From: Fimbriimonadaceae bacterium
GTDB taxonomy: Bacteria; Armatimonadota; Fimbriimonadia; Fimbriimonadales; Fimbriimonadaceae
Assembly: GCA_019638795.1 (NCBI GenBank)
Contig: JAHBTB010000005.1
Span: 124,001-188,000 of the forward strand
DNA length: 64,000 nt
Direction: 5' to 3'
Shown: one piece after another, positions 1 through 64,000 of the stretch
Layout: each line of letters starts with the position of its first letter
Numbering within the stretch: position 1 is the first letter of the stretch
The notes under the pieces: model-generated
Told to the model about the DNA's origin: nothing
What the model saw: only the letters and a program-made list of their open reading frames with translations
Databases searched by the model: none
Position numbers and translations under genes: made by a program

Positions 1-66
1 CTTCGCTCCGGCCCAGCCGAGCTCCTACCCGGCGAAAAGCAGACCGTCTCCATTGGCTTGGACTAG
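1..66 (+). CDS. C-terminal tail of an unidentified protein (partial)
   Basis: Frame 1 is open from the first base to a TAG at 64-66 and encodes about 21 residues ending LLPGEKQTVSIGLD. The pattern LLPGE followed by alternating hydrophobic residues resembles the closing strand of a fibronectin-III or immunoglobulin-like domain, as found at the end of many glycosidases and other exported enzymes, but this is only a weak resemblance. The body of the gene lies outside the window, so no function can be given. Confidence 0.4.
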   Translation, partial: LRSGPAELLPGEKQTVSIGLD

Positions 67-86
67 CACGGCCCGCCTTGGGCCTG

Positions 87-356
87 ATGCAACCCGGGGC
101 TGCCGTTGTCGTCAAGAGTGGTGTGAAGAACCGCGGGTCGTTCCCCTGGATGTCGCTCCTGCCCGTGCTGGCCGGCCTCGCCTACGGTGCGTCGCCGGTC
201 GACCTCATCCCCGACGTCGTCCCCGTGCTCGGGTGGGTCGACGACGCGTTCGTCGTGCCCGTCTCGCTCGCCCTGACCGCGTGGGCGCTGTGGCGTCGCT
301 ACCGTCGGTCGCCGAGGCGACAGCCGGTCCCCGTGGAGTCGCGCACCGTCCGCTGA
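87..356 (+). CDS. DUF1232 (YkvA-like) small membrane protein
   Basis: A protein of about 89 residues containing the DUF1232 signature SPVDLIPDVVPVLGWVDD near residues 34-51, followed by a hydrophobic segment (VVPVSLALTAWALW) and a basic tail. The family consists of small membrane-associated proteins of unknown role. The start is uncertain. TTG at 78, ATG at 87, GTG at 123 and ATG at 150 share the frame, and none has a convincing ribosome-binding site; the GTG at 123 would give a start typical of the family. It lies between the end of an unknown gene and a DNA methyltransferase, with no evident link to either. Confidence 0.7.
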   Translation: MQPGAAVVVKSGVKNRGSFPWMSLLPVLAGLAYGASPVDLIPDVVPVLGWVDDAFVVPVSLALTAWALWRRYRRSPRRQPVPVESRTVR

Positions 357-390
357 TCGGGCAGACGCGCCAAAAGGCGGCAGGCTCAAG

Positions 391-396
391 TAGAAT
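391..396 (+). promoter_or_regulatory. Probable -10 element (TAGAAT) of the DNA methyltransferase gene
   Basis: TAGAAT matches the hexamer seen upstream of many genes in this window. It lies 67 nt before the methyltransferase ATG, so this transcript would have a real leader, unlike most genes here. No clear -35 element is visible. Confidence 0.4.
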
Positions 397-463
397 CACA
401 AGAGTTTTCCCCAGTGCACAACTGGTGAAGGCGAGGCCAGGACGGCCGAGACAATCAGGGACG

Positions 464-1591
464 ATGCGCTACCTCAGCTTCTTCAGCGGAGCTCTGGGGC
501 TTGACCTTGGCCTGGAACGTGCAGGCTGGGAATGCCTTGGGGCCAACGAACTCGACCGCCACTGCCTGGCGACCGCTCGGGCAAACCGCCCGCGTCTGCC
601 CTTGGTCGAAGGCGACGTCCGCCACCTTGACCCCGGGGCCTTGCGCCGTCGGCTAGGCTTTCGCCGGGTCGACGCGGTTGTCGGTGGGCCCCCGTGCCAA
701 GCGTTCTCGACCGCCGGGCGCCGCCAGGGGTTGAACGACGCGCGGGGCAACGTCTTCCTGCACTTCGTCGACTTGGCCACCGCATTGGAGCCCCGGACGA
801 TCGTCATCGAGAATGTCAGGGGACTCCTCAGCGCCCCGCTCACCCACGTCCCCCACGCCCAACGTGACGGCCTGGCGGCCCAGGACGAGCACCGTGCCGG
901 CGGGGCGTTGCGGCTTGTCCTTGACAAACTCTCGGCGGCGGGATACCACGTCAGCTTTGACCTCTACGACGTCTCGCGGTTTGGCGTGCCCCAGGTCAGG
1001 GAGCGTGTGGTCTTGGTCGCCGACCGTGAGCACCGTGTGCCCCACCTGGTGCCGACCCACGGCGGCCCGCGCCAGCCGGCGCCGGTCAGTCTCCGTGACG
1101 CCCTCGCCGGTCTGGACTCGCCAGGCCCATGGGCCCCGTTGCGCGCGAAGCAACGTATTTTCCTGCCGTTCCTCGGGCCCGGGCAGAACTGGCGCGACTT
1201 ACCTTCCGAAGACTGGCCCGAAGCCATGGGCGGCGCGCTGACAGCCACAGGAGGTCGCGTCGGTTTCTACCGCCGCCTCGCCTGGGACGAGCCGTCACCG
1301 ACCCTGACGACCTGCCCGACGATGCCCGCGACCCTGCTCGGCCACCCCACCGCCCTGAGGCCGCTGAGCGTCCGCGAGTACGCCCGTGTCCAGACCTTTC
1401 CCGACGACTGGGTGTTCTCCGGGCCACTGGCTGAACAGTACAGGCAGATCGGGAACGCGGTGCCGGTCGATTTCGGCCGCGTCATCGGCGAGCATGTCCT
1501 TCGGCCGACCGTCCGGCGGGCCGAGGCACGGACGAGCCGGTATATGGGCACGTGCGACCAGACGTGGGCGGGCATGGCCCCGGGGGCTTGA
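464..1591 (+). CDS. DNA cytosine-5 methyltransferase (solitary)
   Basis: A 375-residue C5-cytosine methyltransferase that transfers a methyl group from S-adenosylmethionine to cytosine in DNA. The motifs occur in order: motif I LSFFSGALGLDLGLERAGW at the N-terminus, motif IV GGPPCQAFSTAG with the catalytic Cys, motif VI VIENVRG, motif VIII QVRERV, motif IX RPLSVREYARVQTFPDDW and motif X YRQIGNAVPV. The target-recognition region (about residues 215-280) is short, so the recognition sequence cannot be predicted. The frame is open far upstream, but the ATG at 464 places motif I at the expected N-terminal position and follows a weak AGGG at 457-460. No restriction endonuclease gene is adjacent, so it looks solitary. 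A Vsr-type mismatch endonuclease, the usual companion of 5-methylcytosine, is encoded at about 30.6 kb. Confidence 0.93.
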   Translation: MRYLSFFSGALGLDLGLERAGWECLGANELDRHCLATARANRPRLPLVEGDVRHLDPGALRRRLGFRRVDAVVGGPPCQAFSTAGRRQGLNDARGNVFLHFVDLATALEPRTIVIENVRGLLSAPLTHVPHAQRDGLAAQDEHRAGGALRLVLDKLSAAGYHVSFDLYDVSRFGVPQVRERVVLVADREHRVPHLVPTHGGPRQPAPVSLRDALAGLDSPGPWAPLRAKQRIFLPFLGPGQNWRDLPSEDWPEAMGGALTATGGRVGFYRRLAWDEPSPTLTTCPTMPATLLGHPTALRPLSVREYARVQTFPDDWVFSGPLAEQYRQIGNAVPVDFGRVIGEHVLRPTVRRAEARTSRYMGTCDQTWAGMAPGA

Positions 1592-1735
1592 ACGCACCGG
1601 AGATCTGTCCAGAACAGGAGATGACGGCGGTCATCATCCGGCAGATTCCAGACGCCTCAAAGGGGCTTTGTCCCTTGAACTGAGGTCGCAGGTCTGGATG
1701 CGGCCCCTTCCGTCAGAGGCCGGGTCCGCTAATCC

Positions 1736-3532
1736 TCACTCGGCGACCTTCAGGACGCTCAGGAACGCCTCCTGAGGCACCTCGATCGAACCGATGTTCT
1801 TCATCCGCTTCTTCCCCTTCTTCTGCTTTTCCAGCAGCTTCCGCTTGCGCGAGACGTCGCCGCCGTAGCACTTGGCGATGACGTTCTTCCGGAACGGCTT
1901 GATCGAGTCGGCCGAGATGACCTTGGCCCCGATGGCGGCCTGGATGCGGACTTCGAACTGCTGGCGGGGGACGACCTTGCGGAGTTGTTCCACGATCGCC
2001 TTGCCGCGCACGTAGGCGAACTGCCGGTTGACGATGAAGGAGAGGGCGTCGACGATGTCGCCGTTGAGCATGATGTCGACCTTGACGAGGTCGCTCGCCT
2101 CGTAGCCGCTCAGTTCGTAGTCAAACGAGGCGTAGCCTTTGGTCGATGACTTGAGCTTGTCGAAGAAGTCGAGGAGGATCTCACCGAGCGGCAACTTGTA
2201 GTAGAGGATCGCGCGCTTGGGCGAGGGGTATTCGGTGCGGACATACGTGCCGCGGCGGTCCTGGCACAAAGTCATGACCGTGCCCACGTACTCGTTCGGC
2301 ACCATGACGGTGGCGTCGACGGTCGGCTCCTCGATGGAGTCCAGTTCGTGGGGCTGGGGCATCTCGCTGGGGTTGCTGATGTGCTCGGTGACGCCGTTCG
2401 TCCGGTGGACCAGGTAATCGACGGACGGGGCGGTGAGGATAAGGTCGAGGTCGAACTCACGCTCCAGCCGCTCGCGCGCGATGTCCATGTGGAGCAGACC
2501 AAGGAACCCGCAACGGAAACCAAAGCCGAGGGCGGCCGAAGTCTCCGGTTCAAAATCAAGCGAGGCGTCGTTGATCTGGAGCTTTTCGATCGCGTCGCGC
2601 AAGTCCTGGTAGTCGTCGGCGTCGGTCGGATAGAGGCCGCAATAGACCATGGGCTTGGCTTTGCGGTAACCCGGCAGCGGCTCGACGGCAGGGCGGTCGG
2701 CAAGGGTGATCGTGTCGCCGACGGAGGCGTCGCCGATGTTCTTGATCGCCCCGGTGACAAACCCTACCTCGCCGCACTCCAGGGTCTGGCCCCGCTCCAG
2801 GGAGGGGCGGAAGACCCCGACTTCATCGACCTGGAACACCTTGCCGGTGCTCATCATCTTGATCTTGTCGCCCGGCCTGACCTGTCCGTCACGGACACGG
2901 CAGTAGGCGACGGCACCCTGGTAGCTGTCGAAATGCGAGTCGAAGATCAGGGCGCGCAACGGGCTCGCGGGCTCCCCCGAAGGAGGCGGCACACGCTGGA
3001 CGATCGCCTCAAGGATGTCCTCGATACCGAGCCCGGTCTTGGCGCTGCAGGGAATGGCGTCGGTGGCGTCTAGGGCGAGGGCGTTCTCGATCTCCTCTTG
3101 GGCCATCGTCAGGTCGGCGTGGGGGAGGTCCATCTTGTTGACCACCGGGATGATCACCAAGTTCTGGTTCATCGCCATGCTGGCGTTGGCGATGGTCTGG
3201 GCTTCCACACCTTGGGTGGCGTCGACAAGGAGGAGGGCTCCCTCACAAGCATAAAGTGCCCGGCTGACTTCGTAGGTGAAGTCCACGTGCCCCGGAGTGT
3301 CGATCAGGTTGAACTGGTAGGTCTGTCCGTCCCGGGCTTTGTAGCTGAGCCGGACGGCCGTCATCTTGATCGTGATGCCGCGCTCGCGTTCCAGCTCCAT
3401 GGTGTCGAGGCTCTGCTCCTGGGCGGTGCCCCGGACAGCCCCGGTCGCCTCGAGGATGCGGTCCGCAAGGGTGCTCTTCCCGTGGTCGATGTGGGCGATG
3501 ATGCAAAAGTTGCGGATGTGGGACTGGTCCAT
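1736..3532 (-). CDS. lepA: Elongation factor 4 (LepA) GTPase
   Basis: A 598-residue LepA/EF4, a ribosome-associated translational GTPase implicated in ribosome back-translocation or biogenesis. The start was set at [20 protein letters not shown], which matches the family N-terminus; the frame stays open upstream but that part is unlike LepA. Visible motifs are the P-loop [17 protein letters not shown] (G3) and NKMDLPHAD (G4). The LepA-specific C-terminal domain includes [24 protein letters not shown] near the end. Length is essentially that of E. coli LepA (599). It is divergent from cdd, with 71 bp between the two start codons. Confidence 0.98.
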
Positions 3533-3555
3533 AGACGGGCCGGAAACGCGACCGG

Positions 3556-3561
3556 ATTGTA
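3556..3561 (-). promoter_or_regulatory. Probable -10 element (TACAAT) of lepA
   Basis: On the minus strand TACAAT lies 23 nt upstream of the lepA ATG. It is the same hexamer found in front of tyrS and the TPR gene. Confidence 0.45.
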
Positions 3562-3590
3562 CCGGTGCCCGGGGGCAAGGGGCCGGGAAG

Positions 3591-3596
3591 TAGACT
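3591..3596 (+). promoter_or_regulatory. Probable -10 element (TAGACT) of cdd; leaderless start
   Basis: TAGACT ends 7 nt before the cdd ATG at 3604. With a normal -10 to +1 spacing, transcription would begin at or next to the start codon, and there is no Shine-Dalgarno sequence in the gap. Confidence 0.5.
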
Positions 3597-3603
3597 CGGG
3601 CGC

Positions 3604-3996
3604 ATGGGCCAGGAGGAGGTGAGAGCACTTGTCGAGGCGGCCAAGGCCGCCAGCCAAGCCGCCTATGCGCCGTACAGCAGGTTCCGGGTCGGGGCGGCGG
3701 CCCTCGACGAGCACGGACGCGTCCACGTCGGGTGCAACGTCGAGAACGCCTCGTACGGGCTCAGTGTCTGCGCCGAGCGCAACGCCGTCTTTGCCATGGT
3801 CGCCGCGGGAGGGCGGCGTCTCGTCGCCATGGCGGTCTACACCCCGACCCAAGAGGTCACGACGCCCTGCGGGGCGTGCCGGCAGGTGATGATGGAGTTC
3901 GGTAAAGGCGCGAGGGTGGTCTGTGCGTGCGACTCGACCGACGTCATGGACCTGGACACCAAAGACCTACTTCCCTTCGCATTTGTGCTGGACTAG
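3604..3996 (+). CDS. cdd: Cytidine deaminase
   Basis: A 130-residue homotetrameric-type cytidine deaminase that hydrolytically deaminates cytidine and deoxycytidine to uridine forms in pyrimidine salvage. The substrate-binding segment [10 protein letters not shown] is followed by the zinc site: CAERNA supplies the first Cys and the catalytic Glu, and PCGACRQ supplies two more Cys. Length fits the short bacterial class. The ATG at 3604 was chosen because it sits just after a -10-like TAGACT and begins at [13 protein letters not shown]; an upstream in-frame ATG at 3565 would add 13 unconserved residues. Confidence 0.96.
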
Positions 3997-4028
3997 TTGC
4001 AAGCGCAATGGCAAATGTTGTTTTGTTT

Positions 4029-4045
4029 TTTCGCTCTCAGCGAAA
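4029..4045 (+). terminator. Possible intrinsic terminator after cdd
   Basis: A perfect 7-bp stem (TTTCGCT / AGCGAAA) with a 3-nt CTC loop sits in an unusually T-rich stretch 32 nt after the cdd stop. T-runs flank it on both sides, so it could work in either direction. The stem is weak in GC. Confidence 0.45.
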
Positions 4046-4139
4046 TTTCATTCAGATGTCAAATTGAGCCTGATGTTGCTTCTGTACCATAGGTTGGGCC
4101 GCCGGAACCACTTTCCGTGGCCGCATTGGAGCCATGCAT

Positions 4140-5024
4140 ATGAAATCCCGAGGGTTCACCCTGATCGAGTTGCTCGTGGTCATCGCCATCATCGCGATCC
4201 TCGCAGCTATTCTTTTCCCCGTCTTCGCCCAGGCTAAGGAAGCGGCCAAGCGCACCTCCGACCTTTCTAACCTGAAGCAGTTGAACACGGCCACCCAGAT
4301 CTATTTGGGCGACTACGACGACGTCTTCCCCATGCTCCGCAACAGCCGAGCGAATTGGAACTGCGGCGGTTCGGCCGCCGACGTCGACTGCGAACAGGTC
4401 AACAGCGGCCACATCATGCTGAAGCCGTATGTGAAGAACAAGCAGATCTGGAAGTCTCCGAACGACTCCATGGCCCGCTGCGACTCCAGCGTCACGGGCT
4501 ACGGCAACGAGCGGGCGACTGGAGGCGTGGTCAGCTACGTCTTCACCTACAACGGCCCGTCCAACGGTTCGCGACCCCAGGCCTACGGCATCGCGGGCTG
4601 GGACAGCACCCCGGCAGGCGGCGGTTTCAACGCCAGCTGGTCAGGATCGAAGAACTCGTCCGCCATCGGCGACGTCTCCCAGACCATCTGGATGGTGCCG
4701 GACTACATCAGCTGGACCTACTGGAACGGCCTGATGCAGCACCGCAACGACCAGCGCGAATACGCGTTCGAGCCGTCGCAGTTGGCCAACGGCCAGCCGA
4801 CGTGGCCGAAGGTCGTCCTCATCCCCGGTGTGTGGTGCGACGCTCTCGACGGCATGTCAATGGGTGCCTACAGCGGAACGACGAACTGGTCGTTCGCCGA
4901 CGGCCACGCCAAGGCGATGAAGCGGAGCGCGATCATGGACCCCATGTGGGCGACTGACCCCGACAACGCCAAGGCCCTGTTCAAGCGGAACCTGATCCAC
5001 ACGGACGCCGCCTACAAGAGCTGA
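4140..5024 (+). CDS. DUF1559-type pseudopilin (type II secretion / type IV pilin-like)
   Basis: A 294-residue protein with a class-III prepilin signal. A short basic leader MKSRG precedes [18 protein letters not shown], with the peptidase site after Gly5 and Glu5 of the mature chain. The body is aromatic and Asn/Gly-rich, and the C-terminus carries the DUF1559-type [11 protein letters not shown] motif. The ATG at 4140 is preferred over the ATG at 4134 because GGAG at 4128-4131 then has an 8-nt spacing. Its stop overlaps the start of the next gene by one base. The family is hugely expanded in Planctomycetes and Armatimonadota; the specific role of this member is unknown. Confidence 0.9.
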
Positions 5025-5281
5025 TGACTGAGCAGACCAAGAAAGTGTTGGCGATCGTCGCGGCAGTCGTCGCGGTGGGTCTGGCCGCCTTTGGCGCGTA
5101 CAACTTTGCGACCAGCGGAGAACGCATGGAAGTCGACCATGTCGTCAAACTCCCGCCCGGAACCAAGTCCATGCGCGACCAAGAGGTCGAGAACATGAAG
5201 GGTGGCGGAGCCGCCCCGACCGAAAACACTGGCAAGGGCAAAATCGACGTGGCGGGCGGTGACGCGCTCGCCGGAAACTAG
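5024..5281 (+). CDS. Small single-span membrane protein coupled to the pseudopilin
   Basis: An 85-residue protein with a short polar N-terminus (MTEQTKK), one transmembrane helix (about residues 8-26, LAIVAAVVAVGLAAFGAY) and a polar Gly/Pro-containing tail predicted to be outside. Its ATG overlaps the pseudopilin TGA (ATGA arrangement), indicating translational coupling. I do not recognise a family. Position suggests a partner or accessory of the pseudopilin, but that is inference from context alone. Confidence 0.75.
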   Translation: MTEQTKKVLAIVAAVVAVGLAAFGAYNFATSGERMEVDHVVKLPPGTKSMRDQEVENMKGGGAAPTENTGKGKIDVAGGDALAGN

Positions 5282-5300
5282 GCATAACTGGCCCAATAGC

Positions 5301-5330
5301 GGACGCCGGCCTCTGACGAGGCCGGCGTCC
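5301..5330. terminator. Strong hairpin between convergent genes
   Basis: A perfect 13-bp GC-rich stem (5301-5313 with 5318-5330) and a TGAC loop separates the small membrane protein gene from the convergent serine hydrolase. There is no long T-tract, so it is terminator-like rather than a textbook intrinsic terminator; its symmetry lets it serve both strands. Confidence 0.7.
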
Positions 5331-5334
5331 GTCG

Positions 5335-6816
5335 TCATTTCAGTGGGATGACGGCCGGGTTGGTCGGACCGAAGGCCACGTTATGCTGGAGTGTCGCCTT
5401 CAACGTCCCGCCGGTGAAGTCGAGCGTCCAGGTGTCCACAAACGGCGTGGTGTCGTAGCAGACCTTCACTTGCATCACCTGCGGGGCCGTCCAGCCGCCC
5501 GAGACCGAGATGTGCTTGGCCCCGTCACCCATGTTCGGGTGGGTCCGCCCCAGAATCTCTCCGCCGTCCGTCCAGGTGCCACTGTGGGGGTTCCAGGCCA
5601 GCTTCGCGCCCGTCATCTCGACCGACAGCCAGGGCCCGCGCCCGCCCGACATGAGAGTGATCCCGCTCAAGCCCCAGTCGTTCTTGGCGAATCGGAACTC
5701 CTTGCCAAAGGGAAGGCCGTCGGCGGGGCGGGCCGACGCGATGACGGGTGGGAGCACCAGCGACTTCATCTTCTCCGCCAAACGGGCGTCACCCTCTGCG
5801 TCGTCAGGGAGTGGTGCGGGTCGCAATTCTGGCAAGAGCTTGTCCCACAAGACATTCAGAACGCCTTGGTAGTCGTTCGACCCGCTGGTGATGGCGACGA
5901 CGCAGTCTTGCTCGGGCATCACGACCATGAACTGACAAAACGCCCCGTCGCCCCGGTATGCGCCGTGGCGGCAGCGCCAAAACTGGAACCCGTATCCTTG
6001 GCTCCAGTCGCTGTCCGGGTCACTCCCGTTGCTGGCCTGCTTACTGGTCGCCAGGTCGACCCAGGCGGCCGGCACCAGGCGTTTGCCACCGTACTCGCCC
6101 CTCCGGAGCAACATCTGCCCCATCTTGGCGACGTCCTCGGTGCGGAGGTTGAGCCCGAAGCCGCCCCAGTCCACCTTCTCGTCGCTCTGGTCCCATTGCG
6201 GCTTGGCGATACCCAATGGCTCGAAGAGCCGGGGCATGAGGTAGTCGGCCAGGGTCTGGCCGCTCGTCTTCTGGGCGACGTAGGAGAGCATGTAGGTCGC
6301 CGGCGTGTTGTAGTGCCACAGCGTGCCCGGCTTGTGGCCGACTTTCGTGCCCAAAAACGCGACGCTTGGGCGCCCGCCCCCGAAGGGGAACCGGTCGATG
6401 TCCGCCTCACTTTGTCCCGTGGACATGCACAGCATGTCGCGCAGGCGCATTTCGTTGATTTGGTTGGCCGGGTCGGTGCTCTTGGCCTCGGGGAAGTATT
6501 GGACAAGACGGTCGTTGATGCTCAACTTCCCCTCGGTCTGGAGCATGCCGACCGCCGTTGACGTGAAGCTCTTGCTCAAGGAGAACAGCATGTGCGGCTT
6601 GTCGGCCGCGTACGGCTTCCACCATCCCTCGGCCACAACATGGCCGTGGCGGACCACCATCAGGCTATGGAGGTGGTCGATCTTGGCCTCAAATGTGTCG
6701 ACCAGGTCGACGAGGGCGCGGGACGAGACGCCTTGTGCCTCGGGTTTGCTTCGGGGGAGGGGTTGGGCGGAGGCGATCACGGGCAAGACAGCTATTGCGG
6801 CGGCGGCGACCTTCAT
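5335..6816 (-). CDS. Exported beta-lactamase-family serine hydrolase
   Basis: A 493-residue class C beta-lactamase/esterase-like protein (Pfam Beta-lactamase fold). A signal peptide (MKVAAAAIAVLPVIASA) is followed by the serine-hydrolase domain. The SxxK motif appears as SLSK in HMLFSLSKSFTS (about residues 80-91), and HYNTPATYML supplies a YxN-like motif near residue 170. A C-terminal domain of about 140 residues (after residue 350) is all-beta in appearance. Substrate is unknown; such proteins act as esterases, D-aminopeptidases or lactamases. It follows the dehydrogenase gene on the same strand, with a hairpin between them. Confidence 0.88.
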   Translation of the reverse strand: MKVAAAAIAVLPVIASAQPLPRSKPEAQGVSSRALVDLVDTFEAKIDHLHSLMVVRHGHVVAEGWWKPYAADKPHMLFSLSKSFTSTAVGMLQTEGKLSINDRLVQYFPEAKSTDPANQINEMRLRDMLCMSTGQSEADIDRFPFGGGRPSVAFLGTKVGHKPGTLWHYNTPATYMLSYVAQKTSGQTLADYLMPRLFEPLGIAKPQWDQSDEKVDWGGFGLNLRTEDVAKMGQMLLRRGEYGGKRLVPAAWVDLATSKQASNGSDPDSDWSQGYGFQFWRCRHGAYRGDGAFCQFMVVMPEQDCVVAITSGSNDYQGVLNVLWDKLLPELRPAPLPDDAEGDARLAEKMKSLVLPPVIASARPADGLPFGKEFRFAKNDWGLSGITLMSGGRGPWLSVEMTGAKLAWNPHSGTWTDGGEILGRTHPNMGDGAKHISVSGGWTAPQVMQVKVCYDTTPFVDTWTLDFTGGTLKATLQHNVAFGPTNPAVIPLK

Positions 6817-6838
6817 CAGGTCATATGTACCTGGACAA

Positions 6839-6877
6839 CCGTCTTCCCCACCGCCCTGTCGGCGATGGGGAAGACGG
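6839..6877 (-). terminator. Hairpin after the dehydrogenase gene
   Basis: A perfect 12-bp stem (6839-6850 with 6866-6877) encloses a 15-nt loop that can itself form a GCC/GGC pairing. It lies between the minus-strand dehydrogenase and the downstream serine hydrolase gene, so it probably ends transcription of the former. No T-tract is present. Confidence 0.6.
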
Positions 6878-6887
6878 CGGCATAGCG

Positions 6888-8057
6888 TCAGTCGTGGACG
6901 GTCTGCTGGGTTTTGACCCCGATCCCGCGTCGGCGGAGTTGGTCGATGAAGGCATGGCCCCCCATCGCCTTCTCGTACGGGACCGCACCCTTGGCGACGT
7001 TTCCGGCGACGACTTCTTGGGCGATGATCGAGGTCGAGAAGCCCGTCAGCCGCTCCATGCTGGTGAAACCCGTCGCCTCGTCCTGCCGGTCGAAGATGTC
7101 GACCTGGACTGAGGTTGCTTTACCGCCTTTCGTGCCGTGTCCGACTCCCCGGACGGCGCACATGTCCTTGTCCACAAACTGGGCGAGCTTGGGCCCGAAC
7201 ACCGCGTTGAAGACGTCTTTCGGACAAACCGACGTGCCCTTGACATCGACCTGTCCCTCGTTCCAAAAGCCGAAGTCCTTGAAGATTTTCATGAGGTGGG
7301 CGTGGCCCGGGAACCGGATCGTCTTGTACTCATAGTTCTTCACTTGGCCTTGGAGGGTGTACGGCGCGGTGGACGTGCCACCGCTCGTGACGAACGCCTC
7401 CATCTCGCCAAGAGGCTCGACGTGCAGGCTCTCCACCTCGGTCAGGGTGGGGATCATCGTGATCTGGCCGTCGCGGAGGGCGACCGCCTCGTAGTCGTAC
7501 TCGGTGACCAAACCTTCGACGTTGAAGGTCAGCTTATAGTTGAACGGGGGTTTGGGGTTCTGGGGGAGGACACCGCAGTACAGCTTTACCGAGTCGCAAT
7601 GGTCCATCGACTCGATGAGATAGAGGCCGATGTTGTTGACCAAACCCGGCGCCAGGCCGGTGTCGGGGACAAGGGTGACCCCCGCTTCCTTCGCCCTTTC
7701 GTCCATGGCGAGGGTTTTCTGGGTGATATCGGTGTTGCCACCTAGGTCCACCATGTCGGTCATGGACTCGATCGCCACCTCGGCGATCTGCGGGTGCATC
7801 CAGTAGGGGACGCAACTGAGGACGATGTCGGCCCGGTCCAGAAAAGCCCGGAGCGAGGCGCGGTCAAGCGCGTCGACCTTGACCGGCTCGCAGACCTGGC
7901 GCCCGACCAGCTTGTTGACGCGGTCGGCGGCCCGTGTGGCGCTCTCGATGTCGGCGTCACCCATCAGCACGGCCGCCGGATCGGCGAACTGGGCGAGGTC
8001 ATATGCGGCAGCAGTTCCCTGCATGCCCGAGCCGAGGATCGCGAAAGTGTTTTGCAT
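6888..8057 (-). CDS. Saccharopine dehydrogenase-family (lysine 6-dehydrogenase-like) oxidoreductase
   Basis: A 389-residue NAD(P)-dependent enzyme of the saccharopine dehydrogenase superfamily. The Rossmann fold begins at once with AILGSGMQGTAAAYDL, and DIVLSCVPYWMHPQIAEVAI and VDLGGNTDITQK follow as in lysine 6-dehydrogenase and carboxynorspermidine-type enzymes. The C-terminal half holds the catalytic/dimer domain (VTLVPDTGLAPGLVNNIG and onward). A role in lysine or polyamine metabolism is plausible but the substrate is not determined by sequence alone. The ATG at 8057 is preceded by AGGAG about 12 nt upstream, and a GC-rich hairpin lies just before that. Confidence 0.85.
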   Translation of the reverse strand: MQNTFAILGSGMQGTAAAYDLAQFADPAAVLMGDADIESATRAADRVNKLVGRQVCEPVKVDALDRASLRAFLDRADIVLSCVPYWMHPQIAEVAIESMTDMVDLGGNTDITQKTLAMDERAKEAGVTLVPDTGLAPGLVNNIGLYLIESMDHCDSVKLYCGVLPQNPKPPFNYKLTFNVEGLVTEYDYEAVALRDGQITMIPTLTEVESLHVEPLGEMEAFVTSGGTSTAPYTLQGQVKNYEYKTIRFPGHAHLMKIFKDFGFWNEGQVDVKGTSVCPKDVFNAVFGPKLAQFVDKDMCAVRGVGHGTKGGKATSVQVDIFDRQDEATGFTSMERLTGFSTSIIAQEVVAGNVAKGAVPYEKAMGGHAFIDQLRRRGIGVKTQQTVHD

Positions 8058-8077
8058 ACCTGGGGGGGTCTCCTAGC

Positions 8078-8121
8078 GACTGTCGGGGGTGGGCGTCATT
8101 GCCCGCCGCCTCCCCCCAGTC
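8078..8121 (-). promoter_or_regulatory. Structured element upstream of the dehydrogenase gene
   Basis: Nested complementary blocks form a three-part stem: 8078-8082 with 8117-8121 (5 bp), 8085-8089 with 8112-8116 (5 bp) and 8091-8094 with 8101-8104 (4 bp, 6-nt loop). On the minus strand it ends about 20 nt before the dehydrogenase start and abuts the AGGAG site. It may be a structured 5' leader; it does not match a riboswitch I recognise. Confidence 0.35.
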
Positions 8122-8226
8122 GGCTGAGCCAGATTACCGGCCTCTAGCATTGTCGGGCCACTGTCAGCCGGACTAAAGAACCGGGACCTGACCTCAATTG
8201 TCCGGCCATCCAATGATGACCAGAGG

Positions 8227-8232
8227 TATCCT
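8227..8232 (+). promoter_or_regulatory. Probable -10 element (GGTATCCT context) of rplA
   Basis: TATCCT preceded by GG, the same octamer found before both tRNAs and the TfoX-N gene. Transcription would start near 8240, just before the L1-type hairpin. Confidence 0.5.
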
Positions 8233-8242
8233 GCGCCCTTGA

Positions 8243-8275
8243 GTGGGAGGCAGGTGACATCCTGCCGCAGACCAC
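8243..8275 (+). promoter_or_regulatory. Probable ribosomal protein L1 autoregulatory leader
   Basis: The sequence folds as GTGG (8243-8246) pairing with CCAC (8272-8275), an asymmetric internal loop (GA against GCAGA), then a perfect 6-bp stem GGCAGG/CCTGCC (8249-8254 with 8261-8266). Two short helices around an asymmetric purine-rich loop is the architecture of the L1-binding site in 23S rRNA and in L1 operon mRNA leaders, where L1 represses its own translation. It ends 11 nt before the rplA start codon. Identification is by structure and position, not by a covariance search. Confidence 0.6.
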
Positions 8276-8286
8276 CGAGGTGACAC

Positions 8287-9012
8287 GTGCGCCAGAACAT
8301 CCGCAAGAAAACCAAAGTCTCCCAACGCTTCGCCGCCGCCGTCCAAAAGGTGGACCTGACCAAGTTCCATGACGTCGCCGAAGCCATCGCCGCCGTCAAG
8401 GGCGCCGCGTCCGCCAAGTTTGTCGAGGGCGTCGATCTCTCGGTGAAGCTCGGCGTCGACCCCCGAAAGGGCGACCAAAACGTCCGCGGCACGACGAGCC
8501 TGCCCCATGGCACGGGCCGCAAGCAGACCGTGGCCGTCCTCGCCAAGGGCGATTTGGCCCGGGAGGCGACCGCCGCCGGAGCCGACCACGTCGGAGACGA
8601 AGACTTGATCAAGAAGATCCAAGACGGGTTCAAGGACTTCGACGTCGTCCTCGCCACCAGCGACATGGCCCCCCAGATCGGCAAAATCGGCCGCGTCCTC
8701 GGCCCCAAGACGCCGAACAAGAAGAACGGCACCGTCACCGACGCCATCGGTGACGCCGTGAAGGAGATCAAGTCGGCCGCCCGCGTCGAGTACCGCGTGG
8801 ACAAGGCTGGCGTCGTCAACATGCCGGTCGGCCGCGTCAACTTCACCGACGAGCAACTCTTGGACAACGTCAACACCGCGATCGACGCCCTCGTGAAAGC
8901 CAAGCCGTCGTCATCGAAGGGCCGCTACCTCCAGAGCGTGACGCTCTCCAGCACGATGGGGCCCGGAGTCAAAATCGACCAAGCCCTGGCATCAAAGTCG
9001 GCCGGCCACTGA
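8287..9012 (+). CDS. rplA: 50S ribosomal protein L1
   Basis: A 241-residue L1, which forms the mobile L1 stalk of the large ribosomal subunit. Diagnostic segments are the VDLSVKLGVDPRKGDQNVRG region and the second-domain signature IGKIGRVLGPKTPNKKNGTVT. GTG at 8287 is preceded by GAGGTGAC, a strong Shine-Dalgarno. L11 (rplK), normally just upstream, is absent; the preceding gene is on the opposite strand, so rplA is transcribed alone here, apparently with its own leader. A strong terminator follows at 9025. Confidence 0.98.
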   Translation: MRQNIRKKTKVSQRFAAAVQKVDLTKFHDVAEAIAAVKGAASAKFVEGVDLSVKLGVDPRKGDQNVRGTTSLPHGTGRKQTVAVLAKGDLAREATAAGADHVGDEDLIKKIQDGFKDFDVVLATSDMAPQIGKIGRVLGPKTPNKKNGTVTDAIGDAVKEIKSAARVEYRVDKAGVVNMPVGRVNFTDEQLLDNVNTAIDALVKAKPSSSKGRYLQSVTLSSTMGPGVKIDQALASKSAGH

Positions 9013-9024
9013 GCCCAATTACCA

Positions 9025-9060
9025 CAGGCCCCTCCCCAACCGGGAGGGGCCTGTTTCTTT
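9025..9060 (+). terminator. Rho-independent terminator of rplA
   Basis: A 12-bp stem (9025-9036 with 9042-9053) with a 5-nt loop, followed directly by TTTCTTT. It lies between the ends of the convergent rplA and tyrS genes. Confidence 0.9.
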
Positions 9061-9063
9061 GTC

Positions 9064-10260
9064 TTAGACCAGCTGCCGGAACTGGTGCTTGCCGACTTTC
9101 AGCACCTTGCCCTTGAGGTCAGCGACAGCGACTTTGCCGAAGGGGTCGACGTGCTTCACCCCGTCGAGGGACACGCCCCCTTGCTTGATCACGTCCCGGG
9201 CCGCGCCGTTCGACTTGGCGAGCCCGAGCGCGGCGATGAGGTTGGCCAAAGGCACCGCCCCGTCGACGGAGAGTTCGGGAGGGATAGCCGCCGGCTCGGC
9301 CTCGATAGGCTGATGACGCTTGCTGAACGTCTCGACAAAGTACCGCTCCTCCTCGTCGGCCGCTTCGGCGGTGTGGTAGAGGGTGACGATCTCCTTGGCC
9401 AGGCGCACCTTGGCGTCCCGCGGGTTCTTCCCTTCGCCCAGCATTCTCCTCACCTCGTCCATCGGCACGTCGGTGCACAGTTCGAACCAGTTCTCGATCA
9501 GGTCGTCGGGGATCGACATCGTCTTGCCGAACATCTCGCGCGGCGTTTCGACGACGCTGATGTAATTGCCCAGCGACTGCGACATCTTCTCTTTGCCGTC
9601 CGTGCCGACGAGAAGCGGGCACAGCATGACGACCTGCGGCTCCATGCCGTACTGCTCCATCAGCGTCCGACCGACGAGGTTGTTGAACATCTGGTCGTTG
9701 CCGCCCAGTTCGATGTCCGCTTTCAGTTCGACGGAGTCCATACCCTGGCACAGGGGGTACATGATCTCGTGCATCGCGATCGGCTGGTGCGCCTCCCAGC
9801 GCTTGGAGAAGTCGTCGCGCTCCATGATCCGCGCCACGGTCGTACGGGCGCACAGGCGGATGACGTCCTCAAAGGTCATCGCGCCGAGCCAGTCCTTGTT
9901 GTAGCTGATCTCGGTCTTGGCCGGGTCAAGGATCTTGTAGAACTGCTGGCTGACCGCGTCCACGTTGGCCTGCACTTCCTCGCGGCTCAGTTGCTTGCGT
10001 GTCTTGCTCTTGCCGCTCGGGTCACCGATCATCGCGGTGAAATCGCCGATGACCAAGCATGCCGTGTGCCCAAGACGCTGAAAGTCGCGGAGCTTGCGCA
10101 AGACGACCGCCCAGCCCAAGGTGACATGCGCCGCTGTCGGGTCGACGCCCAGTTTGACGCGCAACGGTTTGCCCGAAGCGAGCTTCTTGCGCAGGTCCGC
10201 TTCGTTGTAAATCTCGGTGGTCCCCCGTCGTAGGAAGGCCAGCTGCTCGTCAATCGTCAT
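9064..10260 (-). CDS. tyrS: Tyrosyl-tRNA synthetase
   Basis: A 398-residue class I aminoacyl-tRNA synthetase charging tRNA-Tyr. The HIGH-like motif is HVTLGWAVVLRKLRDFQ (about residues 45-61). The KMSKS-type loop reads KEKMSQSLGNYISV (about 230), which places it with the TyrZ-like branch rather than the KFGKT branch; the second Lys is Gln here. The LELGGNDQ tyrosine-site segment appears as IELGGNDQMFN. A C-terminal S4-like RNA-binding domain ends the protein (KQGGVSLDG onward). The ATG at 10260 follows TACAAT by 10 nt. Confidence 0.97.
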   Translation of the reverse strand: MTIDEQLAFLRRGTTEIYNEADLRKKLASGKPLRVKLGVDPTAAHVTLGWAVVLRKLRDFQRLGHTACLVIGDFTAMIGDPSGKSKTRKQLSREEVQANVDAVSQQFYKILDPAKTEISYNKDWLGAMTFEDVIRLCARTTVARIMERDDFSKRWEAHQPIAMHEIMYPLCQGMDSVELKADIELGGNDQMFNNLVGRTLMEQYGMEPQVVMLCPLLVGTDGKEKMSQSLGNYISVVETPREMFGKTMSIPDDLIENWFELCTDVPMDEVRRMLGEGKNPRDAKVRLAKEIVTLYHTAEAADEEERYFVETFSKRHQPIEAEPAAIPPELSVDGAVPLANLIAALGLAKSNGAARDVIKQGGVSLDGVKHVDPFGKVAVADLKGKVLKVGKHQFRQLV

Positions 10261-10270
10261 CCGAGCATGG

Positions 10271-10276
10271 ATTGTA
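10271..10276 (-). promoter_or_regulatory. Probable -10 element (TACAAT) of tyrS; leaderless start
   Basis: TACAAT on the minus strand ends 10 nt before the tyrS ATG. There is no Shine-Dalgarno in between. Confidence 0.5.
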
Positions 10277-10310
10277 CCGGCGGCCCGCCCGCGGCGAACC
10301 TGACCACCCC

Positions 10311-11561
10311 TTAACCGAGGGCCTCCGCGACGGCCTTGGCGTACCTTGCCGCCGCCCCGGCGTTTGCCCTGACCAAATCCCGGGCGGACTGGCCCATCTG
10401 GAGTCTCAAGGCAGTGTCGGCGAGAATCTCGACAAGGGCCTCGGCCAAGGACGCCGCGTCGGCGCAGACCCGCGAGGATCCGGTCTCCCCGGCCAGCCGG
10501 GCGACGTCCCGGAAGTTCTGCATGTGCGGCCCGTGCAGCACGGGCTTGCCGTGTGCCAGGGGCTGGATGATGTTTTGGCCGCCGTAATCGCCGAACCCGC
10601 CGCCGATCACGACGACGTCCGCCAGAGAATAAACCGAAGCCAGCTCACCATAGGTGTCGAGGAGCAGGTACCGGCCCGACTCTCCCTTGCTCCGTAAGGC
10701 CACAGACCCGAGCCTGGACGCGACGGACGAGGCTAGGTCGGGGACCCGCTCCAGATGCCTCGGCGCATGCACGACCCAGACCTGCCCCAGCCGATGGTCG
10801 GCCAACGCCTCCACCACGAGGCGCTCTTCGTCCTCACCACGGGTCGATCCGACCACGACGACCTGCGCCTCGGCCGGTATGCCGAGCGTCGCCTTCCATG
10901 TCACCGGGTCGGCGTCCAGACCGCCGATGGCCTCGTCGAACTTGCAGTTCCCGACGACCACGACGTCGGCAGCCCCCAAGGAACGGAACCGCCCGGCGTC
11001 CGCCTCGCTTTGGGCCATCACCTGGTCCACCTCGCCGAAGAGTGCCTTGAAGTACGGCTTCGCCAGCCGGTCCAGCCGGTAGGCCCGGTCACTGATGCGC
11101 CCGTTGAGCACCATGGTCCGCGCCCCGACGTTGCGCGACGCCCAGAGGAAGTTGAGCCACAACTCGGTCTCCATGACCGCGACGACGCGAGGCTTGAACC
11201 GGTGGACCGCGGCGACGACAAACCGCATGACGTCCATGGGGAAGTAGACGACATGGTCGGCGAGTCCCTGGAGTCCGTCCGTCGCCGTCTTGTGCCCCGA
11301 GGACGTCGTGACACTGACCAAGACCTCGATGTCTGGCCTCAGCCGCCTAAGCTCAGCAAGGACCGGCTTGGCCGCGATCACCTCGCCTACCGAAACCGCG
11401 TGGAGCCAGACCCGCTCCGAACCCTCGCGCAACGTCAGCTGATATTCGCCCGACCGCTGCTTCCAATCCACCGGCTCCTTCCGGCGCGAAGTCCGCCAGA
11501 GCATCCACGGCACCCACAGGGGCGAGAGGAACGTGAGGAGCAGGTTATACAGCCAGATCAT
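10311..11561 (-). CDS. waaA: 3-deoxy-D-manno-octulosonic acid (Kdo) transferase
   Basis: A 416-residue GT30-family Kdo transferase that attaches Kdo from CMP-Kdo to lipid A precursor at the inner membrane. It has an N-terminal membrane anchor (MIWLYNLLLTFLSPLWVPW), the LHAVSVGEVIAAKPV motif, the ETELWLNFLW motif around residue 130, and the C-terminal GGGFGDYGGQNIIQPLAHGKPVLHGPHMQNF donor region. Its presence implies a lipopolysaccharide outer membrane. The ATG at 11561 overlaps the end of purC by 17 nt on the same strand, so the two are probably co-transcribed. Confidence 0.95.
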   Translation of the reverse strand: MIWLYNLLLTFLSPLWVPWMLWRTSRRKEPVDWKQRSGEYQLTLREGSERVWLHAVSVGEVIAAKPVLAELRRLRPDIEVLVSVTTSSGHKTATDGLQGLADHVVYFPMDVMRFVVAAVHRFKPRVVAVMETELWLNFLWASRNVGARTMVLNGRISDRAYRLDRLAKPYFKALFGEVDQVMAQSEADAGRFRSLGAADVVVVGNCKFDEAIGGLDADPVTWKATLGIPAEAQVVVVGSTRGEDEERLVVEALADHRLGQVWVVHAPRHLERVPDLASSVASRLGSVALRSKGESGRYLLLDTYGELASVYSLADVVVIGGGFGDYGGQNIIQPLAHGKPVLHGPHMQNFRDVARLAGETGSSRVCADAASLAEALVEILADTALRLQMGQSARDLVRANAGAAARYAKAVAEALG

Positions 11562-12438
11562 GCCCGGTGACCCGGCGGAACGCCTCAAGGTACTTGGCGC
11601 GGGTGTTGGTGATCACGTCGTCGGGAAGCGCCGGCCCGGGAGGAGTCTTGTCCCAACCGGTCGACTCTAGATAGTCCCGGACGTACTGCTTGTCAAAGCC
11701 CAGCTGGGGGCCCCCGGGCCTGTGCTCCTCGGCCAGCCAGAACCGGCTGGAGTCTGGCGTCAGCGCCTCGTCGATCCAAATCACGCCGTCGTCGGTCAGA
11801 CCGAACTCAAACTTTGTGTCAGCAAGGATCAGGCCGACCGAACGGGCATGGTCGGACGCGGCGGCAAAAAGTTCCATCGTCCAGCCCCGTACCTGGTCGG
11901 CGACTTCCCTGCCGACGATGTCGGCCGCCTCGTCAAAGCTGATGTTCATGTCGTGCCCTTCTTCGGCCTTCGTCGCCGGGGTGAACACGGCCTGGGGTAG
12001 CCGGTCGCCCTCGACAAGTCCGTCGGGCAGGTCGACTCCGTACAGGCGTCGGGCCCCGGTGCGGTACTCCTTGGCCCAGCTTCCCGCCAGGTACCCGCGG
12101 GCGACGCACTCGATCGCAAGCGGCTTGGCTTTGCGCGCCACCGTACACCTTCCGGCCAGTTCGGGGCGTACCCCGACCCGCGCGGAGACCTCGGCGTCGG
12201 CCGCCGAGACGACGTGGTGGGGGCAGAGATGGCCGAGCCGGTCAAACCAGTAGGCGCTCATCTGGTTGAGGATCCGGCCCTTGTCGGGTACGCCCGTCGC
12301 CATGACGACGTCAAAGGCGCTGATCCGGTCGGTCGCGACAATAAGCAACTCCGACCCGAGGTCGTAAACCTCACGGACCTTGCCGCGCCGAGGGGGCGGC
12401 AAGTCGGGCAAGCGGGACTCAAGCAAGGCCGGGGACAT
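11545..12438 (-). CDS. purC: Phosphoribosylaminoimidazole-succinocarboxamide synthase (SAICAR synthetase)
   Basis: A 297-residue PurC that condenses CAIR with aspartate using ATP in de novo purine synthesis. Markers include RRGKVREVYDLG near the N-terminus, ATDRISAFDVVM, ECVARGYLAGSWAKEY, and the C-terminal GLILADTKFEFGL and DEALTPDSSRFW. Length and motif order match the longer monofunctional (yeast-type) class. The start at 12438 (MSPALLESRLPDLP) is the only ATG close to the conserved N-terminus. The start codon lies inside a perfect 7-bp inverted repeat (12431-12447). The waaA gene overlaps its 3' end. Confidence 0.97.
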   Translation of the reverse strand: MSPALLESRLPDLPPPRRGKVREVYDLGSELLIVATDRISAFDVVMATGVPDKGRILNQMSAYWFDRLGHLCPHHVVSAADAEVSARVGVRPELAGRCTVARKAKPLAIECVARGYLAGSWAKEYRTGARRLYGVDLPDGLVEGDRLPQAVFTPATKAEEGHDMNISFDEAADIVGREVADQVRGWTMELFAAASDHARSVGLILADTKFEFGLTDDGVIWIDEALTPDSSRFWLAEEHRPGGPQLGFDKQYVRDYLESTGWDKTPPGPALPDDVITNTRAKYLEAFRRVTGHDLAV

Positions 12439-12447
12439 CGTGTCCCC
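12431..12447 (-). promoter_or_regulatory. Inverted repeat enclosing the purC start codon
   Basis: A perfect 7-bp inverted repeat with a 3-nt centre, GGGGACA-n3-TGTCCCC, includes the purC ATG. As RNA it would sequester the initiation site; as DNA it could be an operator. It may also be chance. Confidence 0.3.
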
Positions 12448-12461
12448 GATTATGCCGGGCC

Positions 12462-12977
12462 TCAGTCGGTGATGGCGGCGAAGGGGTAGGCCTCGCGAGT
12501 CCGGTTCACGACCGCCTCGTACTGCTCGATGCAAGTAGCGATTTCGTCAGGGTTGTTCCCGGCGTAAGCCAGAGCAGCCCGTAGTTCGCGCTCACTGAGG
12601 GAGTTGTACGCCTGTTTCAATTCGGCGACGGAGCCGACCCGGCGGAACACGCGCACGACCTCCCAGACCGCGACGTGGGTGTCCACGATGCGGGCGACCC
12701 CGTGGCCGTCGTGCTCGACGAGGCCGTCGGTAAGGTCGCCGGTGTTGTTCCGGTACCCCTCCAGCCTGACGTCAAGTTCGTCGGACTCCACCATGAGCAC
12801 GGCGGCGCAACAAGTCGCGTCAAGCCCACCGTCGTCAAGGGCCATCAAGGCTAGTTCTTCGAATTCGGCGGGCAACGCCTGTTTCAGGGAACGGACGAAA
12901 CCTTCAAACCGTTCAGGTTGCGTCTTGGCCATCCGCCGCAGCTGGTCGACCAGCCACATTTCTGTTGTTTGGGACAT
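12462..12977 (-). CDS. DUF433-domain protein
   Basis: A 171-residue protein. The C-terminal third holds a DUF433-like segment (about residues 93-150: RIVDTHVAVWEVVRVFRRVG, then LSERELRAALAYAGNNPDEI), the small winged-helix-like domain seen in Vap-type antitoxins. The N-terminal 90 residues are acidic, helical and unassigned, with a CC pair in GGLDATCCAAVLMVE. No adjacent PIN-domain toxin is present, so an antitoxin role is not supported. ATG at 12977 is preceded by GAGG at a suitable distance. Confidence 0.7.
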   Translation of the reverse strand: MSQTTEMWLVDQLRRMAKTQPERFEGFVRSLKQALPAEFEELALMALDDGGLDATCCAAVLMVESDELDVRLEGYRNNTGDLTDGLVEHDGHGVARIVDTHVAVWEVVRVFRRVGSVAELKQAYNSLSERELRAALAYAGNNPDEIATCIEQYEAVVNRTREAYPFAAITD

Positions 12978-13110
12978 ATGGTGCGTCCTCGTCTCTAAGG
13001 TTTGTCTGGGCCATGGCAGCCCGTGACGAGGAACCACGCTGTTCCGTTCGGTCCCCACAATACCACATCCTGTCCGATTTACCGTTTCGGCCACGCAAGC
13101 CCGGGCGGAG

Positions 13111-13971
13111 TCAGCCCAGGCCGCGGAAGAAGTCGCTCAACATCGCCCGGTACTCCGGGCCGTGGTCCAACCGGGCCTGGCCGTGCTCGCTCCCCGAAAA
13201 GACGACGACGTGGATGTTCTCGGCCGCCGACTTGAGCTTGTCCACGCGAGACTGCGGCACGAGTGAGTCACGTGACCCATACGCCAGGAGCACCGGACGG
13301 CCCTTGTAGGGCCTCAACAGGTCGGCGAGCACGACGACCTTCGGACGGATGCCGACAACGGCCGCACCCAGCCACTTGACCGGCAGAAGGACTTTGCTCG
13401 CTCCCCGGAACGCGATGAACTCCCACCAGCCGTCGATCGCCTCGTCAAGGCTGCCGTAGGCGCCGTCGAGAAACAAGGCTTCAACATCGTCGGGCCGGGC
13501 CGCCGCCACCCGGGCGCACGAGACGCCGCCCATGCTGCTTCCGACCAAGACCACCCGCGCCTCGGGCTTCCTGGCCCGCACCCAATCCAAGGCCGCCTCG
13601 ACGTCCAAGGTCTCGTCGATGCCCAGGCCCACCCGCCGGCCCCCGCTCTTGCCGTGGCGGCGCAGGTCGAAGAACACCGACGACCACCCCTGGTCGGCAA
13701 GAAGCTGCGCATAGGGGGCGAACTCGCAACGGTTCATGAGGTAGCCGTGGACGCAGACGGCGACCTTGTCGCCGCCGACGTCGGTCAGCCATCCGGAAAG
13801 GTGGACACCGTCGCGGGTCGTGAACACCACGTCCTCTTGGGGCAGGCCGACCATGGCGGGGCCGAACCACTGCACGATCCGCATCGGCTTCAGACTGAAC
13901 ACCGTGGCCCCGACAATGACGAGGACGTAAAGCCCGGCCAAGGCCAGAAGAACGGTCCAGACAAGGGTCAC
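13111..13971 (-). CDS. Membrane-anchored alpha/beta hydrolase
   Basis: A 286-residue alpha/beta hydrolase anchored by an N-terminal helix (TLVWTVLLALAGLYVLVIVGATV). The oxyanion-region motif VCVHGYLMNRCEF is followed by RRHGKSGG and the nucleophile elbow VLVGSSMGGVS (Ser in GSSMG). The likely catalytic Asp is in AYGSRDSLVP and the His in SGSEHGQARLDH, so the triad looks complete. Substrate unknown. GTG at 13971 is preferred because GAGG lies about 12 nt upstream; an alternative start at 14016 would leave only 11 bp to the divergent ASCH-like gene. Confidence 0.8.
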   Translation of the reverse strand: MTLVWTVLLALAGLYVLVIVGATVFSLKPMRIVQWFGPAMVGLPQEDVVFTTRDGVHLSGWLTDVGGDKVAVCVHGYLMNRCEFAPYAQLLADQGWSSVFFDLRRHGKSGGRRVGLGIDETLDVEAALDWVRARKPEARVVLVGSSMGGVSCARVAAARPDDVEALFLDGAYGSLDEAIDGWWEFIAFRGASKVLLPVKWLGAAVVGIRPKVVVLADLLRPYKGRPVLLAYGSRDSLVPQSRVDKLKSAAENIHVVVFSGSEHGQARLDHGPEYRAMLSDFFRGLG

Positions 13972-14027
13972 CTGGTCAAATCCTCTAGAATAGGAGACCA
14001 CGCGGACAAGGGACACACGACAGAAAC

Positions 14028-14375
14028 ATGTTTGCGCTCAATTTCTACTCGGAACTCTACGGCGACGTTTTGGCGAACAACCGCAAGACAGCCACGATCC
14101 GCCTTGGCGACAAGTCGGACAAGTATCGGACGGGCATGCTTGTCTGGGTGACGGTCGGCCCACGCTTCGGACGACGCCAGAAACTTTACACTGCGATCCT
14201 TGACCGCGTGGAGGTCAAGCAGATTCAAGACCTCTCGCCCCGCGACATCGAACGGGAGAACCCCGAACTCCGGAGCGAAGACGAGGTCATCGCCCTCCTC
14301 ACCCGGGTGTACGGCGAGTTCATCACCCCGGCCCACCAAGTGACGGTCATTTACTTCTCGCGCGTCGACGAGTGA
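14028..14375 (+). CDS. ASCH-domain-like small protein
   Basis: A 115-residue protein resembling the ASCH (PUA-like beta-barrel) fold. The N-terminal region has the typical pattern NRKTATIRLGDKSDKYRTGMLVWVTVG (K-T-x-T-I-R-G-D, then G and V-x-V). Such domains are thought to bind RNA or nucleotides and some are esterases on acylated nucleosides; nothing here fixes the ligand. Its GTGA stop region overlaps a possible start of nnr, so the two are probably co-transcribed. Confidence 0.6.
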   Translation: MFALNFYSELYGDVLANNRKTATIRLGDKSDKYRTGMLVWVTVGPRFGRRQKLYTAILDRVEVKQIQDLSPRDIERENPELRSEDEVIALLTRVYGEFITPAHQVTVIYFSRVDE

Positions 14376-14377
14376 GC

Positions 14378-15919
14378 ATGTGGATCGCCGACAGCCACCG
14401 GTCGCGCGAAATCGACCGTGCCGCCCGCGAGACCTACGGCATGACAACCGCCGTGCTCATGGAGCGGGCCGGGCTCGCCGTCTTTGAACTCCTGACCCAG
14501 ATGGCCCCTCCCCGCGGCAAGGTGGCCGTGCTGTGCGGCAAGGGCCACAACGGCGGCGACGGCTTTGTCCTCGCCCGCCTCGCCTCGCAACACCAGTTCC
14601 AAGTGGAATGCCTGGTCTGCGCCACCGAGGCAGACCTCGTGGACTCGTGCCGCCAACAGATGGTGCAGGCCCGGACACAGGGGGTGGAGCCTGTCTTCTG
14701 CGACGACCCCAAGTGGAACGAACGCCTCGAAAACCTACGCCACAAAGACGTCGTGGTCGACGCCATGCTGGGCACGGGGGTCGAAGGTGGCCTGAAGGGG
14801 CCCGTGCTCACGGCGGTGCAAAAGGTCAACTTGAGCGGGGTGCCGCTCTTGGCCGTCGACCAGCCGACCGGCATCCACACCGACACTGGCGAAGAACTTG
14901 GCGACAGCGTCTACGCCACCAAAACCGTCACCTTCGGCTTGCCCAAGCCGTACCTGTTCCAGTCCGCCGGGCTGGAGCACGCAGGCGACTGGTCGGTGGC
15001 CGACATCGGCCTGCCCAAAGAGCTACGCCGGGCCCCGACGGGGGCCCGGCTCCTCGACGCCCAGTGGGTCGTCGACCGCCTGCCCGAACGGGTCAAGACC
15101 AGCCACAAAGGCGCCAACGGCCATGTGCTCGTCGTCGCCGGGAGCACAGGCATGCGTGGTGCCGCCGTCTTGGCCGTCGAGGCCGCCTATCGGGCCGGGG
15201 CAGGCATGGTCACCGTGGCTGGGGTCTCCGCAGTCTGCGACACCGTGTCACGCCGGGTGCCCGAGGCCCTGCTGTTACCCCTCGAAGAAGTGGAGGGCGC
15301 TGTCTCGCCTGCCGCCGCCGAGGTCATCCTGGCCGCGAACGGGAGGTTCGACGCGGCTCTCTTCGGCCCGGGCCTGACCCATGGGCCCGCGGCGAGCAAC
15401 TTTCTCGGCCGCCTGTGGCCGCGATGGGAAAAGCCCTGCTGCATCGACGCCGACGCGATCAACGCCGTCGCCCTCGGCCTTGCCCTTCCCCCGGTGGACT
15501 GCGCCCTGACACCCCATCCCGGTGAGATCGGCAGGCTGCTCAAGTGGCCGGTGCCGGTGGTGCAGAGCGACCGGTTCCACGCGGTGCGGTCGGCCGTCAA
15601 ACTGACCGGCAAGACCGTGCTCCTCAAAGGGCCCTACAGCATCGTCGGCGACCCCGACGAGCCGCTCAACGTCAATCCGACCGGCAACCCCGGCATGGCG
15701 ACGGCTGGTATGGGCGACGTCCTCGGCGGCATCGTCGCCACCCTGTGTGCCCAAGAGCTGACGCCCTACGAAGCGGCGTCGTGCGCGATGTTCTGGCATG
15801 GCGCCGCGGGTGACGACTGTGCCAAAGACCAGGGTGCGATCGGGTTTCTTGCCCGCAACGTCGTGACCCAACTACCGAGGACTCGCGCTAAACTGGTCGC
15901 ATCGTGCTCCGAACGCTGA
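14378..15919 (+). CDS. nnr: Bifunctional NAD(P)HX epimerase / ADP-dependent NAD(P)HX dehydratase
   Basis: A 513-residue fusion that repairs hydrated NADH and NADPH. The N-terminal YjeF_N epimerase domain (about 1-215) contains CGKGHNGGDGFVLARL and VDAMLGTG. The C-terminal carbohydrate-kinase-like dehydratase domain (about 225-505) contains VLVVAGSTGMRGAAVLA, the TPHPGEIGRL motif and the catalytic NPTGNPGMATAGMGDVLGG loop. ATG at 14378 or GTG at 14372 (overlapping the preceding stop) may be the start. Its 3' end overlaps the start of the first FHA gene by 16 nt. Confidence 0.95.
   Translation: MWIADSHRSREIDRAARETYGMTTAVLMERAGLAVFELLTQMAPPRGKVAVLCGKGHNGGDGFVLARLASQHQFQVECLVCATEADLVDSCRQQMVQARTQGVEPVFCDDPKWNERLENLRHKDVVVDAMLGTGVEGGLKGPVLTAVQKVNLSGVPLLAVDQPTGIHTDTGEELGDSVYATKTVTFGLPKPYLFQSAGLEHAGDWSVADIGLPKELRRAPTGARLLDAQWVVDRLPERVKTSHKGANGHVLVVAGSTGMRGAAVLAVEAAYRAGAGMVTVAGVSAVCDTVSRRVPEALLLPLEEVEGAVSPAAAEVILAANGRFDAALFGPGLTHGPAASNFLGRLWPRWEKPCCIDADAINAVALGLALPPVDCALTPHPGEIGRLLKWPVPVVQSDRFHAVRSAVKLTGKTVLLKGPYSIVGDPDEPLNVNPTGNPGMATAGMGDVLGGIVATLCAQELTPYEAASCAMFWHGAAGDDCAKDQGAIGFLARNVVTQLPRTRAKLVASCSER
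15889..15894 (+). promoter_or_regulatory. Probable -10 element (TAAACT) of the first FHA gene
   Basis: TAAACT lies inside the 3' end of nnr and ends 9 nt before the GTG at 15904. This would allow separate, leaderless transcription of the FHA-FHA-VWA cluster. Confidence 0.4.
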
Positions 15920-17145
15920 CCGTTTGCCTCTGTGCCGCCGTCGCCGCGTGCGCCCTGGCGCAGAGTGCCAAGACGATCAAACTCACGTTCCCGTCCGAAG
16001 GCAACCGGGAGGTTTGGCTGCAGTCGAAGTCGGAGTCAGCGACCGTTCCCGAGACAAAGAGTGTCAACGGCAAGGCTGTCGAGTTGAAGACCACGGCCGC
16101 CGACGACAAGGAGCTTGCCGTCTTTGTCCACGACAAGGCCACGGGCATGGTGGCGACCCACTTGGTCAGCGACCTGAAGGACGGGGGCTGGACCGTCGGG
16201 CCCGACGAATACAAACTGGTCCGAGGGGCGCGGGTCACCGTCTCGACCGACAAGGGGCCGGTCGCCAGCGCGCAGGTGGACCTGACCCTCGGAGACGTGA
16301 AGCGCACCGCGTTGCTGTCCCCTTCGGACAAGGGCGTCGTCAGCTTCAACCTGTTGCCCCCCGGCGACGGAGTCTTCACCGTCAAGTACAAGGTCGGCGG
16401 GGCTGACAAGTCCCTCGACCCCCAGACGTTCACGATCAAGCCGACCACCGGTGGCTGGGTCGACGTGAAGCTGACCGTCCCCGATGGAGCGGACATCGTC
16501 CCGACCGAACCGGTCGCCAAGCCCGGCGAAGGCGCCGCGAAGCCGTCGGACGCCGGAGACAAACCCAAAGACCAGGAGAAAACGAGCGGCCCCGGATCGG
16601 TCATCGGGTTGCTCGTCAACATGCTCGTCGGGCTGGGCCTGGTCGGCGGGCTGGGTTACGCGGCCTGGTGGTACGTCAAGCACAACCGGGACAAGGTCAC
16701 CGAGATCATGGACAAGGCTGGGGTACCGCTCAACCAAGACCCCGCCGACCCCACCGGCGCCGCGCCCGTCGTGCCCCAAGCACCGAAGCCGATCGTCAAG
16801 ATCGTCCTCGACGGCACCGACCCAAGCCCCGCGCCAGCGGTATCCACGGTGGGGACACCGGTCCGCAACCCGAGGTTGGTCGCCAGCGACGGCACCGTCG
16901 TCGCCCTCGCCGTAGGAACGGTCATCGTCGGGCGTGAAGCCGGCCTCGACATATCACTCCCCGACGAGGGCAGCGTCTCCCGCCGCCACGCCAGCATCCA
17001 GCGGGACGGAGGGACGGTGACCTTAAGTGACGACGGGAGCACCAACGGGACTTACGTGAACGGGTCGAAGTTGTCGGCCCCTGCCGTGTTGCACCCCGGG
17101 GACACCGTCCAGTTCGGTGCGGTCGCCTACCGGTACGAGGAGTGA
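15904..17145 (+). CDS. Secreted/membrane protein with C-terminal FHA domain
   Basis: A 413-residue protein. It has a signal peptide (residues 1-19), a beta-rich extracytoplasmic region resembling carboxypeptidase-regulatory or Ig-like folds (about 25-195), a Pro/Lys/Asp-rich linker, one transmembrane helix (about 232-258, ending WWYVKHNRDK) and a cytoplasmic FHA domain (about 328-413). The FHA domain has its key residues: G-R in VGREAGLDI, S-x-x-H in SVSRRHAS and N-G-T in STNGTYVNG. It should therefore bind phosphothreonine. The topology joins an outside sensor-like domain to a phospho-binding module inside. It is the first gene of an FHA-FHA-VWA cluster; the next gene starts 1 nt after its stop. 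Confidence 0.85.
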   Translation: MLRTLTVCLCAAVAACALAQSAKTIKLTFPSEGNREVWLQSKSESATVPETKSVNGKAVELKTTAADDKELAVFVHDKATGMVATHLVSDLKDGGWTVGPDEYKLVRGARVTVSTDKGPVASAQVDLTLGDVKRTALLSPSDKGVVSFNLLPPGDGVFTVKYKVGGADKSLDPQTFTIKPTTGGWVDVKLTVPDGADIVPTEPVAKPGEGAAKPSDAGDKPKDQEKTSGPGSVIGLLVNMLVGLGLVGGLGYAAWWYVKHNRDKVTEIMDKAGVPLNQDPADPTGAAPVVPQAPKPIVKIVLDGTDPSPAPAVSTVGTPVRNPRLVASDGTVVALAVGTVIVGREAGLDISLPDEGSVSRRHASIQRDGGTVTLSDDGSTNGTYVNGSKLSAPAVLHPGDTVQFGAVAYRYEE

Positions 17146-17146
17146 C

Positions 17147-18529
17147 ATGGGCCGCGTCCTGACCAAAGCCGTCCTATGCGCCGTCGCCGGTGTGCTGGGC
17201 TGGGTGATGACCGAGCCCCTGATGCCCACCGACTCGCGCAACGCCGACTGGGCGGCCCGCGAACGCGTCATGGTCCTCGTCATCGTCGCCCTCATCGGGC
17301 TCGTGGCCGGGTTGATCCAAGGCTTCCAGCGCGGAGGCAAGACCAACATCATGCTCGCCGGCGGGCTTGGCTTGGTGTTCGGTTCGATCGGGGGGCTCTT
17401 CGGCCACTCCATCGGCGGGGCGATGGTGGCCGGCATGTTCCGGCCGGACGTCTTCTTCGGCGGATTTTCGCCCGCGACCGTCGTCGCCCGCATCGTCGCT
17501 TTCGCACCGATCGGGGCCCTGCTGGGCGCGGCGATCGGCGGCACCCAGATGTCGAAGCGCGGAGTCGTCTCCGGGGTCCTCGGCGGCTTGATCGGCGCTG
17601 TCCTCGCTGGCGCGACGTTCGACCTCATCGGATCGGCCCTCGCCCCCCTTCTCATGACGATGCGCGGCAACAACGAGGTCGGGCTCGGCTCGAGGGCCGT
17701 CACCGCCCTGTCGCTCGGGCTCTTCGTCGGACTCTTCACCGCCTTGGCCGACTTGGCCAGCCGCCAGGCTTGGCTCCGCCTTGTGTTGGGCCGCAACGAG
17801 GGCAAGGAATGGCCCATCGACGCCGCCCAGACCAATATCGGCCGTGACGAACGGGCGCACGTGCCTCTCTTCAACGACCCCAACGTCGCCCCCCTCCAGG
17901 CCGTGATCGTGCGGCAAGGCACCCAGTACGTCCTCCACGACCCAGGTTTGTCACCGGTAGGCGTCGGACTGAACGGCCACCGCCTGATGCAACCCACCGC
18001 CCTCAACCGGGGGGACACGATCATGGTGGGTTCGAACCAGTTGCAGTTCCTGATGAAGGCCAGTGCGGCGGCGAGGGCCCACGAGGGCCGGCATGCCGCG
18101 GTCATGGTCGGCGGGCCCCAGGTCGGTCCGGCCCGGCCCGCACCGACCGCGCCCGTCCAACCCATGCCGCAACAAGCCGTCGCGCCCCAAACCCAGGCTT
18201 ACCACCCCCCCGTGCAGACCCAGGCGTACCAGGCACCGGCCGCGTCGGCCGCGGCCGTCCTCATCGCCACTGCTGGGCCGCTCACCGGCCAACGGTTCCC
18301 CATTGACCAGCCCGTCCAAGTCGGTCGCGAGGGCCAGGGGATCCCCATGGGGTTCGACACCATGGCGAGCCGACGCCACGCTGCATTGACGCCGCTTCCC
18401 GGCGGACTGGCCGTCCAGGATCTCGGGAGCACCAACGGCACCATGGTCAACGGGCAGCGGGTCGGCACGGCCACCATGCGCCCCGGCGACACCTTGCAGA
18501 TCGGGTCTTCTACGTTTAGGCTAGAGTAA
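17147..18529 (+). CDS. Polytopic membrane protein with degenerate and intact FHA domains
   Basis: A 460-residue protein with five or six hydrophobic, Gly-rich helices in the first ~215 residues, many with GxxxG-type motifs (GGLGLVFGSIGGLFGHSIGG). Two FHA regions follow. The first (about 222-305) keeps NIGRDERAHVPL but has APLQAVI where SxxH should be, so its phosphothreonine site looks lost. The second (about 375-460) is intact, with VGREG, ASRRHA and GSTNGTMVNG. A Pro/Gln-rich linker with repeated PQTQAYHPP and VQTQAYQAP segments joins them. The ATG at 17147 follows the previous stop by 1 nt. Likely a membrane scaffold of the same complex as its neighbours. Confidence 0.83.
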   Translation: MGRVLTKAVLCAVAGVLGWVMTEPLMPTDSRNADWAARERVMVLVIVALIGLVAGLIQGFQRGGKTNIMLAGGLGLVFGSIGGLFGHSIGGAMVAGMFRPDVFFGGFSPATVVARIVAFAPIGALLGAAIGGTQMSKRGVVSGVLGGLIGAVLAGATFDLIGSALAPLLMTMRGNNEVGLGSRAVTALSLGLFVGLFTALADLASRQAWLRLVLGRNEGKEWPIDAAQTNIGRDERAHVPLFNDPNVAPLQAVIVRQGTQYVLHDPGLSPVGVGLNGHRLMQPTALNRGDTIMVGSNQLQFLMKASAAARAHEGRHAAVMVGGPQVGPARPAPTAPVQPMPQQAVAPQTQAYHPPVQTQAYQAPAASAAAVLIATAGPLTGQRFPIDQPVQVGREGQGIPMGFDTMASRRHAALTPLPGGLAVQDLGSTNGTMVNGQRVGTATMRPGDTLQIGSSTFRLE

Positions 18530-18549
18530 GGAGACAGGAACGAGTCGCG

Positions 18550-19965
18550 ATGAGCAACGATCCGAACAAGACCGTCATGGGCGGGCCGACGCCCGACCCC
18601 AACCGCACCGTTCTGGGAGGGCCGGTGCCCAACTTGGGCGCGACCCAAATGATGGCCGCTCCGCCTGCCGCTGGCGACCCCAACAAGACTGGGGCATGGT
18701 CGCCGGGCAAGCCGCTCATCGTGACCGTCACCAACAGCCGCCTCGCGACGATGGCCAACGGGCCCGCCCGCGAGCAGTTCCTCTTGGAGATCACCGCGCC
18801 CAACGAACCAGGTCTCCCGGGCATGTCGGTCGGCAGTGGGCCGCGCACACCGCTCAATCTGTGCCTCGTCATCGACCGTTCGGGCTCGATGGAGGGCGCG
18901 CCCCTCGAATACGCCAAGCAGGCCTGTGGCCATGTCGTCGATCTCCTCAGCCCCAACGACGTGCTGAGCATCGTCCTCTTTGACGAGGTCGTCGAGGTGC
19001 TCATGGCGCCCCAGCGCGTCACCGACAAAGCGGCGGTCAAGGCGGGTATCGCCCAGCTGACCCCCGGCTACACGACCAACCTTTTCGACGGCCTCACCTT
19101 GGCCGCCCAGCAGTTGGGGATGACGGCAGACCCGAACCGGGTCACGCGCATGGTCGTGCTCACCGACGGCGAGCCCACCGCCGGGATCAAGGAATTCGCC
19201 CCCCTTGTCGCCCACGCCGGCGAAATCCGCCAGAAGGGCATCACCTGCACGTTCTTGGGCTTTGGGCCCGACTACAACGAAGAGCTATTGGCCTCGATGG
19301 CCAAGAAGTCAGGGGGCAACCACTACTACATCCCCCAGCCGCAAATGATCCCGCAGGTCTTTGACACCGAGCTTGCCCAGCTCATGACGGTGACCTCGAC
19401 CCAACTGAAACTGTCCCTGAAGTTCGCCCGATGGGTGAACCTCAAAGGCTGCACGGGTCACACCCTCACGGGCGGCGAGCGCGAGGTCAACGTCGATTTG
19501 GCCGACATGGAGCGGGGCGCGACGATGCAGGTCGTGGTCGACCTGGAGTTCCCCAACCACCCCTTGGGCCACTACCGCGTAGCGGGTGGAAAGCTGTCCT
19601 ACACCTCTCTCGGTGGAGCAACCGAGGTCGTCGACGTTGACTGCGTCATGGAGTTCACCGCCGATGCGGCGCGCTACTCCGTCGCGCCGGATGCGCGGGT
19701 GGCGGCGGCGGCTGAGGTCAATATGGCCAGCCGGTTGGTCGAGAAGACGATCATGGGCTTGAAGACGCAGGCGATCACGGCCGCAGTGGCCATGGCTGAC
19801 TTGCAGAAGACGCAGGCGTTGTTGCTGTCCCAAGGGCGTCAGCAGGAGGCCCGGGAGGTCACTCTGGCGATCCAGGCGATCCAGAGCGGAAACACCGGGC
19901 ATGCCGAGAAGACGCTGATGGGGACAGTAGTCCAGTTGGACCAAGGGAAGACGAAGGGCGCTTAA
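18550..19965 (+). CDS. VWA-domain protein with Thr-motif repeats
   Basis: A 471-residue cytoplasmic protein. The N-terminus has two near-identical 12-residue repeats, DPNKTVMGGPTP and DPNRTVLGGPVP (residues 4-27), and a partial third copy (DPNKTG, 43-48). A von Willebrand A domain follows (about 95-280) with a complete MIDAS: DRSGSM, the TT pair of YTTNLFDG and LTDGE. The remainder is a Ser/Thr-poor beta-sandwich and a helical tail that again holds KTIMG (399-403) and KTLMG (454-458). Thus [KR]T[VIL][ML]G occurs four times, at both ends. Directly after two FHA genes, these Thr sites are attractive candidate phospho-ligands for the FHA domains, but no kinase is encoded nearby and this is inference. 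Confidence 0.88.
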   Translation: MSNDPNKTVMGGPTPDPNRTVLGGPVPNLGATQMMAAPPAAGDPNKTGAWSPGKPLIVTVTNSRLATMANGPAREQFLLEITAPNEPGLPGMSVGSGPRTPLNLCLVIDRSGSMEGAPLEYAKQACGHVVDLLSPNDVLSIVLFDEVVEVLMAPQRVTDKAAVKAGIAQLTPGYTTNLFDGLTLAAQQLGMTADPNRVTRMVVLTDGEPTAGIKEFAPLVAHAGEIRQKGITCTFLGFGPDYNEELLASMAKKSGGNHYYIPQPQMIPQVFDTELAQLMTVTSTQLKLSLKFARWVNLKGCTGHTLTGGEREVNVDLADMERGATMQVVVDLEFPNHPLGHYRVAGGKLSYTSLGGATEVVDVDCVMEFTADAARYSVAPDARVAAAAEVNMASRLVEKTIMGLKTQAITAAVAMADLQKTQALLLSQGRQQEAREVTLAIQAIQSGNTGHAEKTLMGTVVQLDQGKTKGA

Positions 19966-20104
19966 AGCCCGACTCAGACAAAACACTGGTCATTTTGTTC
20001 TTTTCGTCACGCAATTGATCGAATCGATCATATTCCAAATTCATCATCATTACGATTTTCTAACATTGCGCCCTTTCCTTGCCACTGTAGCGACTTTTGT
20101 TTGC

Positions 20105-20110
20105 TAGAAT
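20105..20110 (+). promoter_or_regulatory. Probable -10 element (TAGAAT) of the Cys-rich protein gene
   Basis: TAGAAT ends 9 nt before the ATG at 20120, the same arrangement as in the GC-rich genes, so even this AT-rich insert uses the host-type start. Confidence 0.45.
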
Positions 20111-20119
20111 GCCAATGAT

Positions 20120-20461
20120 ATGGCCCACCCAAAGTCAATCGCCGTACTTGTTGTTTCGACCCTGGTTGCTGCTATTGCTAGCGCCTCCACAGCATGGTCC
20201 CTGGATCACTCTGCGAGCACAACTTCGACCCCGCCTCCACCCGGCTGGCATATCTGTTATCATGGCTCAGACTCCTGCTCGATCAACTGTTCGGTCGGCG
20301 GTGGAAGCGGCGGATACACCATTTGTCCGGCAAGCGGCAAGGAGTCATGCGCTGGCACAGACTGCTCATCAAATACTTGCTCTTGCACAACCTACACGGA
20401 TAGTGCGTGCACCAACTTCTCCAACAACTCCATGAAGCCAGTACAGCAGTGTAACTACTGA
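20120..20461 (+). CDS. Small secreted Cys-rich protein of unknown function
   Basis: A 113-residue protein with a signal peptide (VLVVSTLVAAIASASTAWS, cut near residue 27) and a mature part holding ten Cys in about 67 residues (ICYHG, DSCSINCS, TICP, ESCAGTDC, NTCSC, SACT, QQCNY), rich in Ser, Thr and Gly. The even number of Cys suggests several disulfides and an extracellular location. I do not recognise the family. The next gene, a pseudopilin, starts 46 bp later on the same strand, so the two may form a unit. Base composition is low in GC compared with the rest of the window. Confidence 0.7.
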   Translation: MAHPKSIAVLVVSTLVAAIASASTAWSLDHSASTTSTPPPPGWHICYHGSDSCSINCSVGGGSGGYTICPASGKESCAGTDCSSNTCSCTTYTDSACTNFSNNSMKPVQQCNY

Positions 20462-20507
20462 GACACACAGAGGACGCCCGAGAGCCTTCCAGCAAGTACC
20501 CACCACC

Positions 20508-21176
20508 ATGAACCACATTCGGTTTGGAAATGGTCAGGTGCGAGTGTCAACATACCGATCAGGGCTGACCCTTGTCGAATTGCTCATTGTCGCGGCTATT
20601 GTTGCCATACTTGCTGCCCTCATAACAGTCGGCATTCAAGCAGCCATACATGCCGCAATATCTTCGGCGTGTCTGCAAAACCTGCAATCGATAGGCAAAG
20701 CCTACTCCCTCTACATAGAGGATCATGACGGCAATTTCCCACCCTATTTTGACAATGCCAGTGTTCCGATGAGGCCAGACAATTCGGAACTGTTGGTAGT
20801 TGACCTGGGGAAATACGGAGCTGACAAATCACAGTTCTTTTGCCCACTAGACTCCTTCAGCAGTAGATTCGATGAGCGTAGCAATTATGATCATACATAT
20901 AAGAGCTACGCCTACTCGATTGGATTTCAGACTCTGATCCCAGCTGACTCGACCTACTTCAAGCTCAACATCTCTGCGTTGCGTGCCCCCAGCATGACTT
21001 TCGTCCTTACGGACAGTTTTGTTGTCGGCGATCATCCTACACCATATCCTCAGACAGGCCATGGTGATCAAGTTAACGTACTATTCGCCGATTGGCATGT
21101 AAAGCAGAAATCTACTCATGGCTTTGACTTTGGTTGCACTTATCCAGGACAGACTCCGTCCTGCAAGGAGCCGTGA
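20508..21176 (+). CDS. Pseudopilin in the AT-rich patch
   Basis: A 222-residue prepilin-like protein with a 19-residue leader ending YRSG, then LTLVELLIVAAIVAILAAL with the conserved Glu5. The segment SACLQNLQSIGKAYSLYIEDHDGNFPPYF matches the region after the helix in DUF1559-like pseudopilins, and the C-terminus has a degenerate H-x9-DG-like motif (HGDQVNVLFADWHV). It resembles the protein at 4.1 kb in layout but is shorter and diverged. It follows the Cys-rich secreted protein gene. Starting residue may be the ATG at 20508; no strong ribosome-binding site is seen. Confidence 0.8.
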   Translation: MNHIRFGNGQVRVSTYRSGLTLVELLIVAAIVAILAALITVGIQAAIHAAISSACLQNLQSIGKAYSLYIEDHDGNFPPYFDNASVPMRPDNSELLVVDLGKYGADKSQFFCPLDSFSSRFDERSNYDHTYKSYAYSIGFQTLIPADSTYFKLNISALRAPSMTFVLTDSFVVGDHPTPYPQTGHGDQVNVLFADWHVKQKSTHGFDFGCTYPGQTPSCKEP

Positions 21177-21370
21177 CGGCGTAAAGATCATGGCTGAAGC
21201 TGCGCAATTGCAGGACGGGCGAGCAAACTCGCTTCGCTCTGGAAGACTTCGTCAAGCTTCCTTATGCCTGGCAATTGGCATTCCTTACGCAGTAATCCAA
21301 AAATGTCCTGGCAGACCACAAACTTGGAAATTGCTAAAGCAACAATCTATTTGGGGATCCGTAAATCAAA

Positions 21371-22714
21371 TCAGAATATGCCTTGCAACTTTCCAGTCGA
21401 ATCGCCTAACGTCTCGACCTTAACCCCGACAAAGTCGAGCATCGAGAGGAACAGGTTGTTCATTGGCGTCTGCTCCGGCACCACAAGGTGACGGCCAGCG
21501 GCGAGTCGGCCGCCACCCCGACCAGCCACCAAGACAGGCAGATGGTCGTGGTTGTGCCGGTTGCCGTCGCTGATCCCGGCCCCATAGACCAACACGGTGT
21601 TGTCCAAAAGCGTCCGGCCGTCGAGTTCCTGGATCCCCTGCATTTTCTTCAGCACATACGCCATCTGGGCCACATGGAAGGTGTCGATCTCCGCCTTTTT
21701 CGCCAGCTTGCCGGGGTCGTCGCCGTGGTGGCTGATGTCGTGATGGCCCTCGCTGATGCCGATCTCGCGATAGGGGCGGTTGCTGCCGTCGTTAGCGAGC
21801 ATGAAGGTGCAGATTCTCGTCAGGTCGGCCTGGAACGCCAGCACCATCATGTCGCCCATCAGCCGGATGTGTTCACCCCGGTCTTGGGGGACGCCCACCG
21901 GCATCTTGACCTCGGCAGGGGCGGAAACTTGCTTCGACTCCTTTTCGATCCTCGTCAGCCGCTGTTCGACCTCGCGGACGCTCTGGAGATACTCTTCCAG
22001 CTTCATCTGGTCGTGCTTGCCGAGCCGCCCGCGCAAGGCGTCGGCGTCTTCGGCGACAAAGTCCAAGATCGACCGGTCGTACTGGGCCCGCTTCGCCCGG
22101 CTCTCCATTGCCTCGACGGTCTGGCCGTTGCCAAACAGCCTTTCGAAGACCTGGCGTGGGTTGACCTCTTTGGCCACCGGCGTCGTGGCGGAACGCCACG
22201 AGATGTTGGAGGAATAGGCGCACGAATAACCGCTGTCGCAGTCGCCGTTGAGGCCGCTGCGCTCGCACCCGATCTCCAGCGATGGGAACCGGGTGTTCCC
22301 GCCGATCGCTTGGGCCGCCACCTGGTCGGCGCTGATCCCGTTGTGGATGTCCGCCCCGGCTGTCTTCTTGCAGTGCACGCCGGTCAACCACGTCGCGGTC
22401 GAACGGGCGTGGTCGCCTGGGCCGTCACCCAGGGCGGCGGCATTGTTTTGGGCCAGGCCCGAGATGACGTTGAGCGAACCCCTCAGCTCGCGGAGCGGCT
22501 CTAAGATCGGGGTGATCTCCAGCTTGCCCGCGGCGGCCGGAGTCCACTTGTCCATGTTGATGCCATTGGGAACAAAGGCGAACGCCATGCGCACCGGCTG
22601 CGCTTTCACCGACTGGGCGAGGGCGGTTGTCGGGGCCATGACCTCCAGCATCGGCAGGGCCAAGGCGGTGCCGACCCCCTTCAGGAAGGTCCGTCGTTCG
22701 ATCCGGTTGTTCAT
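21371..22714 (-). CDS. DUF1552 protein, Tat-exported
   Basis: A 447-residue DUF1552 protein with a twin-arginine signal (ERRTFLKGVGTALALPMLE) at the N-terminus. The mature part has typical family segments such as FVPNGINMDKWTP, ISGLAQNNA, DHARSTATWLTGV and HHDISHHGDD, and a likely binding-site motif GISDGNRHNHDHLPVLVAG near residue 375. Enzymatic activity is not established for the family; fold relationships are to DUF1501 and alkaline-phosphatase-like proteins. Its ATG overlaps the stop of the upstream DUF1592 gene by 4 nt (ATGA), a pairing common in Planctomycetes, Verrucomicrobia and Acidobacteria. Confidence 0.9.
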   Translation of the reverse strand: MNNRIERRTFLKGVGTALALPMLEVMAPTTALAQSVKAQPVRMAFAFVPNGINMDKWTPAAAGKLEITPILEPLRELRGSLNVISGLAQNNAAALGDGPGDHARSTATWLTGVHCKKTAGADIHNGISADQVAAQAIGGNTRFPSLEIGCERSGLNGDCDSGYSCAYSSNISWRSATTPVAKEVNPRQVFERLFGNGQTVEAMESRAKRAQYDRSILDFVAEDADALRGRLGKHDQMKLEEYLQSVREVEQRLTRIEKESKQVSAPAEVKMPVGVPQDRGEHIRLMGDMMVLAFQADLTRICTFMLANDGSNRPYREIGISEGHHDISHHGDDPGKLAKKAEIDTFHVAQMAYVLKKMQGIQELDGRTLLDNTVLVYGAGISDGNRHNHDHLPVLVAGRGGGRLAAGRHLVVPEQTPMNNLFLSMLDFVGVKVETLGDSTGKLQGIF

Positions 22715-25044
22715 CGGGCTTCTCCAGTGTACGCGCGTTTGCGGAAGACGTCGCTTTTCACAATGCTCTTGATGATGCTTTCCAGCGTCGAGCCGCCCGC
22801 TTTGGCTTGCTTCACGATCTCGTCGACACTGCAGCGGTCGGCGGGGCGTAGTCCGCGGCCAAGGCCGTAGACGAGCAGCTTCTCGGTGATGGCGCGCAGG
22901 AACTCGTCGCGTCGGCCCGCCAACACCTTGCGAAGGTCGTCGACCCCGTCAATGGCCTGGCCGCCAGGCAGTGTGCCCGTCGCGTCGACCTTGAATGGGC
23001 CGTCCATCGTCCGCCACCGCCCGACCGGGTCGAAGTTTTCAAGGGCGAACCCGATCGCGTCCATTTGCACGTGGCAGGAGGCGCAAGCGGGGTCGGCCCG
23101 GTGGGCCGCCATCCGTTCCCGGATCGTCTTCGCGGTGGCGGCCTTGTGGTCGTCGGCGAGGACCGGGGTGTTGGGCGGCTGGGGCGGCGGCGGGGTGCCG
23201 AGGACCTCCTCCAGGACATACCGGCCCCGCTTCACCGGCGACGTGCGGTTGGGGTTGCTCGTCACGGTGAGGAAGCTGGCCATGCCGAGCAGGCCGCCAC
23301 GGTGAAGCCCCTTGGTGTCCACCCGCCGGAAACCTTCGCCCTTGACCCCCGGGACGCCGTAGAAGTCGGCCAGCCGTTCGTTCATCTGCGTGTCGGTGGC
23401 GGTGACGAGGTCGATGACGGGCCGCTTGTTCCGGAGCACGTCCATGAAGAAGTACTTCGTCTCGCGGGCCATGTCGGCCTTCAATTTGTCATCGACCATC
23501 GGGAACAGCGTCGGGTCGGGGGTCAGCGTCGCGAGCTTGCGCAACTGGAGCCATTGGCCGACAAAGTCGTCGGAAAGCGCTTTGCTCTTAGGGTCGGCCA
23601 GCATGCGCTCCACCTGGGCGTCGACGACCCTCGGGTCCATGATCTTGCCCACCGCGGCCGCGTCGGTCAGTTGCTGGTCGGGCATCGAAGACCACAGGAA
23701 GTAGCTGATGCGCGAGGCATAGTCATAGGGGTCGAGCGGCACGTTGGTCTTGCCGTCCTTGGGCCGGTCGTCCGTCTCCGCCCGATAGAGGAAGTTCGGG
23801 GAGACGAGGACCGCTTGGACGGCCACCTGGATTCCCTTCTCGTAGCTGTCACCCCCTCGGCGGACCGAATCATAGACCGCCATGATGCGGTCGAGTTCTG
23901 GGCCCGAGACCGGCCGGCGGAACGCCCGGCTGGCGAACCGTCCCAGCACAGTCCGTGCTGCGGTGACGTGGTCGCCTCCCTTGGGATAGGTGAAGACCAC
24001 CGAGTTCGGGTCGGGCTTTCTCGGGGCGCTCCCGGCCAGAGGCCCTTCAACCTCCACCCACTGCACCACCAGGTTTCGGTCTCGCTTTTCTGGATCAGGA
24101 AACTTTTCGTCGTAGTAGTCGTTGGTGAAAGCGACGGACACCGAGTTGTGCCCTTCGGGCAGTTCGACCGGGATCTCGACCACCTTGGACTGACCGCGCA
24201 AGGTGTTGACCGCGATGTTTTGGACCAGTCTGCCGTTGACCCCGACGGCAAGGTTGGGTAGGGCGGGCCCACCCTGCATCCCATAGGCGGCGACGCGGAC
24301 GCGGTAATCGCCGGCGGAAGCAACCTTGAACGGCAACGTGAGCTTGCCCTCGGAGAAGAACAAGACCTCGCTCTCGTCGGTCAGTCGGGCGGTCTGGAGC
24401 TTGAGGTCGGCGGGAAACACGAGACGCTGGGTGCTCGGGCCGGTGACAGGAACGGCGGCGCGGGCCAGTTTCTCGGCCGCGGCCATGTACATCTCGAAGT
24501 GCAACGGCGACACGGAGAGGACGTCGCCGATCGTGTCGAAACCGTAGCCGACGTCGTCGGACGGGAAGGCGTCGGCAGGGTGCAGGTCGACCCCGACCAG
24601 GTCGCGCACCGTGTTGTTGTACTCGCTGCGGTTCAGGCGGCGGATCGTGACCTTGCCGATGTCACCCAGGTCGCACTTTGTCGCCATCGCCCGTTGGAAC
24701 CAGCTGACGAGTGCCTCGCGCTCGGCGACGGTCGGCGACGGTGAACCGGGGGGAGGCATGATCTGCCCTCGGAGCCGCTGGACAAGCTTGTCGGCCTCGT
24801 CCGTCGACTTGTCCACCCACTTCAGGCCGTTGATCTGCGCGACGTCGAAGCCACCGGCCGCGTCTTGGCCGTCGTGGCAGGGTGCGCAGTACTTGGTGAC
24901 GAGCGGGCGGACCGACTTCGTGAACTCGGCGTCGAGCTTGGGGTCGACCTGCCCTTGTGGCGCAGACGGCACGGCCAAGGCGGCGACGAACGCGGCCCCT
25001 GCCACAGGCAGGCTGACCTTGCGCAATGTCTGGAACCTCTCCAT
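22711..25044 (-). CDS. DUF1592/DUF1588/DUF1585 cytochrome-like protein
   Basis: A 777-residue exported protein. After a signal-like N-terminus (LPVAGAAFVAALAVPSAP), it carries a haem c site (YCAPCHDG, CxxCH, about residue 52), a DUF1587 region with IRRLNRSEYNNTVRDLVGVD, a DUF1595/DUF1592 region (FASRAFRRPVSGPELDRI, then SRISYFLWSSMPDQQL), DUF1588 (KGLHRGGLLGMASFLTVTS) with a second haem site CASCHVQMD, and DUF1585 at the end. This planctomycete-type architecture suggests periplasmic electron transfer or oxidative breakdown of polymers; the substrate is unknown. It is coupled to DUF1552 by a 4-nt overlap, so the two proteins probably work together. Confidence 0.92.
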   Translation of the reverse strand: MERFQTLRKVSLPVAGAAFVAALAVPSAPQGQVDPKLDAEFTKSVRPLVTKYCAPCHDGQDAAGGFDVAQINGLKWVDKSTDEADKLVQRLRGQIMPPPGSPSPTVAEREALVSWFQRAMATKCDLGDIGKVTIRRLNRSEYNNTVRDLVGVDLHPADAFPSDDVGYGFDTIGDVLSVSPLHFEMYMAAAEKLARAAVPVTGPSTQRLVFPADLKLQTARLTDESEVLFFSEGKLTLPFKVASAGDYRVRVAAYGMQGGPALPNLAVGVNGRLVQNIAVNTLRGQSKVVEIPVELPEGHNSVSVAFTNDYYDEKFPDPEKRDRNLVVQWVEVEGPLAGSAPRKPDPNSVVFTYPKGGDHVTAARTVLGRFASRAFRRPVSGPELDRIMAVYDSVRRGGDSYEKGIQVAVQAVLVSPNFLYRAETDDRPKDGKTNVPLDPYDYASRISYFLWSSMPDQQLTDAAAVGKIMDPRVVDAQVERMLADPKSKALSDDFVGQWLQLRKLATLTPDPTLFPMVDDKLKADMARETKYFFMDVLRNKRPVIDLVTATDTQMNERLADFYGVPGVKGEGFRRVDTKGLHRGGLLGMASFLTVTSNPNRTSPVKRGRYVLEEVLGTPPPPQPPNTPVLADDHKAATAKTIRERMAAHRADPACASCHVQMDAIGFALENFDPVGRWRTMDGPFKVDATGTLPGGQAIDGVDDLRKVLAGRRDEFLRAITEKLLVYGLGRGLRPADRCSVDEIVKQAKAGGSTLESIIKSIVKSDVFRKRAYTGEAR

Positions 25045-25060
25045 GCCCCTCTACATTCCC

Positions 25061-25066
25061 ATTGTA
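25061..25066 (-). promoter_or_regulatory. Probable -10 element (TACAAT) of the DUF1592-DUF1552 operon
   Basis: TACAAT on the minus strand lies 16 nt upstream of the DUF1592 ATG, in the 72-bp divergent region shared with the peroxidase gene. Confidence 0.4.
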
Positions 25067-25100
25067 CGGATGCGAGGCGTCCGACGCGAGGCTTAACGCG

Positions 25101-25106
25101 TAGAAT
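25101..25106 (+). promoter_or_regulatory. Probable -10 element (TAGAAT) of the glutathione peroxidase gene
   Basis: TAGAAT ends 10 nt before the ATG at 25117, with no ribosome-binding site between. Confidence 0.5.
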
Positions 25107-25116
25107 CAGGCAGACC

Positions 25117-25701
25117 ATGAAGAAGTTCCTTGCCGCCGTCACAACCGCCGTCGCCGGGGTCGCGGTGAGTGCGATCAGTCTCTTTCCCTCTCACACCACG
25201 CCGATGGACACCGAAGCCGACAACATTTATGGGTTCACGATGAAGGACATCGACGGCAAGGACACCAGCCTCGAAAAGTTCAAGGGCAAGGTCCTCCTCA
25301 TTGTCAACGTCGCGAGCAAGTGCGGGAACACCCCGCAGTACGAGGGCCTTGAAAGGGTCTTTGAGAAGTACCAGGACAAGGGTTTGGTCGTGATGGGGTT
25401 CCCGGCTAACGAGTTCGGGGCCCAGGAACCCGGCACCAACGCCGAGATCAAGAAGTTCTGCACGGCGACCTATGCGGTCAAGTTCCCCATGTTCTCAAAG
25501 ATCGTGGTGAAGGGGGCGGACACCCACCCGCTCTACAAATGGCTCCTTGCCCAGACTCCCCAACACCAAGACATCGAGTGGAACTTCGCCAAGTTCCTTG
25601 TCGGTCGGGACGGCAAGGTCGTCGCCCGTTACAGCCCCAAGACCCAACCCGAGGACAAGGGACTCGTTGCGGACCTGGAACAGGCCCTGGCCGCCCACTA
25701 G
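25117..25701 (+). CDS. Exported glutathione peroxidase-family thiol peroxidase
   Basis: A 194-residue Cys-type GPx. A signal sequence (MKKFLAAVTTAVAGVAVSAIS) precedes the thioredoxin-like domain. Visible catalytic elements are the peroxidatic Cys in NVASKCGNTPQYEGLE, Gln in GFPANEFGAQEPG and Trp-Asn in IEWNFAKFLV. The active site is Cys, not selenocysteine, and such bacterial enzymes usually use thioredoxin to reduce peroxides. Predicted location is the periplasm. It is divergent from the DUF1592 operon, which may produce oxidants, and convergent with the response regulator gene 3 bp away. Confidence 0.93.
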   Translation: MKKFLAAVTTAVAGVAVSAISLFPSHTTPMDTEADNIYGFTMKDIDGKDTSLEKFKGKVLLIVNVASKCGNTPQYEGLERVFEKYQDKGLVVMGFPANEFGAQEPGTNAEIKKFCTATYAVKFPMFSKIVVKGADTHPLYKWLLAQTPQHQDIEWNFAKFLVGRDGKVVARYSPKTQPEDKGLVADLEQALAAH

Positions 25702-25704
25702 AGG

Positions 25705-26376
25705 TCAGCCGGTGAACCGGTAGCCGACGCCGCGCACGGTCAAGAGCCGACGGGGGCGGGAAGGGTCCGCCTCGATCTGCTCGCGCAACCACCGCACGTG
25801 GACGTCCACCGTCCGAGGCGAGACGTAGGCGTCTTGACCCCAAACGCGGTCGAGGAGCGTCTCCCGGCTGAAGACTTGGCCCGCGTTACGCACCAAGAAG
25901 TGGAGCAGGGCGAACTCCCGGGGCTTCAGCGTGAGCGGGACGCCGTCAAGCCAGGCGGTGTGAGTCTGGGGGTCGATCTTCAGGCCCCCTGCCTCGACCG
26001 TCTGCGACGGTGACTCGGCACCGACCCGGCGGAGCACCGACCGCACCCGCGCAGAGAGTTCGGCGAGTGAAAACGGCTTCAGGACGTAATCGTCACCGCC
26101 GAGGTCGAATCCCTGGACACGGTCTTCCTCCGATGACTTGGCGGTCAGGAAGATGATCGGGACGGTCGAGTCCCGGCGGACGGTCCGGGCGAGGTCGAAC
26201 CCCGACCTCTGGGGCAGCATCACGTCGAGGACCAGCAGGTCTGGCTTGGTCATCTTGACCAGGCGCATCCCTTCCTCCGCGCTTGCGGCGGTGAAAACGG
26301 TGTGGCCGTCGCGCCTCAGCCTGTGCTGGACGGTCTCAAGGATTGTCGGTTCGTCGTCGACGACGAGGATCTTCAT
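25705..26376 (-). CDS. OmpR/PhoB-family response regulator (orphan)
   Basis: A 223-residue two-component regulator. The receiver domain (1-115) has the acidic pair in VVDDEP, the phospho-acceptor Asp in LLVLDVMLP, Thr in IFLTAKSS and Lys in YVLKPFSLAEL. The C-terminal winged helix (about 128-223) has LTLKPREFALLHFLVRNAGQ and the recognition helix region RTVDVHVRWLREQIE ending GVGYRF. No histidine kinase is adjacent. Its ATG overlaps the stop of the KOW/barrel gene by 4 nt, so it is translated with that gene. A 7-N4-7 direct repeat of the kind bound by this family lies in the promoter region upstream of the operon (27607-27624). Confidence 0.95.
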   Translation of the reverse strand: MKILVVDDEPTILETVQHRLRRDGHTVFTAASAEEGMRLVKMTKPDLLVLDVMLPQRSGFDLARTVRRDSTVPIIFLTAKSSEEDRVQGFDLGGDDYVLKPFSLAELSARVRSVLRRVGAESPSQTVEAGGLKIDPQTHTAWLDGVPLTLKPREFALLHFLVRNAGQVFSRETLLDRVWGQDAYVSPRTVDVHVRWLREQIEADPSRPRRLLTVRGVGYRFTG

Positions 26377-27500
26377 GAGGTGGCGATGATCTCGACGTTG
26401 GCGCGAGGCACGGTGACCTCCTGGCCGTCGTCGAGCTTCGCCACGAGAACACGCACTTCCGTGCCCGACTCGACCACCTGGAGTTGTGCAGGCAACCCGG
26501 TGACCGTCCCCAAGCGACCAAAGTAGGGCTCGCGGATGATGCGTACCGGAGTCCCTTCGGCGAGAACCTGTCCGGCCTGGGCCGGCGGCAGCTCGCCGGC
26601 GGCGTGGAGGACGGGGGCGATGACTTCGGGTCTGATGACGCCGGCCCGGATCTGGGTCGCCCCGTTCAGACTGGCCTCGTGCCCCTCGATAGACTTGAGA
26701 AGTTGAAAAGTCCGCTCCGCCATCCGGAGCTCGCCAAAGCCCTCGGTGCAGACCAGGGTCGTCGCGACGTTCTCTTGTCCGGTGATCGCGACGCCGATCT
26801 CATATCCCAACAAGTCGATCAGGTCCGCGTCGCGGACGGCGCCGACGACGATGCCGGCGACCTCCAGGTCGTTTGCCTTACGCAACGCGGCGGCCGTTAC
26901 GCCACGCCCGCCGACGAGGACCTTGCCCTTGTCCGAATCCTGGATATGGCTGTCGTCGAGAACGTCGGCCCCGCTCGCCACCGCGACCCGGATCGTGCCC
27001 CGTCGCTCGCCTCCGATCCCAAAAATGCCTTGGACCATAGCGCCGCGGGTCTCGACGACGGCGCCCTCTTCGGGAAGCACGCGGACAACCTTGCCCGCCA
27101 CATATGCGGTGAGGTCGACCGGGATGGACGGCTCCCGGACCAGGACGTTGCCGGTGATCTCGCTGATCCCCTCGACAATGCCGGAGTAGTCGCAGACAAC
27201 CTCTTGCGAGAAAAACTTGCCGAAGAGGCCCTTGGTCTTTGCGACGGTCTGGCCTTTCTCGACCTGGTCGCCCACCTTCACCAGGGAGGCGTCGGCGACG
27301 TCTTTGGCCTCGATGCCGAGCTTTTCGGCCAAGCGGACGGTCTGGAGGAGGCCCGGCAGCAACGCCCGCGCGACCACGGTGGCGGGGCCGACTTCGTCGC
27401 CCTCTTTGACGAGCACCTCTCCCTTGATCGGCAGCCGACGGACGCGTTGGACGACGGTGTCGGCGCTGACGGTGAGACCTGGCGTGTATGCGCTACCCAA
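26373..27500 (-). CDS. Unknown protein with RnfC-like barrel and KOW-like C-terminus
   Basis: A 375-residue soluble protein. The first ~145 residues hold repeated barrel-sandwich hybrid patterns of the lipoyl/RnfC type (IKGEVLVKEGDEVGPATVVA, LVKVGDQVEKGQTVAKTKG). A central region contains several GxxG and GGRGVT segments (GKVLVGGRGVTAAALRKANDLEVAGIVVG). The C-terminus resembles a KOW motif (REPYFGRLGTVTGLPAQLQVVESG, then VLVAKLDDGQEVTVPRANVEII). I cannot assign a function. TTG at 27500 is the start: GGAGGT at 27509-27514 gives an ideal 8-nt spacing. It is the first gene of an operon with an orphan response regulator, so it may act with that regulator. Confidence 0.8.
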   Translation of the reverse strand: MGSAYTPGLTVSADTVVQRVRRLPIKGEVLVKEGDEVGPATVVARALLPGLLQTVRLAEKLGIEAKDVADASLVKVGDQVEKGQTVAKTKGLFGKFFSQEVVCDYSGIVEGISEITGNVLVREPSIPVDLTAYVAGKVVRVLPEEGAVVETRGAMVQGIFGIGGERRGTIRVAVASGADVLDDSHIQDSDKGKVLVGGRGVTAAALRKANDLEVAGIVVGAVRDADLIDLLGYEIGVAITGQENVATTLVCTEGFGELRMAERTFQLLKSIEGHEASLNGATQIRAGVIRPEVIAPVLHAAGELPPAQAGQVLAEGTPVRIIREPYFGRLGTVTGLPAQLQVVESGTEVRVLVAKLDDGQEVTVPRANVEIIATS

Positions 27501-27508
27501 GGGATTTG

Positions 27509-27514
27509 ACCTCC
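27509..27514 (-). promoter_or_regulatory. Strong Shine-Dalgarno site (GGAGGT) fixing a TTG start
   Basis: GGAGGT lies 8 nt upstream of TTG at 27500 on the minus strand, and no ATG or GTG is near. A CCGG-TTCA-CCGG inverted repeat overlaps the first bases of the site and could modulate it. Confidence 0.6.
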
Positions 27515-27606
27515 GGTGAACCGGACGGCAAGTTTAGCATGGTGGCGGAAGGGGTTATCAATTTTCACCCAGGCCGTAAGACCAAGGCTCACGTTACGCG
27601 GTCCTG

Positions 27607-27624
27607 GTTAAGGCCAAGTTAAGG
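27607..27624 (+). promoter_or_regulatory. Direct repeat GTTAAGG-N4-GTTAAGG, possible response-regulator box
   Basis: Two identical 7-bp units (27607-27613 and 27618-27624) separated by 4 bp repeat every 11 bp, the arrangement bound by PhoB/OmpR-type dimers. It ends 12 bp before the TACGAT -10 of the threonine-dehydrogenase-like gene, where an activator would replace the -35 element. It is about 110 bp upstream of the operon encoding an orphan OmpR-type regulator. Confidence 0.45.
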
Positions 27625-27636
27625 AGGGCCCCTGGG

Positions 27637-27642
27637 TACGAT
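27637..27642 (+). promoter_or_regulatory. Probable -10 element (TACGAT) of the tdh-like gene
   Basis: TACGAT ends 8 nt before the GTG at 27651, consistent with leaderless initiation. Confidence 0.45.
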
Positions 27643-27650
27643 CTTGCCCC

Positions 27651-28685
27651 GTGAAGGCCATCGCCAAGTCGCGTCCCGAGCCAGGGCTGGAGATCGTTGA
27701 AGTCGAGGAGCCCCAATGCCGGCCCGGGTGCGTGAAGCTCCGCGTGGAGCACGGGAGCGTCTGCGGCACCGACCTCCACATCTATAACTGGGACGCCTGG
27801 GCCCAGAACCGCATCCAGCCGCCTCGCATCGTCGGCCACGAGTTCTGCGGGACGGTCGTCGAGGTCGGGTCTGGCGTGACCAAGGTCAAGGTCGGTGACT
27901 TTGTCGCCAGCGAGAGCCACATCATCGACCCTGCCTCGCCCGTCTACTTGGCGGGTAACGGCCACGTCGACCCCACCACCACCATCCTCGGGGTGGACGT
28001 CGACGGCGGGTTCTCGCCCTACGCGGTGGTCCCTGAACTCAACGCCCGCCCGGTGCCCCCCGGCGTGCCCCACAACGTCGCCAGCATGATGGACGCCCTC
28101 GGCAACGCCGTGCACACCGTCATGGACGGCCCCGTCGAGGGCCAGACCGTGCTGATCACCGGACTGGGGCCGATCGGCATGTTCGCTGTCGCCGTCTGCA
28201 AGGCGCTCGGTGCGGCGAAGATCGTCGCGACCGAGGTCTCTCCGTACCGGATCGAGTTGGGCCTCAAGGCCGGGGCCGACGTCGTCATCAACCCCAAGGA
28301 GGAGTTTGCCGACGAGAAGATTTCGAGGATGTTTCCCGGGGGCGTGGACGCGACCCTGGAGATGTCGGGCCATCCCACGAGCTTGGACCTCGCGATCCGC
28401 ATGACCCGTGCCGAAGGCCGGGTCTCTTTGTTAGGCGTCTATGCCGACGTCCTGCGGATGGTGGATTTCAACCAGATCGTCTTCAAGGGACTACGGCTCC
28501 ACGGCATCGTCGGCCGGCGTATGTGGGACACGTGGGACCAGATGACCTGGTTGTTGACCGAAAAGAACCTGGACGTCAACGCGGTGATCACCCATCACGT
28601 GCCGTGGCAGGACTTCGACGGGGCGATGCGCCAGATGAAGTCGGGAGAGGCGGGGAAGATCGTGCTGGATTTCTCCGCCGAGTAA
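27651..28685 (+). CDS. tdh: L-threonine 3-dehydrogenase-like zinc alcohol dehydrogenase
   Basis: A 344-residue medium-chain dehydrogenase most like threonine dehydrogenase, which oxidises L-threonine to 2-amino-3-ketobutyrate with NAD. The catalytic-zinc segment VCGTDLHIYNWDAW and GHEFCGTVVEVG match TDH closely, as do GNAVHTVMDGP, the Rossmann motif TGLGPIGMFAVAV and the end QMKSGEAGKIVLDFS. The structural-zinc lobe is atypical: the region around residues 85-115 (ASESHIIDPASPVYLAGNGH) has none of the four Cys found in E. coli Tdh. GTG at 27651 follows TACGAT by 8 nt. Another sugar or amino-alcohol substrate remains possible. Confidence 0.85.
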   Translation: MKAIAKSRPEPGLEIVEVEEPQCRPGCVKLRVEHGSVCGTDLHIYNWDAWAQNRIQPPRIVGHEFCGTVVEVGSGVTKVKVGDFVASESHIIDPASPVYLAGNGHVDPTTTILGVDVDGGFSPYAVVPELNARPVPPGVPHNVASMMDALGNAVHTVMDGPVEGQTVLITGLGPIGMFAVAVCKALGAAKIVATEVSPYRIELGLKAGADVVINPKEEFADEKISRMFPGGVDATLEMSGHPTSLDLAIRMTRAEGRVSLLGVYADVLRMVDFNQIVFKGLRLHGIVGRRMWDTWDQMTWLLTEKNLDVNAVITHHVPWQDFDGAMRQMKSGEAGKIVLDFSAE

Positions 28686-28740
28686 GCGGCGGGGCCCAGG
28701 CTCGACCAGCCTCAAGCCTCTGGCCGGCCCACCCCGCCGG

Positions 28741-28746
28741 TACAAT
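28741..28746 (+). promoter_or_regulatory. Probable -10 element (TACAAT) of the TPR gene
   Basis: TACAAT ends 7 nt before the ATG at 28754 and overlaps another in-frame ATG at 28745, which argues that the latter is not the start. Confidence 0.5.
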
Positions 28747-28753
28747 GCCGCGC

Positions 28754-30592
28754 ATGAGAATCGCCGTCCTGCCGTTCAACGCCGCCAAAGACTCGCGGCC
28801 GGCGTTGGCCCGCCAGTTTGCCCAGTTCGCCAGCGAGATCGCCCGGAGCGTCAGCGACGGCGACATCGACGCGGTGAACTACATGGCCCAGTTCCAAGAG
28901 GACGGGGTCGTCAGGGCGGCGTTGGTGAACCCGAGCGAGGAACTGAACGAGCCTGAGATGCTCCAACAGTTCTTGGCCCAGGCGAAGCCGGACAAGCTGG
29001 TCGACGGCCTCTATGCCGAAAACCCGAACGGCGGCGGCAAACTCACCTACCGGGTCTTTGAGGACCCCAGCGGCGAACCGTCCAAGACCGAAGAACTGAA
29101 CTTCCTTCCCGGCGGCGAGTTCGGTGTCCTGCGGTCGTTCATCAACGAGCTTGTCAGCGTGGCGGGAGGCAAGCTGCCCGACGAGATGCTTGATGACGAA
29201 AACCTCTTCGGCACGACCGACCCGGGCGCCTTCACCAAGTTCTTGGAGGGATACGACACCGCCCAGTACATCGAGCGGTCGTCGGGCAACGTGACCAAGG
29301 AGTTCAGCCCCGACCCCGCGTTTGACGCTCTGTTCAACGCCATCGAGAAAGACCCGGATTGGGAAGCCCCGATGCTCGTCGCATTGCAGATCGTGCGGTT
29401 GTGCACCAACTTCCGCGTCGGCAACGCCAACAACCTGGAGACTGTCCTAAACAAACTCGCTGAGAAGCACGGAGAGGACGGGCGGGTCTGGTACGCCCTC
29501 GGCGACCTCAAGGCCACGGTCGGAGACAACGCCGCCGCGGCGGACGCCTTCGAGAAGGCGCTGAGGTTCGAACCCAACGAGCCTGCGATCATGACCCGGC
29601 TCGCCGTCACCCAGCTCAATTTGGGCATGCCGGTAAACGCGGAGCGCAACCTCCGCCAGGCCATCGAACTGGAAGGCGACGAGAAACCGAGCCTCGACAT
29701 CTTGTCAAACGTCCTCGTCCAGACCGGACGGGCCCACGAGGTGCCCGCGATGTGGAAGGACGTCGTCGACAAGAACCCCCAGAACGGCTTGGCCCAGAGC
29801 AAGTACGCCATGGCTCTGCTCCAGAGCGGCCGCAAGGACGAGGCGGTCAAGGCATTCGACCACGCCCTCGAGACGGTGGAGGACAACCTGGTCGTGAAGC
29901 GGTTCTACGCCCCCCTGCTGGCCCAAGAGGACGACCTCGACCGTGCGATGGACTTCTACGAGGACGTCTTGGACGAGAACCCGAACGACGTCCCGCTGAT
30001 GATCGAGTACGCCCAGACCCTGCAGAAGGCGAAGCGCGACTTCGAAGTGCCTCCCGTGCTCAAGAACATCCTGCAGTCGAACCCCGACGTCAACACCAAG
30101 GCCAACGTCCAGGCTTGGCTGATCGAACTGGAGCAGCCGAAGCGCGTCGAGGCGGTCCAGGCGGCAAGCGAAAAGGCGGAGAAGGGCGACTTTGACGGCG
30201 CCATCCGGGAGTTGAAGCCCCTACGGAACTGGCTGGCGGACTACTGGAAGATGTGGGCCGTCCTCGCCGCCGCCCACAACCACCTGAAGCAATATGGCCC
30301 TGCCGAAGAAGCGGCCCGGCGCCTGCTGGAGATCTTTCCCGCTTGCGAGCCTGGCTATGTCGAACTGAACAACGCCTTGGCGGGCCAAGGCAAGACCGAC
30401 GAGGCGTTCAACCTCATGCAGGTCGCCCTCCACAACATGTCGAACTCGCTGCCGATCGCGGTCAGCTATGCCTTGGCCGCCAAGCGGGCGGGCAATCCGG
30501 ACGAGGCCAAACGGCTGGCGAAGCAGATCCGGGAGGCGACCAACAACGCGGAAGAGTTGCAGGACGTGCTCGCCGAGATCGAGCGCGACTAA
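28754..30592 (+). CDS. Large TPR-repeat protein
   Basis: A 612-residue cytoplasmic-looking protein without a signal peptide. The N-terminal ~165 residues begin MRIAVLPFNAAKDSRP, similar to the TolB/CsgG-like N-terminal pattern IAVLPF. The rest is made of TPR-like helical repeats, for example VWYALGDLKATVGDNAAAADAF with ALRFEPNEPAIMTRLAV, and ALLQSGRKDEAVKAFDHALE and AMDFYEDVLDENPNDVPLMI. It is acidic overall. TPR arrays bind other proteins, but no partner is suggested by the neighbours. Its stop overlaps the convergent vsr stop by 4 nt. Confidence 0.88.
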   Translation: MRIAVLPFNAAKDSRPALARQFAQFASEIARSVSDGDIDAVNYMAQFQEDGVVRAALVNPSEELNEPEMLQQFLAQAKPDKLVDGLYAENPNGGGKLTYRVFEDPSGEPSKTEELNFLPGGEFGVLRSFINELVSVAGGKLPDEMLDDENLFGTTDPGAFTKFLEGYDTAQYIERSSGNVTKEFSPDPAFDALFNAIEKDPDWEAPMLVALQIVRLCTNFRVGNANNLETVLNKLAEKHGEDGRVWYALGDLKATVGDNAAAADAFEKALRFEPNEPAIMTRLAVTQLNLGMPVNAERNLRQAIELEGDEKPSLDILSNVLVQTGRAHEVPAMWKDVVDKNPQNGLAQSKYAMALLQSGRKDEAVKAFDHALETVEDNLVVKRFYAPLLAQEDDLDRAMDFYEDVLDENPNDVPLMIEYAQTLQKAKRDFEVPPVLKNILQSNPDVNTKANVQAWLIELEQPKRVEAVQAASEKAEKGDFDGAIRELKPLRNWLADYWKMWAVLAAAHNHLKQYGPAEEAARRLLEIFPACEPGYVELNNALAGQGKTDEAFNLMQVALHNMSNSLPIAVSYALAAKRAGNPDEAKRLAKQIREATNNAEELQDVLAEIERD

Positions 30593-31041
30593 CGGCGGTT
30601 GGCCGCCGCAATCAATCGGGCGACGGCTTCGATGTCGGACTTGATCTGGCACTCCCAAAAGGTGAGCGACCGGTAGCCGAGGGCTTCGACCTGCTCGAGC
30701 CGGTCCTGATGGCGCAACTGGTTTCGGCGGACTTTTTCACGCCAGAACGCCTCGTTTGTCTTCGGGACACGGTACGTGCCGCACAGGTGGCAACCATGCC
30801 AGAAGCAACCATGGACGAAGACGACCAACCGTGACGCGGGAAAGACAATGTCCGGCGTGCCAGGCAGCCGACGGTCGTTCTTCCGGTATCCCGTCACCCC
30901 CAGTGCACGCAGGGCTTGGCGCAGGCGCTCCTCGGGTTTGGTCCCCGTACTCCGGTTGGCCTGCATCGAACGGCGCACTTCCTCACGCACGACCATGGTC
31001 TCGCGGAGGCGGTGGAGTCCGTACCCGGCCTGTTCTTCCAT
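30589..31041 (-). CDS. vsr: Very-short-patch repair (Vsr) DNA mismatch endonuclease
   Basis: A 150-residue Vsr endonuclease, which nicks 5' of T in T:G mismatches made by deamination of 5-methylcytosine. Family motifs are all present: RRSMQANRSTGTKPEERLRQAL, the catalytic Asp in RLPGTPDIVFP, His residues in FVHGCFWHGCHLC, FWREKVRRNQLRHQDRLEQ and the final zinc Cys in LTFWECQI. The start could be the ATG at 31041 or an internal ATG at 30996, nearer to the usual N-terminus. No methyltransferase is adjacent; the solitary C5-methyltransferase at 464-1591 is the only one in this window. The 31042-31304 gap upstream has no gene I can support. Confidence 0.93.
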   Translation of the reverse strand: MEEQAGYGLHRLRETMVVREEVRRSMQANRSTGTKPEERLRQALRALGVTGYRKNDRRLPGTPDIVFPASRLVVFVHGCFWHGCHLCGTYRVPKTNEAFWREKVRRNQLRHQDRLEQVEALGYRSLTFWECQIKSDIEAVARLIAAANRR

Positions 31042-31288
31042 TCGTTCTCACCAGAGGGTCAAGCCCCGGACAAATATGGGGAGAAACCCGCAAAAATGCG
31101 AGGCTCCCGTAACAACTCCTGTCGTAAGCTGATGGAGAGAGTTTTTCTCACTTGATTGTGTTCTGAGGCCTCCCTCGCTAAATATCCTACGCGTCTCGAT
31201 CATCGTTGCCTGCTCTGACCTGACCGCCGTCCTGCCCGACCCATGACCCCGACCGGTCGCGGGTCTGGGCGCGGCGACCCTAGCCGCG

Positions 31289-31294
31289 TAGAAT
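31289..31294 (+). promoter_or_regulatory. Probable -10 element (TAGAAT) of the ubiD gene
   Basis: TAGAAT ends 10 nt before the ATG at 31305 and overlaps an in-frame ATG at 31293, favouring the later start. Confidence 0.45.
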
Positions 31295-31304
31295 GGGCCA
31301 CGCG

Positions 31305-32852
31305 ATGGCTTACCGTGATTTTCAGCACTTCCTTGACGTGCTCCACGCCCAGGGCGAGCTTGTCCGGGTCGCCGAGCCGCTCAGTCCGTACTTGGAGATC
31401 ACCGAGGTCGCTGACCGCGTGATGAAGGCGGGCGGGCCGGCCCTCCTGTTCGACAACCCGGCCGGAACCGCCCAGCGGCATGGCACGCCCGACCCCCGGA
31501 GCGCCGTGATGGGCCAGCCAAGCATCGACCCGGCCGTCCGCCCTTCGGCCACGAGGAGCTATCCCTTCCCCGTCGCGATCAACACGATGGGCACGCGGAA
31601 GCGGATGTCGCTCGCCCTCAGCTGCGACGACATCGAAGACCACGCCAATCGGATCGGCAAACTCCTGAAGGCCCGGCCACCTCAGGGGACGATCATGGAC
31701 AAGGTCAAGTTCGGGGCTTGGCTGGCCGGCGAGATCAAGAACGTCCATCCCAAGACGGTGGGCGAGGGGATAAGCCAAGAAGTCGTGCAGACGGGCGACG
31801 CGGTCGACCTCACCCAACTCCCCGTCTTGACCTGCTGGCCGGAGGACGGCGGCCCGTACATCACCCTGCCGCTCGTCTTCACCCATGACCCCGAGACGGG
31901 AAACCGCAACGTCGGCATGTACCGTGTCCAGGTGATGGGCCGCGACACCTGCGGCATGCATTGGCAGATGCACAAGACCGGGGCGCGCCACATGGAGGCG
32001 GCCGGCGCCCGGCGCAAGAGGATCGAGGTGGCGGTCGTCTTGGGCGGAGACCCGGCCCTGACGTTTTCAGCAGTCTCCCCCTTGCCGCCCGGCATTGACG
32101 AGATGCTCTTCGCCGGGTTCCTGCGCCAGGAGAACGTTCGCCTGGTCAAGGCCAAGACAGTGGACCTTCTTGTCCCCGCCGACGCCGAGTTTGTCCTCGA
32201 GGGTTATGTCGACCCGTCGGAGCGGGCCCTGGAGGGTCCCTTCGGCGACCATACCGGCTACTACTCGTTGGCCGAAGACTTTCCGGTCTTCCATGTCACC
32301 GCAGTGACACGGCGGCAAAACCCGGTCTACCCTGCGACGATCGTCGGCCAACCGCCGATGGAGGACGGGTGGTTGGGCAAGGCGGTCGAACGGATCTTCT
32401 TGCCCATGATCCAACTGACGACCCCCGAGATCGTCGACATGAACCTGCCCGTCGAGGCGTGCTTCCACAACGTCGCTTTTGTCTCGATCAAGAAGAAGTA
32501 TCCCGGCCATGCCTACAAGGTGATGAACGCAGTCTGGGGGTTGGGCGGCCTGGCGTTCACCAAGTTTGTCTTTGTCTTTGACGAGGACACCGACGTCCAA
32601 AACATCGGGGAAGTGCTGTTCCGCATCGGGGCTAACTGCGACCCCGGCCGGGACTCGCTGATGTCAAAGGGGCCCGTCGACCAGCTGGACCACGCGGCCA
32701 TGGCCGAGGGGTTCGGTGGAAAAATCGGGTTCGACTGCACGCACAAGTGGCGGGGCGAGAACGGCTTCGACCGCGACTTCCCCAAGCTGATCACGATGGC
32801 CGACGACGTCAAGGCGAAGATCGACGCCCTGTGGCCGAAACTTGGCCTTTAA
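31305..32852 (+). CDS. ubiD: UbiD-family prenylated-FMN decarboxylase
   Basis: A 515-residue UbiD-type decarboxylase, which uses prenylated FMN to remove a carboxylate from aromatic or alpha,beta-unsaturated acids. The best known role is 4-hydroxy-3-polyprenylbenzoate decarboxylation in ubiquinone synthesis or the equivalent step in menaquinone synthesis. Diagnostic segments are LPVLTCWPEDGGPYITLPLV, NVGMYRVQVMGRDTCGMHWQ, and ALEGPFGDHTGYYS containing the E-x-P-F-G-D/E signature. The cofactor-making UbiX is not in the window. The start at 31305 (MAYRDFQHFLDVL) follows a TAGAAT by 10 nt. The quinone or other substrate cannot be fixed from sequence. Confidence 0.93.
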   Translation: MAYRDFQHFLDVLHAQGELVRVAEPLSPYLEITEVADRVMKAGGPALLFDNPAGTAQRHGTPDPRSAVMGQPSIDPAVRPSATRSYPFPVAINTMGTRKRMSLALSCDDIEDHANRIGKLLKARPPQGTIMDKVKFGAWLAGEIKNVHPKTVGEGISQEVVQTGDAVDLTQLPVLTCWPEDGGPYITLPLVFTHDPETGNRNVGMYRVQVMGRDTCGMHWQMHKTGARHMEAAGARRKRIEVAVVLGGDPALTFSAVSPLPPGIDEMLFAGFLRQENVRLVKAKTVDLLVPADAEFVLEGYVDPSERALEGPFGDHTGYYSLAEDFPVFHVTAVTRRQNPVYPATIVGQPPMEDGWLGKAVERIFLPMIQLTTPEIVDMNLPVEACFHNVAFVSIKKKYPGHAYKVMNAVWGLGGLAFTKFVFVFDEDTDVQNIGEVLFRIGANCDPGRDSLMSKGPVDQLDHAAMAEGFGGKIGFDCTHKWRGENGFDRDFPKLITMADDVKAKIDALWPKLGL

Positions 32853-32900
32853 GAAGCGGAAAACCAGTGAGCTTGTCAGAATCTCACACGCTGGTCCAGG

Positions 32901-32906
32901 TATCCT
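32901..32906 (+). promoter_or_regulatory. Probable -10 element (GGTATCCT context) of the TfoX-N gene
   Basis: GGTATCCT identical to the octamer before rplA and both tRNAs. Transcription from here would start near 32913 and give a leader of about 70 nt. Confidence 0.45.
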
Positions 32907-32912
32907 GAGTCC

Positions 32913-32983
32913 ATTGGGGCAGTTGCCCCGCTTTTCCTTCAGCCGGAGGGGCGTCCGGCAAGGGGACAAAGGTGAACGTCACC
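32913..32983 (+). promoter_or_regulatory. Structured leader with terminator-like hairpin before the TfoX-N gene
   Basis: Two hairpins precede the Shine-Dalgarno. The first, 32916-32920 with 32925-32929, is followed by GC and TTTT and looks like a small intrinsic terminator. The second, 32942-32947 with 32954-32959, has a GGGGCG loop complementary to the GCCCC arm of the first, so the two structures could compete. The first hairpin could simply be the ubiD terminator, but the -10-like element lies before it. Confidence 0.4.
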
Positions 32984-33316
32984 ATGGTGTACCGGCCTAT
33001 TCGCTACGAACAAATGATGAAAGCCGCTGAGGGGATGGATGTCCGTGCCCGCCGAATGTTCGACGGGATGGCGATCTATTCGGGAGAAAAGATGTTCGCT
33101 TACCTGGTGGGCGAAGACATTGGCCTCAAACTTTCCCCCGGCGACCTCCAAGAAGCGCTGACCATGCCCGGGGCCGAGTTGTTGAAGGCGAACGCACAAG
33201 CCGAGCCGATGCGCGACTACGTCCGCATGCCCCGCGCCGTCCTCGACAACTTCGACTCTTTCGTCGGCTGGGTGCACAAGAGCGCCTCGTACGCGTCTTC
33301 GCAAGCCGTCCATTGA
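32984..33316 (+). CDS. TfoX N-terminal-domain protein
   Basis: A 110-residue protein matching the TfoX_N domain (PF04993-like): RRMFDGMAIYSGEKMFAYLVGEDIGLKLSPGD and the AELLKANAQAEPMRDYVRMP segment follow the family pattern. The domain occurs in competence regulator TfoX/Sxy but also in many stand-alone proteins of unknown role; the TfoX C-terminal domain is absent. ATG at 32984 has AGGTGA 8 nt upstream; GTG at 32972 with AGGGG upstream is an alternative adding four residues. It is preceded by a structured leader and followed by a strong terminator, so it is a single-gene unit. Confidence 0.8.
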   Translation: MVYRPIRYEQMMKAAEGMDVRARRMFDGMAIYSGEKMFAYLVGEDIGLKLSPGDLQEALTMPGAELLKANAQAEPMRDYVRMPRAVLDNFDSFVGWVHKSASYASSQAVH

Positions 33317-33344
33317 GAGGCCTGACTTATCGCCATTCTCGTCG

Positions 33345-33377
33345 CGGGCCGGAGCTGATAGGGCTCCGGCCCGTTTT
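33345..33377 (+). terminator. Rho-independent terminator after the TfoX-N gene
   Basis: An 11-bp GC-rich stem (33345-33355 with 33363-33373), a 7-nt loop and a TTTT run. Confidence 0.88.
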
Positions 33378-33393
33378 GTCGCCCGGACGCGTC

Positions 33394-33399
33394 CAAACT
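33394..33399 (+). promoter_or_regulatory. Possible -10 element (CAAACT) of pfkA
   Basis: CAAACT ends 8 nt before the pfkA ATG. It is a weaker match to the TAnACT pattern. Confidence 0.3.
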
Positions 33400-33407
33400 A
33401 GGTGGCC

Positions 33408-34370
33408 ATGAAGAAAATCGGGGTGATCACGAGCGGTGGCGACGCGCCGGGCATGAACGCGGCCGTCCGGGCCGTCACTCGGGCCGCCTTGGGTCGTGGT
33501 GTCGAAGTCGTCGGCTTCGTCCATGGCTACCGCGGCATCATCGCCGAAGAGATCCTCGCCCTCGACTCCCGGGCGGTCGGCGGGATCATCAACATGGGCG
33601 GCACCATCCTCCGCACCGCCCGCTGCGACGAGTTCCGCACCCCCGAAGGGCGGGAGCAGGCCATGCAAGTCCTCCGTGACAACAACGTCGAGGGGCTCGT
33701 GGTCATCGGCGGGGACGGCTCGTTGACAGGTGCCCGCAAGCTCCACGACGAGTTCGGGTTCCCTGTCCTGGGCGTCCCCGGCTCGATCGACAACGACATC
33801 AGTGGCACCGACTTTTCGATCGGCTTCGACACCGCCGTCAACACGGCGTTGGAGGCCATCGACAAGGTGCGCGACACCGCACACTCGCACGAGCGGGTTT
33901 TCGTCGTCGAAGTCATGGGCAGGGCCAACGGTTTCATCGCCCTCGATGTCGCCCTGACCAGTGGCGCCGAGGCCGTCTTGATCCCCGAGGTGCCGTTCTC
34001 CCTGCTCGACATCTGCGACAACCTGAAACGCGCCCGGTCCCGGGGGAAGCGGAGTTCGATCATCGTCCTTGCCGAGGGTGCCGCCCGCGCCGCCGACGTC
34101 AAGGAGTTTGTCCAAAAGAACACCGGGTTCGAGGCCCGCTACCTGGTCCTCGGCCACATGCAGCGCGGCGGCTCGCCGACCGCCTTCGACCGGTTGTTGT
34201 CCCTGCGCCTGGGCGCCTTTGCCGCCAACCGCTTGATCAGCGGGTTCAGTAACGAGATGGTCGGCGTGGACGGGACAAAGCTGGTCACCCACCCGCTCAG
34301 CTATGTCCTCTCGACCGAGCGGACCATCGACCCCGAGCGGCTCCTCCTCGTCGACGTCATGTCCCAATGA
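33408..34370 (+). CDS. pfkA: 6-phosphofructokinase
   Basis: A 320-residue PfkA that phosphorylates fructose-6-phosphate to the 1,6-bisphosphate, the committed step of glycolysis. Motifs include GVITSGGDAPGMNAAVRA, VIGGDGSLTGARKL, PGSIDNDISGTDFSIGFDTA and the fructose-binding GRANGFIAL. GGDGS together with PGSIDND (Gly where PPi enzymes have Asp and Lys) indicates ATP rather than pyrophosphate as donor. Length equals the E. coli enzyme. GTG at 33402 shares the frame, but MKKIGVITSGG at 33408 is the canonical start. The next kinase gene overlaps its stop (ATGA). Confidence 0.97.
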   Translation: MKKIGVITSGGDAPGMNAAVRAVTRAALGRGVEVVGFVHGYRGIIAEEILALDSRAVGGIINMGGTILRTARCDEFRTPEGREQAMQVLRDNNVEGLVVIGGDGSLTGARKLHDEFGFPVLGVPGSIDNDISGTDFSIGFDTAVNTALEAIDKVRDTAHSHERVFVVEVMGRANGFIALDVALTSGAEAVLIPEVPFSLLDICDNLKRARSRGKRSSIIVLAEGAARAADVKEFVQKNTGFEARYLVLGHMQRGGSPTAFDRLLSLRLGAFAANRLISGFSNEMVGVDGTKLVTHPLSYVLSTERTIDPERLLLVDVMSQ

Positions 34371-35302
34371 TCCTGACCGTCACCCTCAACCCCTGCGTCG
34401 ACCTGACGCTGAACGTGGACGGCCTGAAGCCCCACGACACCAACCGGGTCACGTCGTGCGCGATGGACGCCGGCGGCAAGGGGGTGAACCTCAGTCGGGT
34501 CGCGGTGGAACTCGGCGCCGACTCGATCGCCACCGGGTTTGTGGGCGGCGCCAACGGCGCGAAGGTGCGGTATGTGCTCGACGAGCAGGGTGTCGTCTGC
34601 GGGTTCGTCCAGACGGAGTCCGAGACACGCGTGAACTACAGCGTCGAAAGCGGCGACGGTGCGCCGACGACCTTCAACACACGCGGCGGGGAGATCCGCC
34701 CTCATGAGTGGGAAAGGCTTGTGGCCGCCCTTCGCCACATGAGTTCCAGTGCGTCATGGGTCTGTTTTGGCGGCTCCACTCCTCCGGGCGTGCCGGACGA
34801 CGCGACCATCCAATTGGCGGACATCGCCCGGGAGGCGGGCGCGAAGGTGCTCGTCGACGCCGACGGCGCGGCGTTGCGGAGGGCTATGGAGTTCAAGCCC
34901 GACCTGGTAAAGCCCAACACCGCCGAGGCCGGGCGGTTGCTTGGCCGCGAAATTAAGAGCCTCGACGAGGCCGTCATGGCAGCCCGCGAACTCGTCGGCC
35001 AGTTGGCCGCCGGTGGGGTGGCCATCATTTCGCGAGGCGGTGATGGTGCCGTTCTCGCCACCACGGACCGGGTTCTGGAGTCTCCCGGCGCCAAGGTCGA
35101 GGTCAAGAGCACCATCGGAAGCGGTGACTCGCTGCTCGGCGGCTTCTTGGCCGGGCTGACCAGTGGCAAGGACCTTGTCGACAGCTTCCGTCTTGGTCTC
35201 GCCGCCGGGGCGGCCACGGCGATGACCGACAGCACCGAGATCGCCCGTCGGCAGACTGTCGAGGACCTCTTGCCCCATATCCCGGTCTCGGAAGTCCTCT
35301 AG
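34367..35302 (+). CDS. PfkB-family sugar-phosphate kinase (1-phosphofructokinase / tagatose-6-phosphate kinase type)
   Basis: A 311-residue ribokinase-fold enzyme of the FruK/LacC branch. It opens with MILTVTLNPCVDLTLNV, has GGKGVNLSRVAVELG for substrate binding and ends with the anion-hole and catalytic motif STIGSGDSLLGGFLAG (Asp as base; the usual GAGD is GSGD). It phosphorylates fructose-1-phosphate, fructose-6-phosphate or tagatose-6-phosphate; sequence alone does not decide which. It is translationally coupled to pfkA by a 4-nt overlap. No PTS or fructose-uptake gene is in the window, so a second phosphofructokinase is as plausible as FruK. Confidence 0.9.
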   Translation: MILTVTLNPCVDLTLNVDGLKPHDTNRVTSCAMDAGGKGVNLSRVAVELGADSIATGFVGGANGAKVRYVLDEQGVVCGFVQTESETRVNYSVESGDGAPTTFNTRGGEIRPHEWERLVAALRHMSSSASWVCFGGSTPPGVPDDATIQLADIAREAGAKVLVDADGAALRRAMEFKPDLVKPNTAEAGRLLGREIKSLDEAVMAARELVGQLAAGGVAIISRGGDGAVLATTDRVLESPGAKVEVKSTIGSGDSLLGGFLAGLTSGKDLVDSFRLGLAAGAATAMTDSTEIARRQTVEDLLPHIPVSEVL

Positions 35303-35311
35303 GCAGAGAGG

Positions 35312-35317
35312 TATCCT
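35312..35317 (+). promoter_or_regulatory. Probable -10 element (GGTATCCT context) of tRNA-Leu
   Basis: TATCCT ends 10 nt before the mature tRNA 5' end, so transcription would start a few bases before the tRNA. Confidence 0.5.
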
Positions 35318-35327
35318 CACGTTCCTT

Positions 35328-35414
35328 GCCGGGATGGCGGAATGGTAGACGCGGCGGTCTCAAAAACCGTTGAGCCAAAAACTCGTGCGGGTTCGAGTCC
35401 CGCTCCCGGCACCA
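35328..35414 (+). tRNA. tRNA-Leu (anticodon CAA)
   Basis: An 87-nt class II tRNA. The acceptor stem pairs GCCGGGA (35328-35334) with TCCCGGC (35404-35410); discriminator A and an encoded CCA end at 35414. The anticodon stem GCGGT/ACCGT encloses loop CTCAAAA, giving CAA, which reads UUG. A long variable arm and GGTTCGAGTCC T-arm are present, as expected for leucine. Confidence 0.96.
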
Positions 35415-35474
35415 CCACAGAATCTGTGTAATCTTGGGCGTCCCAAGGCGTCCAATGGATTGGGAGTTCCCAAC

Positions 35475-36197
35475 ATGCGTAGCGCTTTGACTCTTGGTTT
35501 GCTGACCTTTTCGGGGATGGCCATGGCCCAACTCTATGGTCAGCCAGGCCTGCCGAACCCCGTCTGGACCACCGTCGCCGAGGGGAACGACTGCCGGATC
35601 ACCCGCGCCCAGACCGTCATCATCTCCAACCAGGGGGACTGGGTGCGCCACTTCCGGTTGATGTGCGGCATCGGAAACAACGTCGTCGTCAACGTTCCCA
35701 TCATCGCCAACTGGATGAACGAAGACGTCGCCATCGTCCATTTGGGCCAAGTCCGTTCGGTCGGCTACCGGGTTTATATCGAGACCGTCGCGCGAGTCGG
35801 CGCAGACTTGGGCGTCCGGTGGGTGACCCTGACCCCGCCCCCCAACATTCACGTCGAACCGTTGCTTTGCAGCCCTTACTGCATCATCCGTATGCAACGG
35901 ATGGCGGGCATGTACCGCTTCATCGGGCGTCAAATGGTGAACCCCTACTCGCCCGCCAACAACTGGGGCTGCACGGCCCCGGCATGGCGGTTCGGCCCGG
36001 GCGGCCTGACGCCGATCGCGGGTGGTGGCGGGCACCACGGCAATCCTCCGGCTTGGCGGTTTGGCCCGGGCGGACTGACGCCCCTGGAGACCGGTGGTGA
36101 CCAAGGCCGTCACCGCGACCGCGACCGAGACCGAGACCATGATCGAGACCGTGACCGGGGCCGGGACAGAGACGGCAAAGGGCGCGGCGGCGGATAA
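35475..36197 (+). CDS. Secreted PrcB-like protein with Arg-Asp repeat tail
   Basis: A 240-residue protein with a signal peptide (MRSALTLGLLTFSGMAMA). Residues 45-125 resemble the PrcB C-terminal domain, with VPIIANWMNEDVAIVHLGQVRS then VGYRVYIETV and a following V-x-V strand ending TPPPN; in PrcB this domain sits in a protease-stabilising protein. Then come two copies of PAWRFGPGGLTP (about 24 residues apart) and a tail of alternating Arg-Asp (RDRDRDRDHDRDRDRGRDRD) ending GKGRGGG. The tail is charged and probably disordered. ATG at 35475 has GGGAG 8 nt upstream. Function unknown. Confidence 0.75.
   Translation: MRSALTLGLLTFSGMAMAQLYGQPGLPNPVWTTVAEGNDCRITRAQTVIISNQGDWVRHFRLMCGIGNNVVVNVPIIANWMNEDVAIVHLGQVRSVGYRVYIETVARVGADLGVRWVTLTPPPNIHVEPLLCSPYCIIRMQRMAGMYRFIGRQMVNPYSPANNWGCTAPAWRFGPGGLTPIAGGGGHHGNPPAWRFGPGGLTPLETGGDQGRHRDRDRDRDHDRDRDRGRDRDGKGRGGG
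35979..36083 (+). repeat. Two 36-bp coding repeats (PAWRFGPGGLTP)
   Basis: 35979-36014 and 36048-36083 encode the same 12 residues with a few synonymous differences, separated by a Gly/His-rich spacer. The synonymous differences suggest the peptide, not the DNA, is conserved. Confidence 0.8.
36112..36176 (+). repeat. Degenerate hexamer tandem repeat encoding Arg-Asp
   Basis: About ten copies of a CGNGAC-like hexamer form the 3' part of the PrcB-like gene and encode the RD tail. Such arrays can expand or contract. Confidence 0.8.
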
Positions 36198-36206
36198 CAT
36201 AGGCCC

Positions 36207-37460
36207 GTGAGGGCCGAGATTGTCTCCGTCGGCACCGAGATTCTGCTCGGGCAGATCGTCGACACGAACGCGGCGGAACTTGGCCGGCTGTTTGCGTCTA
36301 CGGGGGTCGACCACGTCTTCCGCCAGACGGTGGGAGACAACCTGCAACGGCTCGTCGAGGCATTGCGCCTCGCCCTGTCGCGAAGCGACATTGTCGTCAC
36401 CATCGGCGGCCTCGGGCCTACTGAAGACGACATCACTCGGGACGGCGTCGCCGCCGCACTGGATTCGCCCCTCGTGCTCGATCCCGCCCTCGAGGCTGGT
36501 CTCAGGGAGTTGTTCGAGCGTCGCGGTCTAGTCTGGACATCCAGCCAGACACGTCAGGCCCACCGGCCGGAGTGTGCGAGACCGATCGAGAATCCCAATG
36601 GCACGGCCCCAGGCCTTTTGGCAATGGCGCATGGCAAGACTGTGATCTGTCTGCCCGGCCCGAGAAACGAGTTCGTCCCCATGGTCAAGGGCCCCGTCGC
36701 AGCCGCCTTGGCTGACCTGAGCGGTGGAGGAGCCATCGTCTCACGTGTGTTGCGCGTGGTCGGGATTGGTGAGGCGGCCTTGGAGGAGCGGATCCAAGAC
36801 CTCTTGGACCTGCCAGATGTCACCGTCGCGCCTTATGCCAAGGTGGGCGAGGTGCACTTGCGCTTGACGACCAGGGTAGCGGCCGGAGGTCAAGCGTCGG
36901 CCCTGGACCCCGTCGCCGCGGCGATCAGGGCCCGACTGGGCACCATGGTGTACGGCGAAGACGACCAGAGCCTTGAGGCGGTGGTGCTCGACCTCATGCG
37001 TCGAAGGGGGCTGACCCTGGTCACAGCCGAAAGCCTGACCGGCGGGATGGTCGGGGCCCGGTTCACCAGCGTCGACGGCGCTAGCAAGGTGTACCGGGGC
37101 GGTTTTGTCACCTATGCCGACGACGAGAAGGCCGACCGGTTGGGCGTGCCGCGCCTGCTTCTAGAGTCCCCCGACCATGGGGCGGTGAGCGAGGCGGTCG
37201 CCCTCGCCATGGCCGAGGGCGCGGTGCGACAGACCGGGGCAGACGTCGCCGTAAGCACCACCGGCGTCGCCGGGTCGGAGCCCCTGGTAGAGAACGGAGT
37301 CGAAAAGCCGTCCGGGCTTGTTTACGTCGCGGTGGCGGGTCTTGGCCCGTCGGTGGCTGTACGGCATCAACACCGTGGCGACCGCGCGACGGTCCGGGCT
37401 CGGGCCACGCAACACGCTGTCCACTTGCTGTACCAGTCTCTGGTCAATTCGGGGGACTAG
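36207..37460 (+). CDS. cinA: CinA-family protein (nicotinamide-nucleotide amidase type)
   Basis: A 417-residue CinA. The N-terminal MoaB/COG1058 domain (about 1-170) has MRAEIVSVGTEILLGQIVDT and IGGLGPTEDDITRDG. The C-terminal deamidase domain (about 260-410) has TLVTAESLTGGMVGARFTSV, VYRGGFVTYAD and STTGVAGSEP. Enzymes of this type hydrolyse NMN to nicotinic acid mononucleotide or ADP-ribose. Both domains are complete. GTG at 36207 follows 9 nt after the previous stop. Its TAG stop codon is also the first half of the -10-like TAGAAT of the next gene. Confidence 0.95.
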   Translation: MRAEIVSVGTEILLGQIVDTNAAELGRLFASTGVDHVFRQTVGDNLQRLVEALRLALSRSDIVVTIGGLGPTEDDITRDGVAAALDSPLVLDPALEAGLRELFERRGLVWTSSQTRQAHRPECARPIENPNGTAPGLLAMAHGKTVICLPGPRNEFVPMVKGPVAAALADLSGGGAIVSRVLRVVGIGEAALEERIQDLLDLPDVTVAPYAKVGEVHLRLTTRVAAGGQASALDPVAAAIRARLGTMVYGEDDQSLEAVVLDLMRRRGLTLVTAESLTGGMVGARFTSVDGASKVYRGGFVTYADDEKADRLGVPRLLLESPDHGAVSEAVALAMAEGAVRQTGADVAVSTTGVAGSEPLVENGVEKPSGLVYVAVAGLGPSVAVRHQHRGDRATVRARATQHAVHLLYQSLVNSGD

Positions 37461-37463
37461 AAT
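37458..37463 (+). promoter_or_regulatory. Probable -10 element (TAGAAT) overlapping the cinA stop codon
   Basis: The TAG of this TAGAAT is the cinA stop codon. The hexamer ends 10 nt before the ATG at 37474. Confidence 0.4.
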
Positions 37464-37473
37464 CGGCCAGGAG

Positions 37474-38373
37474 ATGTCTCAACCAGGCCACGCCACAACC
37501 AGACGGGGCAGCCGCCCATTGGTGGTCCTCAGCCGAGGGTCGCGCCATGGCTCGCTGTGGGCCGGCCACATCAAGGACCTGGTGCAGGGCTTCTCTTCCC
37601 AGGTCGTGGTCCCGGACTCGCTCGATGCGTTCGACACGACGCTCAGGCAAGCCGCCGGCGTGGTCGACGAAGTCTGGGTCGGCGGCGGTGACGGTTCGGT
37701 CCGGCGCGCGGCGGGAGCCCTGGCCGGAACCCCGACGGTGCTGGGCGTCCTCCCGATGGGTACGGGCAACGCCTTGGCCGGGGAGCTGGGCGTCCCGGAC
37801 AAGCCGGAGGAGATGGTCGCGATGCTCCGCGACTCGGCCGTCGCAAAGAGCATCGACCTTGGGTCGTTCAACGGCGAAGTCTTCGTCAACGTCGCCACCC
37901 TGGGCCTGACCGCGGGGATCGCCACCGCCCTCCTCGACACCGACAAGAAGCTCCTGGGCAAGCTGGCCTACCTCCCTGCGGTGGTGAGGGCGGTCAAGGA
38001 AATGCACCAGATCCCCGTCGAGATCGAGACGCAGGGTCAGGTCTTCCGCGGGCCCATCCTCCAGTTTGTGGCGAGCAACGGAGGCCGGCATGCCGGGGGC
38101 TTTCCCGTCACGCCCAACGCCCGCATTGACGACGGCAAGCTGTCGGTCTACGCGGTCCGCCCGACGGGGACGGAGCCGCTCATCCAATACGCCGTGGCGC
38201 TTGTCCGGGGCAAGCACACCAAGCTCACCGAGGTCTGGAGCGTCGAGGTGGACAGGTTGGTCCTGTCCACCCCACGGAGCCGCACGTTCATTCTTGACGG
38301 GGACGCCGTGCAGACCGACCGCGCCGAGATCGCCCTGTTGCCCGGAGCGCTTCGCGTCCTTACCGCACCCTAG
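37474..38373 (+). CDS. Diacylglycerol kinase-family lipid kinase
   Basis: A 299-residue DAGK_cat-family protein (DgkB/YegS type), which phosphorylates diacylglycerol or related lipids at the membrane. The nucleotide loop GGGDGSVRRAAGAL replaces the usual GGDGT with GGDGS, and the second motif is PMGTGNALAGELGVP. The C-terminal beta-sandwich (GGRHAGGFPVTPNARIDDGKLSVYAV and FILDGDAVQTD) is typical. The start was set at the ATG at 37474 because it follows a -10-like hexamer and the upstream part of the frame lies within cinA. GAG precedes the ATG but no full Shine-Dalgarno is seen. Confidence 0.9.
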   Translation: MSQPGHATTRRGSRPLVVLSRGSRHGSLWAGHIKDLVQGFSSQVVVPDSLDAFDTTLRQAAGVVDEVWVGGGDGSVRRAAGALAGTPTVLGVLPMGTGNALAGELGVPDKPEEMVAMLRDSAVAKSIDLGSFNGEVFVNVATLGLTAGIATALLDTDKKLLGKLAYLPAVVRAVKEMHQIPVEIETQGQVFRGPILQFVASNGGRHAGGFPVTPNARIDDGKLSVYAVRPTGTEPLIQYAVALVRGKHTKLTEVWSVEVDRLVLSTPRSRTFILDGDAVQTDRAEIALLPGALRVLTAP

Positions 38374-38377
38374 GCCG

Positions 38378-40438
38378 TCATCCCAGCTTCTTGTCGAGCA
38401 CCATCCGCTCGATGAAGAACTCCATCATGCGGTCGCTGTTGATGCCCGAGTGGCCGAAGTCGGTTCCCACCTGCACCTCGATGTTCTTCCCCGCCCGTCG
38501 CAAGGCTTCGATGAGGGCCAGGGCGTTGTTCTGGTGGACGTTGTCGTCTGCGGTGCCGAAGTAGAGAAGCAGCCGACCCTTGAGGTTCGGAGCCAGCTTG
38601 ATGCAGGAACCGGCGTCATAACCTTCGACGTTGTCTTCGGCCAGGCCCATGTAGCGCTCGGTGTAGGTCGTGTCGTAGTAACGGTAGTCGGTGACGGGGC
38701 TGCAGGAGCAAGCGGCGGCGAAGAGGTCGGGGTACCGCAGGAGGGCGGTCGCCGAGGCATACCCACCGTACGAAGTCCCCTCAATGCCGATCTTGGTCGC
38801 GTCGACATAGGGACGTTTAGCCAGCTCTCGCGCGAGGGCGGCCATGTCGTCGATCTCGGGCCCGCCCATCTTGCGATAGATCGCCTGGCGGAACGCCCGG
38901 CCCCGCCCCATGCCGTCGCGTTGCATGATCTCGATCCACAGGAAGCCCAGGTTGGTGCGGTCGTCCGGTATCTGGTAGTTTGCCGTCGGGCTACCCCAGT
39001 TCGGAGGGAGCGGCCCACCATAGACACTGAAGATCACGGGGTACTTCTTGTCGGGGTCGAAGTTCTTGGGTTTGCCCAGCCGCGCATAGAGGTCGGTGAC
39101 CCCGTCTCCGGCCTTGAACTTGATCCATTCTTCCGGCTGGTATCCCGCGTCGGTCAGGGCCTTGGTGTCGCTGGTCGCCAGCACCTTCAGCACCTTGCCG
39201 TTGTTGTCGACGATCTGCAGGACGGGGGCCTCGGACGGCGACTCGGCGCGGTCGGCGAACGCCTTTCCGTCCGGTGAGAGGGCGACAGAGTGGTGCTTGG
39301 TGGGATCGGTGAGACGACGCGCCCCCGACCCGTCGAAGCCGACACGCCAGAGTTGTTGGTGATAGGGCCGGTCGGGGTTGTCCGTGATGTAGTAGACCGT
39401 CTTGGTCGCCGGATCGACCTTGAGAACCTTGATGACGTCAAAGGCATGGTCGGTCAGCATCTTCCGTGAGCCCTTGTCCACATCGACGACGCCGATGTTG
39501 AAGTAGCCCGAGTCCTCAAAGAGACTGAGGAGCTTGTCTTGGCCCAGCGACCAGGCCACGTTTGTGTAGCTCCACAGCGGCACAAACTCGACCCAGCCGT
39601 TCTTGTTCACCTGCCGGTCAAGGATCCTGACCGCCCCGCTGGCCGGATCGGCCGAGCAGAGTTCAAACTCCTGTTGCCGACGGTCCATGCGGTGGAACAG
39701 CAGGGCCTTGCTGTCGGGCCGCCAGGCGGCAGCGTAGGCGTAGTGTCCCAGGCCGTCGTCGAACGGCCCGGAGCGGACGTTCACCTTCACCGACTGGTTC
39801 TTCGCGACGTCGTAGATATAGATGTCGACCTGGGGGTTCGAGTGTCCCGGCTTGGGATAGGCCTCCACGCCCAGAGTCGGTTGCGGTGTCTTTTGACGCA
39901 GGAGGAAGTAGCTGTCAAGGACCTTGCTCTCGTCAAAGCGGAAGTACCAGAGTTTGCTCCCGTCGGGGGAGAAGCCCATGGCGTCGCGCTGCTCCAGCTC
40001 TTCGCCGTAGACCCAGCTACCGGTGCCGTACTTGACCCGCTTTTGCAGGTCGCCGTCGGTCGTCACCTTGACCTCGCGCTTGTCGGGGAAGACGAGCGTG
40101 ATGTTGCCGTCCTTGTAGACCGCCTTCTTCCCGTCGCTCGACGTGACCGTGTCCAGCTGGCGCCCACGGCCCTGAGGCACTGGACCGGGGTCTGGTTCGA
40201 CGCTCGCCGACTCTTTGACCTCGCCGGTGCTGAGTTTGTAGGTCGCTGACTTACCGTCCACCCGGAACCGGTAGGTGTCGGCGTCCACCCACGTCCCCGC
40301 ATTGACGAGATTGACAAGTTGCCGGGCTTTGCCTCGGTTGGCGGTGTAGAAGTCGTAACCAGGAAGGTGGGGAAGGCGGTCTTGGGCGCAGGCGATCGCG
40401 GCCAGAGCACCTGTGGCGAGCAGGGTCGTTCGTTTCAT
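38378..40438 (-). CDS. Exported S9-family prolyl oligopeptidase (DPP4-like)
   Basis: A 686-residue serine peptidase with a signal peptide (MKRTTLLATGALAAIACA). The first ~430 residues form the beta-propeller (repeats such as YRFRVDGKSATYKLSTGEV, FSPDGSKLWYFRFDE). The C-terminal alpha/beta hydrolase domain has the nucleophile in GIEGTSYGGYASA, Asp in YFGTADDNVHQNN and His in GTDFGHSGIN. It resembles the S9B dipeptidyl-peptidase group that removes X-Pro dipeptides. It is convergent with the lipid kinase gene, 4 nt apart. ATG at 40438 gives the signal peptide; the frame runs further upstream without support. Confidence 0.93.
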   Translation of the reverse strand: MKRTTLLATGALAAIACAQDRLPHLPGYDFYTANRGKARQLVNLVNAGTWVDADTYRFRVDGKSATYKLSTGEVKESASVEPDPGPVPQGRGRQLDTVTSSDGKKAVYKDGNITLVFPDKREVKVTTDGDLQKRVKYGTGSWVYGEELEQRDAMGFSPDGSKLWYFRFDESKVLDSYFLLRQKTPQPTLGVEAYPKPGHSNPQVDIYIYDVAKNQSVKVNVRSGPFDDGLGHYAYAAAWRPDSKALLFHRMDRRQQEFELCSADPASGAVRILDRQVNKNGWVEFVPLWSYTNVAWSLGQDKLLSLFEDSGYFNIGVVDVDKGSRKMLTDHAFDVIKVLKVDPATKTVYYITDNPDRPYHQQLWRVGFDGSGARRLTDPTKHHSVALSPDGKAFADRAESPSEAPVLQIVDNNGKVLKVLATSDTKALTDAGYQPEEWIKFKAGDGVTDLYARLGKPKNFDPDKKYPVIFSVYGGPLPPNWGSPTANYQIPDDRTNLGFLWIEIMQRDGMGRGRAFRQAIYRKMGGPEIDDMAALARELAKRPYVDATKIGIEGTSYGGYASATALLRYPDLFAAACSCSPVTDYRYYDTTYTERYMGLAEDNVEGYDAGSCIKLAPNLKGRLLLYFGTADDNVHQNNALALIEALRRAGKNIEVQVGTDFGHSGINSDRMMEFFIERMVLDKKLG

Positions 40439-40455
40439 CGCGGACACTGCGCTGG

Positions 40456-40461
40456 ATTGTA
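40456..40461 (-). promoter_or_regulatory. Probable -10 element (TACAAT) of the S9 peptidase gene
   Basis: TACAAT on the minus strand lies 17 nt before the ATG, just below the DUF554 stop codon, so the peptidase can be transcribed independently. Confidence 0.4.
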
Positions 40462-40464
40462 ACC

Positions 40465-41196
40465 CTAGCGGGCCTGGAGTGCGCCCTGTTTTGCAAACCT
40501 TGCCGCCACCGCCGACCAAGCCGGAACGACGAGAAGGGCGGGCAAAAATGTCTCGACAGGAAACTTCTTGATCCCAGTCAGGCCGAGACCGATGGCGAGG
40601 ACGATGACGCCGCCGACGGCCGCCACCTCGTCAAGCACGCCGGGAGAATCCGCCAGCGGCTTCAGATACCGGGCCAACAGGGACACCCCGCCTTGGGCGA
40701 CCAGGACCACCAACGCCGAGACGAGCACTCCCGGCCCTAGGGCGGCGGCGAGAAAGACGCTGGTGATGCCGTCCAGCCACGACTTGACTATCAGCAACTC
40801 GGAGTCGCCTTCAAGGGCGTCCTTCAGGCACCCCAAGAGCGTCATCGGCCCGACACAGAACAGGACGCTTGACGTGATGAGCCCTTCACTGAACGTCCCC
40901 TGCCCGCCGAAGAAGACCCTGGCCTGCTCGGCCACCAGGGCAAACCCCTGTTCGACGTGCGCCAATACACCCAGAACCCCGCCGACCGCGACGGACGCCA
41001 CCGTCAACACAACGTTGGAACCCTTGATGAACAGCTTGGCCCCCAGGGCCATGACGCAAAGACCGACCCCAAAGACGACCACGGACTCAAGCCGAGGGTC
41101 GAGCCAACTCTTGGCGACTAAGCCCAGGCTGGCCCCCGCCGCGACGGATGCCGTGTTGACCAGCGTGCCGTGTACCGGCAGGTGCCGGGCACCCAT
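40465..41196 (-). CDS. DUF554 membrane protein
   Basis: A 243-residue protein with six or seven transmembrane helices, matching the DUF554 (YdfK/YqgA) family: GTLVNTASVAAGASLGLVAK at the start, GLITSSVLFCVGPMTLLGCLKDALEG in the middle and VGGVIVLAIGLGLTGIKKFPVE near the end. The family is a widespread putative transporter of unknown substrate. It starts one base after the acnA stop on the same strand, so the two are probably one transcript. Confidence 0.92.
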   Translation of the reverse strand: MGARHLPVHGTLVNTASVAAGASLGLVAKSWLDPRLESVVVFGVGLCVMALGAKLFIKGSNVVLTVASVAVGGVLGVLAHVEQGFALVAEQARVFFGGQGTFSEGLITSSVLFCVGPMTLLGCLKDALEGDSELLIVKSWLDGITSVFLAAALGPGVLVSALVVLVAQGGVSLLARYLKPLADSPGVLDEVAAVGGVIVLAIGLGLTGIKKFPVETFLPALLVVPAWSAVAARFAKQGALQAR

Positions 41197-43833
41197 CTAG
41201 CCCTTCAGCAGTTGGCGAAGGACATAGTTCAAGACTCCACCGTGGCGGTAGTAATCCACTTCGGTCGGGGTGTCGATGCGACAAGTCACCGAGAAGGTCT
41301 TGTCGTCGGCCTTCACCGTGAGGATCTTGCCACCGGCGAAACCACTGGCCACCGCGTCGGCCAAACCGACGACCTCAAACGTCTCGCGGCCGGTCAGCCC
41401 AAGGCCCGCGGCGCTTTGCCCAGCCTGGAACTGAAGCGGGAGCACGCCCATGCCCACCAGGTTGGAACGGTGGATCCGTTCGAAGCTCTCGGCAATCACG
41501 GCCCGGACACCGAGCAGTTTCGTCCCCTTCGCCGCCCAGTCGCGGCTCGACCCAGTGCCGTACTCCTTGCCCGCCAAGACGACGAGGCCGACCCCGGCCG
41601 CCTCATAGGCTTCGCTGGCGGCGAAAATCGAGGTGACTTCACCATTGAGCAGGTTGGTCGTGAAGCCACCCTCGGTACCAGGCGCCAACTGGTTGCGCAG
41701 GCGGACGTTGGCGAAGGTGCCGCGGATCATCACCTCGTGGTTGCCCCGGCGCGAACCGTAGGAGTTGAAGAGGTGCGGCCGGACGCCGTGGGCGATCAGG
41801 TACTCGCCGGCTGGTGAGTTGGCCTTGATCGACCCTGCCGGCGAAATATGGTCGGTCGTGATCGAGTCCCCCAGCAGCGCGAGGCACCGCAGACCCGCCA
41901 GGTCGGCGACCCGGGCGGGGGGCTCGGCAGCCATGCCGTCGAAGTAAGGGGCCTTCTTGACGTAGGTTGAGCCGTCACGCCACCCGAACCGGTCAGAAGC
42001 GGTGACCGCGATCTCCTTCCACTTCTCGTCGCCGTCGAAGACGGTGGCGTACGACTTACTGAACATCTCTCGGGTGATGTTCTTCTCGACGATCGCGGCG
42101 ATCTCTTGTTGGGTCGGCCAAATGTCTTTAAGGTAGACGGCGTTCCCCTCGGGGGTATGGCCGACGGGCTCCGTGGTGAGGTCCAGGCCGATGTTGCCGG
42201 CAAAAGCGTAGGCGACGACGAGGGGCGGGGACATCAGGTAGTTGGCCTTGACTTCCGTGTTGACCCGTCCCTCAAAGTTGCGGTTGCCGCTCAGGACGCT
42301 CACGGCGACCAGATCCTTGTCCTTGATCAGCTGGCTGACCTCTTCGGGAAGCGGGCCGCTGTTGCCGATGCAGGTCGTGCACCCGTATCCGACGACGTTG
42401 AACCCGACGGCGTCAAGGTCGTCGAGCAGGTCGGCGTCCTCCAGATACCGCGTGACGACCCGGGAGCCGGGGGCTAACGAGGTCTTCACCCAGGCCTTGG
42501 GCTTGAGCCCCAGCCGGCGAGCCTTGCGCGCGACGAGCCCGGCGGCGACCATCACCGAGGGGTTGCTCGTGTTGGTGCAACTCGTGATGGCGGCGATGAC
42601 CACGTCTCCGTTGGTCAGGTCGGCGACTTTGTCCCGCCCGTTCGGGGTCGGAGGCAAGACGCCGGGGAATGCGGCGGCGAAGCTGTCCTTCGCGTGGCCC
42701 AGCAGGGCGCGGTCTTGGGGACGCTTCGGCCCGGCCACGCTGGGTTCGACGTCGCCGAGGTCGAGTTCGAGGGTGGAACTGTACTGGGCGGCCGGTGAGT
42801 CGGCGGTGTGGAAAAGGCCCTGGGCGGTGAAGTAGTCCTGGACGAGGGCGACCTGTTCGTCCGAACGGCCACTGACGCGCAAGTAGCGTAGGGTCTCTGC
42901 GTCCACCGGGAACAAGCCGCAGGTCGCCCCGTACTCGGGTGCCATGTTGCTGATCGTCGCCCGGTCGGCCAAAGGCATGTTGGGGATGCCGGGGCCGAAG
43001 AACTCGACGAACTTGCCGACGACGCCGTGCTTGCGGAGCATCTCGGTGACAGTGAGGACGAGGTCGGTGGCCGTAGCGCCCTCGCGGAGTTTGCCCGTGA
43101 TCTTGAACCCGACGACCTGCGGGATGAGCATGGACACCGGCTGACCGAGCATGGCGGCCTCGGCCTCGATGCCTCCGACGCCCCAACCGAGGACACCGAG
43201 GCCGTTGACCATCGTCGTGTGGCTGTCGGTGCCGACCAAGGTGTCGACACAGGCGACGCCGTCGGTCTTCATGACAACGCGGGCCAGGTACTCGAGGTTG
43301 ACTTGGTGGCAAATGCCCGTGTTGGGCGGGACGACCTTGAAGTTGTGCAGGGCGCCCTGCCCCCATTTGAGGAACTCGTACCGTTCGCCGTTCCGCTCGA
43401 ACTCGAGGTCGAGGTTGATCTGGAGGGCGGCCTCGGAGCCATAGGAGTCGACCTGGACCGAGTGGTCGATGACGAGTTCGACCGGCTGGAGCGGGTTGAT
43501 CTTTTGCGGGTCGCCCCCGAGGGTGGCCATCGCGTCCCGCATCGTGGCAAGGTCGACGACACAAGGCACCCCGGTGAAGTCTTGAAGGAGGACGCGGGCG
43601 GGGGTGAACTGGATTTCCTGGCTGGGCTCCGCTTCGGGCCGCCAGTTCAGGAGCGCCTCAATATCGGCCCGACGCACGTTGACGCCGTCCTCGAGTCGCA
43701 GGAGGTTCTCCAAGAGCACCTTGAGCGAGTAGGGGAGGCGGCTCACGTCGTGCCCCTGGATGTCCGGCAACGAGTAGTAAGTGACGTCTTGCCCGCCTAG
43801 TGAGGCCTGTTTCCGCGTTTTGAAGCTGTCCAT
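41197..43833 (-). CDS. acnA: Aconitate hydratase A
   Basis: An 878-residue aconitase that interconverts citrate and isocitrate in the TCA cycle through a 4Fe-4S cluster. The N-terminus is typical ([23 protein letters not shown]). Cluster Cys residues are in [15 protein letters not shown] and [15 protein letters not shown]. Also seen are [19 protein letters not shown] and the C-terminal swivel motif [16 protein letters not shown]. Size and domain order match AcnA/IRP-type rather than AcnB. DUF554 follows at once on the same strand. Confidence 0.98.
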
Positions 43834-43935
43834 TCGGTGCCCTGATGTGAAGAAGTGCCCTCAAGGTTACCTGTCGGACTTCGAGACGGCGGGGTAGCCC
43901 CCGGATATTCTGTTCATCGTCTCGGGTGCAACAGA

Positions 43936-43941
43936 TAGAAT
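43936..43941 (+). promoter_or_regulatory. Probable -10 element (TAGAAT) of the M14 peptidase gene
   Basis: TAGAAT ends 6 nt before the ATG at 43948, one of the tightest spacings here. Confidence 0.5.
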
Positions 43942-43947
43942 CCGCCC

Positions 43948-45651
43948 ATGCCGTTCTTGCCTGCTCCTGACTGGAACCTGACTTGCGAAAAAACCGGGTT
44001 CCGCGACACCGGAACTTATGCTGAGGCGGTCGCCTTTTGCCGACGACTCGCCGAACACAGCCCGTCGGTCGCGAAAGTGGAAATCTTCGGCACCACCCCC
44101 CAGGGTCGGCCGATGGTGGCGCTCGTCTTGGGCAAAGACGACTCGCGAAAACCCACCGTCTTCATCCAGAGCGGTATCCACGCCGGTGAGATCGAGGGCA
44201 AGGACGCCACCCTCATGCTCGCCCGCGACATCGTGGTCAAGGGCCGGCACCGCGACCTGCTCGCCAAGGCCCGCCTGGTCATCGTGCCCGTCTTCAATGT
44301 CGACGGCCACGAGAGGACGAGCCCCTACAACCGGATCAACCAGAACGGCCCTTCGAGCATGGGCTGGAGGACGACGGCCCAGAACTTCAACCTCAACCGC
44401 GACTACATCAAGCTGGACGCGCCGGAGACCCGCGCCTTGGTCGCCTACATGCGCAAGTGCCGCTCCGAGGCCTTCATGGACAACCACACCAGCGACGGCG
44501 GGGACTGGCAGTACCAGATGCACTATGACGTCCCACGATGGCCGAACATGCCCGCCGGCCTCGTCAAGCTCTCCGAAGACCTGAACGCGACTCTGGCCGA
44601 CCGTCTCCTCGCCGACGGATTGCTGAACGCCCCCTACTTTGGCGGCATCAGTCCGACAAACCCGGAGCGCGGTGTGACGGTGAGCCCGTTCACCGCCCGG
44701 TTCTCGCACGGCTACGCCGCCGTCACTGACCGGGTCAGTGTCTTGGTCGAGACGCACATGATGAAGCCGTACCGGGACCGCGTCCTGAGCACGTACAGCA
44801 TCGACTTGAGGACCTGGGAATGGGTGGCCGCCCATGCCGCCGAGCTCATGAAGGTACGCCGGGCAAGCTTGGCCGAAGACGCCCAGGCCAAGGAGGGTGA
44901 CCGCCTGGTGCTGACCGCCAAGACCGGTCCCGGACGACGGCCCTGGGTCTTCAAGGGTTGGAAGTACACCCCGCGCGAAAGCAAGGTGACCGGCGCCAAG
45001 GTCGCCGCCTGGGAGCACGTGCCGCAAGACGTCCAGTCGTCGGTCCGCGACACCTTTGTCCCCGACCTCACCGTGTCATTGCCGGCGTTCTACGTCGTCC
45101 CGGCCGAGTGGGCCAGGGAGGTCGGCGACATCCTTTCCCTGCATGGCGTCCAGTTCTGGCGGACTTCGGTAGACCACACTTTCGACGCGCCGGTCACCGT
45201 CCTTGACGGGATCAAGTTCCCTCCCCAACCTTTCGAGAACCGGTTCATGCCCACGTTCAAGCCGGTCGCCGCGACGCGGAGGGTGGCGTTGCGGCGCGGG
45301 GCCTTGGTCGTCCCCGTCGGCCAGCCGTATGTCCGCGTCGCCGCCCAACTCTTGGAACCGCAAGCCCCCGACTCGCTCGTCGCCTGGGGGTTCTTCAACA
45401 TGGTGGCCGAGCAAAAGGAGGGTGCCGACGGCCACATGCTTGAGCCCGTCGCTCAGAAAATGTTGGACAGCGACTCCAAGCTCAAGGCGGAGTTCGAGGA
45501 GAAGTTGAAAGACCCGGCCTTTGCCAACAACCCGTTTGCCCGCCTCGACTTCTTTTATCGCCACAGCCCGTATTGGGACAGCCACCTCGGCGTCTACCCC
45601 GTGTTACGTCTCTCGGCCAAGGACTGGGTGACACTCCGGTCAAGCCGGTGA
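43948..45651 (+). CDS. M14-family zinc carboxypeptidase
   Basis: A 567-residue protein. The N-terminal ~300 residues are an M14 metallopeptidase domain with zinc ligands in QSGIHAGEIEGKD (HxxE) and MDNHTSDGG (His), substrate-binding NLNRDYIKLDAPE, and a probable catalytic Glu in SVLVETHMMKPY. The C-terminal ~260 residues are an unassigned extension including FWRTSVDHTFDAPV and a conserved-looking LEPVAQKMLDSDSKLKAEFEEKL. No signal peptide is seen, so it may be cytoplasmic. Peptide substrate unknown. Confidence 0.9.
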   Translation: MPFLPAPDWNLTCEKTGFRDTGTYAEAVAFCRRLAEHSPSVAKVEIFGTTPQGRPMVALVLGKDDSRKPTVFIQSGIHAGEIEGKDATLMLARDIVVKGRHRDLLAKARLVIVPVFNVDGHERTSPYNRINQNGPSSMGWRTTAQNFNLNRDYIKLDAPETRALVAYMRKCRSEAFMDNHTSDGGDWQYQMHYDVPRWPNMPAGLVKLSEDLNATLADRLLADGLLNAPYFGGISPTNPERGVTVSPFTARFSHGYAAVTDRVSVLVETHMMKPYRDRVLSTYSIDLRTWEWVAAHAAELMKVRRASLAEDAQAKEGDRLVLTAKTGPGRRPWVFKGWKYTPRESKVTGAKVAAWEHVPQDVQSSVRDTFVPDLTVSLPAFYVVPAEWAREVGDILSLHGVQFWRTSVDHTFDAPVTVLDGIKFPPQPFENRFMPTFKPVAATRRVALRRGALVVPVGQPYVRVAAQLLEPQAPDSLVAWGFFNMVAEQKEGADGHMLEPVAQKMLDSDSKLKAEFEEKLKDPAFANNPFARLDFFYRHSPYWDSHLGVYPVLRLSAKDWVTLRSSR

Positions 45652-45711
45652 CGCACCGCAACCCGTACGCGGTACCCGTCGCCCGCCGCTTGGCGCGATA
45701 GGGGAGCGTTC

Positions 45712-45744
45712 AGGAACCTTGGCCCGGGTCGGACCGAGGTTCCT
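45712..45744. terminator. Hairpin between convergent peptidase and beta-propeller genes
   Basis: An 8-bp stem (45712-45719 with 45737-45744) extended by a T-G pair and two more GC pairs, enclosing 11 nt. It lies between the stops of two convergent genes. T-tract is weak on both sides. Confidence 0.6.
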
Positions 45745-45765
45745 CCACCACTTTCCTAGACTGGT

Positions 45766-46815
45766 CTACTTCTTCCAGTCCGCGACAAAGACGTTCGTCT
45801 CGCGCGCGACCTTGCCGTTACGGTTACTGGCGAACACGATCTTCTTGCCGTCCCGGCTCACCATGGGGAAGCCGTCGAACCCCGGGGCGTGGGTGATCTG
45901 GGTCAGGTTTTTGCCGTCAATGTCGACCATGTAAATGTCGAACTCGGCGCTCCGCGGGTCTTTGAAGTTGGTCGAGAAGAGGATCTTCTTGTTGCCCGGC
46001 AGAATGAAAGGTGCGAACGAGGCCCCGGGCAGGTTGGTCACCTGCCGTTTGTTGCTTCCGTCGGCGTTCATCACCCACAGGTCCATTTTGGTGGGGCGCA
46101 CCAGGTGCTGCTTCAGAAGGGCCTCATACTCCTGCTCTTCCGCCGCGTCCTTGAACGGGGCGGTGCGGCGGTACGCGATCAAAGAGCCGTCCCAGCTGAC
46201 GAAGGGCCCGCCGTCATAGCCCTTGGCGTCGGTCAGCTTCTTGATGTTCTTGCCCTTCAGGTCGCAGCGGTAGATCTCCAGGTCGCCCTGGTAGTCGCTG
46301 GTGAAGACCATGTACCGTCCCTTGGGGTCGATCGTCACTTCGGCGACATAACCAGGGAGGTCAAGCACCTTCTCGATCTTGCCTCCCTTGGCCGGGCGGC
46401 GGTACAGGCGGTAGTTCGGGTTGATCATCCAGACGTACCCCTTGCTCATGTCCACCGGCGGCTGCGGGCCCTTCTCCAGATCGTGGGTGCTACTGAAGTA
46501 GATCCATTTGCCGTCGGGCGAAAAATAGCTGCATGTGCAACGACCTAGCCCCGTACTGACGAGCTTGCGGTTTTTGCCGGTCGCCGTCATGCTGAACACT
46601 TGCTCGTCGGGGTACTGCGGTTGCATCGACTGCCAGGTCAGTTTGGTACCGTCCAGGTTCCAATAGGCCTCGGCGTTCTGGCCGCCAAAGGTGATCTGGC
46701 GGACATTGGCCAGATGGGTCTCATGCGGGTCGGCCTTGATCTTTTCGCTGGTCGGCCAATGGGCGAAGGGGTCTGCAACGGCAAAAATGGCGGTTGCAGC
46801 GAGGGCGGCGATCAT
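45766..46815 (-). CDS. Exported PD40/TolB-like beta-propeller protein
   Basis: A 349-residue protein with a short signal peptide (MIAALAATAIFAVADP). It is made of WD40-like PD40 repeats typical of TolB and DPP4 N-domains: YFSPDGKWIYFSS, IDPKGRYMVFTSD, LWVMNADGSNKRQVTN, YMVDIDGKNLTQITH, VSRDGKKIVFASNRNG. There is no peptidase domain and no TolB N-terminal domain. Probable periplasmic scaffold or ligand-binding role. The ATG at 46815 is preceded by TAGAAC only 6 nt upstream. Confidence 0.88.
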   Translation of the reverse strand: MIAALAATAIFAVADPFAHWPTSEKIKADPHETHLANVRQITFGGQNAEAYWNLDGTKLTWQSMQPQYPDEQVFSMTATGKNRKLVSTGLGRCTCSYFSPDGKWIYFSSTHDLEKGPQPPVDMSKGYVWMINPNYRLYRRPAKGGKIEKVLDLPGYVAEVTIDPKGRYMVFTSDYQGDLEIYRCDLKGKNIKKLTDAKGYDGGPFVSWDGSLIAYRRTAPFKDAAEEQEYEALLKQHLVRPTKMDLWVMNADGSNKRQVTNLPGASFAPFILPGNKKILFSTNFKDPRSAEFDIYMVDIDGKNLTQITHAPGFDGFPMVSRDGKKIVFASNRNGKVARETNVFVADWKK

Positions 46816-46821
46816 TTTTCT

Positions 46822-46827
46822 GTTCTA
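46822..46827 (-). promoter_or_regulatory. Possible -10 element (TAGAAC) of the beta-propeller gene
   Basis: TAGAAC on the minus strand ends 6 nt before the ATG. The last position differs from the usual T. Confidence 0.35.
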
Positions 46828-46903
46828 CCCGCGGGGGCCCAAAACGCCGATGGGGCATGGCGGCGGTTGGGCCTAGCAAGCGGGTTCAATTCCTAGATCG
46901 ACC

Positions 46904-49273
46904 ATGAATGACGCACGACATTTCGCCCCGCTGTCCGATGTCCGGACCTGGGAGAGGACGACCCAGGGGGTCCGGCTCCGGCTGGACGGCGCGACGGTGA
47001 CGGTCGCCGTTCTGGACCTCGACGTGCTCCGGGTCGAGGTGGTCCCCGAAGACCGTCCCGAGGCGCCGCCTCAATACGCGGTCTGCGCCGACGTCTCCCA
47101 GATGGTCGCGCCGTTCGAAGTCAGCGAGGATAAGGACAAGGTCACCCTCACGACATCGGCCATGGTCGTGGAGATCGGCCTTGCGCCTTACCGCCTCCAA
47201 GTCTTCCGGCCCGACGGCAGTGCGGTCCTCGCCTTGGCCAAGAAGCCTCGGTTCGGCAGCTACGCTGGGCTGAACGATTCGTTCGCCTTCTCACGGGCCA
47301 GGGCCAAGAAAGACATGGTGCTGGGCCTTGGCGAGCGGACCGGCACCCTTGACCGTAACGGTCGCAAGTTCCAGATGTGGAACGTCGACATCCTGAGCGA
47401 AGGGGCGCGGGTGGAGGCCGGTTGGCGTGAGGGTGACCTGGAGCCCGAGAAGGATCCCACGAGCACCGCGTTCGACCCCTACTACATCGCCGTCCCCTTC
47501 TATCAAGTCGTGGACCAAGCGGGTCGCGCCGCCGGGTTCTTTGTGGACAACGTCGGCCGGGCGACGTACGACTTCACGGCACCGGGCGAAACGTGCGTCC
47601 GCTTTGACAGCGGGCGGTATGTCGAATACGTCTTTGCCGGCCCCGGACTTGCCCGTGTGCTGGAAGCCTACACGTGCCTGACGGGTCGGACCCCGTGCCC
47701 GCCGCTTTGGGCCCTCGGCCATCACCAATGCCGCTGGTACCCCTACCACCAGGACGACGTGGTCAAGCTCGCCGACACGTTCCGGCGTAAGGAGATCCCG
47801 TGCGACACCCTTTGGCTGGACATCGACCACATGGACGGGTATCGGGTGTTCACCTGGAACCCCAAGCTGTTCCCCGACGCCCCGGCCATGCTGAAACAAC
47901 TCAAGGGCAAGGGCTTTCGGTGCGTCACGATCATCGACCCCGGGGTGAAGCAAGAACCGACCTACCCGGTCTACGACTCCGGACTGAGCGAGGATGTCTT
48001 CTGCAAGACCCCGGAAGGAGCGACCTACATCGGGCAAGTCTGGCCGGGCAAGACCGCCTTCCCCGACTTTGTGCTGCCCGAAGCCCGGCGGTGGTGGGGC
48101 GCGCTCAACGCCAAGCACGTGGCCAGCGGCCTCGCCGGCATCTGGAACGACATGAACGAACCCGCCACGGGCGACGTGGCCCCCTATGCCATGCGGTTCG
48201 GCCGTGGCCGGTTCAGCCACGCCACCTACCACAACGCCTACGCCCTCCTGATGGCGATGGCCACGGTCGAAGGCCTGAACCAGGCGATGCCCGACTTGCG
48301 GACGTTCGTCCTGAGCCGGGCGGGTTCCGCCGGCATCCAACGGTACGCGGCCAACTGGCTCGGTGACAACGTGTCCTGCTGGGAGCACCTGGGTATGGCC
48401 CTCACGATGTCGCTTGGCCTCGGACTTTCGGGACAGGCGTTCGTCGGCGCGGACATCGGCGGGTTTGTCCACGACTCCGAAGGCGAGCTCCTCGCCCGCT
48501 GGATGCAGTTCGCCGCGCTGACCCCGTTCTGCCGCAACCATAACGACGCGAACGGCGTCGACCAGTACCCCTGGAGCTTCGGGCCCAAGGTCGAAGAGGT
48601 GTGCCGGCAGGCCTTGCGCCTCCGCTACCGCCTCATGCCTTACCTGTGCGCCTGCTTTGTCCAGGCAGAACAGACCGGCGTGCCGGTGATGCGCCCGCTG
48701 GTGCTGGAAGCCCCGGCCGACCTAAACCTGCGTGCGGTGGCCGACGAGTTCATGGTCGGACCGGACCTCCTCGTCGCCCCGGTCGTGGCCAAGGGTAAGC
48801 GAAGACGCGCCGTCAGCCTGCCCGAAGGGTTGTGGTACGACTGGTGGGACGGCACCCCGGCCCAGGGCCGCTTCACCCGTCCGGCCCCTCTGGACACCCT
48901 CCCGCTCTACGCCAGGTCGGGCAGTGTGGTGCCCCTGTGGCCGGCCGTCCCCGCCTCCACCGACGGATTCGAACCCACGTCCCTCGAACTTCGTGTCTTC
49001 CCTCCCGCCGACGACGGCGAGTCCACGTCGGTTTTCTATGAGGACGACGGTCTGACGACGGCCTACCGGCAGGGCGTCCGGCTGACCACCCGGGTCACCG
49101 TCACGCGGTCGGGGCGACGGCTCCGCGTCAGGCTCGACACCACCGGCCAGCCCCACGAGCGGTGGCAGAGGTCGGCCGTCAGGCTCGTCTTCCCCGCCCC
49201 CATGCAGGTACCGGAAGTGGAGCTTGCCCACGGTCTCGGAGTGACCGAGCACGAAGTCCGGCTGCCCGGATGA
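46904..49273 (+). CDS. Glycoside hydrolase family 31 alpha-glucosidase
   Basis: A 789-residue GH31 enzyme that cleaves terminal alpha-glucosides (or related alpha-xylosides). The N-terminal beta-sandwich domain includes GLGERTGTLDRNG. The catalytic barrel has WALGHHQCRWYPY, LWLDIDHMDGYRVFTWN, the nucleophile Asp in GIWNDMNEPATG and GADIGGFVHDSEGELLARWMQ. The C-terminal beta domains include LPEGLWYDWWDG. There is no signal peptide, so it acts in the cytoplasm on imported oligosaccharides. No sugar transporter is adjacent. tRNA-Arg follows. Confidence 0.96.
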   Translation: MNDARHFAPLSDVRTWERTTQGVRLRLDGATVTVAVLDLDVLRVEVVPEDRPEAPPQYAVCADVSQMVAPFEVSEDKDKVTLTTSAMVVEIGLAPYRLQVFRPDGSAVLALAKKPRFGSYAGLNDSFAFSRARAKKDMVLGLGERTGTLDRNGRKFQMWNVDILSEGARVEAGWREGDLEPEKDPTSTAFDPYYIAVPFYQVVDQAGRAAGFFVDNVGRATYDFTAPGETCVRFDSGRYVEYVFAGPGLARVLEAYTCLTGRTPCPPLWALGHHQCRWYPYHQDDVVKLADTFRRKEIPCDTLWLDIDHMDGYRVFTWNPKLFPDAPAMLKQLKGKGFRCVTIIDPGVKQEPTYPVYDSGLSEDVFCKTPEGATYIGQVWPGKTAFPDFVLPEARRWWGALNAKHVASGLAGIWNDMNEPATGDVAPYAMRFGRGRFSHATYHNAYALLMAMATVEGLNQAMPDLRTFVLSRAGSAGIQRYAANWLGDNVSCWEHLGMALTMSLGLGLSGQAFVGADIGGFVHDSEGELLARWMQFAALTPFCRNHNDANGVDQYPWSFGPKVEEVCRQALRLRYRLMPYLCACFVQAEQTGVPVMRPLVLEAPADLNLRAVADEFMVGPDLLVAPVVAKGKRRRAVSLPEGLWYDWWDGTPAQGRFTRPAPLDTLPLYARSGSVVPLWPAVPASTDGFEPTSLELRVFPPADDGESTSVFYEDDGLTTAYRQGVRLTTRVTVTRSGRRLRVRLDTTGQPHERWQRSAVRLVFPAPMQVPEVELAHGLGVTEHEVRLPG

Positions 49274-49289
49274 GGCGTCCGGGCCCTGG

Positions 49290-49295
49290 TATCCT
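49290..49295 (+). promoter_or_regulatory. Probable -10 element (GGTATCCT context) of tRNA-Arg
   Basis: TATCCT ends 12 nt before the mature tRNA 5' end, the same octamer as before tRNA-Leu and rplA. Confidence 0.5.
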
Positions 49296-49307
49296 GGTGC
49301 CCCGCGC

Positions 49308-49383
49308 GGCCTCGTAGCTCAGTGGATAGAGCGCCTCCGTCCTAAGGAGGGCGTCGGGGGTTCGATTCCCTCCGGGGCCGCCA
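49308..49383 (+). tRNA. tRNA-Arg (anticodon CCT)
   Basis: A 76-nt tRNA. Acceptor GGCCTCG (49308-49314) pairs with CGGGGCC (49373-49379) with one G-T pair; discriminator G and an encoded CCA end at 49383. The anticodon stem CCTCC/GGAGG holds loop GTCCTAA, so the anticodon is CCT, which reads AGG. Its 3' 43 bp are duplicated at 49967-50009, marking an integration site. Confidence 0.97.
49341..49383 (+). repeat. Attachment-site direct repeat, left copy (within tRNA-Arg)
   Basis: 43-bp left copy of an exact direct repeat, part of the functional tRNA gene. Flanking bases differ on both sides from those of the right copy. Confidence 0.85.
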
Positions 49384-49534
49384 AGTTTTAGCTTCAAGAC
49401 TGGTGCAGATCAGACGAACATCTTTGCGTGAAGCCTCGCTCCGACCAGATTTCAGCTGTCAAATCAGGTTCATCTCCGATCAGACTCACCCACGAACTAG
49501 ACAACGAAACCAGATGGTCAGGGCAAAATGAGCA

Positions 49535-49837
49535 ATGCCCTCGCCTGTCAACATCGAAGCATACGAATTGGCTCAAGAAGCGGTATCGCTAATGAAGAGC
49601 GCCATTATCAGAGTGCTCGCCGATCATCCAGAGGGTCTGAAGAACAGCGAGATCGGTCGCCGGCTTGGAGTGAACGCCGACTTTCTCGACGATCAGCAGG
49701 GATGGTTCCAGTATACAGTTCTCAAGATCATGGAGCTGGAGCGAACGGTAGAGCAACCGAAATCACGCGGACCATGGCGCCTCGTCCAACCAAGGAAGGT
49801 GAAATCTGAAGGGCAGGAAGCCACCGTCGATCGCTAG
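49535..49837 (+). CDS. Small winged-helix-like protein carried by the island
   Basis: A 100-residue protein. Residues 20-85 look like a winged helix: SAIIRVLADHPEGLKNSEIGRRLG followed by QGWFQYTVLKIMELERTVEQ and SRGPWRLV, that is, helix-turn-helix, a further helix, then a short wing. Similar small proteins are often found beside restriction systems, but none is here. The tail is basic. It is the only gene between the two attachment repeats and has lower GC than its surroundings. ATG at 49535 follows AGGG by about 12 nt, so the start is moderately supported. Confidence 0.7.
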   Translation: MPSPVNIEAYELAQEAVSLMKSAIIRVLADHPEGLKNSEIGRRLGVNADFLDDQQGWFQYTVLKIMELERTVEQPKSRGPWRLVQPRKVKSEGQEATVDR

Positions 49838-49966
49838 CCTCGCAATTCCGACTCGGACCTGTCCTCGGGCGGGAGCAGGTATGGCCCCCCGTTCAGAGCT
49901 TGCTTAATAGTGCCATTGCCGTCGGCTACACAGCCCAAATCTGGAGAGTAGGCACCTGATGCAAGG

Positions 49967-50009
49967 CCTAAGGAGGGCGTCGGGGGTTCGATTCCCTCCG
50001 GGGCCGCCA
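49967..50009 (+). repeat. Attachment-site direct repeat, right copy
   Basis: 43-bp exact copy of the tRNA-Arg 3' part, lacking the 5' half of the tRNA. It marks the distal junction of the island. Confidence 0.85.
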
Positions 50010-50021
50010 CGCCGTACCGGT

Positions 50022-51020
50022 TCACTCCCTTGGCGGCGAGGCCGACCGGACGCAACGGAAACCGACGTGGCACAGCCCCGTGTCTGGTGACGACTTCATC
50101 CGGGCCGTCGGCCGGTAGCCCACGCACGAATTGGCGGCGCACAAGTACGAGCCGCCCCGCATCACCCGCTTGGGGACGCCAGGTTCTTGGGGGTCGACCG
50201 AGTCAGCCGGCCCGGACGGGTCGGTGGACGGCGACGCCGGGTAGGCGTCCGGGCGGTACCAGTCGGCACACCATTCCCAAACGTTCCCCGCCATATCGGA
50301 AAGTCCGTTGGCGGTGGGAGGGAACCGACCGACCGGCGCGAGCCCAGCGTATCCGTCCTCTTTGTCGTCCTTGGACGGAAAGTCTCCCTGCCAGATGTTG
50401 GCCTGGGGACGCTTCGGGTCGAAGTCGTCGTCACCCCAGGTGTAGGCCGACCCGGCTTTGCCCCCCGTGGCAGCGAACTCCCACTCGGCCTCGGTCGGCA
50501 GGCGTTTGCCCGCCCAACGGGCATAGGCGGTCGCGTCGTTCCAACTCACCTGCACGACGGGGAAGTCGTCCTTGCCTTGGATGTCACTCTTCGGCCCCAG
50601 AGGATGTCGCCAGTCGGCCCCTGGCACATAGCTCCAGCCTTTGCCCGCGCTAAAGACGGCCGCACCAGGCACGAGTTTCTCTGCCGGTACCCCGGGATAC
50701 GCCTTGGGGTCGGGCCTGCGTTCCGCCTCGGTGACGTATCCGGTCGCCGTGACGAACGCGGCGAACTGCCGGTTGGTGACCTCGTGCTGGTCCATGTAGA
50801 ACGGTGACACGGTGACCTGGTGGGGCGGCCGCTCGTCGTCCATCCCCGAGTCGGAGCCCATGGTGAAGGTGCCTCCTGCGACGAAGACCATGCCCTCTGG
50901 AGGAGCGGGGGTCACCGGGGCGGGAACTTGGGCCCCGGCCCGAACGCGGCGCGGGCCCGCACACCCGGCGACCAGGACGGCCGTCAGCGACAGGGCCAGC
51001 ATGGCCGGGCATGCGCGCAT
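50022..51020 (-). CDS. Formylglycine-generating enzyme-type lipoprotein (SUMF1 domain)
   Basis: A 332-residue lipoprotein: the signal ends in the lipobox LVAGC. The FGE-sulfatase domain begins GMVFVAGGTFTMGSD and includes DQHEVTNRQFAAFV, VSWNDATAYARWAGKRLPTE, and GNVWEWCADW. The C-terminal core MRGGSYLCAANSCVGYRPTAR, followed by GFRCV, keeps two Cys five residues apart, matching the catalytic pair of human SUMF1 (C336 and C341). It may thus convert a Cys of sulfatases to formylglycine; many relatives lacking the Cys do not. No sulfatase is in the window. TAAACT lies 9 nt before the ATG. Confidence 0.9.
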   Translation of the reverse strand: MRACPAMLALSLTAVLVAGCAGPRRVRAGAQVPAPVTPAPPEGMVFVAGGTFTMGSDSGMDDERPPHQVTVSPFYMDQHEVTNRQFAAFVTATGYVTEAERRPDPKAYPGVPAEKLVPGAAVFSAGKGWSYVPGADWRHPLGPKSDIQGKDDFPVVQVSWNDATAYARWAGKRLPTEAEWEFAATGGKAGSAYTWGDDDFDPKRPQANIWQGDFPSKDDKEDGYAGLAPVGRFPPTANGLSDMAGNVWEWCADWYRPDAYPASPSTDPSGPADSVDPQEPGVPKRVMRGGSYLCAANSCVGYRPTARMKSSPDTGLCHVGFRCVRSASPPRE

Positions 51021-51029
51021 CGGAGGTTC

Positions 51030-51035
51030 AGTTTA
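51030..51035 (-). promoter_or_regulatory. Probable -10 element (TAAACT) of the FGE lipoprotein gene
   Basis: TAAACT on the minus strand ends 9 nt before the ATG at 51020. Confidence 0.45.
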
Positions 51036-51096
51036 CAACCGTCGGGCACCGCCGTTGAACCTACCTGGCCCATGGATCCGTGCCAGGATGGGGCGG

Positions 51097-52239
51097 ATGA
51101 GCCAAGGCCAGCGCGCCCGACAGACCGCGACCAGGCTCGTTTTCCTGGTGCTGGGCTGGTCGGTCGGGGCATGGGCTCCTATGGTGCCCCTCGTCAAGGC
51201 GAGCCACGGGCTCGACGAGGCGCGGTTGGGCACGTTGCTCCTCTGCCTTGGACTCGGCTCCATTGTCGTCCTGCCGTTTTGTGGCCGCCTGTCCGTCTTG
51301 TTCGGCCTTCGCCGGGTGCTCACCGCGTCGGGCCTCGCCTGCGCGGCGTGCCTGTTGCTGGCGGTGGTCGTCCCCGGCCAGTGGGCCCTGGCTGCCGCCC
51401 TGGCCCTGCTCGGGGCGTCCATCGGGGTCACCGACGTCGTCGTGAACATCCAGGCGGTCGCCGTCGAACGCGAGGCGGGGCGCCCCCTGATGTCGGGCTT
51501 CCACGGCATGTTCAGTGTCGGCGGAGTGGCGGGCTCTGCCGTCGCGACGGCCTTGCTGAAGCTGGGATCTACGCCAGTGGCGACGACATGGGTGGCGGTG
51601 GCGGCGATGGTCGTGGGATTGGTCCTGGCCCGGCCCGGCCTCATGGTCTCGGGCGAGGACCGTGACGGGCCAGCCTTCGCCCTTCCGCGCGGGCGGGTGC
51701 TCGCGCTGGGGGCGATGTGCTTCGTCCTCTTCATGGCCGAAGGCTCGGTGACCGACTGGGCCGCGATCTTGTTACGCGACTGGAGGGGTTGGCCCGACGG
51801 TGCCGGTCTCGGCTACGTCGCCTTCGCGGCGATGATGACGACGGGCCGGCTCACCGGCGACCGCTTGGTCGCCCGCGTAGGTCGGCTGCGGACGGTCGTC
51901 CTCGGGTCGGCGGTCACAGCTTTGGGGTTTGTCTTGGCCGCCGCGGTCCCCTCGCCCACCGCCGGCCTCGTCGGCTTCGCGTTGGTCGGGGCAGGCGCCT
52001 CAAACGTGGTGCCGGTCTTTTTCACCGCCGCGGGCAACCAGCGCGACATGCCGGCCGCCCAAGCCCTGCCCGCCGTGACGACGGTGGGCTACCTCGGGTT
52101 CCTGGCCGGACCGGGCCTGATCGGTCACGCCTCCCAGGCCTTCACTCTGCCCGTGGCCCTGCTGATGCTGGCCACCGCCCTTCTCGTCGTCGCGGTCGCC
52201 GCGCCGGCGGCGATGGGCCGGACCCTCCAATCCGCCTGA
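51097..52239 (+). CDS. Major facilitator superfamily transporter
   Basis: A 380-residue protein with about twelve hydrophobic helices, of the MFS type similar to YbjJ and fucose-permease-like carriers. Visible elements are the first-helix WSVGAWAPMVPLVK, GRLSVLFGLRRVLTASG at the loop 2-3 position, VTDVVVNIQAVAVEREAGRPLMSGFHGMFSVGG (typical of this subgroup) and a second-half copy GDRLVARVGRLRTVVLGS. Substrate unknown. The start could be the ATG at 51097 or 51088; the frame extends upstream inside the FGE gene without support. Convergent with the reductase gene 2 nt away. Confidence 0.88.
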   Translation: MSQGQRARQTATRLVFLVLGWSVGAWAPMVPLVKASHGLDEARLGTLLLCLGLGSIVVLPFCGRLSVLFGLRRVLTASGLACAACLLLAVVVPGQWALAAALALLGASIGVTDVVVNIQAVAVEREAGRPLMSGFHGMFSVGGVAGSAVATALLKLGSTPVATTWVAVAAMVVGLVLARPGLMVSGEDRDGPAFALPRGRVLALGAMCFVLFMAEGSVTDWAAILLRDWRGWPDGAGLGYVAFAAMMTTGRLTGDRLVARVGRLRTVVLGSAVTALGFVLAAAVPSPTAGLVGFALVGAGASNVVPVFFTAAGNQRDMPAAQALPAVTTVGYLGFLAGPGLIGHASQAFTLPVALLMLATALLVVAVAAPAAMGRTLQSA

Positions 52240-52241
52240 CG

Positions 52242-52790
52242 TCAGGCGAAGCGGGCGACCCAGTCGGCAAACGACTGCATCACGGCAACGAGATACTTCT
52301 TCGTTTCCTCGTTGGTCAGGTTCCCTTGTTCGTCAAAGAGCGTGTTGGTCTTGCCAATGTAGACCTCCGGCTGGCCCATTGTCGGCATGTTCAAGAACAC
52401 GAGCGACTGGCGCAGGTGGTGGTTCGCGCCAAACCCGCTGATCTGCCCCGGGGACTGGGCGGCGACCATGGCCGGCTTGCCCTGCAACGCCCCTTGGCCG
52501 TAGGGCCGCGAGCCGACGTCGACCGCGTTCTTGAGGACGCCAGGGACCGACCGGTTGTATTCCGGAGTGACAAAAAGGACGGCGTCCGCCGCCTTGATCT
52601 TGTCGCGGAACGTGGTCCATTCAGCAGGCGGTTCGGCTTCAAGGTCTTGGTTGAAGAACGGCAGGTCGCCAATGGGGACGTTTTCAAACTCTAAAGAGTC
52701 CGGGGCCGCTTCGGTCAAGGCCTTGGCGACCAGACTGCTGTAGCTGCCCTTGCGCAGGCTCCCGACGATGACGGCGACTTTGTAGCTCAT
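52242..52790 (-). CDS. NADPH-dependent FMN reductase-family protein
   Basis: A 182-residue flavodoxin-like reductase (NADPH_FMN_red family, as ChrR and azoreductases). The phosphate-binding loop VGSLRKGSYSS (residues 10-20) and the flavin motif VTPEYNRSVPGVLKNAVD are clear, with GKPAMVAAQSPGQISG downstream. Such enzymes reduce quinones, azo dyes or chromate with NAD(P)H. ATG at 52790 has AGGAAA about 7 nt upstream. It stands alone between a transporter and a cupin gene. Confidence 0.92.
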   Translation of the reverse strand: MSYKVAVIVGSLRKGSYSSLVAKALTEAAPDSLEFENVPIGDLPFFNQDLEAEPPAEWTTFRDKIKAADAVLFVTPEYNRSVPGVLKNAVDVGSRPYGQGALQGKPAMVAAQSPGQISGFGANHHLRQSLVFLNMPTMGQPEVYIGKTNTLFDEQGNLTNEETKKYLVAVMQSFADWVARFA

Positions 52791-52894
52791 GATGATTTTC
52801 CTGTTCCGAAGTCAGTTTTGTTGTACGCGCAATTGACAAGTCTTGTCGCCAAGCCTAGCGGCATCGGCCCGATGGGCTCACGATACCTGCCCCG

Positions 52895-53248
52895 TCACGC
52901 GACGGGGCCGGTGCGCTTAAGCTCGACAGAGACGACATGCATGTCGGTCGAACCGACGTTTTCTAGGGTGTGCGGGCCCAGTGCCAGCGTCCAAACGGCG
53001 CTCACCGGCGAGGGTTGCTCCATGCCGCGGGTGTCGAGGAGCACCTTGCCCTCCTCGTCCCGACGGACCACGTCGCTGGTCGACAGGAAGGTCGTGGCCG
53101 CCGGCCACTGGTGGGTGTGCAGGGCGGTGCGCTCACCCGGCTTGATCACCGTCTCCAGCACTCGGACGTGCTCGTTCTCGAAGACCAGGCGGTGATGCTC
53201 GGGCGAAGCGACGACCGCGTCCAGTTCGGGCCGGTTAGAGTCAGGCAC
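52895..53248 (-). CDS. Small cupin-like protein
   Basis: A 117-residue single-domain cupin-like protein. ENEHVRVLETVIKPGERTALHTHQWPAAT carries the first metal-binding motif (H-x-H); the second motif is weak (ENVGSTDMHVVSVEL). The GTG at 53248 is taken as start because CATAAT ends 6 nt upstream and the frame beyond lies inside the methionine gamma-lyase gene. It is on the same strand as that gene, 13 bp downstream of its stop. Ligand unknown. Confidence 0.75.
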   Translation of the reverse strand: MPDSNRPELDAVVASPEHHRLVFENEHVRVLETVIKPGERTALHTHQWPAATTFLSTSDVVRRDEEGKVLLDTRGMEQPSPVSAVWTLALGPHTLENVGSTDMHVVSVELKRTGPVA

Positions 53249-53254
53249 CGCCGG

Positions 53255-53260
53255 ATTATG
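53255..53260 (-). promoter_or_regulatory. Probable -10 element (CATAAT) of the cupin gene
   Basis: CATAAT on the minus strand lies in the 13-bp gap after the methionine gamma-lyase gene and ends 6 nt before the GTG. Confidence 0.4.
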
Positions 53261-53261
53261 G

Positions 53262-54473
53262 TCATCCGGCGAGGTGGAAAGTCCGAGGGACGGCGTCGAG
53301 GGCCTGGCGGACATCGTCGAGGATGTCGTCCACATCCTCCAGCCCGACCGACATCCTCACCAATCCGTCGCCGATCCCGTGCCGCGCCCGTTCTTCCGGG
53401 GTGTAGGTGCTGTGGGTCATCGAGGCGGGGTGCTGGGCAAGGCTTTCGCAGTCACCAAGGCTGACGGCACGGACCACCAACTCAAGCCGGTCGAGAAACG
53501 CCTGGGCGGACTCCAAGCCTCCGACGACGTCGAAGGCCACCATCCCGCCGGGGCCCCGGGCCTGCCGCCGGTTGGTCTCATGCCCCGCGTCGCCCTTCAG
53601 GCCCGGATAGTAGACCTTGGCGACGGCAGGGTGGGCGGCGAGGAACTCGGCGACTGCCATGGCGTTGGCGCAATGGCGGTCCATCCGGAGGGCCAACGTC
53701 TTGACCCCGCGTAACACCAGGTGGGCGTCGAACGCCGACATGCACGCTCCGGTGTAATCCTTGACCCCCTTCATCCTGACGGAATGCATGCTTTCGGCAC
53801 TCCCGACCACGGCACCGGCGAGAAGGTCGCCATGGCCACCCAGGTACTTGGTGGCCGAGTGGACGACAAAGTCGGCGCCAAGTTCGACCGGCCGCTGGAG
53901 GTACGGGGTCATGTAAGTGTTGTCGACCGCCACCCAGAGCCCGGCGGCATGGGCCTCGGCAGCGACCGCCTCGATGTCGACCACCCGCATATTGGGGTTG
54001 GCCGGGGTCTCGAAGTAGACACCCTTGGCCTGAGGCGTGGCGTGCCGTGCCACCTCACCCGGCTTCGTCAAGTCGATGTGCCGGATCTCGACACCGAACT
54101 CAGCCAAGCCGTGGTGGAAGTACGAAAAGGTGCAGCCGTACAGAGTCTGGTCGGCAAGGAGGACGTCGCCGGGCCGGAGCATGGTCCACAGGAGCGAGGC
54201 GACCGCGCCCATGCCGCTGCCCGTCACGACCGCGGCCTCGGCGCCCTCAAGGCTCGCAAGCCGTCTCTCCAGCAAATCCAGAGTCGGGTTGCCCAGACGG
54301 CTGTAGACATGGCCGGGCGCTTCACCGGCGAACCGTGCCCCGCCGTCCTGGGCGGTGGGAAAGGTGTAGGTGGAGCTGACGTGGACCGGCGGGGTCAATC
54401 CCCCTGCCCCCGCATAGGGATCGTGGCCATGGTGGATCGCCCGGGTCGCAAAGCCGGCGTGTTGTCGCTCCAT
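53262..54473 (-). CDS. Methionine gamma-lyase-type PLP enzyme
   Basis: A 403-residue Cys/Met-metabolism PLP enzyme. The PLP Lys is in [28 protein letters not shown] and [11 protein letters not shown] bind cofactor phosphate and ring. The segment [15 protein letters not shown] has the Cys that is characteristic of methionine gamma-lyase (C116 in Pseudomonas putida), which splits methionine to methanethiol, ammonia and 2-oxobutyrate. Cystathionine gamma-synthases and lyases lack this Cys, so MGL is favoured. It is divergent from an Lrp-type regulator, as mdeA is from mdeR in P. putida. Confidence 0.88.
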
Positions 54474-54532
54474 GCCTTCATTTTCGGTGCATAGCGCCGG
54501 ATCCCGTTCTCAATCTTCGCGCCAAGAGACCG

Positions 54533-54553
54533 AGAATTGGCACAATACATTCT
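54533..54553. promoter_or_regulatory. Possible Lrp-type operator between the lyase and regulator genes
   Basis: AGAAT (54533-54537) and ATTCT (54549-54553) form a dyad in an AT-rich 122-bp divergent region, with further ATTC copies at 54556 and 54564. Lrp-family proteins bind AT-rich dyads of about 15-21 bp. Assignment is tentative. Confidence 0.35.
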
Positions 54554-54595
54554 TGATTCACGGATTCTGAGCAAACAATAGTCACACTATCAACC

Positions 54596-55048
54596 ATGGA
54601 CGCGACAGATGTCGAGATTCTCCGCATCCTCCAGCAGGACGGTCGGATCAGCGTGGCCGACTTGGCGGGTCGGGTCGGCCTGACCGTCGCCCCCACCTAC
54701 CGGCGGCTAAGGCGATTGGAAAACACCGAGGTGGTCGACGGCTACACCGCCCTTCTCGACCCGGTCAAACTCGGCTTCACGATCCGGGCGATCGTCAGTG
54801 TGCGGTTTGCCAGCCACGACCTGGCGACGACCGACCGGTTCACCGCCTTTGTCCAACGCGAGTCCCGGATCCAGCAGTGCGACAACGTGACGGGCGAGGT
54901 CGACTACTATTTGGTCGTCCTCGCCCATGACCTGGCCGACTACGAAGCGTTCACCCACCGCCTGCGGGCGGTGCAAGGGGTGACGAGCATCCACACCCAC
55001 ATTAGCCTGCGCAGCCTCAAGAGCGGCATCGCCGTCCCCTTGGAGTAG
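54596..55048 (+). CDS. Lrp/AsnC-family transcriptional regulator
   Basis: A 150-residue regulator. The N-terminal helix-turn-helix is DVEILRILQQDGRISVADLAGRVG, then LTVAPTYRRLRRLE, and the C-terminal RAM ligand-binding domain holds VTGEVDYYLVVLAHDLADYEAF and GVTSIHTHISLRSLK. These proteins respond to amino acids. Divergent from the methionine gamma-lyase gene, it is probably its methionine-responsive activator, like MdeR. No Shine-Dalgarno is seen; CACTAT ends 5 nt before the ATG, so a leaderless start is possible. Confidence 0.95.
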   Translation: MDATDVEILRILQQDGRISVADLAGRVGLTVAPTYRRLRRLENTEVVDGYTALLDPVKLGFTIRAIVSVRFASHDLATTDRFTAFVQRESRIQQCDNVTGEVDYYLVVLAHDLADYEAFTHRLRAVQGVTSIHTHISLRSLKSGIAVPLE

Positions 55049-55055
55049 CCCGGGG

Positions 55056-55763
55056 CTACATCTTGAACATCAGGCGGGAAAGGATGCCCAGGCCGATTCC
55101 GACGATCAAAGAGACGACACCGAGCACGACCGCCAATTGTCCGTTCGGGTGACCGGCCTGTTTGGCCTTGTTCCCGTAATAGATCCCAAGGCTGCTGAGA
55201 ATGATCGGGCAGCAGATGACGCCGACGATGCTGAAGACCAACGACTTGGTGTAGTCACCTTTGCCACCGTCACCGACCATCACGTTGTCCTGCCGGGGAT
55301 ACGGGGTGGTGGGCGCCTGGTAACTCGGCTGTTGGATCGGGCTCGGGGTGTAGCCAAGGTTAAGGCCCTGCACCTGTGACGCGGCGAAGGATTGACCCGC
55401 TTCGTCCTCCAACATCGAATTGGCGTTGATCCGCCCTTCGGACAGCCACTGGTTCAGGGTGGAGACGTCGGCTGGGCCGTAACGGTTTCCGTCCGGCATA
55501 GTGACGTAGTAGCGCGGGGCAAAGGGTGCCGCCTGCGGCTGGGGGGCAGACGCCGGTGCGGCTGGCTCAGGCTCGGAAACCGCCGCGCTGGCGGCCGGAA
55601 AATTCAGGCCTGGCACCGCCGACGCCTTGATCTGGCTGCCGCCTTCCACCGACTCTAGGAGCGTGTCACCGTTGATGCGGCCTTCGGCGATCCATTCGTT
55701 CAACTTGTCGACCGTCGCCGGCCCGAACTTTTGGCCGTCGGGCCAAATCACAAAATACTGCAT
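55056..55763 (-). CDS. Membrane protein with two GYF_2 domains and DUF4190
   Basis: A 235-residue protein. Two GYF_2 (DUF4339) modules occupy residues 1-55 (MQYFVIWPDGQKFGPATVDK, LNEWIAEGRINGDTLLE) and about 82-140 (YYVTMPDGNRYGPADVSTLN, QWLSEGRINANSMLED). A Pro/Gln linker leads to a C-terminal DUF4190-like pair of transmembrane helices (SLVFSIVGVICCPIILSSLG, LAVVLGVVSLIVGIGLGIL). GYF modules bind Pro-rich peptides. ATG at 55763 has AGAGGA about 9 nt upstream. The next gene on the same strand upstream (55804-56337) is a one-module paralogue. Function unknown. Confidence 0.85.
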   Translation of the reverse strand: MQYFVIWPDGQKFGPATVDKLNEWIAEGRINGDTLLESVEGGSQIKASAVPGLNFPAASAAVSEPEPAAPASAPQPQAAPFAPRYYVTMPDGNRYGPADVSTLNQWLSEGRINANSMLEDEAGQSFAASQVQGLNLGYTPSPIQQPSYQAPTTPYPRQDNVMVGDGGKGDYTKSLVFSIVGVICCPIILSSLGIYYGNKAKQAGHPNGQLAVVLGVVSLIVGIGLGILSRLMFKM

Positions 55764-55803
55764 GGTCGCAATCCTCTCGGTCGTCGCAACGATACCCACT
55801 CGA

Positions 55804-56337
55804 CTAGTGGCTTACGCCCACGAAGACTAAGAAAACACCAATGAGCACGATGAGGTTGGCGATCCCGGCGACAATCAAGGCCGCCGTGGCGCTTCTTGCC
55901 CCCTTTGACCGGGCCATCAGGGCGTAGTACATCGCGAACGGTGCCAAGACGGGGCAGCAAAACAGGCTGCTTGCGCTCAGGAGGAACGACGTGGTCGCGG
56001 TACGGTCGGCGCTGGGGTCGACGGTTGGAAAGGGGAACTGGCCGGGCCCGGAGTTGTACAGCCCGGGCTGACCCTGGTTGAAGCCGCCGTATTGCTGCCC
56101 TTGGTAGGGATCGTGGCTATAAGGGTTGGCCGAATAAGGGTCGACCATCGGTTGGGGCTGTGCTTGCGGCGTGAACACGAGTCCAGGCAAGTCACGTGCC
56201 AGGACCATTTGGCCGGTCGTCGCGACCTGCAGAGTCGTCGTCGCCGTCACACGACCCTCCTGGACCCATTGGTTAAGGAGGGGGAGGGTGGCCGGACCGT
56301 ACCGCTCACCACCTGGCAACACGACGTAGTACTGCAC
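55804..56337 (-). CDS. Membrane protein with one GYF_2 domain and DUF4190-like helices
   Basis: A 177-residue paralogue of the next gene. It has one GYF_2 module (MQYYVVLPGGERYGPATLPL, LNQWVQEGRVTATTTLQ), a Tyr/Gln/Gly/Pro-rich linker (SANPYSHDPYQGQQYGGFNQ) and two transmembrane helices (TSFLLSASSLFCCPVLAPFA and ALIVAGIANLIVLIGVFLVF). The Tyr-rich linker could be a ligand for GYF modules of its paralogue. GTG start at 56337; TAACCT ends 8 nt upstream. The gene order suggests a duplication. Confidence 0.83.
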   Translation of the reverse strand: MQYYVVLPGGERYGPATLPLLNQWVQEGRVTATTTLQVATTGQMVLARDLPGLVFTPQAQPQPMVDPYSANPYSHDPYQGQQYGGFNQGQPGLYNSGPGQFPFPTVDPSADRTATTSFLLSASSLFCCPVLAPFAMYYALMARSKGARSATAALIVAGIANLIVLIGVFLVFVGVSH

Positions 56338-56387
56338 CTACTATCAGGTTACTGGAAACCGGCTCGGTTCGCTGCGCCACCGCCAGC

Positions 56388-56393
56388 CATAAT
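56388..56393 (+). promoter_or_regulatory. Probable -10 element (CATAAT) of the rhomboid-like gene
   Basis: CATAAT ends 10 nt before the ATG at 56404 and overlaps another in-frame ATG at 56392. A TAACCT on the opposite strand at 56346-56351 may serve the divergent GYF_2 gene. Confidence 0.4.
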
Positions 56394-56403
56394 GGGCAGG
56401 TAC

Positions 56404-57165
56404 ATGGGAGACCGGGCCTGGAAAGTCGCCCCCCAGCGAAGGGCGCCGACCGCCACTCTGGTGCTGGTCGTCGTCACCTGCGCCTTCTTCTTGGTGACAT
56501 GGGTCCCTCAGACGGGACGCGCCTGGGCTGACTTCGCCGCCTTCACCGGTTTGTCGCCCAAGGTGTGGACGTTGGTCACGTACACCCTGGTTGAGTCGAG
56601 GTTCTTCGGCATCCTCTTCGGCATGATGTGGCTCTACTGGGTCGGCTCGGTCGTCGAGTCGCGCCTGGGGCGGACGGGGTTCGTCGTCCTCTACCTCGCC
56701 TCGGCCGCGTCCATGGCCTTGTTCGGCGGTGTCGCCGCCACGGTGACAGGCAAGCCGATCGTCGTCGCCGGTGCCTATCCGCCGATCGACGCCCTCACCG
56801 TCGTGTGGGGCGCCCTGCACATGGACGAGGAGATCCGCCTCTACGGGGTCTTGCCGATCAAGGGCAAATGGATGGCGGCGGTCTCGGCCGGGTTCATCCT
56901 CTTCTACTACGGGCTGGGGAACCCACTGGTCGGGGTCGCGATGTGCCTTCCTTTGCTGTTCCTCTGGTTTTATGCCCGGGGCAGCCTCAAGTGGATGCCG
57001 TTCGGCGTCAACCCGTTCACTGCCAGACGGGCCAAGCAGGCCGAGAACCGTCAGTTCCATGCGTTCATGGACGACGTCCGGTCCCGCGAAAAGGAGCGGG
57101 AAGAGCGGGAGAGGCTGCGGAAACTCTTTGAGTCGAGCCTGGACGACCCTGACGACAAGCGCTGA
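56404..57165 (+). CDS. Rhomboid/derlin-like membrane protein, apparently inactive
   Basis: A 253-residue polytopic protein with about six helices. The core matches rhomboids: VWTLVTYTLVES, then FGMMWLYWVGSVVESRLGRTGFVVLYLASAASMALF, where GxxxE-x2-LG-x3-F-x3-YL is the family pattern. At the place of the catalytic GASG, however, the sequence reads VVAGAYPPIDALTVVWGA, with no Ser, and the later His is not apparent. It is therefore likely a pseudoprotease, as derlins and iRhoms are. The tail is rich in Arg/Glu (RSREKEREERERLRKLFES) and probably helical and cytoplasmic. The ATG at 56404 is chosen over 56392. Confidence 0.75.
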   Translation: MGDRAWKVAPQRRAPTATLVLVVVTCAFFLVTWVPQTGRAWADFAAFTGLSPKVWTLVTYTLVESRFFGILFGMMWLYWVGSVVESRLGRTGFVVLYLASAASMALFGGVAATVTGKPIVVAGAYPPIDALTVVWGALHMDEEIRLYGVLPIKGKWMAAVSAGFILFYYGLGNPLVGVAMCLPLLFLWFYARGSLKWMPFGVNPFTARRAKQAENRQFHAFMDDVRSREKEREERERLRKLFESSLDDPDDKR

Positions 57166-57171
57166 CCCCGC

Positions 57172-59724
57172 TCACAGCTTCCGTTGCCACTCGTCCAGCT
57201 TCATCAACGCTTGGACCGGCGTGAGCTTGTCAATCTCAAGGCCGCCCAGTTCGGCTAGGATCGGTGACGGTTCGGCCTCAAAGAGGGTGAGCTGGACGTT
57301 CTGCACCGACGGACCGACCGGGACGTCGGTGCGCGAGCCTTCAAGCACCGACAAGACCTCGGACGCCCGGTCCAGGACGGCCCGGGGCACACCCGCCATG
57401 CGGGCGACATGGACGCCGTAACTACGGTCCGTGCCGCCGGGTAGGACGCGGTGCGTCCACACCACCTTGTCACCGACCTCCTCGACACTGACCCGGAAGT
57501 TGGCCACCCCTTGGACCTGGTCGGCCAGAGCGTTGAGCTGGTGGTAGTGGGTGGCGAAAAGGCACTTGCAGCCGACGCCCGCCAGGTGCTCCACCATCGC
57601 CCAAGCGATGGCGAGGCCGTCGTAGGTCGATGTCCCCCTCCCGACCTCGTCGAGGATCACGAGGGAACGAGGCCCGGCATTGTTGAGAATGTTCGCGCTC
57701 TCGACCATCTCGACCATGAAGGTGCTCTGGCCGAGGGCGATCTCGTCCTTGGCCCCGATACGGGCGAAAACCCGGTCGCACAGTCCCATCCGGCAGTCCT
57801 TTGCGGGGACGAAGCTGCCGATCTGGGCAAGGATGACGATCAGGGCGGTCTGGCGCAGGTACGTCGACTTCCCGCTCATGTTGGGCCCGGTGAGGATCAT
57901 CATCCGGAGCCGCTCGTCCAGCCCCAGGTCGTTGGGAACGAAGGGGACGTTGGACTCGACGACCGGATGGCGGCCCTCCTCGAATACCAAAACGTCCTCG
58001 TCGACGATCTCCGGTCGGGCGAAGCGGCGGACGACGGCGGTCTCGGCCAAGGCGGCGAGCACGTCGGCCTCGGCGACGGCGCGGGCGGTCTGCAGCAAGC
58101 CGACGGCTTGGTCGGCGACCTTGGCCCGAAGCCGGACGAACAACTCCTCTTCGAGTTCGGTGGCCTTCTCTTCCGCCCCGAGGACGGCGCTCTCGTGCTC
58201 CTTCAGTTCGGCGGTGATGTAGCGCTCGGCGCCCGCGGTCGTCTGCTTGCGGATGTAGTGCGCGGGGACGCGGTCGGCAAACTGCTTGCCCACCTCAAGG
58301 TAGTAGCCGAAGACCGAGTTGTAACCGACCTTGAGCTTGTCCAACCCGGTCTCTGCCCGTTCCTTGGCCTCAAGCTTGGCGATGTAGCTTTTGCCGTCGC
58401 GGCTCAACTCGCGCAGCTTGTCGAGCTCCAGGTCGTGACCCTTCTGGAAGACGCCGCCGTCCCGGGCGTTGAGCGGCAGTTCGTCGGCCAGGGCCTTGTG
58501 AAGGGCCCAGGCCAGGTCGTCGTGGGTGTGGAAGCGGCTTCGGAGCGCGTGCAGGTGCCCGAGGGCGACCTTGCGCAGGGCGTCGTCCACATCGGGCAGA
58601 CCCATGAGGGTGTCACGAAGGGCCCCGAGGTCGCGGGGCGACGCCAGGCCGGTGGCGGCCCGCGAAACGAGCCGCTCGATGTCGGCGACCTTCTTGAGGG
58701 CGTCGCGCAAGTCGCCGCGCGTAAGGGTGTGGTCGACAAGGCGCGCGACGGCCTCCTGGCGGCCAAGGATCTGCTTCTTGTCGAGGAGGGGCTGCTCCAG
58801 CCAGCGGCGCATGAGCCGCGAGCCCATCGCGGTGACGGTGCAGTCGATGGCGCTGAGCAACGTGTTGCGCCGGCTGCCGTCGGCAAGGTTCTGGGTGGTC
58901 TCGAGACTCCGCCGCGTGGCCGGGTCCAGACGGATAAAGTCGTCCACTGAGTAGACCGCCAAGGACGAGACGTGGTTCAGGTGCAGGCCGTTGTGCCGGG
59001 CATAGTCGAGCACCATCCCGGCGGCTACGACGGCACTCGACTTGTCGTCGAGCCCGTAACCGCTCAGATTGGCGACGTCGAAGTGCCGCAACAGGGTCTC
59101 GGCGGCGCGGCCGGGACGGGGCGGCTGGACAGAGGTCGCGTTGAGCCCGAGACCCTGGCGGGCGCTTTCGGCCAGGCCGTCCTCGTGGTCGGTGTGCAGG
59201 AGTTCGGCCGGACGTAAGCGGGCAAGCTCCTGGAGGAGGCGGTCGGCCACCTCGCCCTGGTCGATCTCGGTGACTAGGAACTCTCCGGTCGAGGGGTCAA
59301 GGGTCGCCAGGCCCGCCCTCCCGTCCTGCACGCACACGGCGGCAAGAAAGTTGTTGGCCGCCGACGGCAGCATGGCGTCCTCGACCACGGTGCCCGCCGT
59401 GATGACGCGCGTCACGCCGCGCTTGACCAGGCCCTTCGCCTGTTTCGGGTTCTCCAACTGGTCGCACAGGGCGACGCGGAACCCTTTGCCGACCAACTTG
59501 GCGAGGTACTTCTCCACGGAGTGGTGGGGCACCCCTGCCATCGGGATCCGTCCGTTGCTCCCGTCTTCACGGCCGGTCAAGGTGATCTCGAGCTCGCGGG
59601 CCGCCGTCTCGGCGTCCTCACCATAGAACTCGAAGAAATCGCCGACACGGATCGCCATCAGGACGCCCGGATGGGCGGCCTTGGCTTGGTAGTACTGCTG
59701 GAGCATGGGCGTCTGAGGACGCAC
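57172..59724 (-). CDS. mutS: DNA mismatch repair protein MutS
   Basis: An 850-residue MutS that recognises mismatches and starts repair. The N-terminal mismatch domain has TPMLQQYYQAKAAHP and VGDFFEFYGEDA, which keeps the F-x-E mismatch-reading pair. The ATPase has the Walker A GPNMSGKSTYLRQ and the Walker B/D-loop VILDEVGRGTSTYDGLAIAWA. The end (PVQALMKLDEWQRKL) is typical. GTG at 59724 is the start; TACTCT ends 5 nt before it, so a leaderless start is likely. No mutL lies nearby. A Vsr endonuclease is encoded elsewhere in the window. Confidence 0.97.
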   Translation of the reverse strand: MRPQTPMLQQYYQAKAAHPGVLMAIRVGDFFEFYGEDAETAARELEITLTGREDGSNGRIPMAGVPHHSVEKYLAKLVGKGFRVALCDQLENPKQAKGLVKRGVTRVITAGTVVEDAMLPSAANNFLAAVCVQDGRAGLATLDPSTGEFLVTEIDQGEVADRLLQELARLRPAELLHTDHEDGLAESARQGLGLNATSVQPPRPGRAAETLLRHFDVANLSGYGLDDKSSAVVAAGMVLDYARHNGLHLNHVSSLAVYSVDDFIRLDPATRRSLETTQNLADGSRRNTLLSAIDCTVTAMGSRLMRRWLEQPLLDKKQILGRQEAVARLVDHTLTRGDLRDALKKVADIERLVSRAATGLASPRDLGALRDTLMGLPDVDDALRKVALGHLHALRSRFHTHDDLAWALHKALADELPLNARDGGVFQKGHDLELDKLRELSRDGKSYIAKLEAKERAETGLDKLKVGYNSVFGYYLEVGKQFADRVPAHYIRKQTTAGAERYITAELKEHESAVLGAEEKATELEEELFVRLRAKVADQAVGLLQTARAVAEADVLAALAETAVVRRFARPEIVDEDVLVFEEGRHPVVESNVPFVPNDLGLDERLRMMILTGPNMSGKSTYLRQTALIVILAQIGSFVPAKDCRMGLCDRVFARIGAKDEIALGQSTFMVEMVESANILNNAGPRSLVILDEVGRGTSTYDGLAIAWAMVEHLAGVGCKCLFATHYHQLNALADQVQGVANFRVSVEEVGDKVVWTHRVLPGGTDRSYGVHVARMAGVPRAVLDRASEVLSVLEGSRTDVPVGPSVQNVQLTLFEAEPSPILAELGGLEIDKLTPVQALMKLDEWQRKL

Positions 59725-59729
59725 GGAGA

Positions 59730-59735
59730 AGAGTA
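59730..59735 (-). promoter_or_regulatory. Possible -10 element (TACTCT) of mutS
   Basis: TACTCT on the minus strand ends 5 nt before the GTG start, the shortest gap in the set apart from the Lrp gene. Confidence 0.35.
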
Positions 59736-59812
59736 TGGTGTCCTTGGCCGCCCGCCCGCACCGCCCGGCCCCGGCTGGGGAAGACCGGCGACCAGGCCAT
59801 GGCCGGGCCGGA

Positions 59813-59818
59813 TAAACT
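59813..59818 (+). promoter_or_regulatory. Probable -10 element (TAAACT) of the holin-like/yvcK/gmk/coaBC unit
   Basis: TAAACT ends 12 nt before the ATG at 59831. The following four genes are tightly packed and probably share this promoter. Confidence 0.4.
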
Positions 59819-59830
59819 ACCGTCCACGGG

Positions 59831-60214
59831 ATGAAGAGGCTGGTTCTCCGGTGGGTGCTGTCGGTGGTCGCCTTGGTGGTGGCCGCCTACTTGACGGGTT
59901 ATGTCTTGCCGAAGCACCTTGTCGTCGACACTTCCGTCGCCGGAATCCTGAAGATGTTTGTCGGGGTCGCCGTCATCGGCCTCCTGAACACCACGCTCGG
60001 CAAGCTCCTCAAATTCATGACCATCCCCCTCAACTGTCTCACCATGGGGCTGTTCAGTCTGGCCGTGAACGCGGCGATGTTCCTTGTCGCCGGCAATCTG
60101 AACTTGGGTTTCCGCGTCGAAGGGTTTCTCGGCGCCCTCCTCGGCAGCATCCTCTATTCCGCCATGGGCGGCGTCTTGGGCATCCTCGTCAAAGAGAAGG
60201 ACGAAGACGGTTAG
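59831..60214 (+). CDS. Holin-like (PF04020-type) four-helix membrane protein
   Basis: A 127-residue protein with four hydrophobic helices. It matches the phage holin superfamily IV / YvlD group: LRWVLSVVALVVAAYLTGYVLP, AVIGLLNTTLGKLLKFMTIPLNCLTMGLFSLAVNAAMFLV, and a C-terminal GALLGSILYSAMGGVLGIL. Chromosomal members are not phage genes and are of unknown role, often near envelope-stress systems. It is 3 nt upstream of yvcK. Confidence 0.82.
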   Translation: MKRLVLRWVLSVVALVVAAYLTGYVLPKHLVVDTSVAGILKMFVGVAVIGLLNTTLGKLLKFMTIPLNCLTMGLFSLAVNAAMFLVAGNLNLGFRVEGFLGALLGSILYSAMGGVLGILVKEKDEDG

Positions 60215-60217
60215 GGC

Positions 60218-61528
60218 ATGATCAGCCGGAAGCTCCGCAGCGTCATCAAACCGACTGCCCGGCTCGCCCGCCTTGGCACGGTGGCGACGTTCGGTGTCCT
60301 GCTCGCCCTGTTCGGGCTGATCGTCACGTTCCGGGCCGTGCTCGGGCCGATGGTCGGCGGGGTCGCCCGGGGCTGGGGCCGGTTCCTGCGCAACCTTTCG
60401 ACCGACCTTGACATCGAACTGGCGACCCACGTGGTCGGCGGCGTCTGCCTGGTCGCAGGAGGCTTCCTGGCCTACCGAGGCGTGCGGAGCCTGATACGTC
60501 AGCTCGGGTCGGGCGGCGACGAAGACAAGAACGGAAGCTTTGGCGTCAACGCCTACCTGCGACGCCAGATGCTGGCCAACGGCCCCAAGATCGTCGCCCT
60601 AGGCGGCGGCACCGGTCTCAGCACCCTGCTACGCGGCCTCAAGCAATACTCCAGCAACATCACCGCGGTCGTGACGGTCAGCGACGACGGCGGCAGCAGC
60701 GGCCGGCTGGTCCAGGAACTCGGCATCATGCCTCCGGGCGACATCCGCAACTGCCTCGTCGCCTTGGCCGACGCGGAAAAGCGGATGACCGACCTCTTCC
60801 AACACCGGTTCACCAAGGGGTCTGGCGCTCTGGCAGGGCACTCGTTGGGCAACCTCCTTCTCGCCGGGTTTATCGAGCAGGCCGGCGGCGACGTCGACAA
60901 CGCCCTTGTCTTGGCCACCGAGGTCCTCGCCATCCGGGGCCGCGTCGTCCCCTCGACCACGGCCCATGTCACCCTCAAAGCCCTGATGGAGGACGGCGGC
61001 GAGATCGAGGGGGAGACGGCCATCGTGGAATCCACCCAACGTATCCGGCGCATCTACCTGGAGCCCGAGAACCCACCCGGGCATGCCGAGGCGGTCCGGG
61101 CGATCGCCGAAGCCGACTTGATCGTGATGGGGCCGGGCAGCGTGTACACCTCGATCGTGCCGAACCTTCTTGTCGCCGGTATCCCCGAGGCGATCTGCGC
61201 GAGCAAAGCCAAGAAGGCTTACGTCTGCAATGTCATGACCCAGCGGGGGGAGAGCGACCACTTCACTGCCGCCGAGCACGTCGTCGCCATCCAGGCGAAC
61301 GTTCCCAAACGGGTCTTTGACTATGTGCTCGTGAACACCGGCACGCCGAGCGAGGGCGCTTTGGACAAGTACCGCGGTTCGGGACAGGAGTTCGTCGTCC
61401 CCGACGTCGAACGTGTCAAGCAGATGGGTTACCGGCCGGTGCACGGCAACCTGATGTCGGAGACCGACTACGTGCGCCACGACCCCGTCCGGGTCGCCGC
61501 CATCCTCATGGGGTTGCTTGACCGATGA
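60218..61528 (+). CDS. yvcK: YvcK/CofD-like gluconeogenesis factor with membrane extension
   Basis: A 436-residue YvcK family protein, which in Bacillus binds UDP-sugars and links carbon status to cell-wall synthesis and cell shape. The CofD-like core (from about residue 125) has KIVALGGGTGLSTLLRGLK, VTVSDDGGSSGRL, PPGDIRNCLVALAD and MGPGSVYTSIVPNLLV. It carries an N-terminal extension of about 120 residues with two transmembrane helices (about 20-45 and 67-90), absent from B. subtilis YvcK, which should fix it to the membrane. Its stop overlaps the gmk start by 4 nt. Confidence 0.93.
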   Translation: MISRKLRSVIKPTARLARLGTVATFGVLLALFGLIVTFRAVLGPMVGGVARGWGRFLRNLSTDLDIELATHVVGGVCLVAGGFLAYRGVRSLIRQLGSGGDEDKNGSFGVNAYLRRQMLANGPKIVALGGGTGLSTLLRGLKQYSSNITAVVTVSDDGGSSGRLVQELGIMPPGDIRNCLVALADAEKRMTDLFQHRFTKGSGALAGHSLGNLLLAGFIEQAGGDVDNALVLATEVLAIRGRVVPSTTAHVTLKALMEDGGEIEGETAIVESTQRIRRIYLEPENPPGHAEAVRAIAEADLIVMGPGSVYTSIVPNLLVAGIPEAICASKAKKAYVCNVMTQRGESDHFTAAEHVVAIQANVPKRVFDYVLVNTGTPSEGALDKYRGSGQEFVVPDVERVKQMGYRPVHGNLMSETDYVRHDPVRVAAILMGLLDR

Positions 61529-62085
61529 CCCGGCGGCTTGTCGTCCTGAGCGGTCCGAGCGGCGTGGGCAAGGACACCGTCATCGACGCCTGGGCGCGGC
61601 GCGACCCCCAGGTCAAGCGGGTCGTCGCCTACACCACCCGCCCGCCACGACCCGGCGAACACGACGGCGACGACTACCATTTTGTCGACCCGGAGCGCTT
61701 TGACCGCCTGGCGACAGAGGGAGCCTTCCTCGAGGCCAAGAACGTGCACGGTAACTGGTACGCCACCCCGCTCGCGGACATGGAGGAGATGCTCGACGCC
61801 GGGCTCGTCGCCGTCCTCAAGATCGACGTTCAGGGCGCCCTGGTGGCGATGGAGCGGTTTCCCTGGGCCCTGACCGTCATGCTCGCCCCACCGAGCGCCG
61901 AGGAGCTTGAGCGCCGCATCCGTGGCCGGGGCACGGACGCCGAGGAAGTTGTCGCCAAACGGCTCGCCAACGCCCGCGGCGAGTTGGCCCAGGCGGACCG
62001 GTACCAACACGTCGTCGTGAACCGCGACGTCGATGAGGCCGTGGAAGAGATCATGGGTCTCGTGGAGGCGCGGTGGCCGAGGTAG
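61525..62085 (+). CDS. gmk: Guanylate kinase
   Basis: A 186-residue guanylate kinase that converts GMP to GDP with ATP. The P-loop is LSGPSGVGKDT, followed by TTRPPRPGEHDGDDYHFV and the GMP-binding FLEAKNVHGNWYATPL, and KIDVQGAL. Overlaps yvcK by 4 nt and coaBC by 13 nt, so the three are translated together. The rpoZ gene often found between gmk and coaBC is missing. Confidence 0.96.
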   Translation: MTRRLVVLSGPSGVGKDTVIDAWARRDPQVKRVVAYTTRPPRPGEHDGDDYHFVDPERFDRLATEGAFLEAKNVHGNWYATPLADMEEMLDAGLVAVLKIDVQGALVAMERFPWALTVMLAPPSAEELERRIRGRGTDAEEVVAKRLANARGELAQADRYQHVVVNRDVDEAVEEIMGLVEARWPR

Positions 62086-63245
62086 TCCTGGGCGTCAGCG
62101 GGTCGGTCGCCGCCTACCGGGCCTGCGACCTTGCCCGCGAACTCATGCGTGCCGGGTTCGGAGTGCGCGTTTGCCTGACCGACTCCGCCGAACGGTTTGT
62201 CTCCCGGGCGTTGTTCGAGGCCCTGACGGGCCGTCCGTGCCTGCAAGACACCTTTGACGAACCCGAGGCGGGCCGCATGGCCCACATCGACTGGGCCAGG
62301 GCCGCGTCGGTCCTCGTCGTCGCCCCGGCCACCGCCAACACCCTGGCCAAGCTGGCCCATGGTGTCGGTGACGACATGCTGACGACCCTCGCCTTGGCGT
62401 ACCGCGGCCCCGTCGTCGTCGCCCCCGCCATGAACCCGGCGATGTATGCCCACCAAGCGACCCAAACGAGCCTGGCCGTCCTTCGTGGACGCGGGGTCGA
62501 CGTGGTGGAACCGACCGAGGGCGACGTCGCCTGCGGCGAGAACGGCCAGGGCAAGCTGGCCTCCATCGCGACGATCGTGGCGGCGACCCAGGCGGCCGTC
62601 GACCGCTCCCGACGCCTCGATGGCCAATCCGTCCTCATCACGGCGGGCCCGACCGAAGAAGCGATCGACGACGTCCGTACGATCACCAACCGGTCCAGCG
62701 GCAAAATGGGCTTTGCGCTGGCCCGCGTGTGCCGGGACATGGGGGCCCGGGTCGTCGTCGTCGCCGGGCCGACGACCGCCACCCCGCCCGCCGACGTCGA
62801 TGTCGTGCGGGTGCGAACGGCTGAAGAGATGCTCCAGGCCGCCACCCGCCTGGCCCAGGGCGTCGACTTGGTCTTCGCCGCCGCCGCCGTGGCCGATTAC
62901 CGGCCCGCGGAGCGGGTAGTCGGCAAGATGCGCCGGACGGCGGAGGCCATCGACCTCAAGCTTGTCCCCAACCCCGACATCGTCGCGACTTTGGCCCGTG
63001 ACTGTCCCCACGCCAAAGTCGTCGCGTTTGCCGCCGAACCGGGCGAAGGGCTCGAAACGGCCCGGGAGAAAATGGCCCGTAAGGGCGTGGCCGCGATCGC
63101 CGTGAACGACGTCTCCCGCGCCGATGTCGGGTTTGACAGTGACGACAACGAGATCACCCTTTTGACCGATGACGGTCAGGTTTCAAAATCGGGCAAGCGG
63201 AGCAAGCTGGCCTGCGCCCGGTGGCTGGTCGAGCAGGTCACTTGA
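62073..63245 (+). CDS. coaBC: Bifunctional phosphopantothenoylcysteine decarboxylase/synthetase
   Basis: A 390-residue CoaBC carrying two successive steps of coenzyme A synthesis. The N-terminal flavin decarboxylase (1-180) has LGVSGSVAAYRACDLAREL, the active-site His in AHIDWARAA, PAMNPAMY (the PxMNxxMW-type motif) and the clamp GDVACGENGQGKLAS. The C-terminal synthetase (about 187-390) has ITAGPTEEAIDDVRTITN and SSGKMGFALA, then NPDIVATL and AVNDVSRADVGF. GTG start at 62073 inside gmk. Confidence 0.96.
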   Translation: MAEVVLGVSGSVAAYRACDLARELMRAGFGVRVCLTDSAERFVSRALFEALTGRPCLQDTFDEPEAGRMAHIDWARAASVLVVAPATANTLAKLAHGVGDDMLTTLALAYRGPVVVAPAMNPAMYAHQATQTSLAVLRGRGVDVVEPTEGDVACGENGQGKLASIATIVAATQAAVDRSRRLDGQSVLITAGPTEEAIDDVRTITNRSSGKMGFALARVCRDMGARVVVVAGPTTATPPADVDVVRVRTAEEMLQAATRLAQGVDLVFAAAAVADYRPAERVVGKMRRTAEAIDLKLVPNPDIVATLARDCPHAKVVAFAAEPGEGLETAREKMARKGVAAIAVNDVSRADVGFDSDDNEITLLTDDGQVSKSGKRSKLACARWLVEQVT

Positions 63246-63870
63246 CCAACGTCATGTCGTAGGTCGCCACGCCGTCCATCAAACCCTCGATCTCCGCATG
63301 CAGGGCGGTCGCGTGGCCCGTCTTCGCGTCAAAGAGCCAGAACCCCTGGCCTTTGGTCACCTTGTCGCCGGCCAGGGACGCGGCGGCGAACGTCACCTTG
63401 ACGACACCGTCCGCCACGGAGTCCAGTTTGTAGTCGGCCCGACCGGCGACGCGGTCACCAACCAAGTTGGCCGTCCAGGTCGACCCCGGAGCGACCGCCA
63501 CCGCCGGCCACACGAAGTGGTTGAACGGAGCGAGACGCCATGCGGCGACCTTTTGCAGGCCCTCGACGCGGACCACCGTGCCGCGGAAGTCCATGGTGAA
63601 GACAGTCGGCTCGGGTCGCTGGAGCCGGCCTTCGTCGGCGCCGGCCCGGGCCATGGCCCCCTTGACGGTCGAGCGGACGACCACGCCTTCGGCGTCGACC
63701 TTGACGACTTCATGGGTGACGACCGAATCGGCTTGGACAGCGTGGCCGTCCGACTTTCCCTTGATCGACACCGACCACACGGTCGCTTCACCTTTTCGAG
63801 GTGTCCATGTAAACTCAAAGGAGTCTGATCGATTGGTCAAGAGGGCCGTCAGGAGTATCGCCGTCGTCAT
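63238..63870 (-). CDS. Exported protein of unknown function
   Basis: A 210-residue protein with a weak, short signal sequence (MTTAILLTALLTNRSD). The rest is predicted all-beta, with alternating hydrophobic strands (FEFTWTPRKGEATVWSVSIKG, TWTANLVGDRVAGRADYKLDSV, GHATALHAEIEGLM), similar in feel to outer-membrane-lipoprotein-like or DUF6263-type beta-barrels, but I cannot name a family. GGAGG lies about 9 nt before the ATG. Its 3' end overlaps that of coaBC by 8 nt. Confidence 0.75.
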   Translation of the reverse strand: MTTAILLTALLTNRSDSFEFTWTPRKGEATVWSVSIKGKSDGHAVQADSVVTHEVVKVDAEGVVVRSTVKGAMARAGADEGRLQRPEPTVFTMDFRGTVVRVEGLQKVAAWRLAPFNHFVWPAVAVAPGSTWTANLVGDRVAGRADYKLDSVADGVVKVTFAAASLAGDKVTKGQGFWLFDAKTGHATALHAEIEGLMDGVATYDMTLVK

Positions 63871-63929
63871 GTCGTCGTGCCTCCGCCCGAGCGGGCTTCA
63901 CCGTGATCGTCGGTCAAAGGCAGTGTTTC

Positions 63930-64000
63930 ATGAGGGATTGCCTAGTAACTTTGCTGGTGTCGGCCGTCGCCTTCGCTTCCGCGCAACGGGTACCCGACCC
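63930..64000 (+). CDS. N-terminus of an exported protein (partial, cut by window end)
   Basis: ATG at 63930 opens a frame that runs to the end of the window and encodes MRDCLVTLLVSAVAFASAQ, a plausible signal peptide with cleavage after ASA, followed by RVPD. This is the pattern of many exported proteins in this window. The body of the gene is outside the window. No clear -10 or ribosome-binding site precedes it. Confidence 0.5.
   Translation, partial: MRDCLVTLLVSAVAFASAQRVPD

Follow-up and report, generated by a model that had tools for sequence, protein, structure and literature searches.

A 64,000-nucleotide stretch of a Fimbriimonadaceae genome (the window, by which we mean the whole stretch of DNA that was analysed) contains three adjacent genes encoding an exported FHA protein (P1), a polytopic membrane FHA protein (P2) and a VWA protein (P3) with repeated Thr motifs. 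This arrangement raises the question of whether the three proteins form a phosphothreonine switch, as the original prediction proposed, and of which proteins would write, read and erase its marks. We find that they probably belong to a six-protein, ArnAB-like phosphothreonine module, widespread in Armatimonadota, in which both central partners carry Thr-motif tails.

The FHA-FHA-VWA locus

The three genes lie where they had been predicted (15904-17145, 17147-18529 and 18550-19965), as judged from open reading frames and translations. The features of the two FHA proteins are:

15904-17145, plus strand: P1 gene, encoding an exported beta-rich domain, a single TM helix and a cytoplasmic FHA domain (ORF, translation, Pfam, AF2 model)
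16921-17118, plus strand: P1 FHA domain, residues 340-405, with complete phosphothreonine-binding residues
17147-18529, plus strand: P2 gene, encoding a polytopic membrane protein whose first FHA domain is degenerate and whose second is intact (Pfam, binding residues)
18320-18505, plus strand: P2 second FHA domain, residues 392-453, with complete binding residues

P1 begins with a signal-peptide-like sequence; a beta-rich part outside the cytoplasm and a TM helix (residues 233-260 of the AF2 model) come next, and the FHA domain (Pfam E 1e-19) is C-terminal; structure search returned mostly FHA matches and assigned no fold to the ectodomain. The claim that two of the three FHA domains are complete is correct: GR, SxxH and STNG are all present in the P1 FHA and in the second FHA of P2, the first P2 domain being degenerate. 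Within the window's family this pattern is kept in 47/50 P1 and 51/51 P2 orthologues, and G343, R344, S359, R360, H362, S379, N381 and G382 of the P1 FHA are invariant or nearly so among 60 orthologues. The linkers of P1 and P2 were considered as further motif carriers and rejected, with a site in just 2/50 and 12/51 orthologues, respectively.

Thr motifs in a disordered tail

The VWA protein begins with a tail that contains the first group of Thr motifs:

18550-19965, plus strand: P3 gene, ArnB-like, encoding a disordered tail, a beta-sandwich, a VWA domain and a C-terminal four-helix bundle
18550-18699, plus strand: disordered N-terminal tail of P3 (residues 1-50; pLDDT mostly under 50), which bears the array of Thr motifs
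18559-18582, plus strand: tail motif 1, DPNKTVMG, T8
18595-18618, plus strand: tail motif 2, DPNRTVLG, T20
18640-18654, plus strand: tail motif 3, ATQMM, T32
18676-18699, plus strand: tail motif 4, DPNKTGAW, T47, in a column that is at least 90% Thr

The four P3 motifs originally listed (KTVMG at T8, RTVLG at T20, KTIMG at T400 and KTLMG at T455) are exact, and tail motifs 3 and 4 are additions to that list; TQAM/TQMM-type sites are found again in the tails of P3 orthologues. Across Armatimonadota 98 of 99 orthologous P3 tails contain one to four motifs and a single tail has none, the motifs staying as tail length and sequence vary. The 60 P3 tails of the window's family contain 169 occurrences of the pattern [KR]T[QVMITAL][MLIAV], where composition shuffles give 3.4 +/- 1.8, and 39 tails of other families contain 68, where shuffles give 1.6; since orthologues are not independent, these counts test composition and not ancestry. 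The recurrence of the P3 motifs exceeds chance.

Gly at +3, which had been put forward as a distinguishing feature, occurs in these motifs and does not hold as a rule: in the family's tails Met is commonest at this position (26%), because TQAM-type sites are common, and Gly follows (12%). The looseness of positions +1 to +3 counts against the ArnAB-like explanation where reader specificity is concerned.

An ArnB-like fold with invariant threonines

Beyond the tail, the P3 features used in the structural comparison are:

18853-19389, plus strand: P3 VWA domain, MIDAS DRSGS, residues 102-280 (Pfam, alignment, model)
19693-19944, plus strand: four-helix bundle at the C-terminus of P3 (residues 382-465), corresponding to the regulatory helix bundle of ArnB (PMC12852372)
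19747-19749, plus strand: T400 in KTIMG, within a helix, Thr in 99/99 orthologues
19810-19812, plus strand: T421 in QKTQA, within a helix, Thr in 99/99 orthologues
19912-19914, plus strand: T455 in EKTLMG, within a helix, Thr in 99/99 orthologues

The AF2 model of P3 (pLDDT 88) shows the ArnB architecture, with a VWA domain (Pfam E 6e-19), a split beta-sandwich and a C-terminal four-helix bundle, and its top structural match is ArnB (8s05_A; Z 34.4, rmsd 3.5, 373/381 residues aligned). An identity of about 18% in this match counts against the ArnAB-like explanation, as does the existence of related folds without a known phospho role, such as a Catenulispora VWA protein (4fx5), which ties with ArnB as a match (Z 33.8 vs 34.4). 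The ArnB C-terminal domain family IPR040929 was not among the Pfam matches to E = 1 in 45 orthologues, and the library copy used may lack this model.

The proposal that one and the same motif is repeated along P3 stands as regards the letters, which are near-identical, and fails as regards the kind of site: the tail sites are disordered, whereas T400, T421 and T455 lie in the folded helix bundle. Going by the model, the C-terminal motifs need not act like those of the tail. Indeed, the chances fall only slightly short of even that KTIMG and KTLMG are purely structural, their threonines being helix-packing residues and their likeness to the tail motifs a coincidence, a reading compatible with an ArnAB-like module. 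It draws on the location of all three invariant threonines in confident helices of the AF2 model and on the conservation of the whole segment rather than of the motif alone. It sits less well with the presence of Thr at T400, T421 and T455 in every one of the 99 orthologues, almost always preceded by Lys or Arg, and with the behaviour of the closest fold, ArnB, which is phosphorylated on threonines of the same bundle, some of them buried, with FHA binding following (PMC12852372).

A zinc-ribbon-FHA-FHA protein with the same tail

Outside the window, the genome encodes a zinc-ribbon-FHA-FHA protein (P5) whose gene adjoins that of a PP2C phosphatase and is unlinked to P3. P5 has a C-x2-C-x10-C-x2-C sequence followed by its FHA domains, matches ArnA chains weakly by sequence and shows two complete FHA signatures in all 59 copies examined. 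Its N-terminal tail carries the same Thr motifs as the P3 tail, in two or three copies, so that a single chain combines a Thr tail with intact FHA domains behind it, a feature of the GarA/OdhI type. In the window's family the P5 tails have the sequence DPN[KR]TxMG and not ETTSVF, the motif of GarA/OdhI-type proteins, and we accordingly do not class P5 as a homologue of GarA; in one other family (f3) the tails are ETTVAVG-like.

A count of tandem DPN[KR]T pairs across the 85 family genomes gave 76, every one of them in a P3 or P5 gene, and a reversed-pattern control gave 0. A search with [KR]TQAM came out near background because the real motif is looser, DPN[KR]T giving the clean result. The restriction of a tandem Thr motif to two proteins genome-wide makes for a rare and clean prediction of bacterial kinase substrates from sequence alone.

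The distribution of the tail bears on two alternatives. Disorder and variable length are what neutral low-complexity sequence retained through common descent would show, but this explanation is very improbable: spacers and length turn over, yet the motifs are kept in proteins of 40-60% overall identity, the same array occurs on an unrelated protein with tandem pairs nowhere else in the 85 genomes, and motif-free tails, which should then be common, amount to 1/99. Somewhat less remote, though still improbable, is that the repeats need no phosphorylation and serve as a short linear motif recognised by a common partner, for instance in docking to the kinase, to the phosphatase or to some other protein, packing being what keeps the Thr. 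Much of the conservation indeed precedes the Thr (D-P-N-K/R); in sites that have lost DPN, however, such as ATQM and PTQM in families other than the window's, Thr varies least, and the linked genes encode a phosphothreonine reader, writer and eraser.

Under the ArnAB-like explanation, the most likely direct FHA partner of P3 is the ArnA-like P5, which shares its tail, with P1 and P2 as further candidates. The failure to detect P5 in one genome that has P3 (G038, 97% complete) counts against this explanation.

Linkage and distribution of the module

In other families the genes are often clustered in the order FHA (P1), membrane FHA-FHA (P2), VWA (P3), zinc-ribbon-FHA-FHA (P5), PP2C and Ser/Thr kinase, and the complete six-gene linkage was found at 11 loci from those families. 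Among 40 loci outside the window's family, P5 directly follows P3 in 27; 24 continue with PP2C and 18 with the kinase, counts that are limited where contigs end. The window's family retains all parts of the module with the cluster split into three, and two reduced genomes (G059 and G060) jointly lack P2, P3, P5 and the kinase orthologue, which speaks for the module. In the window's own genome the presumed cognate kinase gene lies at G000:C6:25724-27409. The original prediction had named a want of conservation among orthologues as grounds for rejecting it; orthologues do keep both the P1-P2-P3 order and the Thr motifs. Sequence comparison indicates that the module is conserved across Armatimonadota and that the window holds three of its six genes.

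Among the best 80 loci of a genome scan, those with informative titles are from Armatimonadota, together with one titled Methanoregulaceae whose match lies in the same place as in a genome of the window's family (G056). At three inspected plasmid loci with VWA homologues from Cyanobacteria and Deinococcus, no FHA, PP2C or kinase neighbours are annotated, and these loci hence provide no evidence for the module outside the phylum.

The kinase best matches the PknB_PASTA model, over the catalytic domain only and below the family cut-off; P2 and P5 partly match NCBIfam FhaB, also below cut-offs. In the window's family the kinase activation loop reads F[EQ]PN[LI]TMDG and resembles the tail motif (D/E-P-N-x-T-M-x-G). 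In other families, however, the loop is EPSITQDG or GESSITQDG although the tails are similar, so the likeness is a hint and not evidence of co-evolution.

Linkage also bears on which FHA domains read the tails. In several genomes P1-P2 are unlinked from the P3 gene, which makes membrane FHA docking less certain than the P3-P5 pairing. The tails might be read in cis or solely within the P3-P5 pair, much as in GarA, OdhI and DgcB, the phosphorylated P5 tail folding onto its own FHA and competing with the P3 tail while P1 and P2 bind different ligands, the kinase for example. P5 does unite a Thr tail with two intact FHA domains, the f3 tails are close to the ETTSVF type, and P3 adjoins P5 across the phylum when P1-P2 can sit elsewhere. 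We nevertheless consider this restricted reading unlikely, in view of the nearly invariant binding residues of the P1 FHA and of P1-P2-P3 adjacency, the commoner arrangement within the window's family.

Discussion

In the ArnAB-like module that we favour, P3 would be the ArnB-like and P5 the ArnA-like partner. The Hanks-type Ser/Thr kinase would phosphorylate the [KR]T motifs in the disordered tails of both proteins, and possibly also the invariant threonines of the P3 helix bundle. The FHA domains of P5, P1 and P2 would bind the phosphorylated sites, tightening the P3-P5 complex, bringing it to the membrane, or both; PP2C would reset the module, and the extracytoplasmic domain of P1 is a plausible input or anchor. 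Phosphorylation, FHA binding, the direction of the signal and its biological output are what we infer from the observed motifs, tails, linkage, FHA residues and fold. The phosphothreonine-switch proposal thereby retains its core, the gene order, motifs and FHA residues being conserved and the kinase, PP2C and double-FHA genes linked, and loses the equivalence of the N- and C-terminal motifs. Its suggested signal path, from the ectodomain through FHA docking to the MIDAS, is conjectural, and some genomes have P1-P2 apart from the VWA gene.

A more speculative extension, which we think doubtful, is that the shared tails constitute a lineage-specific multivalent phosphothreonine code. One kinase would mark the same motif, repeated on two partners, for reading by four intact FHA domains, one each in P1 and P2 and a pair in P5, and the degree of phosphorylation, rather than a one-site switch, would set the size of VWA-FHA assemblies and their membrane location.

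If correct, the ArnAB-like explanation would extend to bacteria, and to a phylum whose signalling has hardly been studied, the type of FHA-VWA phospho-switch that is known from experiments in Sulfolobales. Because a single linked set of genes provides the writer, the eraser, the readers and the candidate substrate sites, the role of the repeated phosphothreonine motifs lends itself to direct testing. Our search of the open-access literature returned no paper joining Armatimonadetes with FHA, nor any that combines FHA, VWA, kinase and zinc ribbon in bacteria, and an ArnAB-like module has apparently not been described in bacteria before.

Comparison with known systems

The TerY-P triad consists of a VWA protein, a PP2C and a Ser/Thr kinase and, to our knowledge, contains no FHA protein. 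The Armatimonadota module likewise encodes a VWA protein with PP2C and a Ser/Thr kinase; P3 was rejected as the TerY-P VWA protein, the genome having a separate VWA-PP2C-kinase triad (G000:C7, L093) apart from P3. The mycobacterial cluster FhaA/FhaB-PstP-PknA/PknB similarly brings together two FHA proteins, a PP2C and a PknB-like kinase, and we know of no VWA protein or Thr-motif tails in it.

Phosphorylated N-terminal Thr tails are found on the FHA proteins GarA, OdhI and DgcB, and the DgcB peptide EKpTSIV has Lys at -1, as in the tail motifs described here (PMC6733907). P5 resembles these proteins in having a disordered Thr-motif N-terminal tail ahead of an FHA domain, and differs in carrying two or three motifs where those have a single site, in its second FHA and zinc ribbon, and in the presence of the same tail on a non-FHA partner, P3.

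The module resembles the archaeal motility switch ArnA-ArnB of Sulfolobus acidocaldarius, in which the kinases ArnC/ArnD and the phosphatase PP2A also take part. In that phospho-switch ArnB pairs with the zinc-finger-FHA protein ArnA and carries its phosphothreonines in a C-terminal helix bundle (PMC12852372); ArnC phosphorylates several redundant ArnB threonines, which the ArnA FHA reads (PMC12852372, PMC6509490). Unlike ArnAB, the module has a bacterial host, a PP2C in place of PP2A, a second FHA in P5, two membrane FHA proteins in its cluster, and disordered N-terminal Thr-motif tails on P3 and P5, which the cited literature does not describe for ArnA or ArnB. Like ArnB, P3 combines a VWA domain, a beta-sandwich and a four-helix bundle with several threonines. 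Like ArnA, whose zinc finger is C21/C24/C35/C38 (PMC12852372), P5 joins a C-x2-C-x10-C-x2-C zinc motif of the same spacing to FHA domains, and outside the window's family its gene adjoins that of the VWA protein. As in ArnAB, a Hanks-type kinase and a phosphatase belong to the circuit.

Gene organization of the window

The window (G000:C5:124001-188000) belongs to a 2.7 Mb genome (G000, 99% complete) and contains the following genes:
directly 5' of P1-P2-P3: NAD(P)H-hydrate epimerase/dehydratase gene
15904-17145, + strand: P1, with a signal-peptide-like N-terminus, a beta-rich extracytoplasmic region, a TM helix and an FHA domain
17147-18529, + strand: P2, polytopic, with one degenerate and one intact FHA domain
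18550-19965, + strand: P3, the VWA protein

The order P1-P2-P3 is the commonest arrangement within the window's family. P1-P2 lay outside the few kilobases fetched around P3 in eight examined loci, and the corresponding genomes have P2 elsewhere, generally with an adjoining P1-like FHA stretch. Downstream, a protein pair (21371-25044, - strand) combines DUF1552 with DUF1592/1588/1587/1595/1585, together with a CBM60-like and a cytochrome stretch; such DUF1552/DUF1592-type pairs are associated with Planctomycetes, and this one resides in an Armatimonadota genome.

Conservation of P3 and its threonine tail

The four [KR]T[VIL][ML]G motifs originally claimed in P3 are all present exactly as named, and its N-terminal tail carries two further related sites, T32 and T47. 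Matches to P3 were obtained in 82 of the 85 family genomes (E ≤ 0.001; a few of these hits are other VWA proteins that match only weakly), most of them full length and 56-73% identical, and P3 is widespread in the rest of the phylum Armatimonadota (43-59% identity). The genomes compared are mostly metagenome-assembled, and absences in fragmented ones may reflect gaps; in G044, from the window's genus, the contig ends within P2, just before the expected position of P3.

Tails span 33-61 residues, with variable length and spacers, and contain at least two [KR]T sites in 58 of 60 family members and 29 of 39 copies from other families, these orthologue counts not being mutually independent. The consensus is D-P-N-[KR]-T-[QVM]-[AML]-[MG]; the +3 Gly emphasized in the original prediction is one of several options and does not constitute a rule. 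Sites of the [KR]T type are enriched about 50-fold (169 versus 3.4 in composition shuffles, which test composition and not common descent). Because spacers turn over while motifs persist, sequence comparison argues for selection on the tail motifs. Across the window and two further G000 stretches (75 non-overlapping ORFs, 28,966 residues), DPN[KR]T occurs in just P3 and one other protein.

Predicted structure of P3

An AlphaFold2 model built from 45 orthologues (mean pLDDT 88) predicts a disordered segment (1-50), a beta-sandwich interrupted by the VWA domain and a four-helix bundle (382-465). In structural comparison, ArnB from 8s05, the ArnAB complex, ranks first (Z 34.4, 373/381 residues, 18% identity), tied with the Catenulispora VWA protein 4fx5 (Z 33.8) and followed by the ArnB paralogue vWA2 (Z 30.5). 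T400, T421 and T455 are Thr in 99/99 orthologues, nearly always preceded by Lys/Arg, and all are helical in the model. The C-terminal motifs proposed as phospho-ligands are exact in sequence, but are predicted to lie inside a folded bundle and not in a free tail. There is roughly an even chance that these threonines are merely structural: their position in a folded bundle would dismiss them as ligands on general grounds, yet ArnB is phosphorylated in exactly this bundle, and for that reason we retain them as candidate sites.

P5 and the six-gene cluster

A pattern search located the same motif array on one further gene, encoding P5, and the window's genome also contains an orthologue of the clustered kinase:
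G000:C3:219424-220314: P5, 297 residues, with N-terminus MDPNKTQMGSAPVADPNRTQMGSVLDPNRTIMG, followed by a zinc motif of the form C-x2-C-x10-C-x2-C and a pair of FHA domains
G000:C6:25724-27409: kinase orthologue

The P5 gene overlaps the 5' start of a PP2C phosphatase gene, whose nearest NCBIfam model (Stp1/IreP PP2C) scores 226.5 bits, under the cut-off of 230. P5 is kept across the family, most copies having two or three tail motifs. When the 85 family genomes were all searched for two DPN[KR]T words close together, 76 places matched, and checking each against P3 and P5 coordinates placed 76/76 inside one or the other; the reversed pattern gave 0 matches in these genomes.

Among 40 loci fetched from other families, P5 lies immediately 3' of P3 in 27, followed by PP2C in 24 and then by a PknB-like kinase in 18. 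The complete order P1-P2-P3-P5-PP2C-STPK (Ser/Thr kinase) is found in 11; many of the remaining loci meet contig ends or come from families with a split cluster. Genomes of the window's family carry the cluster in three separate parts. P2, P3, P5 and the kinase orthologue are all absent from G059 and G060, two reduced genomes of 1.5 Mb, and P5 is likewise missing from six more genomes without P3, the exception being G038, where P3 is present and P5 undetected.

In some lineages, P5-type ORFs (L252, L258, L261, L262, L263) bear a J-domain-like N-terminal stretch (e.g. ..FEVLSNPDLRAEYDK..) before the tail. In another family, f3 (L351-L355), DPN[KR]T is gone from P5 tails, several of which read ETTVAVG..ATQAM, whereas P3 tails retain DPNRTQAM; we take ETTVAVG to be near the ETTSVF type of GarA/OdhI. 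The kinase activation loop in the window's family, F[EQ]PN[LI]TMDGQVFGTPSYMSPE, resembles the tail motif D/E-P-N-x-T-M-x-G, a likeness that weakens in other families (L197-L226, L242-L266). Unlinked to the module are a small FHA protein (L098, G000:C5:220447-220671, 161 aa ORF), possibly an additional reader, and a separate VWA-PP2C-kinase-like (707 aa ORF) triad of TerY-P make-up (L093, G000:C7 around 11248-11868).

Proposed model and comparison with known systems

A multivalent phosphothreonine ligand tied to FHA proteins, as originally predicted, remains the best reading, motifs and gene order both being conserved, but that account was incomplete, since the main FHA partner is encoded outside the window, as are the kinase and the phosphatase. 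Most likely, in an economical model, the kinase would phosphorylate the Thr-motif tails, the FHA domains of P5 and P1/P2 would read them and PP2C would remove the phosphorylation.

Treating the module as a TerY-P triad was rejected, as was, on motif, P5 as a GarA homologue. The single-site tails of the FHA proteins GarA, OdhI and DgcB show an extended N-terminal pThr tail to be a normal FHA ligand. In DgcB the tail reads EKpTSIV (PMC6733907), with hydrophobic residues at +2/+3 and Lys at -1, not far from [KR]T-x-[ML].

In S. acidocaldarius, unphosphorylated ArnA and ArnB are loosely bound, the ArnA zinc finger contacting the ArnB beta-sandwich and helix bundle (PMC12852372). ArnC phosphorylates several bundle threonines of ArnB, exposed ones first and buried ones later, after which the ArnA FHA domain binds, the sites being redundant (PMC12852372; earlier PMC6509490). 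The bacterial set likewise comprises a Hanks kinase, a phosphatase, an ArnB-like protein and, adjoining it, a protein with zinc motif and FHA, but in addition both partners bear Thr-motif tails and there are two FHA proteins in the membrane. As there is no clear sequence-family match and ArnB is defined biochemically, we stop short of treating P3 as an established member of the ArnB family, nor do we carry the archaeal motility output over to bacteria; judged by architecture and gene neighbourhood, the module is ArnAB-like.
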